Shown here piece by piece: positions 1 through 64,000 of a stretch of 64,000 bases of DNA. Origin of the DNA: Paenibacillus lentus. Its GTDB lineage: Bacteria > Bacillota > Bacilli > Paenibacillales > Paenibacillaceae. The stretch is taken from NCBI RefSeq assembly GCF_003931855.1, contig NZ_CP034248.1, positions 2,728,001 through 2,792,000 on the forward strand. Direction: 5' to 3'. Under the pieces are notes generated by a model. The model was given only the letters and a program-made list of their open reading frames with translations, did not search any database and was not told the origin of the DNA. Positions within the stretch are counted from its first letter, which is position 1. The number at the start of each line of letters is the position of its first letter. Made by a program: the position numbers and the translations under genes.

Positions 1-422
1 GCGGCGTTATAGACGAAGGTGCCATCAACCAGCTAGTGGCGCGCAGCACGGAGCAAAATGTCTTTGCCATGGTGGAAAGCATTGCAAATTTAAAGTTAGA
101 GCAAGCGTTGGACATTTTTTACGAGCTGCTGAAGCAGCGTGAGGAACCGATAAAAATTGCGGCGCTGATCGCTCGTCAATTTCGGATTATGCTGCAGGTG
201 AAGGAGCTCGGGCGGCAGAGCTATTCGCAGCAGCAAATGGCCTCTCAGCTTGGACTTCACCCTTATGCGGTGAAAATCGCTGGCGAGCAAGCGCGGAGAT
301 TTGAAACGGCTAAGCTGCGTCAAGCGCTGTCAGAGCTCGCGCAGCTGGATTATCAGATGAAGAGCGGCGGAATAGATAAGGTGCTTGGGCTTGAGTTGTT
401 TCTTCTGAAGCTCGGGGCATAG
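1..422 (+). CDS. holA: DNA polymerase III delta subunit, C-terminal part (partial at window edge)
   Basis: The frame is open from base 3, so only the last ~139 residues are in the window. They match the C-terminal collar/helical region of the delta subunit, which opens the beta clamp in the clamp-loader complex: the segment beginning INQLVARSTEQNVF, then the IAALIARQFRIMLQVKEL helix, and a short final helix around GLELFLLKLG. The position directly before rpsT and gpr is the usual Bacillales order, which supports the call. The GTG at 36 is internal, because the upstream codons continue the protein. Confidence 0.9.
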   Translation, partial: GVIDEGAINQLVARSTEQNVFAMVESIANLKLEQALDIFYELLKQREEPIKIAALIARQFRIMLQVKELGRQSYSQQQMASQLGLHPYAVKIAGEQARRFETAKLRQALSELAQLDYQMKSGGIDKVLGLELFLLKLGA

Positions 423-451
423 CGGCTTCAAGTGGAAACTATAGCTTCACC

Positions 452-487
452 AAAAAGACCTGAACATCTCTGTTCAGGTCTCTTTGA
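452..487. terminator. Bidirectional terminator between holA and rpsT
   Basis: An 11-bp stem (456-466 with 471-481) has a 4-nt loop. Read on the minus strand it is followed by a T5 run, so it ends rpsT well. On the plus strand the T tract is short and interrupted, so it is weaker for holA. Confidence 0.8.
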
Positions 488-511
488 GCTTAAGTTTATA
501 AATAACGACAC

Positions 512-784
512 TTACGCTTGGGACGTAAGGGCGTTCAATTTTTTAGCCAAGCGGGATTTCTTACGGGCAGCAGCGTTTTTGTGGATCAAACCTTTAGTAA
601 CGGCTTTGTCCAATTTCTTAGCAGCTGCAGCAAAAGCAGTTTTAGCTGTTTCTACTTCATTGCTAGCTAGCGCAGTGTCTGCAGCTTTAACAGCAGTACG
701 CAAAGCGGACTTTTGCGAAGCGTTCAGAGCACGGCGTTTGTCGTTAGTTTTCACACGTTTGATTGCAGATTTAATGTTTGGCAT
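512..784 (-). CDS. rpsT: 30S ribosomal protein S20
   Basis: The 90-residue basic, alanine- and lysine-rich protein begins [19 protein letters not shown], the conserved S20 N-terminus. It binds 16S rRNA early in 30S assembly. The start at 784 is chosen because it carries the family N-terminus and an AGGAGGTG ribosome site lies just upstream; an upstream in-frame ATG would add ten non-conserved residues. It is convergent with holA and divergent from gpr, as in other Bacillales. Confidence 0.96.
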
Positions 785-838
785 TGCATTCACCTCCTGT
801 AAAGCAAATATCATCCCAGATGATTCACAACTTAAAAT

Positions 839-867
839 ATTTTATCACGCAGCAAGGTAAAATGCAA
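839..867 (-). promoter_or_regulatory. sigma-A promoter of rpsT
   Basis: On the minus strand TTGCAT (867-862) and TAAAAT (844-839) are separated by 17 bp, about 55 bp upstream of the rpsT start codon. In the leader between them and the gene, a small 6-bp stem (around 810-825) is visible. Confidence 0.6.
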
Positions 868-957
868 TAAATTCATAGTAAAGAAAAGACGTCTGTATAA
901 TGTCTATCTTCCTCCCGCACAATATAGGATGATAACGGAAAGGGAGGTATTCCTCAT

Positions 958-1971
958 ATGAATCTGGATTTACGGCAGTATTCGGTTCGTACGGATTTAG
1001 CAGTGGAGTCTAAAGAGCTGGCGGAGACGGCTCATGGCGGACCGGTATCTGGCATTCATGAAGAAGTCGAGGAGCTGGATGGAATTAAAATTACTCGGCT
1101 GGATGTCGAGAATGAGCAGGTTTCACGTCAGATTGGTCGGTTGGTCGGACATTATGTCACCTTGGAGGTTCCTGCTCTGCGCAGTCATGACAGCGATCTT
1201 CAGGAGAGGGTGGCAGCGGCCTTTTCCAAAGAATTTATCGCTTTCCTGGATAAGATCGGCATTGGGCCAGGTGCTACTATGCTGATCGTCGGCTTAGGCA
1301 ATTGGAATGTCACGCCGGATGCCCTAGGGCCGCTGGTCGTAGAGAACGTCATAGTTACTCGGCATTATTTTGAACTGGCGCCGGATCAAGTCGCCCCGGG
1401 CTATCGCAAGGTTAGTGCGGTCGCGCCTGGTGTACTCGGCATCACGGGGATTGAATCCAGCGAAATTGTGCAGGGCATTGTCGATCGTACGAAGCCGGAC
1501 GTGATTATTGCGATCGATGCGCTAGCCTCGAGATCCCTGGAACGGGTCAATACTACGATTCAAATTGCCGATATCGGCATCCATCCCGGATCGGGGATCG
1601 GTAATAAACGCAAAGGTTTGACGAAGGAAATTCTCGGCGTCCCTTGTATTGCGATCGGTGTTCCGACGGTTTGCTATGCATCTACGATCGTGAATAATGC
1701 TTTTGACCTGATGAAGTCGCATTTTAACGGGGAAAACGGAAATACGCAGAGCAATACGAAACAAATTATGGGGTTGCTTACAGATCTGAGCGAGAACGAG
1801 AGATTGGGATTGGTGAAAGAAATCCTTGAACCTTTAGGACATGATCTCATCGTTACGCCAAAAGAAATTGACGAGTTCATTGAGGATATTGCCAATGTCA
1901 TTGCCAGCGGACTGAATATATCCCTACACCAGGCGATAGATAAGGATAATGTTGCAGCGCATACTCATTAG
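958..1971 (+). CDS. gpr: Germination protease GPR (spore protease, peptidase family A25)
   Basis: The 337-residue protein degrades small acid-soluble spore proteins during germination. It is made as a zymogen in the forespore and loses a short N-terminal propeptide. The segment YSVRTDLAVES near residues 8-18 is the conserved processing region. The core has GLGNWNVTPDALGP, IAIDALASR and HPGSGIGNKRKGL, all typical of the family. The ATG at 958 has an AGGGAGGT ribosome site. It lies next to spoIIP, as in B. subtilis. In B. subtilis gpr is read by forespore sigma factors; I could not identify a convincing sigma-G promoter here. Confidence 0.96.
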   Translation: MNLDLRQYSVRTDLAVESKELAETAHGGPVSGIHEEVEELDGIKITRLDVENEQVSRQIGRLVGHYVTLEVPALRSHDSDLQERVAAAFSKEFIAFLDKIGIGPGATMLIVGLGNWNVTPDALGPLVVENVIVTRHYFELAPDQVAPGYRKVSAVAPGVLGITGIESSEIVQGIVDRTKPDVIIAIDALASRSLERVNTTIQIADIGIHPGSGIGNKRKGLTKEILGVPCIAIGVPTVCYASTIVNNAFDLMKSHFNGENGNTQSNTKQIMGLLTDLSENERLGLVKEILEPLGHDLIVTPKEIDEFIEDIANVIASGLNISLHQAIDKDNVAAHTH

Positions 1972-1983
1972 CATTTGGTTAGC

Positions 1984-2030
1984 GGGAATACGATCCAGGG
2001 TTCATCCCCAGGGGCGTATTCCTTTTTGTT
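1984..2030 (+). terminator. Terminator after gpr
   Basis: Stem GGAATACG (1985-1992) pairs with CGTATTCC (2015-2022) and is followed directly by T5. The loop has further GC pairing. Confidence 0.75.
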
Positions 2031-2070
2031 TTAACCGCTGAATAGAGTCCAGGGATTTGTTTCGATCCTA

Positions 2071-2105
2071 TAAAGTTCGCAATCTAGCGAACTTTATATT
2101 TTTTG
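2071..2105 (+). terminator. Second terminator-like hairpin before spoIIP
   Basis: A perfect 10-bp stem (2071-2080 with 2087-2096) with a 6-nt loop is followed by a T-rich stretch from 2099. It may back up the gpr terminator or insulate spoIIP; the sequence alone does not decide. Confidence 0.5.
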
Positions 2106-2192
2106 TGAGATTAGGGGTTCTACTTTTCCGGACAGGTTCATAGATTTCAATTATAGAAAGTGGCACCCGGCTAAAGGAGGGCTTCACAAAAA

Positions 2193-3485
2193 ATGAGATG
2201 GTTCAGAACTTGGAATGTCGGCCGTATGAGACAGAATCTGCTACGCGTGCTTGCTATGGGGCAGACGTTTATGCTGTTGTCGGTGTTATCAGCGGTATTC
2301 TTCTTGCTGCTTGGGGTGGGAGGGATTGCGGAGAAAGAGTTAAATACCTCTCCAGTTTCTTCTATGAAAGGATTAGCATCCTCATTATCAAGCCGATTCT
2401 TTATTAGTATGGTTGGCATGGAATTGCCGCATATGGTACCTGATAAGGAGATGAGCTCCATATCGGGCAAGCAAATGACGAATTTTGTATTTCAACTGCT
2501 TACGGATGTGAATCCGTCTGATCCTAAAAGCCTGGTTGCCCGGGAAGTACCGGGCCTTGGTGCGGACAGCCCGATTTTATTGCGCACAGGCTCAGGGAAT
2601 AAGACAGTACAAGCTCCGGAGGATTATCGTCCAGGGGTTGGTGCGGATGGGAGCAGTCCGGATCATCCTGAACCAGACCTAGCGGAGGAGCCGGATGCTG
2701 AGCCGGTTAAACCGTCTGTTCCTGAGCAAGGTAGTACGCAAAATCAAGACGAGCCGATTAAGCCAGGCAACAAAAATATTGTTATGATCTATCATTCCCA
2801 TCCGCAGGAATCCTTTAATCCTGTATTAGGCATAGATTCTACCAACCCTAGCTCATCCAAAAATATGATGAACGTAGGTTTGGTTGGTGACGCCCTGGCT
2901 AGGGAGCTTGAGCGTAAAGGGGTCGCAACATTGCATGCTTATGAAAATTATGCAGCGACTGTGCAGAATTATAGCTACAATTACTCCTACAAATATTCTA
3001 GGCAGACCGTGAAGGAAGCGATGGCTCAGAATGGGGAGCTGCAATATTTCATCGATATACACCGGGATTCCCAGCGGCATGAAAAAACAACGACGATAAT
3101 TAATGGCGAATCCTACGCTCAGGTTTATTTTATTATCGGACACGGGAATGAAAATTGGCGAGAGAATGAAGCCTTTGCCAGCTCAATCCATGATAGGTTG
3201 GAGAAATCTTATCCCGGAATATCAAGGGGCATCTGGGGCAAGACTTCTTCCCAAGGAAACGGGGAGTACAATCAATCTCTTTCTCCTCGAAGCGTACTCA
3301 TAGAAATTGGTGGAATCGATAACAGCAAAGAAGAATTGGAGCGAACCGCCGCCGTCTTAGCGGGAATAATTGCAGATATTTATTGGGAAGGACAGAAGGC
3401 GGAGAAGGCAGGTTCTTTAACTAAGGAACAGTCAAATAAGAAGGAAGGTCAGAAACAGGTCGCAGCGAACAATTCAGCTGGGTAA
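2193..3485 (+). CDS. spoIIP: Stage II sporulation protein P (peptidoglycan amidase/endopeptidase)
   Basis: The 430-residue protein has one N-terminal membrane segment (about residues 20-48). A low-complexity Pro/Glu-rich linker (about 140-188) follows, then the SpoIIP catalytic domain. Family motifs are MIYHSHPQESFNP near residue 200, IDIHRDSQR near 285 and VLIEIGGIDN near 375, which contain the His and Glu metal/catalytic residues. In B. subtilis SpoIIP works with SpoIID and SpoIIM to strip septal peptidoglycan during engulfment in the mother cell. The ATG at 2193 follows an AAAGGAGGG ribosome site. Confidence 0.95.
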   Translation: MRWFRTWNVGRMRQNLLRVLAMGQTFMLLSVLSAVFFLLLGVGGIAEKELNTSPVSSMKGLASSLSSRFFISMVGMELPHMVPDKEMSSISGKQMTNFVFQLLTDVNPSDPKSLVAREVPGLGADSPILLRTGSGNKTVQAPEDYRPGVGADGSSPDHPEPDLAEEPDAEPVKPSVPEQGSTQNQDEPIKPGNKNIVMIYHSHPQESFNPVLGIDSTNPSSSKNMMNVGLVGDALARELERKGVATLHAYENYAATVQNYSYNYSYKYSRQTVKEAMAQNGELQYFIDIHRDSQRHEKTTTIINGESYAQVYFIIGHGNENWRENEAFASSIHDRLEKSYPGISRGIWGKTSSQGNGEYNQSLSPRSVLIEIGGIDNSKEELERTAAVLAGIIADIYWEGQKAEKAGSLTKEQSNKKEGQKQVAANNSAG

Positions 3486-3515
3486 GTAAACATATATTTG
3501 AAAGGGGGAGCCGCT

Positions 3516-3926
3516 TTGTCCAAAACGCTGAGAAAGTCTTTGCTTTACGGACTGTTGCTTGTTATAGGCATTACCTTTGGAATGCAGCTGGCAGAGTCGG
3601 GAACAAGCCGGATTCATAGCCCGGTTCCAGCTCGAACAAGCCAGCGATTTGACCCGGTTCCCTCAGAAGCCGCCGGGGTTCCGGATAGACAGCAAATCTT
3701 ATGGGAGGGTAGGACGCAGGTGCCCGCAGATTGGACAAGGACAGCAGCTGAAGCAAACACGACTCAGCCGGTAATAACGGAGCGAGTGCAGACTCCGGAC
3801 AGTCTGCTTCTGCCACCGCCGGAACAAGCGCCTGTAGATCGTTTTGCCGATAAAGCGGCTAATCTATTGCAGCAGGTGTCCCAGCGCAGCATTTATTGGG
3901 TTGCTTCTTGGTTTAATGCGGAATGA
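3516..3926 (+). CDS. YqxA-like membrane-anchored protein (DUF3679 type)
   Basis: The 136-residue protein begins with TTG at 3516, five bases after an AGGGGGAG ribosome site; an upstream in-frame TTG at 3498 lacks one. A membrane segment spans about residues 8-25 (LLYGLLLVIGITFGMQ), and a Pro/Arg-rich extracytoplasmic part ends in a short amphipathic helix. In B. subtilis the gene between spoIIP and lepA is yqxA, of similar size and layout. The call rests on position and architecture, since the sequence itself is weakly conserved. Its function is not established. Confidence 0.6.
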   Translation: MSKTLRKSLLYGLLLVIGITFGMQLAESGTSRIHSPVPARTSQRFDPVPSEAAGVPDRQQILWEGRTQVPADWTRTAAEANTTQPVITERVQTPDSLLLPPPEQAPVDRFADKAANLLQQVSQRSIYWVASWFNAE

Positions 3927-3973
3927 TCAGTTAATCGTAAAAATTGGACTACTAACTCCGGAAACGTCGATGA

Positions 3974-4002
3974 TTTATCGATAGGCATAAATTTGTTATA
4001 AT
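3974..4002 (+). promoter_or_regulatory. Candidate promoter for the first LacI-type gene
   Basis: TATAAT at 3997-4002 lies about 70 bp upstream of the regulator start, with only a poor -35 (TTTATC, 3974-3979; 17-bp spacer). The segment is AT-rich. Confidence 0.35.
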
Positions 4003-4072
4003 AAAGTTATATTTGCTATTGGGCTCTATCAAACAAATTAACTAATTGGAGTATGTCCGGGGGTAGTAATCA

Positions 4073-5155
4073 TTGAAAAAGGTAACGATGCAGCAAATCG
4101 CCGATCATCTTGGTGTATCTAAATTTGTCGTCTCCAAAGCACTGTCCGGCAAGGGTGGTGTGAATGAAATGACGAAGGAACGGGTCATTCAAGCAGCATC
4201 CCAGCTCGGTTATTTCAATCAAAAGAACGGTTATGTGAAAAATATAAGACCGAGTGCAGGAGCGGCAGCCATTCCACCGGGTAAGCAGTCGGTGCTAGTG
4301 CTGATGCCCAACATTCGCTCGCAGAATAAAGAGTCTCTCTATTGGGGGAAAGTATTGGAAGGGATATCGGATGAGCTAGAGGAACAAAACCTCGGCATGA
4401 TCATCGTATCTGAACCACGAAACGATGTTATGATGAATATCATTAACCCTGAAGGTATTCTCGGGATGATCGGGGTAGGCCAAATCGCCACCAATTTGTT
4501 GTTGGAGGTGCACCGCATCGGATTACCGATGGTGCTTGTTGACCATGAGGATAATCTGATTCCTGCAGATTCGATATTTGCGAATAATGTCGATGGAACC
4601 TATCGGATGGTTAATCACTTGATCGGACTCGGGCACAAAGATTTGTACTTCTTAGGTAACCTGAATTTCTCCAGAAGCTTTAGGGACAGATGGCTCGGCT
4701 TCCGCAGCGCATTGGAGGAGAATGGACTTGATGTACAAAGGCATGATGATCCAATGCTCTTCCTGGAGAGTGTAGAGACAGGAGGGTTCAATCAGGGGTT
4801 GAAGGATTGGCTAAACGCTAGAAGGCAATCTAAGTCTCTGGAGTTGCCGACAGCATTGGTGTGCGCCAATGACTCGATTGCACTACATACGATCCATGTA
4901 TTGAATGAGCTGGGCCTTCGCGTGCCTGAGGATGTCACGGTGACCGGATTTGACAATATTGATGATGCTGCCCGCTTCGATCCTGCGATTACAACGGTGA
5001 GCGTGCCTAAGGAGCAGCTGGGCAGACGCGCGGTCACAAAGTTGCTGGATCGATTGTCTGATGCGAACAGAGCCGTGGAGAAATGGCTGATTTCGGTGGA
5101 ACTGCTGTACAGGAATTCTGCAACCAAACCACGTGAGGAGCATGTGTCAACCTAA
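4073..5155 (+). CDS. LacI-family transcriptional regulator (mannan locus, first copy)
   Basis: The 360-residue protein has an N-terminal LacI helix-turn-helix (VTMQQIADHLGVSKFVVSKAL, residues 4-24) with hinge helix. A periplasmic-binding-protein-like effector domain follows, with family signatures such as FLGNLNFSRSFRDRWLGF, TALVCANDSIA and DVTVTGFDN. The TTG start at 4073 follows a GGGGGT ribosome site. It is the left border of the mannan locus and faces the converging phosphorylase operon across a shared terminator. It probably senses a manno-oligosaccharide or its breakdown product; ligand and operator cannot be read from the sequence. Confidence 0.9.
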   Translation: MKKVTMQQIADHLGVSKFVVSKALSGKGGVNEMTKERVIQAASQLGYFNQKNGYVKNIRPSAGAAAIPPGKQSVLVLMPNIRSQNKESLYWGKVLEGISDELEEQNLGMIIVSEPRNDVMMNIINPEGILGMIGVGQIATNLLLEVHRIGLPMVLVDHEDNLIPADSIFANNVDGTYRMVNHLIGLGHKDLYFLGNLNFSRSFRDRWLGFRSALEENGLDVQRHDDPMLFLESVETGGFNQGLKDWLNARRQSKSLELPTALVCANDSIALHTIHVLNELGLRVPEDVTVTGFDNIDDAARFDPAITTVSVPKEQLGRRAVTKLLDRLSDANRAVEKWLISVELLYRNSATKPREEHVST

Positions 5156-5187
5156 AAGATGCCATTAAGTATGAGTGATCCATACAA

Positions 5188-5224
5188 TTTAAAAAACCTC
5201 GCCGGTTGGGCGAGGTTTTTTAAA
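5188..5224. terminator. Bidirectional terminator between lacI-type gene and GH130_1 gene
   Basis: A perfect stem (AAAAAACCTCGCC, 5191-5203, with GGCGAGGTTTTTT, 5209-5221) has A and T tracts on both sides, so it serves both convergent genes. Confidence 0.9.
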
Positions 5225-5230
5225 TATGCT

Positions 5231-6421
5231 CTATTGGTCATTTGCGGCTTCAAAGCGTTTGTTCTTATTAATTAGTTCGATTCTTTGCTTCACACAGGCA
5301 TAGGAACGAAGCGGGTCTTCCGGCGTATGCAGCGCATAATCGACAAGTTGATCGACGGTGGTTGTAGCCACGTGGATACGCGTATCGGAGGAGGCATAGT
5401 AGATATAGACATCACCGTTATCTCGGGCGATGACTCCGTTACAGAATACGACGTTAGAGACATCTCCGACCCGTTCTTCGCCGACTGGCGCAATTAAGTG
5501 GCCGCCTGGACTGTGAGTAATGCGGTGCGGCTCATTTAAATCGGTCAGAAATGCGTAGAGAACATACCTTAAGCCAGCCGCAGTGTTCCGGACGCCATGA
5601 GCGATGTGAAGCCAGCCGGCATCCGTGCGGATTGGGGCTGGGCCCTGCCCGTTCTTCACCTCTTTGATCGTATGATAGTGACGCTCATCTACGATGATTT
5701 CTTCGTCAATAACTGCGTGCTCGATCGATTCGGACAGCCCCCAGCCGATCCCACCGCCGGAACCTGCGTCGATGAAGCCATCCTGAGGACGCGTATAGAA
5801 GGCATACTTGCCATCGATGAACTCGGGATGCAGGACTACGTTGCGCTGCTGCGGCGACTTCGTCTTCAAATCGGGCAGACGCTCCCAGGTTGCGAGATCT
5901 TTTGTGCGGGCAATGCCGCATTGGGCGATCGCGCTGGACAAGTCGCCTTCAGGCGCGTTCGGATCCTTGCGCTCTGTACAGAACAGGCCGTAAATCCAGC
6001 CGTCCTCATGCTTCACCAGACGCATATCATAGACGTTTACGTCAGGCTCCTCGGTTTCCGGCATGACGACCGGATGATCCCAGAAGCGGAAGCCGTCCAC
6101 GCCGCTTTCGCTCTCGGCTACGGCGAAGAAGGATTTGCGATCGGCTCCTTCCACGCGGGCAACGAGATAGAACTTGCCGTTCAATTCAATCGCACCTGGA
6201 TTAAACACACAATTGACGCCAATTCTTTCAGCGAAAAATGGGTTTGTCTCCGGGTTGAAGTCGTATTTCCAAATTAGTGGGGCGTGTTCGGCGGTAAGGA
6301 CCGGATAGCGATAGCGGTCGTAAATCCCATTTCCGAATGGAATCTTTTCATTTGGACGGGCGATTAAGGATTCATACTTTTTCGTTAGTGCTGCTTTTCT
6401 CTCTGCAAATCGTGCGTTCAT
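5231..6421 (-). CDS. 4-O-beta-D-mannosyl-D-glucose phosphorylase (GH130 subfamily 1)
   Basis: The 396-residue cytoplasmic protein has the five-bladed propeller signatures of GH130_1: [33 protein letters not shown] split across residues 72-104, and [14 protein letters not shown] (129-142). Asp132 in YDMRL aligns with the proton-donor Asp of the Bacteroides fragilis enzyme. The reaction is mannosyl-beta-1,4-glucose + phosphate -> mannose 1-phosphate + glucose. The start is 6421 rather than the ATG at 6436, because the 6436 codon overlaps the GGAGG ribosome site that serves 6421. It is the last gene of a minus-strand operon behind the epimerase, which makes its substrate. Confidence 0.88.
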
Positions 6422-6443
6422 GTATAGTGCCTCCATTTATTAA

Positions 6444-7664
6444 TTATTTGTTCAAGCGGGCGATCATTTCCAGGCAGGCTCTTCCGTTATGATAAGGACA
6501 TTTCCAGGCGCTGACCTTCGGTTCCTCGGTAATGGGGCTCCCATCTTGACGTACTGCCCAATGCCATTCCCCATGTTCAGGGTCGGAGATGAAGCGGCGA
6601 ATGAATTGCCAAGAGCCCTGAGCCGCCTCCAAGAACTTCGAGTTACCGGTTAGCTGGTACGCATTATAGAATCCGACCATAGCTTCGGCCTGTGGCCACC
6701 AATCCTTATTGGTATCCGTTAGACCATGCTCATCCGCTTCGTTCCACAGCGCGCCATCCTTGTCTACTCCTCTAGCAAGAACCGCCTCGGCCATAGCGAT
6801 TGCGACTTGTTTGACGCGCTCCAGTAATGCGGGGTTATCCTCTAGCACTTCTGCCGCTTCCACGAGCAGCCAGCTTCCTTCGATATCATGTCCATAGGAA
6901 ATATGAGTGCTCTTTACATGCCATTCCTCATCGAAAAATAAATGAAAATGAGCGCTCTTCGAGTCGATGATATGATCCAGTGTCACCTCGATGAGCTCAG
7001 TTAGCTTCAGCTTTAGAGCATCCGATTTCCATACTCGGTACAGGTTGGTGTAGGCTTCAAGCACGTGCAGGTGGGTATTCATCGACTTTTTCTCGTTCAA
7101 GTCCTTGTCGCTCAAGGTCAAGTCATTGGTAACCTGCCAGTCGCGGGCAAGAGCCTCAATATAGCCCTGATGGACGTTGTCGTAGCTATGCTTCTCAAGA
7201 AGCTCGAATAATTGGACGGCCTGCTGGACGGGTTCCGTGCGACCGCAGGCCAGATGATATTCCGCCAGTGCGTAAATGACGAAGGCCTGGCCGTATACCT
7301 GCTTTTTATCTTGGATAGGTTGGCCTGTATAATCGACCATCCAGTAGAGCCCTCCAAATTTGCGATCCATAAATGTGTCTTGAAGATAAGCGTACGCTCT
7401 GTCGGCGATTTGCAAATATCCGGCATGCGGATAAGCGCGGTGGGCTGCAGAAAATGTCCAGAGTATCCGGGCATTTAGGACGAGGCTCTTGGCCGCTTTG
7501 TCATTAATTTTACCGACATAATCCATCTCACCGATAAATCCGCCGTAGGTTTCATCCAGCGTCTGATTCATCCAGAAGTGCATGATATTGTTGTTCAGTT
7601 CGTCTTCGATTTGCTTCAGCCAGGTTGTTTTATTCAGTTGCTCACTCAACGCGCAATCCCTCAT
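6444..7664 (-). CDS. Cellobiose 2-epimerase (AGE family)
   Basis: The 406-residue (alpha/alpha)6-barrel protein has the N-acyl-glucosamine/cellobiose epimerase pattern. Candidate catalytic histidines are H200 (NTHLHVLEAYT), H259 (SYGHDIEGSW) and H392 (CPYHNGRACLEM), spaced almost exactly as in characterised cellobiose 2-epimerases. It converts beta-1,4-mannobiose to mannosyl-glucose, feeding the neighbouring GH130_1 phosphorylase. The ATG at 7664 follows AGGAGAAG and overlaps the end of the mannanase by 23 bases, suggesting translational coupling. The frame stays open upstream to 8126, but that part is the mannanase read in another frame. Confidence 0.9.
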   Translation of the reverse strand: MRDCALSEQLNKTTWLKQIEDELNNNIMHFWMNQTLDETYGGFIGEMDYVGKINDKAAKSLVLNARILWTFSAAHRAYPHAGYLQIADRAYAYLQDTFMDRKFGGLYWMVDYTGQPIQDKKQVYGQAFVIYALAEYHLACGRTEPVQQAVQLFELLEKHSYDNVHQGYIEALARDWQVTNDLTLSDKDLNEKKSMNTHLHVLEAYTNLYRVWKSDALKLKLTELIEVTLDHIIDSKSAHFHLFFDEEWHVKSTHISYGHDIEGSWLLVEAAEVLEDNPALLERVKQVAIAMAEAVLARGVDKDGALWNEADEHGLTDTNKDWWPQAEAMVGFYNAYQLTGNSKFLEAAQGSWQFIRRFISDPEHGEWHWAVRQDGSPITEEPKVSAWKCPYHNGRACLEMIARLNK

Positions 7665-8607
7665 TTCTTCTCCTAGACATGTAGTAATCCTTAATAACTG
7701 CCTCGGATCTTTTGCCATAAACGCAATATCCGTCGTCAGTTGCAGCTTCTTCTCGCGAATAGAGCTTAGCCGGCCAATCCCAAAGCATGAAGCCCTGAAC
7801 CCAATCCCGCTTGGCGCAAGCGGTGAACATCGCTTCATAGAATTTGACCTGCTCCTCCTGATCGGCAGCGCCCGCAAGTGTCCAGTCGTTAGGAATCGCA
7901 GCCGAGCCTTTGCGGCTGGGGCATCCGGCTTCCATGAAAAAGAACGGCTTGCCGTAGGTCTGAACGACTTTTTCGATGCGATCGAGCTGTCTTTCCCAGT
8001 CATTTGCCGGGTAGTAACCACTGGAGGAAATGATGTCCAGGGCGTCCCACCAAACCACGTTATCCTCTTGGTATTTATCGCAATTATACGTAATAAGACC
8101 GGTGTATATTTTGCGAACTTCGGCAATCAATTGACGCCATTCATTTTCCCGACGATCCGTTTGTACCATTTCACAGCCGATGCAGAACATCTCGCATTTG
8201 GTCTCCTCGGCAATCTTGGCAAAATGAAGGATGTAGGCGCTATAAGAGCGGAACCAATCCGACCATTTGGGCTCGCAAGGAACATCTTTATCAAAAAAAT
8301 TAATATGCGCCCGCCATGTGCCATCGGCACAATTCACGATCGGCTTTAGACAAACTTTCAGACCTAAGCTTTTTGCTTGCCGAATAGCCCATTTTACTTC
8401 GTCGTCGGTGACCGTAGGTTTATCCCAGTAAGGGATCTCGGTCGAAAAAGCGGTAGCCTGAAGTGCTGAGAAGGCGATAGCCGTCCAGTTCACAGCAGTC
8501 GTTCTGGTCATTTGCTCCATAGAATTTCTAGCCTCATCATTCGCCCATGTTCCGCGAACACCCATAAATCCCCACGTCATTCCGGCGATGTATTCCGGCA
8601 TCCTCAT
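7642..8607 (-). CDS. Intracellular beta-1,4-mannanase/mannosidase-like glycoside hydrolase (GH113)
   Basis: The 321-residue TIM-barrel protein starts MRMPEYIAGMTWGF. The acid/base Glu146 lies in CIGCEMVQT and the nucleophile Glu226 in FMEAGCPS. These are 80 residues apart, as in the Alicyclobacillus GH113 mannanase (E151/E231). There is no signal peptide, so it should act on imported manno-oligosaccharides in the cytoplasm. It is first in the minus-strand operon with the epimerase and GH130_1 genes. The exact product (mannobiose release or exo-mannosidase action) cannot be read from sequence. Confidence 0.85.
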   Translation of the reverse strand: MRMPEYIAGMTWGFMGVRGTWANDEARNSMEQMTRTTAVNWTAIAFSALQATAFSTEIPYWDKPTVTDDEVKWAIRQAKSLGLKVCLKPIVNCADGTWRAHINFFDKDVPCEPKWSDWFRSYSAYILHFAKIAEETKCEMFCIGCEMVQTDRRENEWRQLIAEVRKIYTGLITYNCDKYQEDNVVWWDALDIISSSGYYPANDWERQLDRIEKVVQTYGKPFFFMEAGCPSRKGSAAIPNDWTLAGAADQEEQVKFYEAMFTACAKRDWVQGFMLWDWPAKLYSREEAATDDGYCVYGKRSEAVIKDYYMSRRRNEGLRVE

Positions 8608-8680
8608 CGTATCAGCCTCTCTTTGTTAGTAAGTGGTGGAGCATGCTCATTAATTGAAATGAACAGGTTACAAAAGGTGG

Positions 8681-8730
8681 TTTGTTAGGTTTGTTAGTAT
8701 AATAATTATTTTGTTATATAACTAATTTAT
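8681..8730 (-). promoter_or_regulatory. Promoter and possible operator of the GH113 operon
   Basis: On the minus strand TATACT (8701-8696) could be the -10. The region where a -35 belongs is covered by an imperfect palindrome (8710-8725) with the perfect core GTTATATAAC (8713-8722). A LacI-type repressor there would block polymerase. A 9-bp direct repeat TTTGTTAG(G/T) lies at 8681-8698. Confidence 0.4.
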
Positions 8731-8771
8731 AGATGGTTTCGATGAATAAATCAACTGTTAATTATGGCAAA

Positions 8772-8802
8772 ATAAAAAAATCCGCCTCTTGGGCGGATGA
8801 AT
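8772..8802 (-). terminator. Terminator of the second LacI-type gene
   Basis: On the minus strand a stem (8780-8786 with 8792-8798) is followed by a run of seven T, placed about 15 bases after the stop codon at 8816. Confidence 0.85.
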
Positions 8803-8815
8803 TGGAGCATTAAGC

Positions 8816-9844
8816 TTATGTTATTTTCGCAGCTTCAGCATCTATCTCTCTAACGGATTGCCTATAAATAATGTTGCCCTGGACCATGACTCGGCCAAAT
8901 CTGCGCTGTGGGTTCTCGATTTTATCCATAATAAATTTTACGGCGGACTTAGCCATTTGCTCGATATCCACTTCCACCGTGGTAAGCTGCGGCGTTGTCA
9001 GCGTTGCATAAATATCGTTATCAAAGCCGACGACGGAACAGTCTTCGGGGATACTGCAGCCCATCGATTTCAGCTTATCCACGAGTAGATAGGCGATTTG
9101 ATCGCAGTTGCACACAAAGGCGGTCGGCAAGGGATTGGGAAGCGAAATATCAATGAATTTTCCTTTTTCGTCCCGATCGTTCAGGATTAAATCCTGATCC
9201 AGGCGTATTCCGTGCTCCAGTAAGGATTTATAGTATCCGAGAAAGCGATCCTGAATGCTGCTGGTCGAGTAGATATTACCAACATAGGCAATTTTGCGAT
9301 GACCGTTGCGAATCAAATAATTTGTCATCTCGTAAGCTCCGTAAAAGTTATCAGTCACAATTGAATCGATATCCGCATGTTCATCATAGAAATCAAGAAA
9401 TATTTTTGGCAGATCCATATTTTGGACTGTTTCGATATACTTCTTGCAGATTTGACCTAGTACGATAATACCATCGACCTTTTTTTCATTGTAGACTCTC
9501 GGAAAGTTCAATTGCTCTTCATCTTCATTACTGAGGATGTTTAAAATGCCGAAATAGCCGTATTGATCCAAGAGCAGCGAGATTTGCTGGTACACGCGCA
9601 GATAGAAGGAATGGGACATCCCGGTGAACCGCTCGGGAATAAGCACGCCAATATTTTTAGATAAACCATCCTTAATGGATTTCGCCGCAGAATTATAACG
9701 GTAACCCATCTCTCCGGCTAAAGCTTTGATCTTCTGCTTAAGCTCCTCGCTAACGCCTTCTTTATCGTTAAGTGCTTTGGATACCGTCACACTGCTGACA
9801 CCTAGCTTATTGGCGATATCCCGCATGGTAATGTTGCTTTTCAT
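8816..9844 (-). CDS. LacI-family transcriptional regulator (mannan locus, second copy)
   Basis: The 342-residue protein has a LacI helix-turn-helix (ITMRDIANKLGVSSVTVSKAL, residues 5-25) and a sugar-binding effector domain with IGVLIPERFTG, VDGIIVLGQI, YVGNIYSTSSIQDRFLGY and SVVGFDNDIYATLTTPQLTTV. The start at 9844 is preceded by AGGTGA and gives the normal family N-terminus; an ATG 51 bases upstream would add 17 atypical residues. It is divergent from the ABC-transporter operon, so it is the likely local repressor of that operon and perhaps of itself. Confidence 0.9.
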   Translation of the reverse strand: MKSNITMRDIANKLGVSSVTVSKALNDKEGVSEELKQKIKALAGEMGYRYNSAAKSIKDGLSKNIGVLIPERFTGMSHSFYLRVYQQISLLLDQYGYFGILNILSNEDEEQLNFPRVYNEKKVDGIIVLGQICKKYIETVQNMDLPKIFLDFYDEHADIDSIVTDNFYGAYEMTNYLIRNGHRKIAYVGNIYSTSSIQDRFLGYYKSLLEHGIRLDQDLILNDRDEKGKFIDISLPNPLPTAFVCNCDQIAYLLVDKLKSMGCSIPEDCSVVGFDNDIYATLTTPQLTTVEVDIEQMAKSAVKFIMDKIENPQRRFGRVMVQGNIIYRQSVREIDAEAAKIT

Positions 9845-9869
9845 GATTTCACCTACTTTCGTTTCATAC

Positions 9870-9883
9870 AAAGTTATAACTTT
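9870..9883. promoter_or_regulatory. Palindrome in the leader of the second LacI-type gene
   Basis: AAAGTTATAACTTT is a perfect 14-bp inverted repeat 26-39 bases before the regulator start codon, a position where bound repressor would block elongation. It could be an autoregulatory operator, but it is AT-rich and lacks the central CG usual for LacI-family sites. Confidence 0.3.
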
Positions 9884-10131
9884 AAATTTAACCATCTACA
9901 GGTAGTATACAATTATATTTTTAAAAGATAAAGAAAGTTTATTAATTTATTAGCTAATCGTAAACTTAAAATAAAACCGAATTCATTAAGGTTCGCAAGT
10001 GTTCCGAAGGTTAATGTATCTTTTTCAAAGAAATTACTTGAAATTTATCTATTAGTCGAATTAGTCGAAAAAAATCTAAGGGAGTATTATTGATAACGGT
10101 GTGTTAAACATAATTTAATAAAATTAAATGA

Positions 10132-10183
10132 TTGACGAGTAAGCGCATTCAGTATAATATTAATATTGTGAGTTACCGATAAC
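10132..10183 (+). promoter_or_regulatory. ABC-operon promoter with cre-like site and LacI-type operator
   Basis: TTGACG (10132-10137) is followed by TATAAT (10153-10158; 15-bp spacer) or the overlapping TAATAT (10155-10160; 17-bp spacer). The spacer holds AGTAAGCGCATTCA (10138-10151), which matches the CcpA cre consensus TGNAARCGNWWNCA at all but the first position. GTTACCGATAAC (10172-10183), a near-palindrome with a central CG as in LacI-family operators, lies just downstream of the expected start site. This suggests glucose repression plus specific repression. Confidence 0.6.
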
Positions 10184-10213
10184 TTAATTTTACTTTAGAG
10201 AGGGGTTACAACA

Positions 10214-11548
10214 GTGAAAAAAGGCAAAGCAATCATGGGTTTATTGGCTTTGACGCTCGTGCTGGGAATGCTCGCTGGCTGCGGCAGCAAAGGCAATAAC
10301 AGCGCGGCGAACGGTGGGACAAGCAGTGCAGGATCAAGCGATGATGGGGGAATAAAGGGTGAGATCACCGTAATTACACAAAGAACAGATATTGTGGATA
10401 CGGTGTTCAAAGAGTACGCTGCTGAGTTTAACAAAGAATACCCAGATGTGAAAGTAAAGTTTCAAGCTCTTTCCGATTATGAAGGCCAAATTACGGTCCG
10501 AATGAGCTCTGACGATTATGGAGATGCACTGCTGCTCCCAACGAGCATTCCACTGGAGGACACGCCGCAGTTTTTTGAACCGCTGGGTAGCTTGGAGGAA
10601 ATGAGCAAGGAATATATCGGGCTGGAAGAGAGAACCGTTGATGGCAATGCTTATGGAATTCCAACTGCGATTAACTTCTCGGGTGTTTTGTACAACAAGA
10701 AAGTGTTTGAAGATGCTGGCATAATGACAGCTCCAAGAACGCCGGAAGAATTTCTGGCAGCATTGAAAGCGATTAAGGAGAAAGGCGACGCGATTCCACT
10801 GTATACAAATTATGCTGACGGCTGGCCGTTGACGCAATGGGAATCTGTCCTGACAACGGTGGCGGGCGATGTGGATTATGTCAATGTGACACAGCCGAAC
10901 ACCGACGACAACTTTACACCAGGACAACCTCACTATGAGTTGTACAAAGTAATGTATGATGCTGTCGAACAAGGACTAATTGAGAAAGATCCAACGACGA
11001 CGAACTGGGAAGGGTCCAAGTCTGATCTTGCTAACGGTAAAATTGGTGCAATGGTAGTAGGTTCCTGGGCGATTGAACAAGTACAGGAGCAGGCGCCTAA
11101 TCCGGGTGACATTGCCTACATGCCGTTTCCTACGAATGCTAAAGAGATCATCATGCCATTGGCGGCTGACTATACATTAGGTATTAACAAGCATAGCAAG
11201 AACAAGGAAGCTGCTAGAGCATGGATAGACTGGTTTATTAAGAAGTCAGGTTATCCGACTGAGATAGCGGGCGGAATGAGTCCGGTAGTGGGGGCTGCAC
11301 TTCCAGACACTCTTAAGCAATTCGAGGGCACGGATGTTAAGTTTGAGCTGCAGACTCCGGCACAGCCAGGTCAGGAGGGCTGGGTTGACAAGATCGATAA
11401 GGATGCAGAAATCGGCTTATGGCAGCCTGACTTCAAGAAACGGATCATTGAAGCAGCAGTCGGCAATCGTAAAGAATCATTCGATGACATTATGAAAGAA
11501 CTAAACGATGCATGGGTGAAATCACGGGCAAAAGTAACGCAGCAATAA
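10214..11548 (+). CDS. ABC transporter sugar-binding lipoprotein (family 1)
   Basis: The 444-residue protein has a lipoprotein signal peptide ending in LAGC (Cys23), followed by a Gly/Ser/Asn-rich tether. The mature part is a two-lobe solute-binding protein (SBP_bac_1 type): ITVITQRTDIVDTVFKEYAAEF, NAYGIPTAINFSGVLYNKKVFEDAG, GKIGAMVVGSWAIEQVQ. The GTG start at 10214 follows GAGAGGGG. It leads the plus-strand operon with two permeases, a GH130 phosphorylase and an esterase, so manno-oligosaccharides are the likely ligand. No ATPase gene is present; a shared MsmX-type ATPase elsewhere is expected. Confidence 0.9.
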   Translation: MKKGKAIMGLLALTLVLGMLAGCGSKGNNSAANGGTSSAGSSDDGGIKGEITVITQRTDIVDTVFKEYAAEFNKEYPDVKVKFQALSDYEGQITVRMSSDDYGDALLLPTSIPLEDTPQFFEPLGSLEEMSKEYIGLEERTVDGNAYGIPTAINFSGVLYNKKVFEDAGIMTAPRTPEEFLAALKAIKEKGDAIPLYTNYADGWPLTQWESVLTTVAGDVDYVNVTQPNTDDNFTPGQPHYELYKVMYDAVEQGLIEKDPTTTNWEGSKSDLANGKIGAMVVGSWAIEQVQEQAPNPGDIAYMPFPTNAKEIIMPLAADYTLGINKHSKNKEAARAWIDWFIKKSGYPTEIAGGMSPVVGAALPDTLKQFEGTDVKFELQTPAQPGQEGWVDKIDKDAEIGLWQPDFKKRIIEAAVGNRKESFDDIMKELNDAWVKSRAKVTQQ

Positions 11549-11576
11549 GCGATCCGGATATCTTGCGGGTTGAAAC

Positions 11577-11612
11577 AAGAGGGGGACGCATGGAAATGCG
11601 TTTTCCTTCTCT
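11577..11612 (+). terminator. Hairpin between binding-protein and permease genes
   Basis: ACGCAT (11586-11591) pairs with ATGCGT (11596-11601) over a GGAA loop, extended by imperfect G-rich/pyrimidine pairing, and followed by a short pyrimidine run. It may act as a partial terminator or an RNA-stability element that keeps binding protein more abundant than permease. Confidence 0.4.
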
Positions 11613-11652
11613 ATTCGAAAAAAGACAGGAGCAAGACCTGGAGGTGTGAGTG

Positions 11653-12528
11653 GTGTTTGCAAACCTAAGCTACAAGACACAAAGACGAATCATAATAATC
11701 GCTTTCTCGCTGATTCCGGTCGTCTTATTATTCACGTTTGCTTATCTCCCCGTGTTCAATATGTTCAAATATAGTTTTACGAACTGGAATGGTTATAGTA
11801 AAACTTTCGATTATGTCGGATTTGAAAACTATAAAACCATATTTACAAATCCAAAATATTTTTCCGTCTTCAAGGTCAGTCTCTACTATTTTGGAGCGAC
11901 TTTCGTACAGATGGGATTAGCTCTTTATTTTGCTACTATACTTAGCTTTAACGTACGTTTTAAAAACTTTTTTAAAGGGGTTTTATTTTTCCCTTATTTG
12001 CTTAATGGGGTAGCCATCGGCTTTATATTCCTGGTCTTTTTCCGGCCGGACGGTACGCTCGATACGTTGCTTCAGGTTCTGGGACTTGGGCATTTATCGC
12101 AAGGCTGGCTATTGAATCCCAACATTATTAACATATCGCTCGCAGGCGCTTCCTTATGGCGGTATATGGGCTTCAATTTTATTATTTTTCTGGGAGCCAT
12201 ATCTTCCATCGGCAAAGATATTTACGAGGCGGCTGACATTGATGGCGCAAACCGCTGGCACCAATTCAAGCATATTATTCTGCCAAGCATCAAGCGAATA
12301 CTGCAGCTTAACTTAATTTTGGCGATTAGCGGCGCAATCAGCGCATTTGATATTCCATATATCATGACTGGAGGCTCGAACGGAAGTAACACCTTCGTTA
12401 TTCAAACGGTAGACGTTGCATTTAAATACAGTAAGCTGGGTCTTGCTTCGGCCATGGCCGTCGTGCTGCTCATTATCGTCATTCTCGTGACACTGCTCCA
12501 GCGGTTTCTGATTAAGGGGGATGATTGA
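11653..12528 (+). CDS. ABC transporter permease (MalF/UgpA type)
   Basis: About 291 residues with six membrane helices. The ABC permease EAA loop is visible (YEAADIDGANRWHQFKHIILP), which docks the ATPase. GTG codons occur at 11650 and 11653; the second sits 7 bases from GGAGGT and is preferred. It is the first of two permeases for the sugar importer. Confidence 0.9.
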   Translation: MFANLSYKTQRRIIIIAFSLIPVVLLFTFAYLPVFNMFKYSFTNWNGYSKTFDYVGFENYKTIFTNPKYFSVFKVSLYYFGATFVQMGLALYFATILSFNVRFKNFFKGVLFFPYLLNGVAIGFIFLVFFRPDGTLDTLLQVLGLGHLSQGWLLNPNIINISLAGASLWRYMGFNFIIFLGAISSIGKDIYEAADIDGANRWHQFKHIILPSIKRILQLNLILAISGAISAFDIPYIMTGGSNGSNTFVIQTVDVAFKYSKLGLASAMAVVLLIIVILVTLLQRFLIKGDD

Positions 12529-12529
12529 T

Positions 12530-13363
12530 ATGTACAAAATGAAATATGCATTAGGCAGTACGTTTAAGTACATGACTTTGTTTCTGGGCGCTTTCACGGC
12601 ACTATTACCGATTATCGTCGTATTCTTCTCATCCTTAAAAACGAATGCAGAATATGGTGCAACGAGTCCTTTGGACCCGCCTCAAAATTGGACGTATTTT
12701 GCAAACTACACGAAGGCGTTTGTTGATGGAAAAATGCTGCTTGGCTTCGGCAACACGATCTTTATTCTCGTTATATCCATTGCCGGAGCTACATTGATCG
12801 GATCCATGATTGCCTATGTGCTCAGCCGGTTTAAGTTCCGCGGAAGCAAGCTGCTTATGGGTGCGTTTCTGCTGGCAACTTTAATTCCAAGTGTAACGAC
12901 ACAAGTTGCAACGTTTAGAATCATCGATGCATTGGATCTGGTAAATACGCGATTTGCACCAATTCTTCTTTATTTAGGAACGGATATTATCGCTGTTTAT
13001 ATTTTCTTGCAATTTTTAGATACCATTTCTGAATCCCTGGATGAATCCGCAATGCTGGATGGCGCGTCCTACTTCACGATTTTCTTTAAGATTGTATTGC
13101 CGCTGCTGGCACCTGCGATTGTAACGGTCATCATTGTGAAGGGGGTTAATGTCTATAACGATTTCTATACCCCATTCCTTTATATGCCTGGTGAGAATTT
13201 GCAGGTGATATCGACCGCTCTGTTTAAATTTAAGGGACCCTACGGTTCACAGTGGGAGGTCATATGCGCGGCGATCATGATTACAATCATTCCTATTCTT
13301 GTCGTATTTCTCGCCTTGCAAAAATATATTTATAACGGTTTTGCGCAGGGTTCTGTGAAATAA
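12530..13363 (+). CDS. ABC transporter permease (MalG/UgpE type)
   Basis: The 277-residue protein has six predicted membrane helices and the EAA-type loop LDESAMLDGASYFTIFFKIVLPLL. The ATG at 12530 lies 9 bases after AAGGGGG; an in-frame ATG at 12521 is too close to the ribosome site. The gene starts directly behind the stop of the first permease, so the two are translated together. It forms the translocation pore with the preceding permease. Confidence 0.9.
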   Translation: MYKMKYALGSTFKYMTLFLGAFTALLPIIVVFFSSLKTNAEYGATSPLDPPQNWTYFANYTKAFVDGKMLLGFGNTIFILVISIAGATLIGSMIAYVLSRFKFRGSKLLMGAFLLATLIPSVTTQVATFRIIDALDLVNTRFAPILLYLGTDIIAVYIFLQFLDTISESLDESAMLDGASYFTIFFKIVLPLLAPAIVTVIIVKGVNVYNDFYTPFLYMPGENLQVISTALFKFKGPYGSQWEVICAAIMITIIPILVVFLALQKYIYNGFAQGSVK

Positions 13364-13396
13364 ATAAATGATTATTTTTGGAAGGAGAATTATATC

Positions 13397-14419
13397 ATGG
13401 CAGAGGTTCGTATTATTGGAGAGAAATTAACAAACATCCCTTGGCAGGATAAGCCGGAGGGCGCAGTGGGGCCTGTATGGAGACATAGCGATAATCCTGT
13501 GATCCAGAGAAACCCGGCGAAAGGTATCGCCCGTATTTTCAATAGTGCTGTACTGCCCTTTGATGGGCGCTTCGTCGGTGTATTCCGTGCAGAAACAATT
13601 AACGGCCGGCCTCATCTTCATCTTGGCTGGAGCGATGATGCATTGAACTGGTCGATTGAAGAAGAGCGCATTAATTTCGTGGATGAGAGCGGCAAGCCGT
13701 TTCAACCGAACTATGCTTACGATCCGCGTCTCGTAGAGGTAGAAGGAACTTATTACATTATTTGGTGTACGGATTTTTACGGTGCCGCGATTGGTGTAGC
13801 GAAAACGGATGACTTCAAAACTTTTGTACGCTTGGAAAATCCATTTTTACCGTTTAACCGCAATGGCGTACTTTTTCCGCGTAAAATCAATGGCAACTTT
13901 GTGATGCTCTCTCGTCCGAGTGATAGTGGACATACGCCGTTTGGCGATGTGTTCCTCAGCGAAAGCCCGGATTTTGTTTACTGGGGCAAGCATCGTCATG
14001 TGATGTCTAAAGGCGGTCAAGGCTGGTGGCAATCGGTAAAAATCGGCGGTGGTCCGGCTCCGATTGAGACGACTGAGGGCTGGCTTATGTTCTATCACGG
14101 TGTAACCGGCACCTGTAATGGACTCGTATACAGCATGGGCGCAGTTATTCTTGACCGTGACGAGCCGTCCAAAGTCAAATATCGTTCCGCTAATTATGTG
14201 CTAACACCGGAGGAATGGTATGAGGAGCGAGGCTTTGTTAGCAATGTCGTATTCCCTTGTGCCACGCTGCATGATGCTGAAACCGGGCGAATCGCCATCT
14301 ATTATGGTGCGGCAGATACCTATGTAGGTGTTGCGTATACGACAGTACAGGAAATTGTAGATTATGTGATCGCCACGAGTGAAGAAGTCGCTGACGATGC
14401 AGAAATCGGGATCATGTAA
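13397..14419 (+). CDS. Beta-1,4-manno-oligosaccharide phosphorylase (GH130 subfamily 2)
   Basis: The 340-residue cytoplasmic propeller enzyme has signatures NSAVLPFDGRFVGVFRAE, PNYAYDPRLVEVEG, GGGPAPIETTEGWLMFYHG and SNVVFPCA. Asp109 in AYDPRL is the expected catalytic Asp. This differs from the GH130_1 protein of the same locus, and the subfamily phosphorolyses manno-oligosaccharides (or mannosyl-GlcNAc) to mannose 1-phosphate. In this setting manno-oligosaccharides are the better guess; the exact acceptor is inference. The ATG follows GGAAGGAGAA and lies 33 bases behind the permease. Confidence 0.85.
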   Translation: MAEVRIIGEKLTNIPWQDKPEGAVGPVWRHSDNPVIQRNPAKGIARIFNSAVLPFDGRFVGVFRAETINGRPHLHLGWSDDALNWSIEEERINFVDESGKPFQPNYAYDPRLVEVEGTYYIIWCTDFYGAAIGVAKTDDFKTFVRLENPFLPFNRNGVLFPRKINGNFVMLSRPSDSGHTPFGDVFLSESPDFVYWGKHRHVMSKGGQGWWQSVKIGGGPAPIETTEGWLMFYHGVTGTCNGLVYSMGAVILDRDEPSKVKYRSANYVLTPEEWYEERGFVSNVVFPCATLHDAETGRIAIYYGAADTYVGVAYTTVQEIVDYVIATSEEVADDAEIGIM

Positions 14420-14546
14420 TAGATTTAAAGAAAAGCCCGATCAAATTCTCGTATCATCTAGAGTATTCACAACGAATTAATCAGCAGAGGATGGATTCCT
14501 TCTTAACATAGAGGAGATTCCGTCTTCCCATTTTAGGGGGCATAAC

Positions 14547-15509
14547 ATGATGGGGAATGATATGAGCTTAGCGGAATTGAAGCAATATGGGGGCAAAAGT
14601 TCACGGCCTGCAGATTTTGACTCTTATTGGAAGCGTGCGCTACAGGAGCTTGAAGCCCAGCCGCTTGAGTACGAATTGGTTCCCGCTGGATTTACCAGTC
14701 CATTGGCGGATTGTTATCATCTTTATTTTACCGGAACAGGTGGGGCGAGGATTCACGCCAAATTTGTCAAGCCGAAAAATTTGACTAGCAAGGGGCCGGG
14801 TATGGCGATGTTCCACGGTTATTCTTGTGATAGCGGCGATTGGTCGGATAAGGTGAATTATGCGGCACATGGCATTACGGTGCTAGCGATGGATTGCCGA
14901 GGTCAGGGCGGTTTGTCCGAAGACAACTTAACAGTACAGGGCACGACGATCCGTGGCCATATTATCCGGGGGATTGATGATCCGAATCCTGATAAATTGT
15001 ATTTTCGCAATGTCTTCCTGGATACGGTGCAGACGGTAAGAATTCTGATGAGTATGGAGTATGTTGATCCAGCGAGGATCGGTGTGCACGGACTTTCACA
15101 GGGCGGCGCGCTTGCCATAGCGTGTGCCGCGCTTGAACCCAGAGTCAAACTGGCTGTCCCTGTATATCCTTTTTTGGCCGATTACCGCAGAGCTTGGGAA
15201 CTGGATATTACCACTTCTGCTTACGAAGAAATTCATTATTATTTCCGTTTCTTTGATCCGCATCATTTGCGTGAGGATGAAATTTTTACGAAGCTTGGCT
15301 ATATTGATATTCAAAATCTTGCTGACAGAATTGAGGCTAAGGTACTTTTCGTGACGGGACTTGCCGATACGATCTGTCCGCCGTCCACGCAATTTGCCGT
15401 TTATAACAAAATTCGTTCCGAGAAGGAGCTGCTAGTCTACCATGAATACGGTCACGAGTACTTGCCGTATTTGGGAGATCGAACATTACAGGCATTTCTG
15501 AAATTGTAA
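14547..15509 (+). CDS. CE7-family acetyl esterase (acetyl-xylan esterase/cephalosporin deacetylase type)
   Basis: The 320-residue alpha/beta hydrolase has the three CE7 marks: RGQ (CRGQGG, 118-120), the nucleophile Ser184 in HGLSQGG, and the C-terminal HE pair in YGHE (His303), with Asp274 in GLADTICPP as the acid. There is no signal peptide, so it probably removes acetyl groups from imported acetylated manno- or gluco-manno-oligosaccharides. The start follows AGGGGG; ATG codons at 14547, 14550 and 14562 are possible. It is the last gene of the transporter operon. Confidence 0.88.
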   Translation: MMGNDMSLAELKQYGGKSSRPADFDSYWKRALQELEAQPLEYELVPAGFTSPLADCYHLYFTGTGGARIHAKFVKPKNLTSKGPGMAMFHGYSCDSGDWSDKVNYAAHGITVLAMDCRGQGGLSEDNLTVQGTTIRGHIIRGIDDPNPDKLYFRNVFLDTVQTVRILMSMEYVDPARIGVHGLSQGGALAIACAALEPRVKLAVPVYPFLADYRRAWELDITTSAYEEIHYYFRFFDPHHLREDEIFTKLGYIDIQNLADRIEAKVLFVTGLADTICPPSTQFAVYNKIRSEKELLVYHEYGHEYLPYLGDRTLQAFLKL

Positions 15510-15657
15510 GGTGAAGAGAAAGAGTAGGGGAAATACGTTATTGAAGCGGATAGGGGTTCGAAACTTCGGTACAGGTTTAGAGTTTAGAATCAGTCAATTC
15601 TAACGAAGAGTCATTGCCTGGATCATACAATGGGCAACCCAGGCGTGGAATGGTTCG

Positions 15658-15685
15658 CTAAGCTATATATCACTAAGCTATATAT
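15658..15685. repeat. Two copies of CTAAGCTATATAT
   Basis: The 13-mer occurs at 15658-15670 and 15673-15685, separated by two bases. The second copy runs into a TATAAT-like box (15683-15688), so the repeat may sit in a promoter. Confidence 0.8.
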
Positions 15686-15715
15686 AATAGAAGAAACTGA
15701 TGCAAGCGCAAATGT

Positions 15716-15811
15716 ATGACGCTCGCTGTTATGATGGGAAGTCTTGCGGTGATCGGTTGGATCATGGCAGAATTCTTGTTAAACTACAGCGAGTGCATAA
15801 GCAATACCTGA
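15716..15811 (+). CDS. Possible 31-residue single-span membrane peptide
   Basis: The frame reads MTLAVMMGSLAVIGWIMAEF and continues to 31 residues, with one strongly hydrophobic segment. It lies between a TATAAT-like box (15683-15688) and a strong terminator (15846-15890), and an overlapping 41-codon frame from 15712 is also open. There is no good ribosome site and the same bases form a stable inverted repeat, so a non-coding RNA is equally plausible. I do not recognise the peptide. Confidence 0.2.
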   Translation: MTLAVMMGSLAVIGWIMAEFLLNYSECISNT

Positions 15812-15845
15812 AGCTGATTGGCTCCAGGTGCCTGTAAGGCGATAA

Positions 15846-15890
15846 CCCCCGATGTCAGGTTAAGAATCCTGGTATCGGGGATTCTTTTTG
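15846..15890 (+). terminator. Strong terminator upstream of lepA
   Basis: CCCCGATgtCAGG (15847-15859) pairs with CCTGgtATCGGGG (15868-15880) and is followed by ATTCTTTTTG. It lies about 340 bases after the CE7 stop codon, so it either ends a long 3' tail or ends a separate short transcript. Confidence 0.85.
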
Positions 15891-15931
15891 TATAGCGGTC
15901 TTTATTTCCGAATCTCCATCTAAAGCCAATA

Positions 15932-15960
15932 TTGCTGAGGACTCCTATAACTGATATAAT
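15932..15960 (+). promoter_or_regulatory. sigma-A promoter of lepA
   Basis: TTGCTG (15932-15937), a 17-bp spacer and a perfect TATAAT (15955-15960) lie about 40 bases before the start codon. Confidence 0.65.
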
Positions 15961-16000
15961 AAATTGATTATACTTCTAAGGATTTGTGGTGGGGGTAACA

Positions 16001-17818
16001 ATGACAGATATTAGAGCAAGGCAACAAAAAATTCGGAATTTCTGTATTATTGCACATATCGACCATGGCAAATCAACGTTGGCTGACCGGATTTTGGAAT
16101 ATACCGGAGCATTGACCTCACGGGAAATGCAGCAGCAAGTGCTTGATACGATGGATTTGGAGCGAGAACGTGGAATTACGATTAAGCTGCAGGCGGTACG
16201 CCTTTCTTATCGTGCAGACGACGGTGAAGAATATGTGCTTAATTTGATCGATACGCCAGGACACGTCGATTTCACGTACGAGGTGTCCAGAAGTTTGGCG
16301 GCTTGTGAAGGGGCGCTTCTGGTCGTCGATGCTGCTCAGGGGATCGAAGCCCAGACGCTGGCTAACGTATACTTGGCATTGGATAATAATCTTGAGATTT
16401 TGCCAGTAATCAACAAGATTGACCTGCCTAGCGCTGATCCTGATCGGGTGAAGCAAGAGATTGAAGATGTGATTGGGTTGGATGCAAGCGAGGCTGTCCA
16501 TGCTTCAGCGAAAGCTGGAATCGGCATACGCGAAATTATTGAACAGGTCGTGCAGAAGGTTCCTGCGCCGACAGGAGATCCAGATGAGCCGCTTAAGGCG
16601 CTGATTTTTGACTCGCATTACGACCCTTATAAGGGTGTTATTGTCTATGTGCGCGTAATTAACGGGCATATCAAAGCGGGATCTAAGATCAAGATGATGG
16701 CGACGGGCAAGACGTTTGAGGTTATCGAGGTCGGCGCGTTTATGCCGCGGATGACGATGGTAGACGAGCTGAACATCGGTGATGTAGGGTTTATCGTAGC
16801 AGGTATTAAGACGGTAGGCGATACGCAAGTCGGGGATACGATTACGGATGCGAAGAAACCAACAGCAGAGCCACTGCCTGGCTATCGCAAAATCAATCCG
16901 ATGGTTTTCTGTGGTCTATATCCTATAGATACATCGGATTACAATGATTTGCGCGAAGCGTTGGAGAAGCTGCAGTTGAATGATGCTTCGCTGAGCTTTG
17001 AACCGGAGACGTCTAGTGCGCTTGGTTTTGGATTCCGCTGTGGATTTCTCGGTCTGCTCCATATGGACGTTATTCAAGAGCGTATTGAGCGTGAGTTCAA
17101 TATACCGCTGATTACGACTGCACCAAGTGTTATCTACAAAGTATCCTTGACCAATGGAGAAACGATCTCCATTGATAACCCGTCCAATTACCCGGAGGTT
17201 GGAAAGATCGACCACGTAGAAGAGCCTTATGTTAAGGCGTCGATTATCGTACCGAATGATTTTGTAGGAACCGTCATGGAGCTGTGCCAAAGCAAACGCG
17301 GCGAGTTCATTAACATGGAATACCTAGATACCACCCGGGTCACAATAATGTATCAAATTCCACTATCCGAAATCGTCTACGATTTCTTCGACCAGCTGAA
17401 ATCAAGTACGAAGGGGTATGCCTCCTTTGATTATGAGCTCTCAGGCTACCGCCAGTCGAATCTGGTCAAAATGGACATCCTCCTTAACGGAGAACAGGTC
17501 GATGCGTTGTCCTTCATCGTTCACAGAGAAAGGGCTTATCATCGCGGACGGGCGATCTGTGAGAAGCTTCGCGAGCTGATTCCACGTCAAATGTTCGAGG
17601 TACCAATTCAGGCTTCCGTAGGTACTAAGATTGTAGCGAGAGAGACAGTTAAGGCGATGCGCAAGAACGTTCTTGCGAAGTGCTATGGCGGTGACATCTC
17701 CCGGAAGCGTAAATTGCTGGAAAAGCAAAAAGAAGGTAAGAAGCGCATGAAGCAGGTAGGTAACGTAGAGGTGCCGCAGGAGGCGTTTATGGCGGTTTTG
17801 AAAATCGACGATAATTAA
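16001..17818 (+). CDS. lepA: Elongation factor 4 (ribosome back-translocating GTPase)
   Basis: The 605-residue translational GTPase has G1 [11 protein letters not shown]3 DTPGH, G4 NKID and the LepA-specific C-terminal domain ([38 protein letters not shown] split over the last 60 residues). It acts on stalled or mis-translocated ribosomes. The ATG at 16001 is placed 5 bases after GGTGGGGG; the GTG at 15986 overlaps the promoter side and is unlikely. lepA followed by hemW is the normal Bacillales order. Confidence 0.96.
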
Positions 17819-17856
17819 TCGCCCCTGCTTGGCGCATATGCATAGCATAGGATTGA

Positions 17857-17886
17857 AAAGGAAAGCCGGATGGCTTTCCTTTTTCC
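17857..17886 (+). terminator. Terminator between lepA and hemW
   Basis: GGAAAGCC (17860-17867) pairs with GGCTTTCC (17872-17879) across a GGAT loop and is followed by T5. Confidence 0.75.
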
Positions 17887-17959
17887 ATAATTCATGTTCG
17901 ATAGGCAGATCAATTTTATGAAAAGTAATTTTATGAACAGGAAAAAAGGAGGCACCACC

Positions 17960-19177
17960 GTGAGCCAACAACTGAATTTGGACGGGCAGGAATTGCCTGA
18001 CTCTGATTCGCGGTTTAAGACGGCTCCCGAAGCCGTGTATATACACATTCCGTTTTGCACGAATAAATGTTTCTACTGTGATTTCAACTCGTATGTCCTT
18101 AAGGATCAGCCGGTGATGGATTATTTGCGGGCGCTTGATCAGGAGATGGAGCTGACTGTTCGCGAGACGCCACCCGGAGAGATTAAGAGCATATTCGTTG
18201 GCGGCGGTACGCCGACCGTACTTAAACCGGATGAGATGGAGTTTTTCCTCGCGTCTGTCCGCCGGCATTTTCCGAAGTGGGCTCCTGATATAGAATTTTC
18301 TATGGAAGCCAACCCTGGTACAACAGATAAGGAGAAGCTCGGCGTGATGAAGGCCGGGGGCGTCAATCGTGTGAGCTTCGGCGTACAGGCGTTTCAAAAT
18401 GAACTGTTGAGCGGGATTGGACGCATTCATAACACAGATGATGTGTATCGTAGCTTGGAGAATGCGCGAGCGGTAGGGTTGAATAACCTGTCCATCGATT
18501 TGATGTTCGGCCTGCCTAATCAAACCGTCGAAATGCTGGATTACAGCGTGTCCAAAGCACTTGAGCTCGAGCTGTCGCATTATTCTATTTATAGTCTCAA
18601 AGTGGAAGAGAATACGTTGTTTCATACGCTATATCATAAGAACCAGCTCCCGCTTCCTGAGGAAGAGGATGAATTGAAGATGTACCTGCTGTTAATGGAA
18701 CGAATGGAAAAGGCGGGATACAGGCAGTACGAGATCAGTAATTTTGCTAAATCGGGTTTTGAGAGCCGGCATAACATCACTTACTGGCGGAACGAAGATT
18801 ATTACGGCCTGGGCGCTGGCGCCCATGGATATGTAAATCGATATCGCCATGTAAACATTAAGGGCGTGAACCCATATAATGAAGCAACTAAGCAGGGACG
18901 GCCGCTTCTGGATCGGTTCGAGGTATCCCGTGAGGAAGCGATGGAGGATTTCGTCATGGTGGGCCTGCGCGTATTAGAGGGCATTTCGGATGAACGTTTT
19001 CGGCGTCAATTTGGGGTTTCGCTGGATGAAGTGTTCGGGGATCAATTTAATAAAATGCTGAATGCCGGATTGCTTGAAAAGACAGCTTCAATTCCAGGCT
19101 ATCGGCTAAGCAAGAAGGGGATATTGTTTGGCAATGAGGTGTTTGCCGAATTTATAGGTGCCTTGGGCGGAAAATAA
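17960..19177 (+). CDS. hemW: Radical SAM heme chaperone HemW (coproporphyrinogen oxidase-like)
   Basis: The 405-residue protein has the HemW cysteine motif PFCTNKCFYCDF (Cys33, Cys37, Cys40), which binds the radical-SAM 4Fe-4S cluster. GGGTPT and SIDLMFGLPNQT follow, and a C-terminal HemN-like domain ends it. The family transfers heme and is not the oxidase HemN. The GTG at 17960 lies 7 bases after AAGGAGG; an upstream ATG would add 22 unconserved residues. It follows lepA with only a terminator between. Confidence 0.93.
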   Translation: MSQQLNLDGQELPDSDSRFKTAPEAVYIHIPFCTNKCFYCDFNSYVLKDQPVMDYLRALDQEMELTVRETPPGEIKSIFVGGGTPTVLKPDEMEFFLASVRRHFPKWAPDIEFSMEANPGTTDKEKLGVMKAGGVNRVSFGVQAFQNELLSGIGRIHNTDDVYRSLENARAVGLNNLSIDLMFGLPNQTVEMLDYSVSKALELELSHYSIYSLKVEENTLFHTLYHKNQLPLPEEEDELKMYLLLMERMEKAGYRQYEISNFAKSGFESRHNITYWRNEDYYGLGAGAHGYVNRYRHVNIKGVNPYNEATKQGRPLLDRFEVSREEAMEDFVMVGLRVLEGISDERFRRQFGVSLDEVFGDQFNKMLNAGLLEKTASIPGYRLSKKGILFGNEVFAEFIGALGGK

Positions 19178-19247
19178 TATATTGAACTTATATACGCTTT
19201 GTTGTATATTTATTCATATTATTGTACCGGGTCGAGGAGGGATCAGC

Positions 19248-19718
19248 ATGCCTGCAACAACAGCTGTGTGCAGAAGGGCGAAACTGGAAGATGTAGAGCC
19301 TCTATTTCAAATGATTGATGGATATGCCCAGCGGGGAATTATGCTGCCGCGCTCGAGAGAGATGCTGAGTCGGCAGATTAATGATTTTGTGGTTACAGAA
19401 GTAGATGGCTTGGTTGTTGGATGCGGATCCCTATGCCAACTAGGTGAAGAACTCGTAGAAATCCGGTCGCTCGGTATTTCGGAAGGCTATAAAGGACGCG
19501 GCCTCGGTTCGTTACTCGTGGCGCAGCTGGTCGAGGAAGCGAAAAACCTTGGCATTCCGAAAGTTATGGCACTTACTTATGAAGTTTCTTTTTTTCTGAA
19601 AAACGGGTTTGAGGTCGTGGAGAAGGACATTTTTCCAGAGAAAGTCTGGACGGATTGCATCCATTGCCCGAAGCAACATGCCTGTGATGAAATAGCGGTA
19701 CTTAAGATACTGAACTGA
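19248..19718 (+). CDS. GNAT acetyltransferase, ArgA-like
   Basis: The 156-residue protein has a single GNAT domain: RRAKLEDVEPLFQMI at the N-terminus, then EIRSLGISEGYKGRGLGSLLV carrying the acetyl-CoA loop. The C-terminus VWTDCIHCPKQHACDE, with its cysteines, is typical of short N-acetylglutamate-synthase-like proteins found alone in many Gram-positives. Arginine biosynthesis is thus a guess; no other arg gene is near. The ATG at 19248 follows GAGGAGGG. The stop lies about 40 bases before the hrcA operator. Confidence 0.7.
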   Translation: MPATTAVCRRAKLEDVEPLFQMIDGYAQRGIMLPRSREMLSRQINDFVVTEVDGLVVGCGSLCQLGEELVEIRSLGISEGYKGRGLGSLLVAQLVEEAKNLGIPKVMALTYEVSFFLKNGFEVVEKDIFPEKVWTDCIHCPKQHACDEIAVLKILN

Positions 19719-19719
19719 C

Positions 19720-19787
19720 TTGACAATCGTCTTGTCGGTTTGGTATTTTTGTAATAGCGTTTAGCACTCGATATGACCGAGTGCTAA
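19720..19787 (+). promoter_or_regulatory. hrcA operon promoter with CIRCE operator
   Basis: TTGACA (19720-19725) with TATTTT (19744-19749; 18-bp spacer) gives a plausible sigma-A promoter. CIRCE, TTAGCACTC-N9-GAGTGCTAA, is perfect at 19761-19787 and lies over the predicted start of transcription. HrcA binds here when GroEL keeps it active, repressing hrcA-grpE-dnaK-dnaJ. Confidence 0.95.
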
Positions 19788-19819
19788 CGACACGGTCAAA
19801 TGTTATGGGAGGGATTTTC

Positions 19820-20854
19820 ATGTTAACGGAACGCCAGAGAATGATTTTAACAGCTATTGTAGATGATTATATTCGTTCGGCGGAGCCGGTGGGATCCCGA
19901 AGCATTTCAAAACGTGGGGATGTCGGCTACAGTCCGGCAACGATTCGTAATGAAATGGCAGATTTGGAGGAGCTCGGATTTCTGGAGCAGCCTCATACAT
20001 CAGCAGGCCGTATTCCATCTCACAAAGGATACCGATATTATGTTGATCATATGATGCCCCTGAACCGTCTGACCTCGGATGAGCTAGCAACAATGAAATC
20101 ATTTTATGCCGAGAAGCTTAATGCGACTGAACAGGTCATTCAGCATGCGGGCACGATTTTGTCGCATATGACGAACTATACCTCTATTCTGCTTGGACCT
20201 GAAGTATTCCATACTTCTTTACGTCATTTTCAGCTGCTGTCTTTAAATGAGACAACGGCAGTAGCCATTATTGTGACGAATACAGGCCAGGTAGAGAATA
20301 AGACGGTCACTATTCCGCCCGGCGTATCGATCTCCGAAATGGAGAAGGTTGTCAACCTGCTCAATCATAGACTGGCTGGAGTGCCAATCTATAAATTAAA
20401 ATCCGCACTGTACAACGAAATCGGTCAAGAAATGCAGCGGCATATCGACCATTTCGAGGATTTGATGAAGGTGTTGGATGAAGCGCTGGATAGCGACGGA
20501 ACCGAAGGGCAACGCCTGTTTCTTAGCGGAACTACGAATATGCTGACGCAGCCTGAATTCCGGGATGTGAATAAGGTGAAGAGCATACTTGACCTGTTGG
20601 AGGAAACGCCGACATTGATGAAAATGCTGGCATCCGCACAGGCCGGGACAGGCATTCAGGTACGTATCGGTACAGAGAACAAACATGAAGCTTTTGCAAA
20701 TTGCAGTTTGATTACAGCAACCTATGCCATTGAAGGCGGCGCTGTAGGCACGATCGGTATTTTGGGACCGACAAGAATGGAGTATGCCCGGGTCATGCGG
20801 ATTTTGGATATGCTATCTAAGGATTTAACAGAATTCCTGTCCCGCTTACATTAA
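19820..20854 (+). CDS. hrcA: Heat-inducible transcription repressor HrcA
   Basis: The 344-residue protein starts MLTERQRMILTAIVDDYIRS, the winged-helix DNA-binding domain with SPATIRNEMADLEELGFLEQ as recognition region. The HrcA dimerisation and inserted domains follow, ending with GTIGILGPTRMEYARVM. The start at 19820 follows GGGAGGG and gives the family N-terminus; a start 39 bases upstream would overlap CIRCE. It represses its own operon through the operator just upstream. Confidence 0.97.
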   Translation: MLTERQRMILTAIVDDYIRSAEPVGSRSISKRGDVGYSPATIRNEMADLEELGFLEQPHTSAGRIPSHKGYRYYVDHMMPLNRLTSDELATMKSFYAEKLNATEQVIQHAGTILSHMTNYTSILLGPEVFHTSLRHFQLLSLNETTAVAIIVTNTGQVENKTVTIPPGVSISEMEKVVNLLNHRLAGVPIYKLKSALYNEIGQEMQRHIDHFEDLMKVLDEALDSDGTEGQRLFLSGTTNMLTQPEFRDVNKVKSILDLLEETPTLMKMLASAQAGTGIQVRIGTENKHEAFANCSLITATYAIEGGAVGTIGILGPTRMEYARVMRILDMLSKDLTEFLSRLH

Positions 20855-20902
20855 TCTGAGCATGATAATTATGTTTTACCGTATGTTAAGGAGGTGAACA
20901 TC

Positions 20903-21520
20903 TTGAAGGAACAAGAACCGATTCAAGACAACATCAATACGAATGTAGAGGAAGAAATTGAAATGAATGATCATGTGAATCAAGAACATACAGCAGACGA
21001 GAACAGCATACCGGAGGAGGACACTGCAGGCAAACGAGAGGCTTCCGAGTCCACTGCACCTGAAGAAGGCAATGCAGAGCTTGCAGCGCTGCGCGCAGAA
21101 TTGGAAGAGCAGCAGCAAAGATTGCTGAGAGCGCAGGCGGATTTCGACAACTTCCGCAGACGTACGCAAAAGGAGAAAGAAGAACTAGGGAAGTACGCTT
21201 CCGCTAAACTGATTACCGAGCTGCTGCCAGTCATAGATAATTTCGAACGAGCTTTGGCCAGCGGTGAGCAGGGTACGGATGTCACTTCCTATGCCAAAGG
21301 TGTGGAAATGATTTTCCGCCAGCTGGAAGGCGTCTTGGGCAGCGAAGGCCTGAAGGCGATGGAAACCGTCGGAGAGCCGTTCAATCCTGAATTCCATCAG
21401 GCGATTATGCAGGTGGAGTCGGACGAACATGAAGAGGGCATCGTTGTCGAAGAAGTGCAGAAAGGGTATATGTTGAAGGACAAGGTACTTCGCCCAGCGA
21501 TGGTCAAGGTTAGCGGTTAA
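20903..21520 (+). CDS. grpE: GrpE nucleotide exchange factor
   Basis: The 205-residue protein has an acidic disordered N-terminus (about 1-55), a long helix with RLLRAQADFDNFRRRTQKE and a beta-domain with FNPEFHQAIMQVE and GYMLKDKVLRPAMVKV. It releases ADP from DnaK. The start is TTG at 20903, 8 bases after AAGGAGG; the GTG at 20894 lies inside the ribosome site. Confidence 0.96.
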   Translation: MKEQEPIQDNINTNVEEEIEMNDHVNQEHTADENSIPEEDTAGKREASESTAPEEGNAELAALRAELEEQQQRLLRAQADFDNFRRRTQKEKEELGKYASAKLITELLPVIDNFERALASGEQGTDVTSYAKGVEMIFRQLEGVLGSEGLKAMETVGEPFNPEFHQAIMQVESDEHEEGIVVEEVQKGYMLKDKVLRPAMVKVSG

Positions 21521-23440
<1,920 letters not shown>

Positions 23441-23484
23441 TCATTGCACGTTAAGCGTTGGTTAGAACAATACACTTGGTGAAC

Positions 23485-23532
23485 CGGGAAGGTCAAAGCG
23501 CGGGGCATTCCGTGCTTTGACTTTCCTTTTGC
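23485..23532 (+). terminator. Terminator-like hairpin between dnaK and dnaJ
   Basis: GGAAGGTCAAAGC (23487-23499) pairs with GCTTTGAC-TTTCC (23514-23526), followed by TTTT. It probably lowers dnaJ read-through relative to dnaK. Confidence 0.65.
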
Positions 23533-23589
23533 CGGATAAGGGGACTATCTAGCGTTTACCATAGCAATAGCAATAGTGGGGGTGGAAGG

Positions 23590-24708
23590 ATGGCTGAAAA
23601 GCGCGATTACTATGAGGTGCTTGGCGTTGGCAAGAGCGCCTCGGATGATGAGATCAAGAAAGCTTATCGCAAGCTGGCGCGTCAGTATCACCCTGACGTG
23701 AACAAGGCGCCGGATGCGGAAGATAAGTTTAAAGAAGTTAAAGAAGCTTACGACGTCCTAAGCGATTCGGGAAAACGTGCTCGGTACGACCAATACGGCC
23801 ATATTGATCCGAACCAAGGAATGGGCGGCGGATTTTCCGGTGCGGATTTCGGAGGTTTTGGCGATATTTTTGATATGTTCTTCGGCGGCGGCGGTCGCCG
23901 GGATCCAAACGCGCCGCAGCGCGGAAATGATCTGCAGTATACGATGACGATCGAATTCAAGGAGGCCGTCTTCGGTAAAGAGAGCGACATCACGATTCCA
24001 CGTACGGAAAATTGCGATACATGCTTTGGCTCCGGTGCAAAACCGGGAACGAAGCCGGAGACTTGTTCCGTTTGCCGGGGTACTGGACAAGAGGAAGTGG
24101 TTCAAAATACGCCGTTCGGCCGGATGGTGAACCGCCGTGCTTGCAGCAGCTGTTCGGGCAGAGGACAGATCATTAAAGAGAAGTGTTCAACTTGCCAGGG
24201 CAGCGGAAAAGTAAAGAAGCAGCGTAAAATCCATGTTCGCATTCCAGCCGGGGTAGATGACGGCGCGCAATTGCGGATGACTGGCGAAGGGGAAGGCGGC
24301 CTGCGCGGTGGCCCGGCCGGGGACTTATACATCGTCATTCGTGTGAAGTCGCATGACTTCTTCGAGCGTGAGGGCGATGATATTTACTGTGAGGTTCCAT
24401 TAACCTTTGCGCAAGCGGCGCTCGGGGATGAAATCGAAATTCCGACGCTAACCGAGAAGGTGAAGCTGAAAGTACCGGCAGGCACTCAGACAGGTACCTA
24501 TTTCCGTCTTAAAGGCAAAGGTGTTCCGCGGCTGCGTGGCATCGGTCAGGGCGACCAGCATATTAAGGTTGTCGTCGTGACGCCAAGCAAGCTGAGTGAG
24601 GAGCAGAAAGAGTTGCTACGGCAATTTGCCGCTATGAGCGGAGAGCATACGCATGAAAATGAGCAATCGTTCTTTGATCGGATGAAGCGGGCATTCCGTG
24701 GAGATTGA
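23590..24708 (+). CDS. dnaJ: Chaperone protein DnaJ (Hsp40)
   Basis: The 372-residue type I J-protein has a J-domain with YHPDVNK, a Gly/Phe-rich region (about 75-110) and four zinc-finger repeats of CxxCxGxG type ([32 protein letters not shown]). C-terminal substrate-binding domains follow. It activates DnaK's ATPase and delivers substrates. The ATG is preceded by a GGGGGTGG ribosome site. It is the last gene of the heat-shock operon. Confidence 0.98.
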
Positions 24709-24785
24709 TCAATAACGAGATCAATCCGGCTATGATTCATCGCTTGTTGAGCTGAATAGCTGAAGAGAGAGTTAAGGAACAAGTT

Positions 24786-24818
24786 AGGCCGATGTCTTGA
24801 TGACATCGGTCTTTTCTT
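24786..24818 (+). terminator. Terminator of the heat-shock operon
   Basis: CCGATGTC (24789-24796) pairs with GACATCGG (24802-24809) over a 5-base loop, followed by TCTTTTC. Confidence 0.75.
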
Positions 24819-24952
24819 ATATGCGAGATTACTGGCCTTCCCTAGAAAAATAATTCGTGAAATGTGTACAGGCATTATAAAAACTTCACAGCGCAAGGGC
24901 TGTTGGCAGGGTAAAATACAACATGAGTTAGAAGCAGCAGGAGGGGATCGTT

Positions 24953-26578
24953 GTGAAGAGAAAACAAATATTCCGTCTGCAGACCACGATTACCTTATTA
25001 GTGTGTCTTGTTCTCGCCTTCGTATTGTTGATTATATATTTCATGTTCAGTCAGCAATTCAAAAATCAAACCAGGCGTAATTTAGAAGAAAGGGTTGTTG
25101 CCGTATCGCGAACGATGGCTCTTACGCCTTCTGTGCAGGAGGCACTGGGCAACCCGCAAAGTTCATTCAACATTCAACAGTATGCGAATAAGATTCGGCG
25201 ACTTAACGATGTTGAATTTGTCGTGGTGATTGATATGGAAGGCATCCGTAGATCCCACCCGGTTCCGGAGCTAGTTGGGCAGCATGTTGCTGGAGGAGAT
25301 GAGCAGCCCGTTCTGTCTCGCGGAGAGCATAAAATTTCAATCGCTGAAGGTACGCTGGGCACTTCTCTGCGGGCATACGTTCCGGTTTTTAATGCGGAGG
25401 GTAGCCAGGTCGGAGCGGTTCTGACAGGAGTATTGCTTCGGCGGGTATCCGCAGAAGCATCTAGGAATCAATGGATTCTATATTGGGGACTTGGACTCGG
25501 CGGGGGGATCGGTGCCATCGGGGCGTATTTGCTAGCTCGTAAAATTAAACAAACCATTTATGATATGGAGCCGTTCGAAATCGCTAAACTGCTGAAAGAA
25601 CGAAACGCGATGCTTCAGTCGGCGAAAGAAGGAATTATTGCGGTAGACGAGCATTTGCAGGTTACGCTGCTCAATGAAGAGGGACGCAGATTGTTTAGGC
25701 AAGCGGGATTACCTGCCAAGCTAGTGGATGAAGATATTAGGAGCATTTGGCCAGGTTTGGGGTGCGATAAGATATTACGCACAGGCGAGTCTGTTTCAGA
25801 TGAAGAAGTAGAACTAGGAGCGGTAATCGTACGCGTGAGCAGTGTTCCTATTCTAGTGAACGGAGAGGTTGCGGGAGTCATTGCGACCTTCAGAGATAAG
25901 ACAGAAATCCGGATGATGAATGAGCGATTATCAGGGCTGTCATCCTACGCAGAAGCATTGCGGGCTCAAGCTCATGAATTTCGAAACAAGCTTCACGTCA
26001 TCTATGGAATGGCTCACATGGCGTATTACGATCAATTGCAAGCGTATATTTCTGAGACGCTCCAGACGCATGAATCCGAAGTGGGAGCAGTCACAGAGCA
26101 AATTAGAGATCAAGTCATGGCCGGGTTCATCTTGGGAAAAATGAGCAGAGCCCGGGAGGCGGGCATTGATTTCGTGCTTCTGAAGCATAGCTCACTACCC
26201 GAGCCAAGCCGCAGTGAAGTGATGCATCACTTAATAACGATATTGGGAAATTTATTCGATAATGCAATGGAATCGTTGAAAGCCGAGCATCTCGGCCTTG
26301 AAGATCCGCTGATCGAGCTCTCTGTTTGTTATGAAGAACGCACAGGTGAGCTGAATTGTATTATTCGAGATAATGGCAGCGGGATTAGCGAGGAAATCCA
26401 AACTGCGATATACGACAAAGGGTTTTCCACCAAAGGAGATGATCGGGGAATGGGACTATATCTCGTCATGCTGAGGGTAAAAGAACTTGGCGGCAGAATA
26501 GATTGTCTATCCCGGAGGGGCGAAGGGACTCAATTTACTGTTAGCGTGCCATATGCCGTAAAGGATGCGGTGATATGA
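24953..26578 (+). CDS. Sensor histidine kinase of the CitA/DcuS family
   Basis: The 541-residue protein has a first membrane helix (12-33), an extracytoplasmic PAS-like sensor (about 35-170) with the DMEGIRRSHPVPELVG signature of dicarboxylate/citrate sensors, and a second helix (about 175-195). A cytoplasmic PAS domain (about 215-320) follows, then the phosphoacceptor His341 in RAQAHEFRNKLHVI and an HATPase domain with NLFDNAMESL, DNGSGI and GMGLYL. The GTG start follows AGGAGGGG. It overlaps the response regulator by the bases ATGA. The ligand is probably a carboxylate, judged from family and from the fumarate-reductase-like gene downstream. Confidence 0.9.
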   Translation: MKRKQIFRLQTTITLLVCLVLAFVLLIIYFMFSQQFKNQTRRNLEERVVAVSRTMALTPSVQEALGNPQSSFNIQQYANKIRRLNDVEFVVVIDMEGIRRSHPVPELVGQHVAGGDEQPVLSRGEHKISIAEGTLGTSLRAYVPVFNAEGSQVGAVLTGVLLRRVSAEASRNQWILYWGLGLGGGIGAIGAYLLARKIKQTIYDMEPFEIAKLLKERNAMLQSAKEGIIAVDEHLQVTLLNEEGRRLFRQAGLPAKLVDEDIRSIWPGLGCDKILRTGESVSDEEVELGAVIVRVSSVPILVNGEVAGVIATFRDKTEIRMMNERLSGLSSYAEALRAQAHEFRNKLHVIYGMAHMAYYDQLQAYISETLQTHESEVGAVTEQIRDQVMAGFILGKMSRAREAGIDFVLLKHSSLPEPSRSEVMHHLITILGNLFDNAMESLKAEHLGLEDPLIELSVCYEERTGELNCIIRDNGSGISEEIQTAIYDKGFSTKGDDRGMGLYLVMLRVKELGGRIDCLSRRGEGTQFTVSVPYAVKDAVI

Positions 26579-27288
26579 TCCGTGTACTGATTGTTGAAGA
26601 TGATCCTATGGTGGCACAGTTTAATCGGTGTTATTTGGAACAGGTCAGTGGATATCAATGCATCGGAGCGGCAGCTTCTGTGGAAGAGGCTGAGGCATTA
26701 TTAGAAAACGCCAGGCCGGAGCTTATTTTACTTGATTTATTTATGCGAAAAAAGGGCGGTTTCGACCTGCTTAATAAAATACGCAGCAATGATACGAATA
26801 TCGACGTTATTGTTATATCAGCGGCCCGAGATCCAGAGAGCATTAAGAAGGCATTGCAATATGGCGCAGTTGATTATTTGATTAAGCCCTTCAACTTCTC
26901 AAGATTTAAAGCGGCCTTGGAGAGTTATCGAGAAACCTATTACCGCATGAATACACCGGATAGTATAAGCCAAGACGATCTGGATCAGCTTATAGGAAGA
27001 TCTCCCAATAAAGGGGGGAATACAGCCATGCAAAGCTTGCCAAAAGGCTTGACCTCAGGGACGCTGAAAATATTATGGGAAGCTATTGAGAAGCATGGCC
27101 GCAGTTTTTCAACTGAGGAACTCGCACAGCTGTCGGGAATATCACGTGTGTCCGTTCGAAAATATCTTGCTTTTCTACTGGAGATCGGAGTGCTGCAATC
27201 AGAGTTGATTTACGGGACAGGGGGAAGGCCCTTGGATAAATTTTGGGTATTTCCGGATAAATCTCAAGTAGTAGAGACGTATTTTTAA
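26575..27288 (+). CDS. Response regulator of the CitB/DcuR family
   Basis: The 237-residue protein has a receiver domain with the acidic pocket EDD (8-10), phosphoacceptor Asp54 in LILLDLFMRKKGG and the Lys of YLIKPFNFSRF. A C-terminal helix-turn-helix (ELAQLSGISRVSVRKYLAFL) follows, in the arrangement of CitB/DctR regulators. It is translated together with the kinase (4-base overlap). Its likely target is the flavoprotein unit that starts about 250 bases downstream. Confidence 0.9.
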   Translation: MIRVLIVEDDPMVAQFNRCYLEQVSGYQCIGAAASVEEAEALLENARPELILLDLFMRKKGGFDLLNKIRSNDTNIDVIVISAARDPESIKKALQYGAVDYLIKPFNFSRFKAALESYRETYYRMNTPDSISQDDLDQLIGRSPNKGGNTAMQSLPKGLTSGTLKILWEAIEKHGRSFSTEELAQLSGISRVSVRKYLAFLLEIGVLQSELIYGTGGRPLDKFWVFPDKSQVVETYF

Positions 27289-27310
27289 AATTTGATTATG
27301 GTGCCTTCGG

Positions 27311-27352
27311 AGACCCTCGTCATTGATTTGCAAATGGCGGGGGTTTTTATTT
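27311..27352 (+). terminator. Terminator after the two-component system
   Basis: ACCCTCGTCATT (27313-27324) pairs imperfectly with AATGGCGGGGGT (27333-27344), followed by TTTTATTT. Confidence 0.65.
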
Positions 27353-27472
27353 GGGATTCAGTTGGTAAGGTATCGCCTTTAGTTCTCACAGCTCCTGTTG
27401 GCCTTCCCGCTTACATTACTTAAATAACGATTTCAGTACTTACAAAATCTGTTCGAGAGGCGGAAGCATCTA

Positions 27473-27502
27473 TACAATATTAAACATGTGAAAACATGCA
27501 CA
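27473..27502 (+). promoter_or_regulatory. Candidate promoter and FNR/CRP-like site before the flavoprotein gene
   Basis: TACAAT (27473-27478) has no good -35, as in activator-dependent promoters. TGTGA-N6-GCACA at 27487-27502 differs from the FNR/CRP consensus TGTGA-N6-TCACA at one position. Its placement downstream of the TACAAT box does not fit class II activation, so the regulatory meaning is unclear. Confidence 0.3.
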
Positions 27503-27543
27503 ATGTCAAATTGCTGCAACAACAAAATGAAGAGGGGAACAGC

Positions 27544-28971
27544 ATGAAAACAAGACAAGTAAAGAGACTAACGCTTACCATGATTGCAGTGATGATGATG
27601 TCGCTCATATTGCCGGCTTGCGGAGGCAAATCAGATGCTGCTGATATCGTCGTGATCGGAGGCGGAGGTGCAGGCATGTCTGCGGCCATTGAGGCGCATA
27701 ATCTGGGGGCCAAGGTCGTTCTGCTGGAAAAAATGCCAATGCTCGGTGGAAATACGGCTCGGGCTGAAGGTGGGCTGAATGCTGCTGGCACAGAGTATCA
27801 GAAGGCGCAAGGGATTGAAGACAGTCCTGAGCTGCATTTTGAAGATACCATGAAGGGCGGGAAAAATGTAAATAACCCGGATCTTGTCAAGGTGTTGACA
27901 GATAACGCTGCAGAATCGATTCAATTCCTGAAGAAGAACGGCGCTGAGTTGTCGGAGGTTGGCAAAGCGGGGGGGGCTAGTGTTCCGCGGATTCATCGGC
28001 CGGAGGGCGGGGAAGCGGCAGGTAATTTTATGGTGATCGCTCTTAAGAAGAAATTAGAGGAATTGAATGTCGACGTTCGTCTACAGCATAGTGTAACTGA
28101 AATCGTGACGGATAAAGAAGGCAACGTCACTGGGGTCAAGGGTGCGGATAAAGAAGGAAAAACATTTGAAATCCAAGCCAAGGCCGTCATTCTGGCGACG
28201 GGCGGATTTGGTGCTAACCTGGATATGGTCGTTAAATATAATTCTGATTTAGAAGGATTCGCTACGACGAATGCCCCGGGAGCGCAGGGCGATGGCATAC
28301 AACTAGCGGAGGCTGTAGGAGCCAAGCTGGTGGATATGAAAGAAATTCAGATTCACCCTACTACCATTCCGGGTGAAGGTGTGCTTATTACGGAAGGGGT
28401 CCGGGGAGACGGAGCGATTCTCGTGAACCAGGAAGGGATTCGCTTCACGAACGAGCTCCTGACTAGAGATGTGGTATCTAAGAATATTTTGGCTCAGACC
28501 GACAAAATTGCTTATTTGATCTTTAATGATGAGCTTCGCGGGACGTTGAAAGCAACGGATACGTACTTTGAAATGGGGCTTGTCGAAGAAGGGCAGACGA
28601 TCGCCGAACTGGCGGGCAAAATCAATGTCGATGCTGCTGTTTTAGAGCAAACTGTTCATCGTTACAGCGAGTTTAAAGAGGCGGGCGTGGATGAAGACTT
28701 CCAGCGTGATGATATGCGCCTTGATTTCAAGAAGGGCAATTATTATGCCATTAAAGTGACGCCAGGTATTCATCATACTATGGGCGGTGTCATGATTAAT
28801 ACCCAAGCACAGGTGCTGAACGAAGCGGGCAATGCTATTGCAAACCTCTATGCGGCGGGTGAGGTTACGGGTGGTGTTCACGGAGCAAACCGGCTTGGCG
28901 GTAATGCGCTGGCTGATATTACGACTTTCGGACGCATTGCTGCTCAGGAAGCCGTGAAATCGCTCGATTAA
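27544..28971 (+). CDS. Lipoprotein fumarate-reductase-like flavoprotein (flavocytochrome c family, no heme domain)
   Basis: The 475-residue protein has a lipoprotein signal peptide with LPAC (Cys26), then a FAD domain (IVVIGGGGAGMSAA, 35-48; LGGNTARAEGG). Residues equivalent to the fumarate-binding set of Shewanella Fcc3 are visible: His in QIHPTT, Arg in LLTRDVVS, His-His in HHTMGGV and Arg in GANRLGGN. It therefore probably reduces fumarate or a related unsaturated acid outside the membrane. Heme and FMN domains are missing from the chain; an FMN-binding lipoprotein is encoded next. The ATG at 27544 follows GAGGGG. Electron donor is unknown. Confidence 0.85.
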   Translation: MKTRQVKRLTLTMIAVMMMSLILPACGGKSDAADIVVIGGGGAGMSAAIEAHNLGAKVVLLEKMPMLGGNTARAEGGLNAAGTEYQKAQGIEDSPELHFEDTMKGGKNVNNPDLVKVLTDNAAESIQFLKKNGAELSEVGKAGGASVPRIHRPEGGEAAGNFMVIALKKKLEELNVDVRLQHSVTEIVTDKEGNVTGVKGADKEGKTFEIQAKAVILATGGFGANLDMVVKYNSDLEGFATTNAPGAQGDGIQLAEAVGAKLVDMKEIQIHPTTIPGEGVLITEGVRGDGAILVNQEGIRFTNELLTRDVVSKNILAQTDKIAYLIFNDELRGTLKATDTYFEMGLVEEGQTIAELAGKINVDAAVLEQTVHRYSEFKEAGVDEDFQRDDMRLDFKKGNYYAIKVTPGIHHTMGGVMINTQAQVLNEAGNAIANLYAAGEVTGGVHGANRLGGNALADITTFGRIAAQEAVKSLD

Positions 28972-29008
28972 TAGGTTTCAATAATGAAAGAAAGGGGAGG
29001 GAGAAACC

Positions 29009-29362
29009 ATGCGTAGATCAGTTAAGAATGTAGGAGCGGCCATGATAGCAGCATTATTTATACTGGCTGGTTGCTCGAGCAGTGGCGGGCAATATATCGA
29101 TGGAATATATGAGGGCAGCGCTCAAGGGGCCAAAAGCGAAATCAAGGTCTCCGTTGAAGTAAAGGGAGAGAAGATCAGCAAGATCGAAATTGTTGAGCAT
29201 GGCGAAACGCAAAGCATTGTTGATGCAGCCATTGAAACGACGATTCCGGAAATCATTAAGGAACAATCTACGGAGGATATAGATGTTATATCCGGCGCCT
29301 CCAAATCGAGCGAGGCAGTTGTACAAGCGGTGGAAAGCGCGCTTAGCAACGCAAAAAAATAA
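29009..29362 (+). CDS. FMN-binding lipoprotein, predicted covalently flavinylated
   Basis: The 117-residue protein has a lipobox LAGC (Cys22) and a single FMN_bind domain. SGASKS (95-100) fits the ApbE flavin-transferase motif, so FMN should be attached through phosphoester to Ser100. It follows the flavoprotein by 37 bases after its own AAGGGGAGGG site. The two genes look like a reductase split into catalytic and electron-carrier lipoproteins. Confidence 0.85.
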   Translation: MRRSVKNVGAAMIAALFILAGCSSSGGQYIDGIYEGSAQGAKSEIKVSVEVKGEKISKIEIVEHGETQSIVDAAIETTIPEIIKEQSTEDIDVISGASKSSEAVVQAVESALSNAKK

Positions 29363-29373
29363 CATCAATCTTA

Positions 29374-29420
29374 ACAAAGGGCACCCAATATCGTTTTCCA
29401 ACGATAGGGTGCCCTTGTAT
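29374..29420. terminator. Bidirectional terminator
   Basis: A long stem (AAGGGCACCC, 29377-29386, with GGGTGCCCTT, 29407-29416, plus inner ATATCGTT/AACGATA pairing) sits between convergent genes and can serve both, although T tracts are short. Confidence 0.7.
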
Positions 29421-29438
29421 TGTAAGCAGTCGCGATGT

Positions 29439-29717
29439 TTATTGGCTAATGGTCGCTGTGATTTCCTCATCCAGCTCTAAGGTGATATCATCCTTAAATG
29501 CCCGGATGCCGTATTCCTTGAATACATATTGCATGATCGCCTCAATGATATTCAGCTCGATCAAGTAGCGGCTGCGTCCATTAGCCCATACCTCTCCAGT
29601 ATAACCTGTATCTTCATCCCAGCTCAGTTCTACTTGGATATCGGTAGGACGCAAGCCGGTTCGATCTGCCGTATGAATGCAAATGGCGTTGATGATTTCA
29701 TCCATGCTAAGAATCAT
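29439..29717 (-). CDS. DUF2653/YxcD-like small protein
   Basis: The 92-residue acidic protein (DEIINAICIHTADRTGLRP ... VEVELSWDED-type segment ... AIMQYVFKEYGIRAF) resembles the DUF2653 (YxcD) family of Bacillales. No function is known. It follows the next minus-strand gene by three bases, and its GGAGGAAG ribosome site lies inside that gene's last codons. Start could be 29717 or the Met at 29705. Confidence 0.6.
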   Translation of the reverse strand: MILSMDEIINAICIHTADRTGLRPTDIQVELSWDEDTGYTGEVWANGRSRYLIELNIIEAIMQYVFKEYGIRAFKDDITLELDEEITATISQ

Positions 29718-29720
29718 AAG

Positions 29721-30185
29721 TTAATATCTTCCTCCACGGTTGTTGTAATCATCGTTGCGCGGACCTTGATAGGTTTGCACCTGTGGCTTCTTGAATCTAC
29801 GGAAGAGGGCGATGGCTACGACGATGATTAAGTAGATGGCGAACAGGTTAACGGCCAGGCCGAGCAATTCGCCAAAGAAGCCCATGCCTCCGAACAGCCC
29901 GCCGAATAGAAGTCCGGCCAATCCACCGACCATCATCCCCTTCATAAAGCTGCCGCCGCCAAAAAATCCGGTTCTGTTATTGTTCACTCCGTTCGTCGTA
30001 GAAGTGGACTTGTTCGTCGTGTTGGATTCCGATTTGTTTACTGTGCTTGATTTCTTCGGCGTGTTAGTATAGCTCCGCGGGCCGGATTTAAAGCCGCCAC
30101 CACGTCTTGCATCGGCGAAATCTGTAGCTGTGAATGCAAAGAATAATGTGAAGACCATAGCGAGCAGTGTCATTTTTTTGAACAT
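29721..30185 (-). CDS. Secreted or membrane protein with glycine-rich hydrophobic tail
   Basis: The 154-residue protein has an N-terminal signal peptide (about 1-26), an Arg/Gly segment (ARRGGGFKSG), and a Ser/Thr/Asn-rich low-complexity linker (40-70). A Gly-Phe-rich hydrophobic region (GGGSFMKGMMVGGLAGLL) and a final membrane helix (about 108-130) with a basic tail follow. The N-terminal layout recalls bacterial Tim44-like proteins, but the Tim44 domain itself is absent. Function unknown. Confidence 0.6.
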   Translation of the reverse strand: MFKKMTLLAMVFTLFFAFTATDFADARRGGGFKSGPRSYTNTPKKSSTVNKSESNTTNKSTSTTNGVNNNRTGFFGGGSFMKGMMVGGLAGLLFGGLFGGMGFFGELLGLAVNLFAIYLIIVVAIALFRRFKKPQVQTYQGPRNDDYNNRGGRY

Positions 30186-30381
30186 ACCTAGAGTAAACCT
30201 CCTACTGTAAATGTGTGTTTATATAAGAGTATATACGAAATTCCTGAATAATAGTTTCAATTTTTAAAAGAAAGAATCATTTGTATAAAGTACCAATTAA
30301 TTTTGCATCCTACACAATAAGAAACTGCCTAACCAGCAGATTCAATACATGCCGTAGGAAGGCGAAGGCAGGTGCTTACAG

Positions 30382-30750
30382 ATGGGTGAAAAGAACATTC
30401 TCGCTTATTTTAAAAGCCCGGAAGAAGCGGAGGGGGCAGCTCGAAAGCTGCAGGCCCTTCGGGTGGTTGATTTATCCATCGATCGCTTTAGTAAATATCC
30501 CGGGGAAGGCTATGATCCCTTGAATCCGATCACCGGCAAAATATCCAGTCTGGCAGCAGTTACACAGGATGGGGAAATAACCAATCCATCGGCAGGTATT
30601 TTGGCGGCCGCAGATCCCGCTGCAAGCGGGATGAGCCATGGGGGCCAGGGAGGGCCGACAGGCCATGATATTCTACTCACAGTCGTCGTGGACGAGTCGA
30701 GCCATCATCAAGCTCTGCGCATCATTGAAGAAGTAGGCGGCATAACGTAG
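30382..30750 (+). CDS. Hypothetical protein of 122 residues
   Basis: I do not recognise this family. The N-terminus (NILAYFKSPEEAEGAARKLQ) and C-terminus (HDILLTVVVDESSHHQALRIIEEVGG) look like the two halves of a ferredoxin-like beta-alpha-beta fold, separated by a Gly/Pro/Ala-rich loop (about 43-90). The ATG follows AGGTG. It is followed by a YfhD-like gene 30 bases on with a strong ribosome site, so the two are probably co-transcribed. Confidence 0.6.
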   Translation: MGEKNILAYFKSPEEAEGAARKLQALRVVDLSIDRFSKYPGEGYDPLNPITGKISSLAAVTQDGEITNPSAGILAAADPAASGMSHGGQGGPTGHDILLTVVVDESSHHQALRIIEEVGGIT

Positions 30751-30780
30751 TCGCAAATATTCGAAGGAGGACAAGAGATC

Positions 30781-30951
30781 ATGAGCGAGCACAAGCGGGA
30801 CGCAAAACGTCCTTACTCAGCGAAAATATCCGGATCATCCGTTGGACACAATGAGGATGTAGAATTTTCGGAAGAACTGGCCGATCAGGAGGACTGGGAA
30901 GCGCTGGAGCGCAGTGAGCGGGCAGATCGTCGTCAACAACAGCGCCGCTAA
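30781..30951 (+). CDS. YfhD-family small acidic/basic protein
   Basis: A 56-residue frame begins MSEHKRDAKRPYSAK. Its core DVEFSEELADQEDWEALERS followed by ERADRRQQQ is the pattern of the YfhD family, short proteins of Bacillales with no known function. A GGAGG ribosome site precedes the ATG and a terminator follows 25 bases after the stop. Confidence 0.7.
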   Translation: MSEHKRDAKRPYSAKISGSSVGHNEDVEFSEELADQEDWEALERSERADRRQQQRR

Positions 30952-30973
30952 TTGCAGCAATATATAGACGTAA

Positions 30974-31012
30974 AGAGCAAAAGACCTTATTTGCGGTCTT
31001 TTGCTTTTTCTT
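30974..31012 (+). terminator. Terminator after the YfhD-like gene
   Basis: GCAAAAGACC (30977-30986) pairs with GGTCTTTTGC (30995-31004), followed by T5. Confidence 0.88.
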
Positions 31013-31124
31013 CTTTATGGATTATATGACCAGCTTCATATCTTATGTAATTGACCGCTGAAAAATGGATTGACAGCATGTTGTCGGCCTTTTAACTTCA
31101 AAGCATATAGTCAGGAGGAAAAAG

Positions 31125-32255
31125 ATGATGGACACGATCAAAATAGGTATTATCGGTGCTGGACAAATCGGCAAAGCGCATCTGGAAGAGTACGTAAATA
31201 TTCCAGGCGTCGAGGTTATTGCTATATGTGATATAAATCTTGATGAGGCTAAGCGGGTGGCGGCCAAGTACAGCGTATCCAAGGTTTATACCGACTACCG
31301 GGAAATGCTCCAGCAGCAAAAGCTTGATGCCATCGATGTATGTCTTCATAACAACTATCATATGCCGGTGACAATAGCAGCTCTAGAGGCTGGCATGCAT
31401 GTATATTGCGAGAAGCCGATCGCGGGCTCTTATGCCGATGGTCTGAAAATGCTGGAGACCGCTAAGGCTTGCGGCAAGCTGCTGCATATTCAATTAGCGC
31501 ATCTCTTTCATATCGAGACAAGGGTCGCCAAACAATTAATTGATGCAGGCAAGCTAGGCAAGCTGTATCATGCCAGATCCACAGGATTTCGGCGTCGCAA
31601 CCGACCTTATATCGATGGCTATGGCTCTGCGGCGTTTACGAGGAAAGAAACCGCTGGTGGTGGAGCTTTATACGATATGGGGGTATACCATATTGCCCGC
31701 ATGCTCTATTTGATGGGCAATCCGAAAGTAGAGCGGATCGTCGGACGCACGTATCAAGAAATGGCGATGGATGAGGAGCGCAGACTTCGTTCCGGATTCG
31801 ATGTCGAGGAGATGGCCGCTGGATTAGTCTGCCTGGAGGGCGGAATAACGCTGGATATTATCGAGTCCTGGGCGCTGCAGCTCGGCGGCTTGGAGGGCAG
31901 CGCGATCGTCGGATCGGAAGGCGGAATCCGCTTGTCTGGAGCTGTGTCGGACAGGGAAAAGCACGGCTTCAGCTTCCACACGACCATCGCCGATTTGGAC
32001 ATGGATTGCACGATAAATTTGGAGCGGGCAGAGTGGCGGCAGCGGATGCTAAGTCGTTATCCAGATGCCTATATCTCTTCTCAGCACCATTGGATTGCAG
32101 CCCTACAAGGACAGGTGGCGTTGCTGCCCACGGCAGATATCGCACTCAATACTATGCTAATCAGCGAAGGGCTGTATTACTCTCAACAAATAGGGCGTGA
32201 AGTAAGTGCGGAGGAGGTCATACAAGCCTCCAAATCGACTTCAATCGTGCTCTAG
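31125..32255 (+). CDS. Gfo/Idh/MocA-family oxidoreductase
   Basis: The 376-residue protein has an N-terminal Rossmann NAD(P) fold (GIIGAGQIGKAH, 8-19), the EKP motif (CEKPIAG, Lys97) and a C-terminal Gfo/Idh domain containing GGGALYDMGVYHIARML with the conserved Asp and His. The family oxidises or reduces sugars and inositols; the substrate cannot be named. The start could be the ATG at 31125 or 31128, after AGGAGG. Neighbours do not suggest a pathway. Confidence 0.85.
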   Translation: MMDTIKIGIIGAGQIGKAHLEEYVNIPGVEVIAICDINLDEAKRVAAKYSVSKVYTDYREMLQQQKLDAIDVCLHNNYHMPVTIAALEAGMHVYCEKPIAGSYADGLKMLETAKACGKLLHIQLAHLFHIETRVAKQLIDAGKLGKLYHARSTGFRRRNRPYIDGYGSAAFTRKETAGGGALYDMGVYHIARMLYLMGNPKVERIVGRTYQEMAMDEERRLRSGFDVEEMAAGLVCLEGGITLDIIESWALQLGGLEGSAIVGSEGGIRLSGAVSDREKHGFSFHTTIADLDMDCTINLERAEWRQRMLSRYPDAYISSQHHWIAALQGQVALLPTADIALNTMLISEGLYYSQQIGREVSAEEVIQASKSTSIVL

Positions 32256-32280
32256 CCGCTGTTATATCGGCTTTTTGTTT
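32252..32280 (+). terminator. Weak terminator after the oxidoreductase
   Basis: AGCCG (32254-32258) and CGGCT (32268-32272) form a short stem followed by TTTTGTTT. Confidence 0.4.
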
Positions 32281-32340
32281 CCCTTGGTATTATATAGTAC
32301 AATAAAGGGTATGCGTAGGAACTGAGGAGGATAAAGCAAG

Positions 32341-33309
32341 ATGATCTGGAAGGAAATAACTATAGATACAACAGAAGAAGCAGTAGAGATGATTACCAAC
32401 TTTTTACATGAAGCGGGAGCTGGTGGTGTAACCATTGAGGAATATGTGGATAACGACAAGCCTAGAGATACCTCCTTGGGACAATGGTTTGAGATTCCTC
32501 CCAATGACATTCCTGAGGGAGAGGCTAGAATCAGCGGTTATTTCCCGGATGGGACGGACATAGATTCGGTAATAGCTACCGTGAAGGAACGAATTGCAGA
32601 GCTTGCTGAATATGATATCGATGCAGGCCGTGCGAATATTGCCGTGAAGGATGTAAGCGAGGATGACTGGGCAAATAACTGGAAGCAATATTTCAAGCCG
32701 ATCCGGGTGTCAGAGCAATTGACGATCAAGCCTACCTGGGAGGAGTATGCGCCCGAATCCGAAAAAGAGAAGATCATCGAGCTTGATCCGGGAATGGCCT
32801 TCGGAACGGGTACACATCCGACGACATCGCTTTGTTTGCGCACGCTTGAAGGCGTTATCCAGCAAGGGGATGAAGTTATTGACGTTGGGACAGGCTCCGG
32901 GATACTTGCCATCGGTGCAAGCAAGCTCGGCGCAGCCCATGTTCTTGCGTTAGATTTAGATCCGGTAGCTGTCTCCAGTGCTTTGGAGAATACGCGACTG
33001 AATGGCCTTGAGGATCGGATTACTGTTGTAGAGAGTGATCTGTTATCCGTTTTGAAGCAGGAGGCGGGAGCAGAGCTTAACGTTAAGCTGCCGGTTCGTG
33101 TTGTTGTTGCTAATATATTGGCGGAAATCATATTATTGTTCATCGACGATGTCTATGAGGCGCTGCAGCCTGGCGGTTATTATATTGCCTCGGGGATTTA
33201 CAAGAACAAAGAACAAGCCGTGGAGGAAGCTCTGCTTGCCGCGGGATTTGAGATCAAGGAAACAGCCAGGGAAGAAGAGTGGGTTGCTTTCGTGGCGAGA
33301 AAGAGGTAG
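32341..33309 (+). CDS. prmA: Ribosomal protein L11 methyltransferase
   Basis: The 322-residue SAM enzyme has an N-terminal L11-binding domain and a Rossmann methyltransferase with DPGMAFGTGTHPTTSLCL and VIDVGTGSGILAIGASKLGA, plus VANILAEIILLF (the NPxx-like catalytic region). It trimethylates L11. The ATG follows AGGAGG. In B. subtilis it follows dnaJ directly; here the flavoprotein block has been inserted between. Confidence 0.95.
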   Translation: MIWKEITIDTTEEAVEMITNFLHEAGAGGVTIEEYVDNDKPRDTSLGQWFEIPPNDIPEGEARISGYFPDGTDIDSVIATVKERIAELAEYDIDAGRANIAVKDVSEDDWANNWKQYFKPIRVSEQLTIKPTWEEYAPESEKEKIIELDPGMAFGTGTHPTTSLCLRTLEGVIQQGDEVIDVGTGSGILAIGASKLGAAHVLALDLDPVAVSSALENTRLNGLEDRITVVESDLLSVLKQEAGAELNVKLPVRVVVANILAEIILLFIDDVYEALQPGGYYIASGIYKNKEQAVEEALLAAGFEIKETAREEEWVAFVARKR

Positions 33310-33315
33310 CCATTC

Positions 33316-33999
33316 ATGGATTTCCTAAATCAGATATTGCGTGTTCCTTTAGATCAGCTGCCCTATTTATTAATTTCGCTGATCATTGCATTTACCGTTC
33401 ATGAATTTGCCCATGCTTATTTCGCCAACAAGTTTGGTGATCCGACGGCGAGGCTGCAGGGGCGGGTGACGCTTAACCCCGTTGTCCATTTCGATCTGCT
33501 CGGAGTGATCTTTCTTCTGATTGCGGGGTTTGGCTGGGCAAGGCCGGTACCCGTCAACCGGGACAATTTTGATAGGCCGCGGCAAATGGGGATTATTGTA
33601 TCCGCGGCAGGGCCGCTCAGTAACTTGCTGCTCGGCTTTCTCGGAACGATGATTTATACCGCGCTATCTCAATTCGGCATGTTAAACATGATCTCGAACG
33701 AAATTTTGTTTATTGCGGTACATAATTTTTTTGGCTATTTTATTATTTTGAATTTTTTTCTATTCTTATTCAACTTAGTACCGTTGCCTCCACTGGATGG
33801 CTATCGTCTACTGGAGGATATTGTGCCTGACCACGTTAGAATTAAACTGAAGCAGGTTGAACACTGGTCTATTTTAATATTTTTAGTCATTTTGATCGTT
33901 CCGCCGCTTCGGAATATTACGATAGAGCCACTTTGGGACGTAGCAAAACTGATTTATTTCCAATTCGCAAATTTCTTCATTATACTGTTTGGCGGTTAA
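33316..33999 (+). CDS. Site-2 protease family (M50) membrane metalloprotease
   Basis: The 227-residue membrane protein carries the zinc motif HEFAH (residues 29-33) in a first helix and the second motif LVPLPPLDGYRLL, whose Asp is the third ligand. There are about five or six hydrophobic segments. It is the compact S2P type without PDZ domain. It starts 6 bases after prmA. Its substrate is unknown. Confidence 0.85.
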   Translation: MDFLNQILRVPLDQLPYLLISLIIAFTVHEFAHAYFANKFGDPTARLQGRVTLNPVVHFDLLGVIFLLIAGFGWARPVPVNRDNFDRPRQMGIIVSAAGPLSNLLLGFLGTMIYTALSQFGMLNMISNEILFIAVHNFFGYFIILNFFLFLFNLVPLPPLDGYRLLEDIVPDHVRIKLKQVEHWSILIFLVILIVPPLRNITIEPLWDVAKLIYFQFANFFIILFGG

Positions 34000-34091
34000 A
34001 ATCCCTCCTTTGTTTCGGGTAATAAGTACTGGAATCCATAAATCAAAAGTTGTATGATGTTCTTTGGTGATAAAGGTGAGGTTGATGATAA

Positions 34092-34856
34092 ATGCAGCGC
34101 TATTTTATTGATCCCGAACAATTTGGGGACAAGATGGTAAGCATAACCGGCGAAGACGCTCGTCATATCGGCAAAGTGATGCGATCCAAGCCTGAAGATA
34201 AGCTGATAGTCAGTGACGGGCTGGCGAGGGAAGCGCTTGTCGAGATCGTAGAGATCGAAGCGCAGCAGGTGACTGCCCGCATCATTGAAATGCTCGAGGC
34301 CACCGGTGAGCCGCGCGTTCAGGTTACGTTGGCCCAGAGTCTGCCGAAAGGCGATAAGATGGAGATAGTGATTCAGAAATGCACAGAAATCGGCGCTTCT
34401 TCCTTCCTGCCTTTTATGTCGGAACGGACGGTTGTCCAATACGATCCAAAGAAAGAAGAGAAGCGGATGGCCCGCTGGCGTAAAATTGCCAAAGAAGCGG
34501 CGGAGCAGGCCCATCGCAGTAAAATTCCAGCGATTGAAGCACCTGTATCTTGGAAGGAACTGCTGGCGAAACTGCCTGAATATGAGCTCGCTTGTGTATG
34601 CTATGAGAAGGAGCACGGCCAGCAGTTGCGGGACGTGCTAAAGCCTTTTTTCCAGCGTCTAGGGGATAAGGCGCCTTCAAGGGTGATGATCGTAGTCGGA
34701 CCCGAAGGCGGTTTCGCAGAGCAAGAGATTGAGCAATTAGAAGCGGCGGGTGCCGTAACCGTAGGCTTGGGCCGAAGAATATTAAGGACAGAGACAGCCG
34801 GAATGGCCGCTTTAACTTGCATCATGTATGAAACTGGAGAAATGGGGGAGATTTGA
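34092..34856 (+). CDS. rsmE: 16S rRNA (uracil1498-N3)-methyltransferase
   Basis: The 254-residue SPOUT enzyme has a PUA-like N-terminus (HIGKVMRSKPEDKLIVSDG), LAQSLPKGDKMEIVIQKCTEIG, and the knot region IVVGPEGGFAEQEIE with LGRRILRTETAGMAAL. Its position between prmA and mtaB matches B. subtilis yqeU. It ends 3 bases before mtaB. Confidence 0.95.
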   Translation: MQRYFIDPEQFGDKMVSITGEDARHIGKVMRSKPEDKLIVSDGLAREALVEIVEIEAQQVTARIIEMLEATGEPRVQVTLAQSLPKGDKMEIVIQKCTEIGASSFLPFMSERTVVQYDPKKEEKRMARWRKIAKEAAEQAHRSKIPAIEAPVSWKELLAKLPEYELACVCYEKEHGQQLRDVLKPFFQRLGDKAPSRVMIVVGPEGGFAEQEIEQLEAAGAVTVGLGRRILRTETAGMAALTCIMYETGEMGEI

Positions 34857-34859
34857 ACA

Positions 34860-36200
34860 ATGCCATCCGTTGCTTTTTACACACTCGGCTGCAAAGTCAA
34901 CTTCTATGATACAGAAGCTATATGGCAGCTTTTCAAAAACGAAGGCTACGAGCAGGTCGATTTCGAACAGACCGCCGATGTATATCTAATAAATACTTGT
35001 ACAGTCACCAACACAGGGGATAAGAAATCGCGGCAAATTATTCGCCGTGCGATTCGGCGTAATCCCGATGCCATTATTGCGGTTACCGGCTGCTACGCCC
35101 AGACATCGCCGGCTGAAATATTGGATATCCCTGGGGTTGATCTTGTTATCGGTACACAGGATCGCGAGAAAATTATGCCCCTAATCGGACAGCTTCAGCA
35201 GCAGCGTCTACCTATTAATGCTGTCCGCAATATTATGAAAACTCGAGATTTTGAAGAACTGGATGTGCCGGATTTCGCAGACCGTACGCGCGCTTTTCTT
35301 AAAATCCAGGAAGGCTGCAATAACTTCTGTACATTCTGTATCATTCCATGGTCACGAGGATTGTCCCGCAGCCGTGATCCACAGAGTGTCGTGAATCAGG
35401 CAAGGCAGCTTGTTGCTGCCGGTTATAAGGAAATCGTACTAACCGGTATTCATACCGGAGGATACGGAGATGATCTGGAAAACTACCGTTTATCCGATCT
35501 GCTCTGGGAGCTGGACAAGGTCGAAGGACTAGAGCGGGTAAGAATCAGCTCCATTGAAGCGAGTCAAATTGATGAGAAAATGCTTGAAGTGTTGAAGGGC
35601 TCCAGCAAAATGTGCCGGCACTTCCATATTCCGCTGCAAGCAGGCAGCAATGAAGTGCTTAAACGGATGAGACGTAAATACACGATTGAAGAATTTGAGC
35701 AAAAGATCAAAATGATCCGTGATTTCATGCCGGATGTGGCCATTACGACGGATATTATTGTTGGCTTCCCAGGGGAGACTGATGAATTGTTCCGGGAAGG
35801 CTTCGAAGCGATTAAGCGCATCGGCTTCTCTGAGATGCATGTGTTTCCTTATTCCAAACGGACAGGTACACCTGCGGCGCGGATGGAAGATCAGGTAGAC
35901 GAGGAAGTGAAGCACGCTCGCGTGCATGAATTGATCGATCTATCGGAAACGATGCAGCTGGCATATGCGCAGAATTTCATCGGGCAAGTGTTGGATATTA
36001 TTCCGGAGAAGGATGAAAAGGGCGTGTCCGGCGAAGGGTATGCTACTGGATTCAGTGACAACTATTTGCAGGTTCGCTTCGAGGCTCCGGGGGACTTGAC
36101 CGGGAAAGTATGCCGGGTGAAGCTGACGGAAGCCGGCGTTAATACTTGTGAGGGTCAGCTTGTGCGCATTTTGGAAGATACTCCGAAAGCATTGGCTTAA
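34860..36200 (+). CDS. mtaB: tRNA t6A37 methylthiotransferase MtaB
   Basis: The 446-residue protein has the MTTase N-terminal domain (TLGCKVNFYDTEAIW, with further Cys in NTCTVTN and TGCYAQ), the radical SAM cluster motif GCNNFCTFCIIPWSRG, and a C-terminal TRAM domain. It converts t6A to ms2t6A at position 37 of tRNAs reading ANN codons. It is translated with rsmE (3-base gap). Confidence 0.95.
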   Translation: MPSVAFYTLGCKVNFYDTEAIWQLFKNEGYEQVDFEQTADVYLINTCTVTNTGDKKSRQIIRRAIRRNPDAIIAVTGCYAQTSPAEILDIPGVDLVIGTQDREKIMPLIGQLQQQRLPINAVRNIMKTRDFEELDVPDFADRTRAFLKIQEGCNNFCTFCIIPWSRGLSRSRDPQSVVNQARQLVAAGYKEIVLTGIHTGGYGDDLENYRLSDLLWELDKVEGLERVRISSIEASQIDEKMLEVLKGSSKMCRHFHIPLQAGSNEVLKRMRRKYTIEEFEQKIKMIRDFMPDVAITTDIIVGFPGETDELFREGFEAIKRIGFSEMHVFPYSKRTGTPAARMEDQVDEEVKHARVHELIDLSETMQLAYAQNFIGQVLDIIPEKDEKGVSGEGYATGFSDNYLQVRFEAPGDLTGKVCRVKLTEAGVNTCEGQLVRILEDTPKALA

Positions 36201-36233
36201 TGGAGGATCATACAGTTAATCATATATTTATCT

Positions 36234-36268
36234 TCAAGGATTTCACCCCGAAGGGGTGAAGTCCTTGT
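36234..36268 (+). terminator. Hairpin after mtaB
   Basis: AAGGA-TTTCACCCC pairs with GGGGTGAA-TCCTT (36236-36265), a long stem with a tiny loop. Only GTTG follows, so it is a poor intrinsic terminator and may protect the 3' end. Confidence 0.45.
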
Positions 36269-36357
36269 TGTCCATTGTGGGTGTTATCCCGGGTATGGGG
36301 CAAGCAGAGAAGCATGTTTACATAAATGATGTTCCAGGATTAAGGAGGGGTAATGTC

Positions 36358-36789
36358 ATGCCGTCGAAACAAATATCCGCAGGAGGCATCGTCTACCGCA
36401 AAGAAGCGGGACAACTGCAAATTCAATTAATAACGGACCGATACGGCAAAATTTCGTTTGCTAAAGGGAAAAGGGAAAACGGAGAGACCATTGAACAAAC
36501 CGCGCTCCGTGAAATACGGGAGGAAACCGGAATTGTCGGCCGCATCGTCGAACCTATTGATATTATAGCCTATACTTATCATCATCCCCAGCTAGGAGAT
36601 ATTCAAAAAGAAGTGCATTATTATCTTGTAGCAAGCGAAGGCGGCACTCTAAAGCCGCAAACAGAAGAGATTCGCAGTGTAGCCTGGTATGAACCAGAAG
36701 TCGCTTGGGAAAGACAATGCAATGCCGGATATGATAATAATGATTTTATTTTAAAAAAGGCGCTTAAATTGTTAGGTGTCCGCATTTAG
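36358..36789 (+). CDS. NUDIX hydrolase
   Basis: The 143-residue protein has the complete Nudix box G-x5-E-x7-REIREETGI (begins GKRENGETIEQTAL, about residues 40-62). It likely hydrolyses a nucleoside diphosphate derivative; the substrate is open. The ATG at 36358 is chosen because it lies after AAGGAGGGG and starts the domain; the frame is open upstream but without a ribosome site. Confidence 0.88.
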   Translation: MPSKQISAGGIVYRKEAGQLQIQLITDRYGKISFAKGKRENGETIEQTALREIREETGIVGRIVEPIDIIAYTYHHPQLGDIQKEVHYYLVASEGGTLKPQTEEIRSVAWYEPEVAWERQCNAGYDNNDFILKKALKLLGVRI

Positions 36790-36824
36790 TCTCTCATTTT
36801 AGTCTCGTATTTTGGCGGACGAGA

Positions 36825-37841
36825 TCACTGTTGCCGGTGGGGTGGAATATTCAGGCGGCGAGGTGTTGGCCCGCCCCATCTCGACCATACAGGCAAGTAA
36901 CAAAAAGGGAGTGCGAGCAATGAACAGGCGACGTTAAAAATCGTCTGCGTATGCGCGATCTGAGAAGCTGGATTACTACTCATCCAGACTGCCGCTGCTT
37001 CCAGCCACGGAATTAAGGGCATGAACAGAAATGCGCCAAGAACATTCAGTATTACGTGTGACCAGGCGACAAAACGTCCTGACCGCGAACTGCCGATCGC
37101 TGCGATCAGTGGAGTGATGCATGTGCCTACATTGGAGCCAAGCACCATGGCTATGCCGAACTCAATGGGCAGGGTACCTGTAGCAACAAGTCCCATTGTC
37201 ATGGCAATGACGGCAGCGCTGCTATGGATGAGTGCAGTGAGAAGCCCGCCGGCAATAGCTCCCCATAGGAGGCTGTCGTCTGCATGCTCTAGCAGCCATG
37301 CGATTACACCTCGCTGATCTAGCGCGGGGCCGATTGATTGCATCCACTTAATCGCAATCATGATCAGGCTGAAGCCGAATACAGCCAGCGAGCCGAATTG
37401 CAGCGGTTTTAATAATTGGGCCCAGGGGGCATCAGTCCGCTGGCGGGGCAGGGCCTCTTCGCTTATTACGGCAGCAGCCCAAACGATAAGCGAGCCGATC
37501 AGCAGTGGGATACCTAGACGCGAAATATTTAGAGCGATCAATTCGGTGGTTAGGCAGGTTCCGATATTGCCGCCGAGAATGATGCCGAGTGTCCGGCCGT
37601 AAGATAACAGTCCGGCATTAACGAGTCCAATCGTCATGACCGTTATCGCCGTACTGCTCTGCAGTACCGCAGTTACGAACGTGCTGGACAGTAAGCCCGT
37701 CCAGGGCGTGCGCGTCGAGGCCTGAAGCAGCTTGATTAATCTAGGGCCGGCCCACGCTTGTAATGAAGCTTCCATGATTTTCATGCCAAGCATAAATAAG
37801 GCGAATCCGAACGTCGCTGGGAACACAATTTCGTGAAACAT
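36825..37841 (-). CDS. Na/Pi-cotransporter family membrane protein
   Basis: The 338-residue protein has about eight membrane segments and the two inverted family repeats: QSSTAITVMTIGLVNAG with GGNIGTCLTTEL, and HSSAAVIAMTMGLVATG with GSNVGTCITPLI. It is the short form without the C-terminal PhoU-like domain. Phosphate is the family substrate; this is inferred. The start follows GGAGGGAG. It stands alone, divergent from the methyltransferase gene. Confidence 0.85.
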   Translation of the reverse strand: MFHEIVFPATFGFALFMLGMKIMEASLQAWAGPRLIKLLQASTRTPWTGLLSSTFVTAVLQSSTAITVMTIGLVNAGLLSYGRTLGIILGGNIGTCLTTELIALNISRLGIPLLIGSLIVWAAAVISEEALPRQRTDAPWAQLLKPLQFGSLAVFGFSLIMIAIKWMQSIGPALDQRGVIAWLLEHADDSLLWGAIAGGLLTALIHSSAAVIAMTMGLVATGTLPIEFGIAMVLGSNVGTCITPLIAAIGSSRSGRFVAWSHVILNVLGAFLFMPLIPWLEAAAVWMSSNPASQIAHTQTIFNVACSLLALPFCYLPVWSRWGGPTPRRLNIPPHRQQ

Positions 37842-38006
37842 GAGCTCCCTCCTCTGAGATAAAGCTGTACAAGTTACATATATGCCAGGCCGGTGGCTCT
37901 CATGCCCGAAGGCGGTCTTTCTCCATTTGGTTATCTATGAAGGATTGCTGGCCGTATGCCTGAGCCTCGGGGAGATGCGATTTAATAATAAGAGGAGTTG
38001 GTCAGC

Positions 38007-39377
38007 TTGCCATCAGTCATTTTGCAACGAAGCCGTAAAAAGCGGCTGGAACAAGGACATCCCTGGATTTTCAACAATGAAATTGAGAGAGTCGAAGGAG
38101 ATCCTGAGCCGGGGAGCTTAGTCGCTGTACGGGATTGGAGAGGGAAATTTCTGGCGACCGGGTACTACAACCCTGCCTCTCAAATAACGGTGCGGGTCGT
38201 ATCCTATCAGCCGCTGGAAGCGATGGATGTTGCTTTTTTTACGCAGCGCTTTGAACAATGCTTGGCGCATCGCAGAAGATTTGTACAGGAGGATGCCTAC
38301 CGGTTCGTGTATGGAGAGGCTGATTTTTTGCCGGGTCTTATTGTTGATCGGTTTGGTGATGTGCTCGTCGTTCAATTGCTTACACTCGGAATGGATCGCT
38401 GCCGTGATAGCATTGTACAGGCTCTGGTGTCCGTTCTTCGGCCTGCAGGCATTTATGAGCGCAGCGACGTAGCCATCCGTGCGATGGAAGGCTTGGAAGA
38501 GATCAAAGGACCGCTCTATGGCGATCCTCCGCAGCACGTAACGGTTAAGGAGAATGGGCTTTTGATTCAAGTGGATATTTGGCAGGGGCAGAAGACGGGA
38601 TACTTCTTTGACCAGCGCGAGAATCGCGCCTCGATCGAGCCTTTAATGACGGGCTGGGGAGAGTGGAGCGGCGTGACGATGCAGCAGCTGCCGGCCGACG
38701 GCGGAGGCTTCCGCATGGCTCCGGTGAATCGGAAGGGCAAGGAGGTTACCTTCCCGTATTGGGATGGAGCGACAGTGCTGGAATGCTTCTCCCACACCGG
38801 GAGTTTTACGCTGCATGCCTGCAAGTATGGCGCAAAGAAAGTGACCTGCCTCGACATTTCCGAGCACGCAATTCAAAGCGCCCGGGAAAATGTCAGGCTG
38901 AACGGATTTGAAGACCGTGTGGAATTCGTCGTCGCCGATGCTTTCGAGTATTTGCGCAGCCAGGTCAAGGGGTTGGATGAGCGGCGTGAACGTGCGGCTG
39001 ATGATGGAAAAGTAGACACTTCGCTCCCGATGACGGCTGGCGGAGGGAGAACCTGGGATGTCGTCATTCTTGATCCGCCTGCCTTTGCCAAGACAAAGGG
39101 GGCCGTTAAAGGGGCGTGCAGAGGATATAAAGACATTAACTTGCACGGACTGAAGCTGGTTAATGAGGGAGGTTACCTAGTCACGGCTAGCTGCTCTTAC
39201 CATATGAAGCCGGAGCTGTTCCTGCAAACCATTCAGGATGCCGCCGTGGATGCCGGTAAGCTGTTAAGACTGATCGATTGGCGAGCCGCCGGGAAAGATC
39301 ACCCGCAAATTCTGGGCGTCAATGAAGGACACTATTTGAAATTTGCAATTTTTGAAGTGCAGACGAAGACGTTTTAA
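38007..39377 (+). CDS. RlmI-like class I rRNA (cytosine-C5) methyltransferase
   Basis: The 456-residue protein has an N-terminal PUA domain (RKKRLEQGHPWIFNNEI), then a SAM methyltransferase domain with GYFFDQRENR, CFSHTGSFTLHACKYGAK and the catalytic DPPAFAK; C-terminal Cys occurs in ASCSYHM. It fits the RlmI/YwbD family. Two stretches, about 212-250 and 323-345, lie where family members usually have short loops, so it is longer than usual. The start is TTG 38007, 9 bases after AGAGGAG; the TTG at 37998 touches the ribosome site. Confidence 0.85.
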   Translation: MPSVILQRSRKKRLEQGHPWIFNNEIERVEGDPEPGSLVAVRDWRGKFLATGYYNPASQITVRVVSYQPLEAMDVAFFTQRFEQCLAHRRRFVQEDAYRFVYGEADFLPGLIVDRFGDVLVVQLLTLGMDRCRDSIVQALVSVLRPAGIYERSDVAIRAMEGLEEIKGPLYGDPPQHVTVKENGLLIQVDIWQGQKTGYFFDQRENRASIEPLMTGWGEWSGVTMQQLPADGGGFRMAPVNRKGKEVTFPYWDGATVLECFSHTGSFTLHACKYGAKKVTCLDISEHAIQSARENVRLNGFEDRVEFVVADAFEYLRSQVKGLDERRERAADDGKVDTSLPMTAGGGRTWDVVILDPPAFAKTKGAVKGACRGYKDINLHGLKLVNEGGYLVTASCSYHMKPELFLQTIQDAAVDAGKLLRLIDWRAAGKDHPQILGVNEGHYLKFAIFEVQTKTF

Positions 39378-39415
39378 TCGTTCGATCTAGTAATAAAAGG
39401 AAAATGATATTTTCT

Positions 39416-39460
39416 CGACCAACAAGACTTCTGATTTATTCAGAGGTCTTGTTGTGTTAT
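39416..39460 (+). terminator. Terminator after the methyltransferase gene
   Basis: A long stem (AACAAGACTTCTGA, 39421-39434, with TCAGAGGTCTTGTT, 39440-39453) has a 5-base loop; the T tail is short (GTGTTAT). Confidence 0.65.
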
Positions 39461-39509
39461 GCGGTGTTTTTATTTAAAATTAACAGAACATACATTCTTG
39501 TTTCACGAG

Positions 39510-39587
39510 TTAACGCTAGGATCGTTATGCTATAATGTAAATTAACCATTTGACCGTGAAAAAAGCTGTGGGTTTAATGCTTTTTTT
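39510..39587 (+). promoter_or_regulatory. Promoter and leader of the addBA-sbcDC operon
   Basis: An extended -10 TGCTATAAT ends at 39536, with TTAACG (39510-39515) 15 bp upstream as a weak -35. In the leader AAAAAAGC (39559-39566) can pair with GCTTTTTT (39579-39586), ending in a T run, so weak attenuation is possible. Confidence 0.5.
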
Positions 39588-39634
39588 CTCATAGAACATT
39601 AGTGTTAAGGTAATACGCTGTTAGGAGGAGCTTC

Positions 39635-42600
39635 ATGTCACTTCAATTTATTATCGGTCGTTCGGGAAGCGGCAAGAGCAGCTTGGTTTTGGAGCGAATC
39701 ACCTCCATGCTGAGGTCGGATCCGATCGGGCCTCCGATTATTTTAATCGCCCCAGAACAAGGGACGTTTCAGATCGAGCGTGCGATTGTGCAGTCAAAAC
39801 AACTTTATGGTACCGTAAGGGCTCAGGTGCTTGGTTTTCACCGTTTAGCCCTGCGGGTTATGCAGGAAACAGGCGGATCGGCACTGATACCGATAAGTGA
39901 AGAGGGCAAGAAGATGCTCCTCTACAAAATTATGCGTCGGCATCGGAAAGATCTGAAGCTGTACAAACAGTCGGGCGACCAGCTTGGTTTGATCGACCGG
40001 ATTAATGCCCTATATAGCGAGCTTAAGAAGTATGATGCTGATTTTGCGTCGCTGGATAAGTTTGGGGAAGTATTGGAGAAAACAGATGGTGACTCGCCGC
40101 TTCTGAAGGACAAGCTCCACGATTTAAGCATCATCTATCGCGAATTTGATCAGGAGCTATCCAGGCTCTACATAGATGCTGAGGATCATGTCGTTAAATT
40201 GGCTGAGGGAGCGCAGAGTTCATCTTATCTTCGCGGAGCGGACATATGGATTGACGGATTTCAGTCCTTCACCCCGCAGGAATATAAAGCGATTGGCGCG
40301 CTCATGTCGGTGGCCTCCTCGATGACCGTATCGCTTACTTTGGATCGGCCTTACGATGATGGAGCTTTGCCGCATGAGCTAAACCTGTTCCATACGACGG
40401 CGATTACCTACATGAAGCTCCGTGCACTAGCTGAGGAACACGGTGTTGAACTGAAGGCGGCGGAGGTGCTTGGAACGCGTCCCTTCCCCCGTTTCAAGGA
40501 TAACGAAATCCTGTCTCATCTGGAATACGCTTATGAGCATCGAATTCCATGGAAGGGATCGGATGCACCCGAGGATTTGGGTTCGTCCTTATCACTACGC
40601 TCTGCAGGCAATCGGCGCACGGAAACGGAAGGAGCCGCGCGTGCCATGGTGGCTCTGGCTAGGGAGCAGGGGGCTAGATGGCGGGATATGGCCCTATTCG
40701 TTAGAAATTTGGAGGATTATGATCATCTTATTGGGCCGGTGTTTGAGGAATACGGTATTCCTTATTTTCTGGACCAGAAGCGAAGCGTGCTTTATCACCC
40801 CATGGTTGAGCTGATACGCGGGGCCATGGATGTTGTATTGAAGTTTTGGAAATATGAAGATGTATTTCGCTGCGTCAAAAGTGAGTTTCTGCTGCCGCTC
40901 GATGGCAGCTTGACGCGAAACCATATGGACCAGCTTGAGAATTACGTATTGGCCAGCGGAATTCATGGTTATCGCTGGACGGACGGCCGTCCATGGAAAG
41001 GGGCGCCCAGCCTGTCGCTGGATGCCATGGATCATCCGGCAGAGCAAGCGGAGAGCGAGGCAATGCGGCTTCTGGAACGCTGCCGAGAGGCGGTCGTCAC
41101 GCCGCTAGCCGCATTTGAGACAAGATTGAAGCGGAGCCGCAATGCCCGAGAAATGTGCACTGCCGTCTACAGATTGCTGGAGGACGTTGAGGCAGCCCAC
41201 CGTCTGGACAAGCTGGCTCATGAAGCTCAGCGCAGGGGACTGCCACAGGAAGCGATGGAGCATCGCCAGCTATGGAATTCTGTCCTTGGTCTTCTCGATC
41301 AAATCGTAGAAATGATGGGAGATGAAGAGTTAAGCTTAGACATATTTACTGGAATCATGGAGACGGGCTTGCAGGATCTCAAGCTATCGCTCGTTCCTCC
41401 TTCCCTGGATCAGGTGTTGGTTGGGAGTACGGATCGGACGCGCTCCAGTCATGTCAAGCACTTATTCCTGCTCGGAATTAACGAGGGTATTATGCCTGCT
41501 AATATACAGGAAGAAAGTGTGCTGAGCGATCAGGAAAGGGTGCGGCTCTCCGAAATAGGCATGGAGCTTGCTCCCGGCCTAACGCGGAGGCTGCTTGATG
41601 AGCGCTTCCTCATTTATGAGGCTTTGTCGGCTGCCAGCCATTCTTTATGGCTTAGCTATCCTCTGGCTGATGAAGACGGCAAGGCGCTGCTTCCCTCCGA
41701 AGTGATTCGGCATGTGAAAACAATCTTCCCGACGTTATCGGAGCAATTTGTGGCTGAAGCCCCGGCGACGATGGATAGCGAACAGCAGCAGCTGGAGTAT
41801 GTCAGCCGGCCAGCGCCGACCTTATCGCGGTTAATAGATCAATTACGCTTATGGAGAACCGGTGAGCCTGTATCGCCGCTATGGTGGAGTGTCCTGAGAT
41901 GGTATAAAGGCCAATCCGAATGGGACGCGAAGGTGACCTATCTGCTTGGCTCGCTGGATTACCGCAATCGGGTTCGCGGACTTACGGCGGCTACGAGCCG
42001 CAGATTGTATGGCAAACGTCTTCGCACCAGCGTGTCGAGAATGGAGAAATTTTCGGCATGTCCATTTTCGCATTTCGCGTCTCATGGCTTGAGACTAAAG
42101 GAACGGCAAATCTACCGTTTGAAGGCGCCGGATATCGGCCAACTGTTTCATGCGGCGTTGAGCTCGATGGCAATTACGTTTAAGGAGCAGAACCGCAGCT
42201 GGGGGAGCCTTACCGCAGAGCAATGCCTGGAGGAAGCGGCGATCGCAGTTGATCGGATTGCACCGAAGCTTCAGGGTGAAATATTGCTAAGTTCAAAGCG
42301 TTATGGCTATATCTCCCGCAAGCTCAAAAATATCGTCGGACGTGCCTCCATAATTCTCGGCGAACAATCCAGGCGAGGCAGCTTTGAGCCGATCGGATTG
42401 GAGCTAGATTTTGGGCCGGGACAAGCTTTGCCGCCGCTTACGTTCGAGCTCCCGAACGGCTGTGTAATGGAAATCGTCGGGCGTATCGATCGGGTTGACG
42501 TGGCGGAGGGGGAGCAGGGGATACTGCTTCGAGTGATCGACTATAAGTCAAGCCAGACGGATTTAAAGCTGCATGAGGTCTATTATGGTCTGTCACTGCA

Positions 42601-43156
42601 AATGCTGACATATCTCGACGTGCTGCTAACCTCGGCCGAGTCTTGGCTTGGAGAACGCGCTTTGCCCGCGGGCACGCTGTATTTCCATGTTCATAATCCG
42701 CTGCTGCAAAGCAGTAATGGCATGCGTCCCGAGCAGGCCGATCTGGAGATGCTGAAACGATTCAAGATGAAGGGGCTATTGCTTGCGGATCGCGATGTCA
42801 TTTCTAAGATGGACAGTGTGCTAGACAAAGGATATTCCGATATTTTACCGGTTGCTGTCAAAGCGGACGGAGGATTCTACAGCAATGCTTCTGTCGCTAC
42901 AGAGGAGCAGTGGTATAAGCTGTTACGTTCGGTAAGGCAGAGGATAACTGAAATTGGGACAAGAATTACGGACGGGGACGTACGGATTACGCCCTATCGC
43001 ATGGGCACAGAAACGGCATGCACCTATTGCGCCTTCAAGCCGGTTTGTCGCTTTGATGAATCGGTGGATGGAGGTTCTTACCATGTACTGAGCAAGCCGG
43101 GTAAGGATAAGCTCTGGGAGCTGTTTGAACAAAATGAAGGAGAGGAGGGGCAATGA
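39635..43156 (+). CDS. addB: ATP-dependent nuclease subunit AddB
   Basis: The 1173-residue protein begins with Walker A GRSGSGKSS (residues 8-16). The RecB-family nuclease motif DYKSSQTDLK lies near residue 968. The iron-sulfur cluster cysteines occur in FSACPFSHFASHG (about 810) and in CTYCAFKPVCRF near the C-terminus. With AddA it resects double-strand ends to Chi-type sites for RecA. The ATG follows AGGAGG. It overlaps addA by the bases ATGA. Confidence 0.96.
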   Translation: MSLQFIIGRSGSGKSSLVLERITSMLRSDPIGPPIILIAPEQGTFQIERAIVQSKQLYGTVRAQVLGFHRLALRVMQETGGSALIPISEEGKKMLLYKIMRRHRKDLKLYKQSGDQLGLIDRINALYSELKKYDADFASLDKFGEVLEKTDGDSPLLKDKLHDLSIIYREFDQELSRLYIDAEDHVVKLAEGAQSSSYLRGADIWIDGFQSFTPQEYKAIGALMSVASSMTVSLTLDRPYDDGALPHELNLFHTTAITYMKLRALAEEHGVELKAAEVLGTRPFPRFKDNEILSHLEYAYEHRIPWKGSDAPEDLGSSLSLRSAGNRRTETEGAARAMVALAREQGARWRDMALFVRNLEDYDHLIGPVFEEYGIPYFLDQKRSVLYHPMVELIRGAMDVVLKFWKYEDVFRCVKSEFLLPLDGSLTRNHMDQLENYVLASGIHGYRWTDGRPWKGAPSLSLDAMDHPAEQAESEAMRLLERCREAVVTPLAAFETRLKRSRNAREMCTAVYRLLEDVEAAHRLDKLAHEAQRRGLPQEAMEHRQLWNSVLGLLDQIVEMMGDEELSLDIFTGIMETGLQDLKLSLVPPSLDQVLVGSTDRTRSSHVKHLFLLGINEGIMPANIQEESVLSDQERVRLSEIGMELAPGLTRRLLDERFLIYEALSAASHSLWLSYPLADEDGKALLPSEVIRHVKTIFPTLSEQFVAEAPATMDSEQQQLEYVSRPAPTLSRLIDQLRLWRTGEPVSPLWWSVLRWYKGQSEWDAKVTYLLGSLDYRNRVRGLTAATSRRLYGKRLRTSVSRMEKFSACPFSHFASHGLRLKERQIYRLKAPDIGQLFHAALSSMAITFKEQNRSWGSLTAEQCLEEAAIAVDRIAPKLQGEILLSSKRYGYISRKLKNIVGRASIILGEQSRRGSFEPIGLELDFGPGQALPPLTFELPNGCVMEIVGRIDRVDVAEGEQGILLRVIDYKSSQTDLKLHEVYYGLSLQMLTYLDVLLTSAESWLGERALPAGTLYFHVHNPLLQSSNGMRPEQADLEMLKRFKMKGLLLADRDVISKMDSVLDKGYSDILPVAVKADGGFYSNASVATEEQWYKLLRSVRQRITEIGTRITDGDVRITPYRMGTETACTYCAFKPVCRFDESVDGGSYHVLSKPGKDKLWELFEQNEGEEGQ

Positions 43157-46100
43157 TGAGTAAACCGAAGCCACCAGGCAGCTATTGGAGCGATGATCAG
43201 TGGAGAGCGATCTCGCTGTCCGGGAGCAATATGCTGATCGCGGCAGCAGCCGGCTCCGGCAAAACGGCGGTGCTTGTGGAGCGGATTATACAAAAGCTTT
43301 GCAATACGGAGCATCCGCTGAGTGTTGACCGCTTGCTTGTCGCTACTTTTACCAAGGCGGCTGCTTCTGAAATGAGGCAGCGTATTCGGGAAGCGCTGGA
43401 GAAGGAGCTGGAGCGGGATCCCGGAAATGAGCATCTAGGACGGCAGCTGGCGATGTTGGGCCGTGCTTCGATAACGACCCTTCACTCCTTCTGTATGGAA
43501 GTAATCCAAAGATATTATACGTTGATTCCGCTTGATCCGGGATTTCGTATTGCATCTGAGAGCGAAACGGCTCTGCTTCGGCAGGAAGTGCTGGAAGAGC
43601 TGTTTGAAGAAAAATATGCGCTTGAGCCGGAGGGCAGCCCCTTTTTGCGGCTAGTTGATTGGTTTGGCGGGGAGCGCGGCGACGATGCCGTGTTTTCGCT
43701 TGTCCAGAGACTCTATGATTTCTCGCGAAGCCATCCATGGCCGGATTATTGGCTCCAGCGGGCGGCAGGGGTATTTACTGCTTCGAGCGTTGAGGATTTG
43801 GAGAAGAGCGTTTGGGTTAGCAGCATTTTGAACGATACAAAGCTGACGCTGGAGGGGGCTGCACAGCTCCTGCGCCAGGCTCAGACATTGGCCTTGTCTC
43901 CCGGCGGCCCGCAGCCTTATGCGGGCACGCTCGAAGAAGACATCGCAATGGTTGAGCATATGCTGGTTTCCGTTAATGAAGGGCAGTGGTCTTCGCTGCA
44001 TGGACAATTTGATCACATCGTATTCGGGAAGCTGAAGCCCTGCAAGAAGGATCAAACCGATCCTGCGCTGCAGGAGCGGGTTAAAGCGCTTCGTGAGGAA
44101 GCGAAGAAGACGATGACCGAGCTGCGTACGCAGCTATTTGGCCGTTCGCCGGAGGCTTTCCTGGAGGAGATGAATCAATTGGCTCCGCTGATGGCTGAGC
44201 TGTCTTTATTCGTTACCTCCTTCGCTGAACGATACCGGAAAGAGAAAACGATCAAGGGTTGGCTCGATTTTTCCGATTTGGAGCATTATTGTCTGCAAAT
44301 TTTACGTCACCCGGACTCGTCGGCGGATAGAGTGGTTCCTTCGGATGCCGCGTTTGAATACCAGCAGCAATTCGAAGAAGTGCTTCTCGATGAATATCAG
44401 GATACGAACACGGTGCAGGAGGATATCGTCCGGCTTATTTCGCGGGGAGAGCCAGGCAACCGTTTTATGGTTGGCGATGTGAAGCAGAGTATATATAGAT
44501 TCAGATTGGCCGAGCCAGGATTATTTCTGCAAAAATACCGGAGCTACGGCGATGACGTAGCGGCGGAAGGGCTTAAAATTGACCTCGCCCGCAATTTCCG
44601 CAGCCGTCGGGAAGTGATCGATGCGGTCAACTATTTATTCCGCCAGGTCATGAATGAACGGGTTGCGGAAATATCTTACGATTCACGTTCAGAGCTCGTC
44701 TATGGGGAAGGTTATCCTGAGAATGCCGGGGAAGATTACCGCCCTGAGTTGCTCCTGATTGATCGGAGCGCAGATACAGCCGCGGATAGTGAGATGCTGA
44801 GATCCGAAGGCGACGGGGAAGGGTCATTGATCGAGGAGGATTTGGCTGATTTGGAGGCAGTTCGCCTGGAAGCTAGGGCAATTGCGGCCAAGATTCGGGA
44901 AATGCATCAAAAACCGTTGCGCATTTATGACAAGCACTTGAAGGGATTGCGTCCTGTGGAGTACCGGGATATGGTCATTTTGCTGCGATCAACCCTAACC
45001 TGGGCTCCTGCCATGATGGAGGAGCTGAGAAGGGAAGGAATTCCGGCCTATGGAGAATTGAGCCAGGGGTACTTTGAGGCCTCTGAGGTGGAGACGATGT
45101 TGTCGCTGCTGAAAGTCATCGATAACCCGATGCAGGATATCCCTTTGGCAGCTGTGCTTCGTTCGCCTCTTTACAATCTATCCGAGGAAGAACTGGCCGA
45201 AATTCGATTGGCTTCGCCAAGGAGTAATTACTACGGGGCTCTGCAGGCTTTTATTGCCCGTGATCAAACGCCAGCAGACACTGCGGAAGCTATAGCTATA
45301 GCTGCAGGGGAAGCAGATAATATCGGGATGAAATACGATGAGCTGAAGGCTAGGCTAGTCGCCTTTATGGAACAGCTGGAATCATGGAGAAATAGCGCTA
45401 GAGAAGGTGAATTGGGCGATCTGATTTGGGATATTTATCGGCAAACGGGATTTTTGGACTGGGTTGGGGGCTTGCCCGGGGGCGGTCAGCGACAGAACAA
45501 TTTACGAGCGCTGCTTGATCGAGCTAGACAATTTGAGAAATCCTCCGCGTCGCGAGGGCTGTTTCGCTTCTTAAGATATATGACGAGGCTGCGGGAAAGC
45601 GGCGGTGATCTCGGAGCAGCAGCTTCTGCCGGCGAGCAGGAAGACGCGGTAAGAATAATGACCATCCATAAAAGCAAAGGGCTGGAGTTCCCGGTTGTTT
45701 TTGTGGCGGGATTGTCTAAAATGTTCAATCGGCAGGATTTAAATACGCCATTTTTGATGCATAAGGAAATGGGATACGGACCAAAGTTTGTAGATGAGGC
45801 TACGAGAGTGAGCTATCCAACGCTTCCAAACTTGGCGATTCGCCGCCGGGCGCAGCTCGAATTGTTAGCAGAAGAGATCCGGGTGCTGTACGTTGCGCTG
45901 ACAAGACCGAAAGACAAGCTAATTCTTATTTCATCTGTCAAAAATTTGGCGAAGTCGGTTGAAGCGTGGGGGAATATTCTCGATAGTCGGGATGAGCGGC
46001 TTCCGGACTACTTAATCGCTCGTGGGCGCAGTTATCTGGACTGGATCGGCCCTTCGCTCATTCGCCACCCAGCGGCTGAGCAACTGCGGGAATATGCCGG

Positions 46101-47157
46101 ATTGCCGAATCCTGCTTTGGAAGATCAGAACCGCACCGCGCCGGATTGGGTTATCGGCTTCATCGCTGCCGAGCAGTTCATGACCGCTGGTGCCCAAGCA
46201 GCAGCAACCAAGACCTGGGCGCCGGAGGAAAAGGCGATGCTGCAAGCACTGGTGTCGGGCGGCCCTGTGCCCATTCGGCCAACGGACGACGCGGAGCTGG
46301 ACCATGCCGTTCAATCCCGGCTGGATTGGCGTTATCCTTATGAGCTGGCCGGGCGCATTTCGGCCAAAACTTCAGTCACTGAAATGAAGGCGCTGTTGAC
46401 GCTGCAGGAAGAACCGTCACTAGATTGGTTTGCTGTGGAGGAAGCGCGTGTTGAGCGGCGGAATGCCCTCGAAGAGAAGGTCGAGTATAAGCTGCACTTA
46501 AGACGGCCGCGCTTTATGGAGGAGAAGCGGATGACGCCGACCGAACGAGGCACCGCTTATCATGTGCTCATGCAGCATTTACCTTTTGACGGTCAGGCAA
46601 GTGAGGATACCGTTCAACTAACACTGCAGCAGCTAGTGGAGAAGCAGATCATGTCCCAGGAACAGAGCAGGGAGATGGATGCTGTGCGGGTTGCTGATTT
46701 TTTGCGGAGTCCGCTTGGCGATTTACTTCGACAGGCTGACTGGATCAGACGGGAGATGCCATTTAGCTACGGCTTGTCCGCCGCAGAGGCATATCCGCGC
46801 TTTGCTTCGCCTCACGTCGATCCGGATCAACAATCCAAGGCAGCAGGTGGGCTGTCTGTATCCGGCGAACTAGAGGGAACGGAAGCATCGGGACAACTCT
46901 CTTTCCAACAGCTTGAGGGCGAGACCGTGCTAATTCAAGGAATTATCGACTGTATATTCGCTGTAGGCGACAAATTATATCTGCTGGACTATAAAAGTGA
47001 CCGCGTTCTGGAGCATCTTGGGGGCGTGCCCGTCTTAACGGAAACTTATCGCTTTCAGCTTGAGCTGTATGCTAAGGCGATTGAACATATCATGGGGCGC
47101 AAGGTAGATGAAAAATGGCTGTACTTTTTCGATCATGGGGAAGCGGTCAAATTATAA
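43153..47157 (+). CDS. addA: ATP-dependent helicase/nuclease subunit AddA
   Basis: The 1334-residue UvrD/RecB-type protein has Walker [15 protein letters not shown] (about 34-47), [26 protein letters not shown] and [21 protein letters not shown] among its helicase motifs. The C-terminal nuclease motif is [9 protein letters not shown]. ATG codons at 43153 and 43156 are both possible. A stretch after the helicase core (about 1060-1120) looks less conserved and may be species-specific linker. Confidence 0.96.
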   Translation: [1334 protein letters not shown]

Positions 47158-47203
47158 AGCCGAGAAGTAGAAGTAGAACCAATTTATAGAGGGGGAGCAG
47201 GCC

Positions 47204-48388
47204 ATGCGTATTTTGCATACGGGAGACTGGCATTTAGGGAGGACACTGGAAGGGCGCAGCCGTTTTAGGGAACAGGAGATGTTCATGGATGAGCTGGTAC
47301 AGCTTTCAAGTGATCAGCAAGTCGACATGATTTTGATGGCTGGCGATGTGTATGATAGCGTAAACCCGCCGGCCGCTGCTGAGGCATTGTTCTACGATAC
47401 GGTGGCCCGGCTAAATGATCAGGGCTGCCAACTTGTTGTCATTGCTGGAAATCATGACCAGCCCGAACGGATTTCCGCTGTTTCTCCGCTTGTTTCGCAG
47501 CGTGGGATTACGCTTGTCGGCCTTCCCTCCTCCCGAAGCGTGACTGTAGATATAGCGCGAAGCGGGGAGCGAGCCGTCATTGCCGCCCTGCCATATCCTT
47601 CGGAATCGAGATTATCCGAGCTGCTGGCCGAAGATGGAGATGAGCGAGAGCTTCGCTTGGCATACAGCGCCAAGGTCGGCAAACTTATGCGGCAATTGGC
47701 TGGGGAGTTCCGGGCGGATACAGTAAACCTTGCGATGAGCCACATTTATGTGCTTGGCGGCGTGGAATCGGACTCCGAGCGTCCAATTCAAGTCGGCGGC
47801 GCTTACACGGTAGATCCTTCAGCTCTGGATGTTGGCGCGCAATATACGGCATTAGGGCATCTGCATCGCCCACAGCTTGTCAAAGGCAGCGGGTTGATTC
47901 GTTATAGCGGTTCTCCGCTTGCCTACAGCTTCTCGGAGGCTGGGCAGGCGAAGTCCGTTATGCTGCTTGATGTAGCGCCAGGAAGTATCCCGGTGACAGA
48001 GGAGCTCCATCTGAGCAGCGGCCGTCCCCTGGTGCGATGGTCATGCCGGGGGGGATTGGAGGAAGCGCATCGCTGGCTGGAAGAGGGACGGGATAGCCAT
48101 GCATTTATTGATTTAGAAATCAGTCTGACCGAAGCGATGTCGATGAGCGAAATTCAGGCACTGCGTAAAGCGCATGAAGGAATTGTGCATATCCGCCCGA
48201 TTTATCCTGGACGTGATGAGGAACAGGCGGTTGCTGCACGCGCCCAAATGCCGGTGCATGAGTTGTTCCGTAAATTTTATCAGCGGCAAAGCGGGGGAGC
48301 GGAGCCAGAGGAAGAATTGGTCGACTTGTTTATGTCGCTTGTAGCGGATGAAGAAGCCGCCGTTCATAAAGAGGAGGAGGAGCTATGA
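47204..48388 (+). CDS. sbcD: Exonuclease subunit SbcD (Mre11 type)
   Basis: The 394-residue metallophosphoesterase has motifs HTGDWHLGR, AGDVYDSVNPP, AGNHDQPER, SHIYVLGG and GHLHRPQ that bind two metals. It is the nuclease partner of SbcC and opens hairpins and DNA ends. The ATG follows GGGGGAG, and the end overlaps sbcC by four bases. Confidence 0.95.
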   Translation: MRILHTGDWHLGRTLEGRSRFREQEMFMDELVQLSSDQQVDMILMAGDVYDSVNPPAAAEALFYDTVARLNDQGCQLVVIAGNHDQPERISAVSPLVSQRGITLVGLPSSRSVTVDIARSGERAVIAALPYPSESRLSELLAEDGDERELRLAYSAKVGKLMRQLAGEFRADTVNLAMSHIYVLGGVESDSERPIQVGGAYTVDPSALDVGAQYTALGHLHRPQLVKGSGLIRYSGSPLAYSFSEAGQAKSVMLLDVAPGSIPVTEELHLSSGRPLVRWSCRGGLEEAHRWLEEGRDSHAFIDLEISLTEAMSMSEIQALRKAHEGIVHIRPIYPGRDEEQAVAARAQMPVHELFRKFYQRQSGGAEPEEELVDLFMSLVADEEAAVHKEEEEL

Positions 48389-51300
48389 AGCCGATATCGC
48401 TAAAGCTATCCGGCCTGCAGAGTTATCGAAGCATGCAGGAGATTGATTTTACAGCTCTGTGCGATACGGGGTTGTTTGGGATATTCGGCCCGACTGGAAG
48501 CGGAAAGTCCACGATTCTCGATGCGATTACGCTAGCGATGTATGGTAAAGTAGGCCGTGCCTCGGGAGGAACGCAGGGAATTATGAACCATTCGGAGGAT
48601 TCGTTGTTCGTGGCTTTTACCTTTGAATTGGCATCGGCGCAGGGCGAGGAGCGTTATCGGGTTGAGCGCCGCTTCAAGCGGCAAAACGATATTTCGGTCA
48701 GCAACACGATTAGTCGATTCATCGAAATATCACCTGAAGGCGAAAAGGTTGTGGCTGATAAACTGGCCGATGTGACGCGCTGCGTGGAAGAGAAAATTGG
48801 GCTGAAGATGGATGATTTTACGCGGGCAGTCGTCCTTCCCCAGGGTAAATTCGCTGAGTTTCTCTCGCTCAAGGGGGCGGAGCGCAGAGCGATGCTGCAG
48901 CGTCTGTTTCACTTGGAAAAATATGGCGATTTACTTGCTCAGAAACTGAGCCGTAAAGTGAAGGAGAACGATCAAGCGCATAAAGAGCTTGCTGCAGAGC
49001 AGCAGGGACTGGGCGACGCCTCGGAGACTGCGCTGCGCGAGGCGGAGGCTGCGCTGAAGGCGGCCGCGGCATTGGCCGAGGCGCGTCGGCGCGAGCTTGT
49101 CGAGGCGCAGCAGCGCAGCGAGAAGCTCGCCAAGGTGCGCGAGCTTAGCCTCGAGCGCAGCGCGCGTGCCGCGCAGCTCGCCAAGGTGCGCGAGCGCGAT
49201 GGCGCCGTCGCCGAGCTGGAGGCGCGGCTTGCGGCCGCTGCTGCTGCGGAGCGGATCAGGCCGACGCTGGCGGCCTGGAAGGAAGCGCAGCAGCTTGCCG
49301 CTTCGCGAGCGGCGGCCGCAGGACAGGCTCGCGAGGCCGCTGCGGTGGCGGCGGAGAGCGCCCGCGCGGCGACGGAGGCGGCTGAAGCGGCCGCGGCTGA
49401 GCTTGGGCGCGAGGAGCCTGTGCTGCTGCTCCGCATGGATCAGCTCGAGCAGGCGAAGGTGCTGCAGGCGGAATGCGATGAACTGCAAGCGGAAGTGAAG
49501 CAACTGCAAGCTAAGCGTGAGCAGGGAAGTGAGCAGCACCGTCAGCTCGGCGAAGAGCTGGGCAAGCAGGAGCAGCTGCTAGCCAAGGCGCAGCAGCGCA
49601 AGCAGGAGCTGGAGGAGCGGTTGAAGCAGAACGAGGTGAAGGCCTCCGATCGCAGACACATCCAAGATGCGCTTTCCCGGCAGCAAAGAATAAATAATGC
49701 TCGTGAGGCTCTGAATAAGGCCGAAACGGATGAGCATAAGCATTTGCAGCAGTCTACAGAGGTTAACACCCGCCTGGAGACGCTGATCAAAGAGGAAGCA
49801 AGGAATATAGAAGAGCGTCAAGAGCTAATCGGCAAGGCTTGGCAAGTGAAGGAGAGGTTGGCAGGGCTTAAAGCTGCGACGATTGGACTTGAAGAACGAA
49901 TAGAGCTCCATGACACAGCGTTGAGGCGCTTCGCTAAAGAACGGGACGAGCATCAGTGGTCCTTGCGATTAGCCGAGGCGCTAAGCAGTGGGCAACCATG
50001 CCCGGTATGCGGCTCCACTGAGCACCCGTTACCAGCGGCTCCAAATACAGATACAAGCGGCCTTCAATTAGGTGAGTCAGAACTGGAGAAGGTCAGAGTC
50101 CTGTTAGCACAGGCACGCGATCTCCGCTACGAGGTGTCCAGAGATTCGGATGCATACAGCAGTATGTTAAGTACGATAGAGGCTCAGGTTGGGAATCAGG
50201 CTCATGCTTCAAACCAGGAGCAAGGTGATTTCGCTCTTTTTGCGGCATATCAGGAAGCTGCAGCATCGCGTTCCCTTGAAATCCCTGCATTGCAGCCCAT
50301 TACTTCTGCTGATGCAGTAGATACACACCAAGTAGATTTGATTATGGAATCTCCTGAAGCAATAACTGTATTGGTACAGCAATATGAAAGCTTGAAGAAC
50401 GAGCAGGCTGATTGGCGCGATGAGTTCGATGCTATTGAGAAACAAGCTCAATCATTACATCATAAATTAGCTGAAATACAGAGCAAGCTGGCCACGGCTA
50501 GGGCAGAGGCGGCCTCGGCTGCCACGTTGGCCGAACAGTCTCGTCAAACCTGTCTGGCATGCCGGGATGACCTTGCTAAACTAGTTCAGGAATGGGAGGA
50601 AGAGCATCCTGGTTTTTCTCCTGAGGAAGCAGTAAGCCGAATGGAACAAATTCACGAACGCGACCAGATCACGGAGGAGATCAAGCAACGTTTGCTTCTT
50701 AGCATACCTTTTATCGAGGAGAAGACAGCGAAGATCGTTCAGTTACAGCGTGAAATCACCGAACTCGATAAATTATTGCTGCAATGGGAAGTTCAACTCC
50801 AGGGCAAAGAGGATTTGCTCCGTGATAAAAAGGCAAGGCTCACGACGTGGATCGGTGAGGAATCCGTCGAAATTCTACTACAGAAAACTCGACAGCGCAT
50901 TGAGTTGCTGCGGACAAGGGCCGAAGCAAGCAAGCAGCGTCAATCAGCAGCGGAGATAGAACGTCAACGGCTGAGTCAGGAAGATGTGCTGGCGCAGCAA
51001 GCTGCCTTGGCCGCTCAGGAGCAGGAAGCGAAGCAGCTGGAGCAGTGGCAGGCAGAATTGGCAGCTTCTCCATTCGATCATGAACAGCAAGTCTCGGAGG
51101 CGCTCATGGACGGGGAGCAGATGAAGTCCCTGGAGCAGCAAATTCAATCGCATCGGGATGCCGAGCGAGAGCTGGTGATTAATCTCAAGGAGCTAGAGGC
51201 TAAGCTGGAAGGCCGTAATGTAACGGAAGAGGAGTGGCAGGAGTGCAGCGAAGCCTTACGATTGGCCAAAGAGCAGGACGAGGCTGCATTGCAACTGAAG

Positions 51301-51900
51301 GCAAGGACACAGCGAGATTTAGAGGATCTTGAAAAGAGGCATATCCGCTGGCAGGAGCTCGAGGGAGCTCGATTGAAGCGAGTGCATGAGGCTGAATTGC
51401 TTGCAAAGCTTCAATCTTCTCTCCGGGGGAATGCATTCGTGGAGTATGTAGCGGAAGAGCAGTTGATGAATGTCAGCCAGGCCGCCTCACAGCGGCTGCG
51501 ATTTCTGACGAACCAGAGGTATGCGCTGGAGTGCGATTCCGGTGGCGGATTCGTGATTCGCGACGATGCTAATGGCGGAGTAAAGCGGCCCGTAGCTACT
51601 CTGTCAGGCGGAGAGACATTCCTTACTTCCCTGGCCCTAGCATTGGCTCTATCCGCGCAAATACAGCTTCGCGGCCAGTATCCGCTACAGTTTTTCTTCT
51701 TGGATGAAGGCTTTGGAACACTGGATCCAGAGCTGCTGGATACGGTTATAACTTCTTTAGAACACCTTCATCACGACCATCTGTCCGTCGGAATTATTAG
51801 TCACGTGGCTGAGCTTCGCGCTAGATTGGCCCGTAAGCTGATCGTCATCCCTGCAGAAAGCGGTGGCGAGGGCTCGCGGGTTATGCTGGAGAGCTTGTAG
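48385..51900 (+). CDS. sbcC: Exonuclease subunit SbcC (Rad50 type)
   Basis: The 1171-residue SMC-like ATPase has Walker A GPTGSGKSTILDA (about 36-48), two long coiled coils around the zinc hook CPVC (in GQPCPVCGSTEHPL, near residue 540), and the C-terminal signature LSGGETFLTSLALALALS with Walker B FFLDEGFG. Residues about 210-355 are an Ala/Arg/Glu-rich coiled coil encoded by strikingly GC-rich DNA (about 49010-49450). It tethers ends while SbcD cuts. Confidence 0.95.
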   Translation: MKPISLKLSGLQSYRSMQEIDFTALCDTGLFGIFGPTGSGKSTILDAITLAMYGKVGRASGGTQGIMNHSEDSLFVAFTFELASAQGEERYRVERRFKRQNDISVSNTISRFIEISPEGEKVVADKLADVTRCVEEKIGLKMDDFTRAVVLPQGKFAEFLSLKGAERRAMLQRLFHLEKYGDLLAQKLSRKVKENDQAHKELAAEQQGLGDASETALREAEAALKAAAALAEARRRELVEAQQRSEKLAKVRELSLERSARAAQLAKVRERDGAVAELEARLAAAAAAERIRPTLAAWKEAQQLAASRAAAAGQAREAAAVAAESARAATEAAEAAAAELGREEPVLLLRMDQLEQAKVLQAECDELQAEVKQLQAKREQGSEQHRQLGEELGKQEQLLAKAQQRKQELEERLKQNEVKASDRRHIQDALSRQQRINNAREALNKAETDEHKHLQQSTEVNTRLETLIKEEARNIEERQELIGKAWQVKERLAGLKAATIGLEERIELHDTALRRFAKERDEHQWSLRLAEALSSGQPCPVCGSTEHPLPAAPNTDTSGLQLGESELEKVRVLLAQARDLRYEVSRDSDAYSSMLSTIEAQVGNQAHASNQEQGDFALFAAYQEAAASRSLEIPALQPITSADAVDTHQVDLIMESPEAITVLVQQYESLKNEQADWRDEFDAIEKQAQSLHHKLAEIQSKLATARAEAASAATLAEQSRQTCLACRDDLAKLVQEWEEEHPGFSPEEAVSRMEQIHERDQITEEIKQRLLLSIPFIEEKTAKIVQLQREITELDKLLLQWEVQLQGKEDLLRDKKARLTTWIGEESVEILLQKTRQRIELLRTRAEASKQRQSAAEIERQRLSQEDVLAQQAALAAQEQEAKQLEQWQAELAASPFDHEQQVSEALMDGEQMKSLEQQIQSHRDAERELVINLKELEAKLEGRNVTEEEWQECSEALRLAKEQDEAALQLKARTQRDLEDLEKRHIRWQELEGARLKRVHEAELLAKLQSSLRGNAFVEYVAEEQLMNVSQAASQRLRFLTNQRYALECDSGGGFVIRDDANGGVKRPVATLSGGETFLTSLALALALSAQIQLRGQYPLQFFFLDEGFGTLDPELLDTVITSLEHLHHDHLSVGIISHVAELRARLARKLIVIPAESGGEGSRVMLESL
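49124..49195 (+). repeat. Direct repeat inside sbcC coiled coil
   Basis: The same 21-base segment occurs at 49124-49144 and 49175-49195, 51 bases apart (17 codons, in frame). The flanks are also similar, so a 51-base unit appears to have been duplicated and then diverged. It encodes LAKVRE twice. Confidence 0.75.
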
Positions 51901-51997
51901 CAGAAGGCCAGCAGATGGAAAGTTTTTATTAAGAAGAGACAACTATTTAACTCGAATTATTATGATTAAAAAAAGGCGTAAAACAATTTCGTGAAAG

Positions 51998-52046
51998 CGT
52001 GATGTACATCACAGATACAGTTTCATCCGGCTGTTATACTACAGTT
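51998..52046 (+). promoter_or_regulatory. CRP/FNR-type site and extended -10 promoter
   Basis: CGTGATGTACATCACA (51998-52013) contains a perfect 14-bp palindrome and matches TGTGA-N6-TCACA at nine of ten positions. TGTTATACT (52032-52040) is an extended -10 with no good -35. If transcription starts 7 bases after the hexamer (52047), the palindrome is centred at -41.5, the standard class II activation position for FNR and CRP. A Rex-type site is an alternative reading. Confidence 0.6.
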
Positions 52047-52166
52047 AGCCGACATCATTTTGCAAGCACCCCGTCGGACGTATTGGTGACAGAGACTCTT
52101 TTGGGTCCAATACGTCCGTACGATCAGCGAACTCGTTCTCGAGGGAGCTGGGTGCTTCTTTTTTTT
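52047..52166 (+). ncRNA. Candidate small structured RNA or leader, about 120 nt
   Basis: A closing helix AAGCACCC (52064-52071) with GGGTGCTT (52150-52157) encloses two arms: CGGACGTATTGG (52075-52086) with CCAATACGTCCG (52107-52118), and CAGC-gaa-CTCG with CGAG-gga-GCTG (52125-52150). Eight T follow at 52159-52166. The 5' part CCGAC (52049-52053) can alternatively pair with GTCGG (52073-52077), competing with the first arm. It resembles an independent terminated sRNA, or a conditional leader of the HIT gene 49 bases on. I recognise no known family. Confidence 0.5.
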
Positions 52167-52214
52167 GCTAATTTTAGGTATGATGGTACATATATATTCG
52201 TAGGAGGCATTGAA

Positions 52215-52580
52215 ATGGAAAATTGTTTGTTTTGCAAAATTGCGAATGGATCCGTCCCATCAAACAAAGTGTACGAAGATGATACTTTTCTCGTGTTCCA
52301 TGATATTCAGCCGGCAGCGCCCACACATGTGCTAATTATTCCCAAAAAACATATTGCAACGATGAATGATGTGGGGCCTGAGGATTATGCAATGATCGGA
52401 GAATTACATCGTGTAGCCCAGGAGGCGGCGAAAAAGCTGGGGGTTGCCGAGACGGGCTATCGCCTCATCAATAACTGCGGCCCTGACAGTGGACAAGCAG
52501 TCTATCATATTCACTACCATTTGATAGGCGGAGCGAAACTTGGTGCGCTTGTTCAAAGTTCCGATTCACACGCCATCTAA
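52215..52580 (+). CDS. HIT-family nucleotide-binding protein (Hint type)
   Basis: The 121-residue protein starts MENCLFCKIANGSVPSNKVY and has the histidine triad H-I-H-Y-H in YHIHYHLIGG near residue 101. It hydrolyses or binds nucleoside phosphoramidates and dinucleotides. The ATG at 52215 follows TAGGAGG; the frame is open for 72 codons upstream, but these cover the structured RNA and do not look coding. Confidence 0.93.
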   Translation: MENCLFCKIANGSVPSNKVYEDDTFLVFHDIQPAAPTHVLIIPKKHIATMNDVGPEDYAMIGELHRVAQEAAKKLGVAETGYRLINNCGPDSGQAVYHIHYHLIGGAKLGALVQSSDSHAI

Positions 52581-52622
52581 AAATTTCAAGTTGAAAATGA
52601 ATGATAAAAACTAGGTGTTTGG

Positions 52623-52652
52623 TTGACACCCTATTTATTTTTCCCCTATAAT
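52623..52652 (+). promoter_or_regulatory. sigma-A promoter of rpsU-yqeY
   Basis: TTGACA (52623-52628), an 18-bp spacer and TATAAT (52647-52652), both perfect hexamers. Confidence 0.85.
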
Positions 52653-52710
52653 GAAGTGTGATGAACCGTGTTATGCTCTTGGACGGTCTGGTCGGAGGGA
52701 GGGAAAACTG

Positions 52711-52884
52711 GTGTCTGAAACTAAAGTTCGCAAAAACGAGACGATTGATGCTGCACTTCGTCGCTTTAAGCGTTCCATCGCAAAGGATGGCGTATTGGCT
52801 GAGGTGAAGAAACGCAAGCATTATGAAAAGCCAAGCGTAAAGCGCAAGAAAAAGTCCGAGGCTGCTCGTAAGAGAAAGTTTTAG
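52711..52884 (+). CDS. rpsU: 30S ribosomal protein S21
   Basis: The 57-residue very basic protein starts [21 protein letters not shown] and has the S21 tail rich in Lys and Arg. The GTG at 52711 lies after GGAGGGAGGG; earlier in-frame codons fall in the promoter. It is followed by yqeY, the usual Firmicute pair. Confidence 0.95.
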
Positions 52885-52900
52885 GAGGAATTAGCTACCA

Positions 52901-53344
52901 ATGAATCTTAGCGAGCGATTGAACGAAGATATGAAGCAAGCGATGAAGAGTCAAGACAAGTTCAAACTCTCCACCATTCGAATGGTTCGTGCTACGATCA
53001 AGAATCTTGAAATAGATTTGAAAAGACCTTTGAACGATAATGAAGTGCTTGATATCCTAAGTCGTGAAATCAAACAGCGCAAAGATGCCCTCCAAGAATT
53101 TGAAAATGCAGGACGCGATGATCTTGCTGCAAAGGTCAAAGCTGAAGCTGAGATTATTGCCGTGTACCTTCCTGAACAGCTTACAGAAGAAGAAATTAAA
53201 GTCATTGTACAGCAGACCATCCAGGAAACCGGTGCTTCTTCGAAGGCGGATATCGGGAAAGTCATGAGCGCCCTAATGCCCAAGGTCAAAGGCCGGGCAG
53301 ACGGTAAGCTTGTGAATCAAGCGGTTCAGCAGCTTTTGCAATAG
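52901..53344 (+). CDS. yqeY: YqeY/GatB-like domain protein
   Basis: The 147-residue protein starts [26 protein letters not shown] and ends [21 protein letters not shown], the YqeY/GatB tail domain. It resembles the tRNA-binding tail of amidotransferase GatB, but its role is not settled. It starts 16 bases after rpsU behind AGGAGG. Confidence 0.92.
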
Positions 53345-53354
53345 CATACGCAAA

Positions 53355-53390
53355 TGAACACCTTCTACATTCTGTAGAAGGTGTTTTTTG
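53355..53390 (+). terminator. Terminator after yqeY
   Basis: AACACCTTCTAC (53357-53368) pairs perfectly with GTAGAAGGTGTT (53374-53385), followed by TTTT. Confidence 0.92.
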
Positions 53391-53553
53391 TGTGTAATTA
53401 AAGTTAGTGATGTAGACACATGAAATACTGTTGCTCTACGAAACAGCAGCATATGAATTCAAATATAAGCATAATCCAGTTAAACTCCAAGCTGAATTTT
53501 ATAAAAAGGGTACCTGTTAAACAGTTTATCTCCCCTGCCTCCTTTTTATCCGG

Positions 53554-53589
53554 CTCTCATAAATTCATTCTCTCTCATAAATTCATTCT
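53554..53589 (+). repeat. Perfect 18-bp tandem repeat upstream of yqfC
   Basis: CTCTCATAAATTCATTCT occurs twice without gap (53554-53571 and 53572-53589). Confidence 0.95.
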
Positions 53590-53603
53590 TGGGCGCATAT
53601 TTT
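53575..53603 (+). promoter_or_regulatory. Possible sigma-E promoter of yqfCD
   Basis: TCATAAA (53575-53581, in the second repeat copy) and CATATTTT (53596-53603) are 14 bp apart and loosely resemble sigma-E -35 and -10 elements. In B. subtilis yqfC and yqfD belong to the mother-cell sigma-E set. Confidence 0.35.
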
Positions 53604-53632
53604 GTAGGGTAGAGGAAGGAGGGTTGCCTCAA

Positions 53633-53920
53633 ATGAGCCAGCTATCACGGAGAATTCGCAAATGGGCGGTCGAAGCGCTCGACTTGCCGGGGGATCTTGT
53701 ATTCGATTTACCGAGGCTCACCATGATCGGCAACAAGCAACTGCTGATTGAGAATCATCATGGCCTAGTTCACTTCTCTCCAGAGGAAATGCATCTTGAG
53801 TTAAAGCAGGGGATGCTGAAGGTGGAGGGAGCAGAGCTTGTGATCAAGGCAATCATGCCCGAGGAAATCATGATTGAAGGCCGGATTTTCGGCATTAAAT
53901 ATCAGGGAGTGGAGGAGTGA
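53633..53920 (+). CDS. yqfC: Sporulation protein YqfC
   Basis: The 95-residue protein begins MSQLSRRIRKWAVEALDLPG and has DLPRLTMIGNKQLLIENHHG and IEGRIFGIKYQG, matching the YqfC family (YabP-like fold). The ATG at 53633 is used because the in-frame TTG at 53624 touches the ribosome site AGGAGGG. Upstream in-frame codons cover the tandem repeat and are unlikely to be translated. It is coupled to yqfD. Confidence 0.88.
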   Translation: MSQLSRRIRKWAVEALDLPGDLVFDLPRLTMIGNKQLLIENHHGLVHFSPEEMHLELKQGMLKVEGAELVIKAIMPEEIMIEGRIFGIKYQGVEE

Positions 53921-53925
53921 ATCGC

Positions 53926-55107
53926 GTGAAATCATCGGTGTTATCCCGTTTGCGCGGCAGCGTGACGATTGTCGTCCGTGGTCAGCATCTCGAGAAGCTG
54001 ATTAATGAGCTGGCCAAGGAAGGCATAGAGATATGGAATGTGCGTTCCCTACCGGAGCGAAAGATGGAGATGGACGTTCATTTGGACGATTATTTCTCCC
54101 TTCGTCCATTATTAAAGCGGACAGGCTGCAGGATGTCCGTAAAACACCGCATCGGTATGCCCTTTTTACTGAGCAGGTTGTGGCGCCGCAAGATTTTCAT
54201 CGGCGGGTTTGCTATGTTTATCGCAACAGTATTTGCTCTCTCCTCGCTTGTGTGGGATATTGAGGTACAAGGAAATGATAAAATATCTACGGAAGATGTA
54301 CTGCTTGCTGCTCGCGAAGAAGGAATTTATCCTTTTCAATGGATATTCCGCATGCCTAAGCAGGACAAGTTATCGGCTGAATTAACGCGCAAGCTGGCGG
54401 GGACATCCTGGGTTGGCGTATCTCGAAGCGGAACGCGAATTACCATCCAGGTCGTGGAAGCAACGCGTCCGAAGGAAGAGGAACTGTACAGCCCAAGCCA
54501 TCTTATAAGCAATTCTGATGCCATTATTACGCACATTTATGCCGAGCGAGGTCAGCTTGAAGCGAAGAAGCATGATCGGGTAAGGAAAGGCCAGGTACTT
54601 ATTGCTGGGGTTCAAGGGGATAGCTATGTCGTGGCTAAAGGGGAAATCAGGGGAATTGTTTGGCACGAGTACAACATTGAGGTACCGTTGGTGCGGAAAC
54701 AGAATGTATATACCGGCGACAAAAAGGTGAAGGGTTATTTGTTTTTTGGCCAAACGGCTTTTCAAATTACCGGCTATGGAAGCAACGGGTTCGCCCATTT
54801 CCAAACCCTGACCGAGCTAGACCCGCTAACTTGGAGAAGTCTGAAGCTCCCAATCGGCTGGATGAGCGAGAAGCAGCTGGAGACGACGGAAATTCAATTG
54901 AAGATTTCGGAAAAACAAGCAAAAGAAGACGGAATCCAAAGAGCTTTGAGGGACGTTTACGCGAAACATGGTGTCGAATCGAAAATAATAAGTCAAAAAA
55001 TTTTGCATGAGAAGTCAGACAATGGTAAAGTTTATATGAAAGTGCTTTTTGAAGTAGAGCAGAATATAGCGGAAGAACTTCCGATAGTACATGAGCAAGG
55101 AGAATGA
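53926..55107 (+). CDS. yqfD: Sporulation protein YqfD
   Basis: The 393-residue protein has a small N-terminal domain with a GSVTIVVRGQ-type start, a membrane helix near 80-105 (FIGGFAMFIATVFALSS) and a large outer domain with VQGNDKISTEDVLLAAREEG, resembling POTRA-type folds. In B. subtilis the gene is sporulation-linked and has a stability role in the mother cell. The GTG at 53926 lies 8 bases after GGAGGAG; the GTG at 53917 is inside that site. Confidence 0.88.
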   Translation: MKSSVLSRLRGSVTIVVRGQHLEKLINELAKEGIEIWNVRSLPERKMEMDVHLDDYFSLRPLLKRTGCRMSVKHRIGMPFLLSRLWRRKIFIGGFAMFIATVFALSSLVWDIEVQGNDKISTEDVLLAAREEGIYPFQWIFRMPKQDKLSAELTRKLAGTSWVGVSRSGTRITIQVVEATRPKEEELYSPSHLISNSDAIITHIYAERGQLEAKKHDRVRKGQVLIAGVQGDSYVVAKGEIRGIVWHEYNIEVPLVRKQNVYTGDKKVKGYLFFGQTAFQITGYGSNGFAHFQTLTELDPLTWRSLKLPIGWMSEKQLETTEIQLKISEKQAKEDGIQRALRDVYAKHGVESKIISQKILHEKSDNGKVYMKVLFEVEQNIAEELPIVHEQGE

Positions 55108-55113
55108 GTCTAT

Positions 55114-56085
55114 TTGTCAGAACAAATTTTGCATACAAAAATCACATTACAAAATGCATCTGAAGGGTTATCGTTATTCGGACCACAGGATACCTTTTTG
55201 AAGCTGATCGAGCACAACGTAAGTGCTGGAATCGTTTTGCGGGAGTCGGAGATTTCAATCCGTGGCGAGTCCCGTCAGGTGGGAATTGCTAAGCAGTTGT
55301 TTGAAGTTCTGCTGGAGCTGATCCGTAACGGCTACATATTGACAGAGAGGGATGTACTCTACGCCATCGATTTGGCGAAGGATCTCCGTGCGGATCAATT
55401 GCTTGATTTATTCAAGGGTGAGATTGCTATAACCTATCGTGGAAAGCCGATTCGGGTCAAAACGATTGGTCAGAAGCATTACGTGACGACGATTAAGAAG
55501 CGTGACATTGTATTTGGCGTTGGCCCGGCAGGCACGGGAAAAACCTATTTAGCGGTTGTCCTTGCAATTGCTGCTCTTAAGGAAGGCACGGTTAAACGGA
55601 TTATTCTTACCCGGCCTGCGGTAGAGGCGGGAGAGAATCTCGGATTTCTACCAGGTGATTTGCAGGAAAAGGTAGATCCTTATTTGCGTCCTTTGTACGA
55701 TGCTTTATATGATGTGATGGGCCCTGAGCAAACAGCTAAAGCTTTGGAGCGGGGCCTAATTGAGATTGCACCGCTCGCCTATATGCGCGGCCGGACGCTT
55801 GACGATTCTTTTATTATTTTGGACGAGGCCCAGAACACGACACCGGAGCAAATGAAGATGTTCCTAACGCGACTTGGCTTTGGTTCCAAAATGGTCATTA
55901 CGGGTGATGTAACACAGATTGATTTGCCCAAAGGAAAGAAGTCGGGGCTGATCGAAGCGAAGAATATTTTGCAGGAAATTGAAGAAATCGGGTTCGTTTA
56001 TTTTACGGAATCAGACGTTGTACGTCATTCGCTTGTACAGAAAATTATCGTTGCTTATGACCGTGCTGCTGAAAATCAGAGTTAG
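55114..56085 (+). CDS. phoH: PhoH-like ATPase
   Basis: The 323-residue protein has Walker A GPAGTGKTYLAVV (about 138-150), FIILDEAQNTTPEQMKMFLTRLG and GDVTQIDLP, the PhoH set of P-loop motifs. The family is linked to RNA metabolism with YbeY. The TTG start at 55114 follows AAGGAGA. It is followed by pgpH and ybeY, the usual order. Confidence 0.93.
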   Translation: MSEQILHTKITLQNASEGLSLFGPQDTFLKLIEHNVSAGIVLRESEISIRGESRQVGIAKQLFEVLLELIRNGYILTERDVLYAIDLAKDLRADQLLDLFKGEIAITYRGKPIRVKTIGQKHYVTTIKKRDIVFGVGPAGTGKTYLAVVLAIAALKEGTVKRIILTRPAVEAGENLGFLPGDLQEKVDPYLRPLYDALYDVMGPEQTAKALERGLIEIAPLAYMRGRTLDDSFIILDEAQNTTPEQMKMFLTRLGFGSKMVITGDVTQIDLPKGKKSGLIEAKNILQEIEEIGFVYFTESDVVRHSLVQKIIVAYDRAAENQS

Positions 56086-56198
56086 CCGGATTAGCTTGGA
56101 GCAACAGTTAAACTGATCATAGTCTCGTATCTGCTTTAAATGTTTAAATTATTTATATAAGGTTGCCGGGCTTTAAATTTTTCAGGAGGGCTGTCACT

Positions 56199-58481
56199 AT
56201 GACCTCAAACGAAACGCAAACGCAAAAAGGTAAAATGCTGCAATCCCGAACAGCCGGATGGAAACATAGCGTATCTGTACGCTATGTTCTGTTTGCGCTG
56301 CTTATTATTATGTTCTATGCTAGTTTGGCGCCAAAGCTGTTGCCAGAAACTTATGATATTGCGGTCGGTTTGCCGAGCGACAAAGAAATCCTGGCTCCTA
56401 TGGAGATTCCGGATACTAAGGCGACATTGAAGGCGCAGGAAGAGGCAGCTGAAAAAGTAGGACAAGTCTATACGATTCTGCCGCTGCGAAATGAGGTTCT
56501 CATTGGGCAAATGCTCGATCGGATCTTCCGCCTTAACCAGGATGATCAGGTGTCGACTGAAGATAAGATTAAAATTTATCGTGAAGAACTGCCGCAGCGG
56601 GCTGAAGATCATATTCAGAATTTTATTCGAAACAACCGGAATTCGCCCAGTTATTCCGATAAGCTGTTCGAGGAAGTGAACGAGCGGATTAGTGAGCAGG
56701 CTTATCAGATTTCTGAGGAGACGTTTATTAAAATCCCTCGCCTGACACCGGAGGATATTAATGAAATGAAGCCTGTGGCTGCTGATATTGTAGCGAGGCT
56801 GACTACTGATCAAATTGTGGATGCTCAGACAGCACGTGCCAAGGTTGCAGAGCAGGTGAGCACAAGCTCGTTAAGCAAGCGCGTTTCACGTGAAGTCGTT
56901 CAGGAGCTGGCCCGTCTCGCGATTACGGCCAACAAATTCTACGACGAGGAAGCGACAAAAGCAGCTAAAGTGGAGGCGCGGGAGAATACGCCGACCGTAT
57001 TTATCAAACAAGGGGATGTCCTGGTGCAAAAAGGGGAGAAAATTACCCCGGAGATGTACTCCTTACTGGAAAAGAATGGACTACTTAAGGATGAAGTAAA
57101 CTACTGGCCGCAATTCGGCTTAGCTATTCTGTCCTCGCTGCTGGCGTTGGGTCTTATTATGTATATCCGCCAATCGGAAGGTGTTAGTCGCTTCAAATAT
57201 AACAACGCGCAGTTCGTCATGCTGCTGCTGATTATTTTAATTACGATTCTGTCGATGCATGTGGTTAATATCGTTCAGAATGAGCAGCGTCCTTATATCG
57301 GCTACATTGCGCCGATTGCAGTAGGAGCTATGCTGATAACACTACTGCTTGACATGTCACTGGCTTATATTTGTTCTATATTGTTTAGTATATTGGCTAG
57401 TATTATTCTTAATGTGAACAAAGGACAAATATTTGATTTTCAATTCGGATTTTTTGCTGTTGTGATTTCTTTTGCAGCTATATTTGCGATACACCGAGCT
57501 AGTCAGCGTTCGACGCTGCTAAAGGCAGGAATTATGATTACGCTGTTCGGCGCTCTCGCGGTATTTACGCTGATTCTGGTCGATAATAATGGCTGGACGG
57601 AATCAAGTACGTTGTATGCTATTGGATTTGCCGTGGCGGGCGGGCTGCTGACGACGATCCTTGTGATTGGTCTCATGCCGTTCTTTGAGGTTACCTTCGG
57701 TATCCTTTCTGCCTTGAAGCTGGTTGAGCTATCCAATCCAAACCATCCTTTGCTACGCAAGCTGCTTACGGAGACGCCGGGAACGTATCATCATAGCGTT
57801 ATGGTCGGTAATTTGTCGGAGGCGGCCGCAGAATCGATCGGTGCTAACGGACTATTGTGCCGTGTCGGATCGTATTATCATGATATCGGGAAAACAAAGC
57901 GTCCAAGTTATTTCATCGAGAATCAGAATAATATGGAGAATCCGCATGATTTCATCGATCCTAAGCTAAGCAAATCAATCATTATCGCCCACGCCCGTGA
58001 TGGGGTGGAGATGCAGAAGGATTATAAGCTCCCTAAGCCGATCCGTGATATTGCGGAGCAGCACCATGGAACGACATTTCTTCACTATTTTTATCATAAG
58101 GCGCTTAGACAGGCTGAGGAGCAGGGCATTGAACCGGACTTTACAGAGGAGGACTTTCGCTATCCTGGGCCAAAAGCGCAGTCGAAGGAATCAGCCATTG
58201 TCGGTATTGCCGACAGCGTAGAGGCAGCGGTTCGTTCTTTGCGTAAGCCAACCGTGGAACAGGTCGAAACGATGATCGAGAAGATCATTAAGAGCCGTCT
58301 TGACGACCACCAATTCAATGAATGCGATCTGACGATGCGAGAGCTGGATGTTATCGCTCAGACGCTCAAGGAAACGGTGATGGGCATTTTCCATTCGCGG
58401 ATTGAGTATCCGGAAGAAATTAAAAAAGTAAGCAATGGAGAGAAAGACGGGGGGCAGGAAGGCGATGGGGCTAAAGCTTGA
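56199..58481 (+). CDS. pgpH: Cyclic-di-AMP phosphodiesterase PgpH (7TM-HD)
   Basis: The 760-residue protein has one N-terminal helix, a large extracellular 7TMR-HDED domain, seven membrane helices (about 290-490) and a cytoplasmic HD domain with [13 protein letters not shown] and [13 protein letters not shown]. It hydrolyses c-di-AMP to pApA. The ATG at 56199 lies after AGGAGGG; an ATG 36 bases upstream lacks one. The last 17 bases overlap ybeY. Confidence 0.93.
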
Positions 58482-58962
58482 ATGTAATAATGAGCAGGAA
58501 ATCCTCGAAATCGGGGAAGATTTAATAGAGTTATTGAATACACTACTGCAAAAAGCGGGAGAGGCTGAGGGAGTCGCCGAAGGTGAAGTAGCCCTGACTT
58601 TTGTAGATGATGAGGAGATTCATACGCTTAATCGGGAATACCGGGGGGTTGATCGCCCGACGGACGTGCTCTCTTTTGCTATGAATGAGTCGGTGGAAGA
58701 TGAACAGGAAATTATTTACGAGCTGGAGGAAGGCGAAGAGCTGGACGGTTTTGGTGATATGCTCGGAGATATCATAATTTCGGTGGAGACGGCGAAAGCA
58801 CAAAGCGAAGAGTATGGCCATTCCTTGACTCGGGAAATTGGATTTTTGTTCGTCCATGGCTTCCTGCATTTGCTTGGCTACGATCATCAGGATGAAGCAA
58901 GTGAGGCGGAGATGATGGGGAAGCAGGAAGCTATTCTCGCCCAAGTAGGGCTGACTCGCTAA
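58465..58962 (+). CDS. ybeY: Endoribonuclease YbeY
   Basis: The 165-residue protein has the zinc motif [11 protein letters not shown] near residue 135, VLSFAMNE and DMLGDIIIS. It matures the 3' end of 16S rRNA and takes part in ribosome quality control. An acidic insertion ([17 protein letters not shown]) is visible near residues 78-95. The ATG at 58465 follows AGGAAGG inside pgpH, indicating coupled translation. Confidence 0.94.
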
Positions 58963-59330
58963 TGAAGCCCGCACCGAAATGGAGCGACACATTCAGATAT
59001 GCCGCTGAAGGTATTGTGTCGGCGCTGAGGTCGGAGCGGAATATGCGGATACATTTGATTGCCACAGTTATTGTGCTGCTGGCCGCTATGTATTTTAGGC
59101 TTTCAGGCCGTGATATTGCGGTGCTTCTTATTGTCATTGGTCTTGTCATTGCGGCAGAGCTGATTAACACAGCGATTGAATCCATTGTGGATCTTGTCTC
59201 GCCGGAGTGGCATCCGCTCGCGAAGAAGGCGAAGGATACGGCAGCTGGTGCTGTGCTTGTCATGGCAATGGTTGCGGTATGCGTGGGATGTTTGTTATTT
59301 TATGAGCCGATTAAGGGTTATTTTCAGTAG
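58962..59330 (+). CDS. dgkA: Diacylglycerol/undecaprenol kinase (DgkA type)
   Basis: The 122-residue protein has three membrane helices and AAELINTAIESIVDLVSPEWHPLAKKAKDTAAGAVL split across 64-99, the DgkA catalytic region with Glu and Asp. In Gram-positives the enzyme phosphorylates undecaprenol. Its ATG overlaps the ybeY stop (TAATG). Confidence 0.93.
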   Translation: MKPAPKWSDTFRYAAEGIVSALRSERNMRIHLIATVIVLLAAMYFRLSGRDIAVLLIVIGLVIAAELINTAIESIVDLVSPEWHPLAKKAKDTAAGAVLVMAMVAVCVGCLLFYEPIKGYFQ

Positions 59331-59388
59331 CTTGCTGATGACGAATTGCGAGAGGGAAATTTTTTTATCGCCTGAGGAGATGATGACA

Positions 59389-59796
59389 ATGGAGAACACG
59401 AATTTGCTGTTAGAAGCAATTAAGGCGCGGGCTGCTGCTTATACCCCTTATTCGGGTTTTGCAGTTGGTGCCGCGCTGCTTGATGCGGACGGTCATGTTC
59501 ATCACGGCTGCAACATCGAGAACGCGGCATACGGCCCGACCAATTGTGCAGAGCGCACGGCGTTATTTCGTGCCATAGCAGATGGACTGGCTCCGCGAAG
59601 CTTCCAGGCGCTGGCTGTCATTGGCGAGACAGATGAGCCTATCACACCGTGCGGCGTATGCCGACAGGTTATGCTGGAGCTGTGCAGACCGGACATGCCC
59701 GTTATTCTTGGCAACATGAAAGGCGATGTTAGGGAAACAACGGTTGCTGAATTGTTGCCCGATGCCTTCGGCCCTTCGGATTTGCAAAAAGCGTAA
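59389..59796 (+). CDS. cdd: Cytidine deaminase
   Basis: The 135-residue protein has NIENAAYGPTNCAERTALF (Cys and catalytic Glu) and the second zinc motif TPCGVCRQVMLELC. It deaminates cytidine and deoxycytidine. The ATG at 59389 lies 9 bases after TGAGGAG; ATGs at 59380 and 59383 are out of place or too close. dgkA-cdd-era is a conserved string. Confidence 0.95.
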   Translation: MENTNLLLEAIKARAAAYTPYSGFAVGAALLDADGHVHHGCNIENAAYGPTNCAERTALFRAIADGLAPRSFQALAVIGETDEPITPCGVCRQVMLELCRPDMPVILGNMKGDVRETTVAELLPDAFGPSDLQKA

Positions 59797-59840
59797 TTTC
59801 GCATGAAATGTAGTATTGCACGAAGAAAGGACTTGACAAA

Positions 59841-60743
59841 ATGGCGAAAACAAAATTTAAATCCGGGTTTGTGGCTATTGTCGGCAGGCCGAATGTCGGT
59901 AAGTCGACATTGATGAATCATGTCATCGGGCAAAAAATTGCAATCATGTCCGATAAGCCGCAGACGACGCGGAACAAAATCCACGGTGTATATACGACAG
60001 ATGACATGCAGATCGTGTTCCTGGATACTCCAGGCATCCATAAGCGACAATCGAAGCTTGGGGATTATATGAATACGACTGCTTTGAATACATTAGGCGA
60101 AGTCGAAGCTGTATTGTTCCTCGTAGACGCTTCTGAGGGGCTTGGCGGAGGCGACCGATTTATTATCGAGCGATTGAAGGATATCAAGACTCCCGTTATC
60201 CTCGTGATGAACAAGATCGACCGGATCGAACCAGAGCAGTTATTGCCGATGATCGAGCAGTATCGGGATCTGTACGACTTTGCAGAAATTGTGCCGATAT
60301 CCGCGATGCTTGGCAATAACGTGACCACACTGCTTGAGCAGATCGGTAAATATTTGCCGGAGGGACCGCAATACTACCCCGAGGATCAGATTACAGATCA
60401 TCCGGAGCAATTTGTCTGCGCTGAATTGATTCGCGAGAAAATTTTGCACTTAACCCGTGAGGAAGTGCCGCACTCCATTGCAGTGACGATCGAGGATATG
60501 CGGGTGGAAGACAATGGGATCGTCCATATTTCCGCGGTTATATTTGTAGAACGAGATTCGCAGAAAGGGATCATCATCGGCAAACAGGGTGGGCTGCTGA
60601 AGGAAGTTGGAAAGCAAGCCAGACAGGATATTCAAAATCTACTCGGTTCGAAAATTTTTCTTGAGCTGTGGGTCAAAGTAAAGAAGGATTGGCGAAATCA
60701 GGAGCGGATATTGAAGGATCTTGGCTTCCACCGAGACGCTTAG
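59841..60743 (+). CDS. era: GTPase Era
   Basis: The 300-residue protein has G1 [11 protein letters not shown]3 DTPGIH, G4 NKID and a C-terminal KH domain ([19 protein letters not shown]). It assists 16S rRNA maturation and 30S assembly. The ATG follows AAAGGA. Confidence 0.96.
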
Positions 60744-60908
60744 CCCATTGATAGATTCGTTTAGGCAAGAATGAGTAGTTAGGGGCTTTGTTTCCCAATT
60801 AATTAATATTTGCTAGGAATGGTAGTTATTACATCACATAGTCCAGGCTTGCTGGGTCATCCTATTCTTCATAATGCAGCTTCATTTCCGAAGAAAGGAT
60901 GAATACGT

Positions 60909-61061
60909 ATGCGAGATTTTTCGTGGAAGTATTTTGCGATGACTGGAGATGTTGATGCTTACATGCTATACAAAGAATCCGTCAGCGATTCCTCAGAGGA
61001 AGCTGCGGTAGCGGTGGAGCTAGATACTACGGAGCAGGATGTAGACTCAGCTCTGCTGTAA
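60909..61061 (+). CDS. yqzL: YqzL-family small protein
   Basis: A 50-residue frame begins MRDFSWKYFAMTGDVDAYML, the conserved start of the YqzL family; the tail is acidic and variable. In B. subtilis yqzL also lies between era and recO. An AAAGGATG ribosome site precedes the ATG. Function unknown. Confidence 0.85.
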   Translation: MRDFSWKYFAMTGDVDAYMLYKESVSDSSEEAAVAVELDTTEQDVDSALL

Positions 61062-61086
61062 CATCAAGCAGGCTTGGGGGAGGAAC

Positions 61087-61836
61087 ATGCTCTACAGGGT
61101 GGAAGGAATCGTCATCCGCAGCATGGATTATGGTGAGGGGAACAAGATCATTACGCTGTGTACAGCGACGCATGGCAAGATCGGGGTTCTCGCCCGCGGG
61201 GCAAAAAAGGTTAAGAGTCGTCATGCTGCTCTGACCCAGCCGTTTACTTACGGGGAATACACGTTCTATAGACAGAAGGAAGGTCTTGGGACGCTTAATC
61301 AAGGTGAGATTATAGAATCTCACTTTTCTTTACGTGAAGATTTATATTCTGCGGCCTATGCGTCCTATGCGTGTGAGCTTCTAGATCGGACACTACAGGA
61401 TGAAGAAGTTGGCAGCTTCTGGTTCAATCAGCTTAAAGCTTGTCTGGATGGATTATCCGCAGGCAAGGATCCGGAGATCGTCATTCATTTATTTGAAATG
61501 AAAATATTGCAGGCGGCTGGTTACGGGCCTGTTATAGAAGAGTGTTTGTCCTGCGGTCGGCAGGACGACACGCATTTCATCAGTCCTCGTCTTGGCGGAA
61601 GGCTATGCCGGAGCTGCAGGCACCATGATCCTGCCGCGATGAAGGTTGCTCCGGGAACCTATAAGCTGCTTTCATTGTTTGAACGCATGGATCTTCGCCG
61701 CTTGGGCAACGCTGAGGTGAGGGATTCGACGAAAGCAGAGTTAAAAAAGGTCATGCGTGCTTTCATCGATATGCAGCTCGGCCTGCAGTTGAAATCCAGA
61801 AATTTCCTTGATCAATTAGACAAATATGAAATTTGA
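61087..61836 (+). CDS. recO: DNA repair protein RecO
   Basis: The 249-residue protein has an N-terminal OB fold (GIVIRSMDYGEGNKIITL) and a helical C-terminal domain with a zinc-binding set of four cysteines (CLSCG and LCRSC). It loads RecA with RecR on SSB-coated DNA. The ATG follows GGGGGAGG, 25 bases after yqzL. Confidence 0.95.
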   Translation: MLYRVEGIVIRSMDYGEGNKIITLCTATHGKIGVLARGAKKVKSRHAALTQPFTYGEYTFYRQKEGLGTLNQGEIIESHFSLREDLYSAAYASYACELLDRTLQDEEVGSFWFNQLKACLDGLSAGKDPEIVIHLFEMKILQAAGYGPVIEECLSCGRQDDTHFISPRLGGRLCRSCRHHDPAAMKVAPGTYKLLSLFERMDLRRLGNAEVRDSTKAELKKVMRAFIDMQLGLQLKSRNFLDQLDKYEI

Positions 61837-61862
61837 CTTTATATTCGTCATTCATGTATTAT
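61833..61862 (+). promoter_or_regulatory. Promoter of glyQS
   Basis: TTGACT (61833-61838), an 18-bp spacer and TATTAT (61857-61862) lie over the end of recO, just before the T-box leader. Confidence 0.55.
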
Positions 61863-61879
61863 AGAAAAGATTTCTACTA

Positions 61880-62140
61880 TTATAGACTCGTGCGTTGAAT
61901 GGGAAAAGTAATGGTTCTTCAACCGGATTAGCGACTTGGGGATAGTGAAAGCCCAAGCCGGAGAGATTCATGAAAGGGCGGCCCAGGAGCACGGTCACGG
62001 TCGTGAAAAAGCGGATTTAGCGCAAGCAGTTGCTCATTTGTCAGCCTGCTGTATTGCAAATCAAGTAGGGTGGAACCGCGGGAAGTAACAGCTCTCGTCC
62101 CTACGTCTGAACAGCAGGCGTAGGTGACGGGAGCTTTTTG
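61880..62140 (+). promoter_or_regulatory. T-box riboswitch of the glycyl-tRNA synthetase operon
   Basis: The leader carries the conserved T-box AGGGTGGAACCGCG (62067-62080). A strong terminator follows: GCTCTCGTCCCTACG (62091-62105) with CGTAGGTGACGGGAGC (62119-62134), ending in T5. The T-box segment forms the antiterminator when uncharged tRNA-Gly binds, so glyQS is read when glycine charging falls. I did not resolve stem I and the specifier codon with certainty. Confidence 0.92.
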
Positions 62141-62192
62141 CACGTCATTTACCGTCAGCTGAACACGAACAAGTGTGAAGGAGTTGTGGTTC

Positions 62193-63080
62193 ATGAATTT
62201 TCAACAAATGATATTAACGCTGCAGGAGTTCTGGGCAGAGCAGAGTTGCATCGTCGTGCAGCCTTATGATGTGGAGACCGGTGCAGGTACGCTCAATCCG
62301 ATGACATTTTTGCGTTCAATTGGGCCGGAGCCATGGAATGTCGCTTATGTAGAGCCTTCCCGCAGACCAGCGGATGGCCGGTATGGCGAGAATCCGAATC
62401 GGTTGTATCAGCATCACCAATTTCAGGTTATTCTTAAGCCGTCGCCTGACAACATTCAGGAGATATATCTGGAGAGCTTAAAGCGGCTTGGCATTAATCC
62501 GCTGGAGCATGACATTCGTTTTGTTGAGGATAACTGGGAGCATCCAGGACTCGGCGCCTGGGGACTCGGCTGGGAAGTATGGCTTGACGGTATGGAGATT
62601 ACGCAATTTACGTATTTTCAGCAAGTTGGGGGCATCGAGACGAATCCTGTCGCCGTTGAAATTACATACGGAATGGAACGACTCGCTTCATATATCCAGG
62701 AGAAGGAGAACGTATTCGATCTGGAATGGGTTAAGGGAACGACCTATGGCGATGTATTCCATCAACCGGAGTTCGAGCATTCTAAATATACGTTCGAAAT
62801 TTCCGATGTAAAAATGCTGTTTACCTTATTCAACATGTACGAACAAGAGGCGTCCAAGGCCATGGAGCAGCACCTTGTATTTCCGGCTTATGATTACGTC
62901 TTGAAATGCTCGCATACGTTCAATCTGCTAGATGCGCGTGGAGCGATTAGTGTAACGGAGCGAACAGGATACATTACGCGCGTTCGAAATTTGGCTCGCC
63001 AGGTGGCGGCAACATATCTAGAAGAGCGTGAGAAGCTTGGATTTCCATTGTTGAAGAAAGGGGGCGAAGTCCATGGCTAA
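62193..63080 (+). CDS. glyQ: Glycine-tRNA ligase alpha subunit
   Basis: The 295-residue protein starts [19 protein letters not shown] and includes [29 protein letters not shown] and [21 protein letters not shown], typical of the tetrameric bacterial enzyme. It activates glycine with GlyS. The ATG at 62193 follows AAGGAG; an upstream in-frame ATG would extend into the leader. Confidence 0.96.
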
Positions 63081-64000
63081 AGATTTATTATTTGAAATCG
63101 GTCTTGAGGAAATGCCGGCCCGTTTTATTCGTGGTGCTATGGAGCAATTGAGCGATCGGACGGTGAAATGGCTGGACGAGCATCTGATCCAGCATGGAGA
63201 AGTTGCTGTATATGCAACCCCTCGTCGCCTGGCCGTACTCGTCAAAGATGTCGCTGAGAAGCAAGAGGACGTTCACGAAGAGGTGAAGGGTCCCTCGCGT
63301 AAAATCGCCTTGGACGAAAATGGACAGTGGAGCAAGGCAGCGCTTGGTTTTGCGCGGAGTCAAGGCGCAGATCCGGAGCAATTCACCTTTAAAGAGCTCG
63401 GAGGTACCGAGTACGTATATGTCAGCAAGAGCCGAACCGGCGTTGAGACTTCTTCGATCATAGCGGGGGGATTGTCGGAAATTTTGCATGCGATGAATTT
63501 CCCTAAAAATATGCGTTGGGGCAGTTATGATTTTAAATTTGTCCGGCCGATCCGCTGGTTGGTAGCTTTGTTTGGAAATCAGGTTGTCGATATCGAAATC
63601 GCGGGTGTAAAGTCAGGAAATGTTACGCGCGGACATCGTTTCCTCGGTGGTGAGATCGAGATCGGACAGCCAGCTGATTATGTGGAGGCGCTCCGTAAAG
63701 GACACGTGGTCGCCGATGTGGGTGAGCGGCAGGAAATGATACTGCAGCAAATTAATAGCTTGGCAAAAGAGCAAGGCTGGAATATTTCGGTGAAGGAAGA
63801 TTTGCTGGAAGAGGTACTATTCTTGGTGGAGACGCCGACAGTGTTATATGGCACGTTTGAGGAATCATTCCTTCATATTCCACAGGAGGTACTGATTACT
63901 TCAATGCGTGAGCATCAACGTTATTTCCCGGTACTGAATGATGCGGGGGAGCTTCTTCCTTATTTTGTGACCGTGCGGAATGGTAATGCTGATCATATAG
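63073..64000 (+). CDS. glyS: Glycine-tRNA ligase beta subunit (partial, runs off window)
   Basis: The frame starts [21 protein letters not shown] and stays open to the window end (about 309 residues). [19 protein letters not shown] and RFVRPIRWL-type segment ([15 protein letters not shown]) identify GlyS. It overlaps glyQ by 8 bases and depends on the same T-box. Confidence 0.96.

Follow-up and report, generated by a model that had tools for sequence, protein, structure and literature searches.

A probable low-oxygen small RNA of Paenibacillus whose free 5′ end appears suited to pairing with the front end of the fbaA mRNA

Results

Locus and predicted promoter

The window is a stretch of 64,000 nucleotides from Paenibacillus lentus (contig NZ_CP034248.1, positions 2,728,001 to 2,792,000, forward strand). 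The element described here occupies positions 51998-52166 of the window, between the end of sbcC (48385-51900) and a HIT-domain gene (52215-52580), and is present as a single copy in its genome. Its features are collected in Table 1.

Table 1. Features of the element and its downstream neighbour (window positions)
Feature	Position	Strand	Basis or remark
CRP/FNR-type palindrome CGTGATGTACATCACA	51998..52013	+	Centre 52005.5 = −41.5, class II position
Extended −10 TGTTATACT	52032..52040	+	Sequence; divergent genera compared
Predicted sRNA, 120 nt	52047..52166	+	Fold and covariance model; both ends predicted
5′ tail AGCCGACATCATTTTGC	52047..52063	+	Single-stranded in fold; proposed region of pairing with the fbaA mRNA 5′ end
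Closing helix, 5′ strand AAGCACCC	52064..52071	+	Fold, covariation
Arm 1, 12-bp helix CGGACGTATTGG/CCAATACGTCCG	52075..52118	+	Fold; two-sided changes in 5/12 pairs
Arm 2, 3x3 internal loop	52125..52150	+	Variable sequence; hairpin kept in individual folds
Intrinsic terminator: closing helix 3′ strand GGGTGCTT and U tract	52150..52166	+	Sequence, fold
TATGAT, candidate −10 of the HIT gene's own promoter	52179..52184	+	Sequence; inference
HIT-family gene, downstream neighbour, outside the unit	52215..52580	+	

An earlier note on this DNA had described a near-perfect CRP/FNR palindrome exactly 41.5 bp before the predicted start, an extended −10 without a −35, and a transcript of about 120 nt ending in T8, and these readings hold. 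With the start predicted at A52047, 7 nt after the extended −10, the palindrome is centred at exactly −41.5; no −35 hexamer was seen in the promoter upstream of A52047, and the 120-nt RNA closes with T8 at 52159-52166. The arrangement shares with class II CRP/FNR-dependent promoters a TGTGA-N6-TCACA-like palindrome centred at −41.5, an extended −10 and no visible −35, and differs from them in driving a non-coding RNA and in the unusual conservation of ACAG motifs in its spacer. These motifs, CACAGATACAG and TATACTACAG, lie between palindrome and start (52010-52046) and are conserved beyond the needs of an extended −10; a second factor may bind there.

The palindrome is found at −41.5 in 134 of 136 loci, comprising 45 from relatives and 91 from a public scan, two sets that overlap. 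The exceptions are L058, where the position falls past the end of the locus, and L052, which has an imperfect half-site in the same place. After duplicates are merged and L058 dropped, 100 of 101 distinct sequences have this geometry, measured relative to the predicted start. In most divergent genera TGTTATAnTACAG is retained, with the variants TGTTATCATACAG in L232 and TGTTACACTACAG in L229.

Neither neighbouring gene is tightly fixed, because both distances vary: the end of sbcC, seen in 102 of 136 loci, is 58 to 5448 bp upstream, and the HIT gene, seen in 117 of 136, lies 168 to 3879 bp downstream of +1. Constant close linkage, as expected of a cis-attenuator of the HIT gene, is thus absent, and the promoter-like GGTATGAT, or a similar sequence before the HIT gene, is kept in many relatives and persists in G019, a genome without the RNA. 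The attenuator offered as an alternative in the earlier note is therefore rejected in favour of a free-standing sRNA.

RNA structure and coding potential

The three-way junction proposed earlier, with a closing helix, a 12-bp arm and an arm with a 3x3 internal loop, is reproduced by the fold of 52047-52175, which has an energy of −47.9 kcal/mol (z −4.5) that none of 200 shuffled sequences equals. The closing helix pairs AAGCACC(C) with (G)GGTGCTT, and arm 1 pairs 52075-52086 with 52107-52118 over 12 bp. Covariation was assessed in a 36-row alignment over 20 pairs, those of the closing helix and of arm 1, since arm 2 cannot be aligned. In this alignment 97.1% of cells are paired, compared with 31-44% in slid registers, and two-sided changes affect six pairs and 23 cells; shuffles average 4.9 such cells, and none of 500 reaches 23. 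The closing helix with two arms is present in all 43 folded homologues, as judged by eye.

No part of the RNA is as constant as the tail (AGCCGACAU), which is nearly unchanged while the arms diverge and within which AGCCGACA is invariant in the 36-row alignment. It is mostly unpaired in the folds of individual members, a few of which form a small tail hairpin.

An open frame (51999-52580) crosses the element into the HIT gene. A protein-coding function was considered and rejected, in agreement with the earlier statement that no protein gene explains the element: the lengths of the homologous RNAs differ by values not divisible by three, and the longest complete ORF within each of 43 homologues has 0 to 31 aa. 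Judged by sequence features, the element has its own promoter and intrinsic terminator and lacks a conserved ORF, as expected of a trans-acting sRNA.

Distribution and novelty

Strong DNA matches (E<1e-12) occur in 43 of 146 genomes, its own included, and these comprise 36 of the 40 genomes of the same genus and seven in two sister genera, all with the site at −41.5. Covariance model R1, built on the RNA alone, extends the family to 175 of the order's 392 genomes, spread over 5 of 49 genera, with one copy per genome among the matches listed. A pattern scan of public named genomes returned 91 stretches, and the 80 listed are from Paenibacillus or Fontibacillus with one exception, labelled Bacillus sp. 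FJAT-27264. In the divergent members the arms have changed almost wholly, and genus g6 has an extra arm; what is kept is the palindrome, the TGTTATAnTACAG-like −10 region, GCCGACA, the closing helix and the U tract. Automatic parsing covered 16 of the 17 divergent members, all of which have the −41.5 site and the junction, some with one degenerate half-site; the 17th, L232, was read by eye only.

Rfam gave no match in the window at the gathering score and none in 51900-52260 at E<=5, RoxS/RsaE included; the RNA is conserved and matches no Rfam family. No report of it, or of an fbaA-targeting sRNA in Paenibacillus, was recognised in the literature covered, mainly titles and the openings of abstracts. 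An RNA-seq study of P. riograndensis describes 27 intergenic small RNAs (PMC5670726), and the present RNA may be among them.

The Fnr regulator

Of three PF00325 proteins in the genome, one is a candidate Fnr, with cNMP-binding, Crp HTH and Crp domains (PF00027, PF13545 and PF00325 over cut-off) and the C-terminus ICHCELCPNEIC. The protein ends in ICHCELCPNEICRI and so has C-terminal cysteines that could hold an Fe-S cluster, as in a Bacillus-type Fnr; we take this ending to be the one expected of that type, whose cluster ligation is known from B. subtilis. None of the NCBIfam Fnr models scores the candidate over its own cut-off. The pattern TGTGAN6TCACA occurs at 14 places in the genome compared with two for the reversed control pattern, and some of these sites adjoin genes matching cydA (cytochrome bd oxidase), nirB, pfl/adhE and an NADH oxidase-like gene, several of these gene matches being below the curated cut-off and some truncated.

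A match to Fnr is present in 78 of 80 genomes, including every sRNA carrier among the 80, and the two genomes without it (G069 and G073) also lack the sRNA. At least seven genomes have Fnr but yield nothing for the sRNA below E 0.2 (G002, G017, G019, G028, G046, G076 and G086). For strain WLY78 a 6.84-fold increase of the fnr transcript is reported under N2-fixing conditions (PMC4774088). The conserved site, spacing, predicted start and fold, together with an Fnr, an Fnr-like regulon and the lack of any Rfam match, support the earlier proposal of a three-way-junction sRNA under an FNR-type regulator, which would act as its activator.

Complementarity of the tail to fbaA

The observation that is new relative to the earlier note is the complementarity of the tail to the start of the mRNA for class II fructose-bisphosphate aldolase, fbaA (TIGR01859 and PF01116 over cut-off). 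The gene was found by a seed scan of this genome, and its leaders were then read in 30 sRNA-bearing genomes, 24 from the first parse and the rest by position. TGTCGGC is present in the fbaA leader of 23 of the 30 genomes (22 of 29 without the discovery genome), in five genera, and TGTCGG in 26. The site comes just after the fbaA −10 in this genome and lies within ~16-18 nt of the predicted mRNA 5′ end, also in genus g6, whose aldolase is 53-54% identical; the predicted mRNA start is a few nucleotides upstream of AUGUCGGCU. In this genome the pairing covers about −52 to −39 from the fbaA start codon.

Duplexes between each genome's own tail and own fbaA leader range from −10.3 to −22.3 kcal/mol over the 30 genomes. 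No shuffled leader out of 300 matches the own duplex in 21 of them, and 2 to 17 of 300 do so in the remaining nine, including this genome (10/300). When the tail of this genome is set against 1234 leaders drawn from the loci collected here, fbaA included, fbaA leaders make up 13 of the best 15, and 43 leaders (3.5%, other fbaA leaders among these) reach this genome's duplex value. The RNA thus combines a conserved, accessible seed with a conserved complementary site in a candidate target, with exceptions in genus g7 (three of three genomes) and in G366, where pairing is weak despite the sRNA (−10.3 to −11.2).

The controls were three sRNA-less genomes that have fbaA, namely G019, G017 and G086. 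They number three because fbaA was not found at the guessed position in six further genomes (G043, G050, G051, G066, G080 and G084). The site is decayed in all three, reading GAGAATCGGGTA in G019 and G017 and GAGTATCGGCT in G086, while most carriers read GAATGTCGGCTA or GATGTCGGCT. The covariance model finds no match in G019 or G017 at E up to 1 and one in G086 at E 0.23, with no promoter nearby. The sbcC-HIT gap of G019 retains a terminator relic only (L461:2476-2652), with palindrome, promoter and tail gone and GGTATGAT remaining; a reading of the same gap in G086 found nothing sRNA-like. Paired with the 30 tails, the control leaders average −9.6 (G019), −9.8 (G017) and −12.9 (G086), compared with −11.9 to −19.5 for carriers, and the G086 leader reaches −17.7 with one tail. 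The two ranges overlap because the leader of carrier G366 averages −11.9. Swapping tails among the 30 genomes gives a mean energy as good in 2677 of 20000 permutations, not significantly worse, and tail and leader therefore do not demonstrably co-vary.

Across the genome as a whole, three of the four scans showed no enrichment of seed sites relative to control patterns. The pattern TGTCGGCTT occurs at 52 places and its control at 56 (50 of the former were inspected), TGTCGGCN{0,30}GGAGG at 21 against 19, and GGAGGN{2,32}TGTCGGC at 27 against 29 (start codons checked), while GGAGN{2,16}TGTCGGC occurs at 63 against 44, eight of them an rRNA segment (53 of the 63 inspected). Of the matches followed by a plausible start codon, fbaA is the one that was traced through other genomes.

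Complements of the seed or tail were also noted elsewhere. One is at an oxidoreductase gene at window position 31125, and another falls at codons 7-9 of a gene at G000:C1:562092 (L345; G000 is this genome), which is presumably CoA-disulfide reductase-like. A 43-bp tandem repeat at G000:C1:569863-569957 (L144, about 1457-1560), in a stretch without long ORFs, has on its minus strand three copies of ATGTCGGCTT, complementary to the sRNA tail; this is possibly chance, or possibly a sponge.

Discussion

Going by sequence evidence, the segment 51998-52166 is very probably the gene of a small regulatory RNA made by Paenibacillus when oxygen runs out, and the free 5′ end of this RNA seems designed to take hold of the start of the fbaA mRNA. 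The reading that is favoured, with fair but far from full confidence, is that of a trans-acting, Fnr-activated sRNA of low oxygen whose tail would pair with the fbaA mRNA and most likely protect its 5′ end. At low oxygen, as promoter geometry, the Fnr gene and its regulon suggest, Fnr would bind the −41.5 palindrome and activate the extended −10 promoter. The product, as conserved sequence and covariation indicate, would be an RNA that begins with an unpaired 5′ tail of ~17 nt, continues into a multi-arm junction and ends in an intrinsic terminator. The tail would form an antiparallel duplex with roughly the first 16 nt of the fbaA mRNA and so join the two predicted 5′ ends, and protection of the mRNA from 5′-3′ decay would yield more aldolase and glycolytic flux for fermentation. 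Protection is held most likely because the site, ~39-52 nt ahead of the start codon, does not reach the ribosome binding site, and the 5′-end pairing together with the likeness to RoxS favours protection and activation of fbaA in low oxygen. The direction of the effect on fbaA is the least certain step of the scheme, its sign being the part that is deduced.

The same pairing evidence would also fit an Fnr-activated sRNA with a repressive effect on fbaA, such as exposure of the mRNA to cleavage, or with a modulating effect only, as sequence alone does not give the sign. This is unlikely, in that a site at about −52 to −39 falls outside the usual ribosome footprint and less aldolase under anoxia would make little physiological sense. 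A similarly low probability is given to an Fnr-activated sRNA that acts chiefly on other mRNAs, the fbaA complementarity being incidental or minor. Such a role would be consistent with the weak pairing in g7 and G366, the non-significant tail swapping and the following of one candidate target alone across genomes, but it sits poorly with a site that is conserved in five genera, is located at the predicted mRNA 5′ end and is decayed in each of the sRNA-less genomes. The two further PF00325 proteins could supply a different activator of the CRP/FNR family, which is improbable given the sites of the same type near classic anaerobic genes in this genome and the Fnr match in every carrier among the 80 genomes.

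An action of the tail on ribosomes is very improbable. The tail segment AGCCGACAUC is exactly antisense to GAUGUCGGCU, found at eight places (G000:C1:864924-864948 and seven more) that we take to be 23S rRNA, in the peptidyl-transferase region by numbering. A chance match in ~4.5 kb of rRNA is estimated at near 0.4% for a 10-mer and 7% for an 8-mer. The tails of g7 and two tails of g6 match less, and the rRNA region is buried in mature subunits; the match to this 10-nt segment is probably coincidental. That the RNA is a leader or attenuator of the HIT gene can be put aside as barely credible, for although that gene follows on the same strand in all 117 loci where it is seen and begins 168 nt after +1 here, it is more than 1000 bp off in 13 of the 117 and more than 3300 bp off in five (L068, L081, L114, L124 and L136), and a strong terminator followed by a separate promoter-like sequence stands between.

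Under the favoured reading of an Fnr-activated sRNA that protects the fbaA mRNA, two known RNAs invite comparison. FnrS of enterobacteria is under direct FNR control, is made in anoxia and shifts metabolism. The Paenibacillus RNA would resemble it in each of these respects and differs in having no Rfam match, a Gram-positive host, a Bacillus-type Fnr and a different proposed target. RoxS/RsaE of Bacillus and Staphylococcus is likewise a redox-linked Firmicute sRNA, and the Paenibacillus RNA has no Rfam match to it. RoxS is activated by ResD and pairs by a C-rich region, whereas the Paenibacillus RNA has a CRP/FNR-type site and would pair by its 5′ tail. RoxS is further reported to be repressed by Rex and to activate yflS by covering the 5′ end of its mRNA (PMC5419742). 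By analogy, the Paenibacillus RNA is perhaps a case of Fnr-activated control of glycolysis in which an mRNA 5′ end is shielded as RoxS does for yflS.

Taken as a whole, the RNA may, as a tentative proposal that falls somewhat short of an even chance, represent an undescribed Gram-positive sRNA family that is activated directly by Fnr and couples oxygen to glycolytic flux: its 5′ end would pair with that of the aldolase mRNA and shield it from 5′-3′ exonuclease decay. Since the sRNA and its target site decay jointly in relatives, the claim is directly testable. If true, a large genus used in agriculture and nitrogen-fixation work would gain an oxygen-sensing sRNA, with a gene of central carbon metabolism as its named target, and the finding would provide a second natural case, after RoxS and yflS, of a Firmicute sRNA that activates by covering an mRNA 5′ end.
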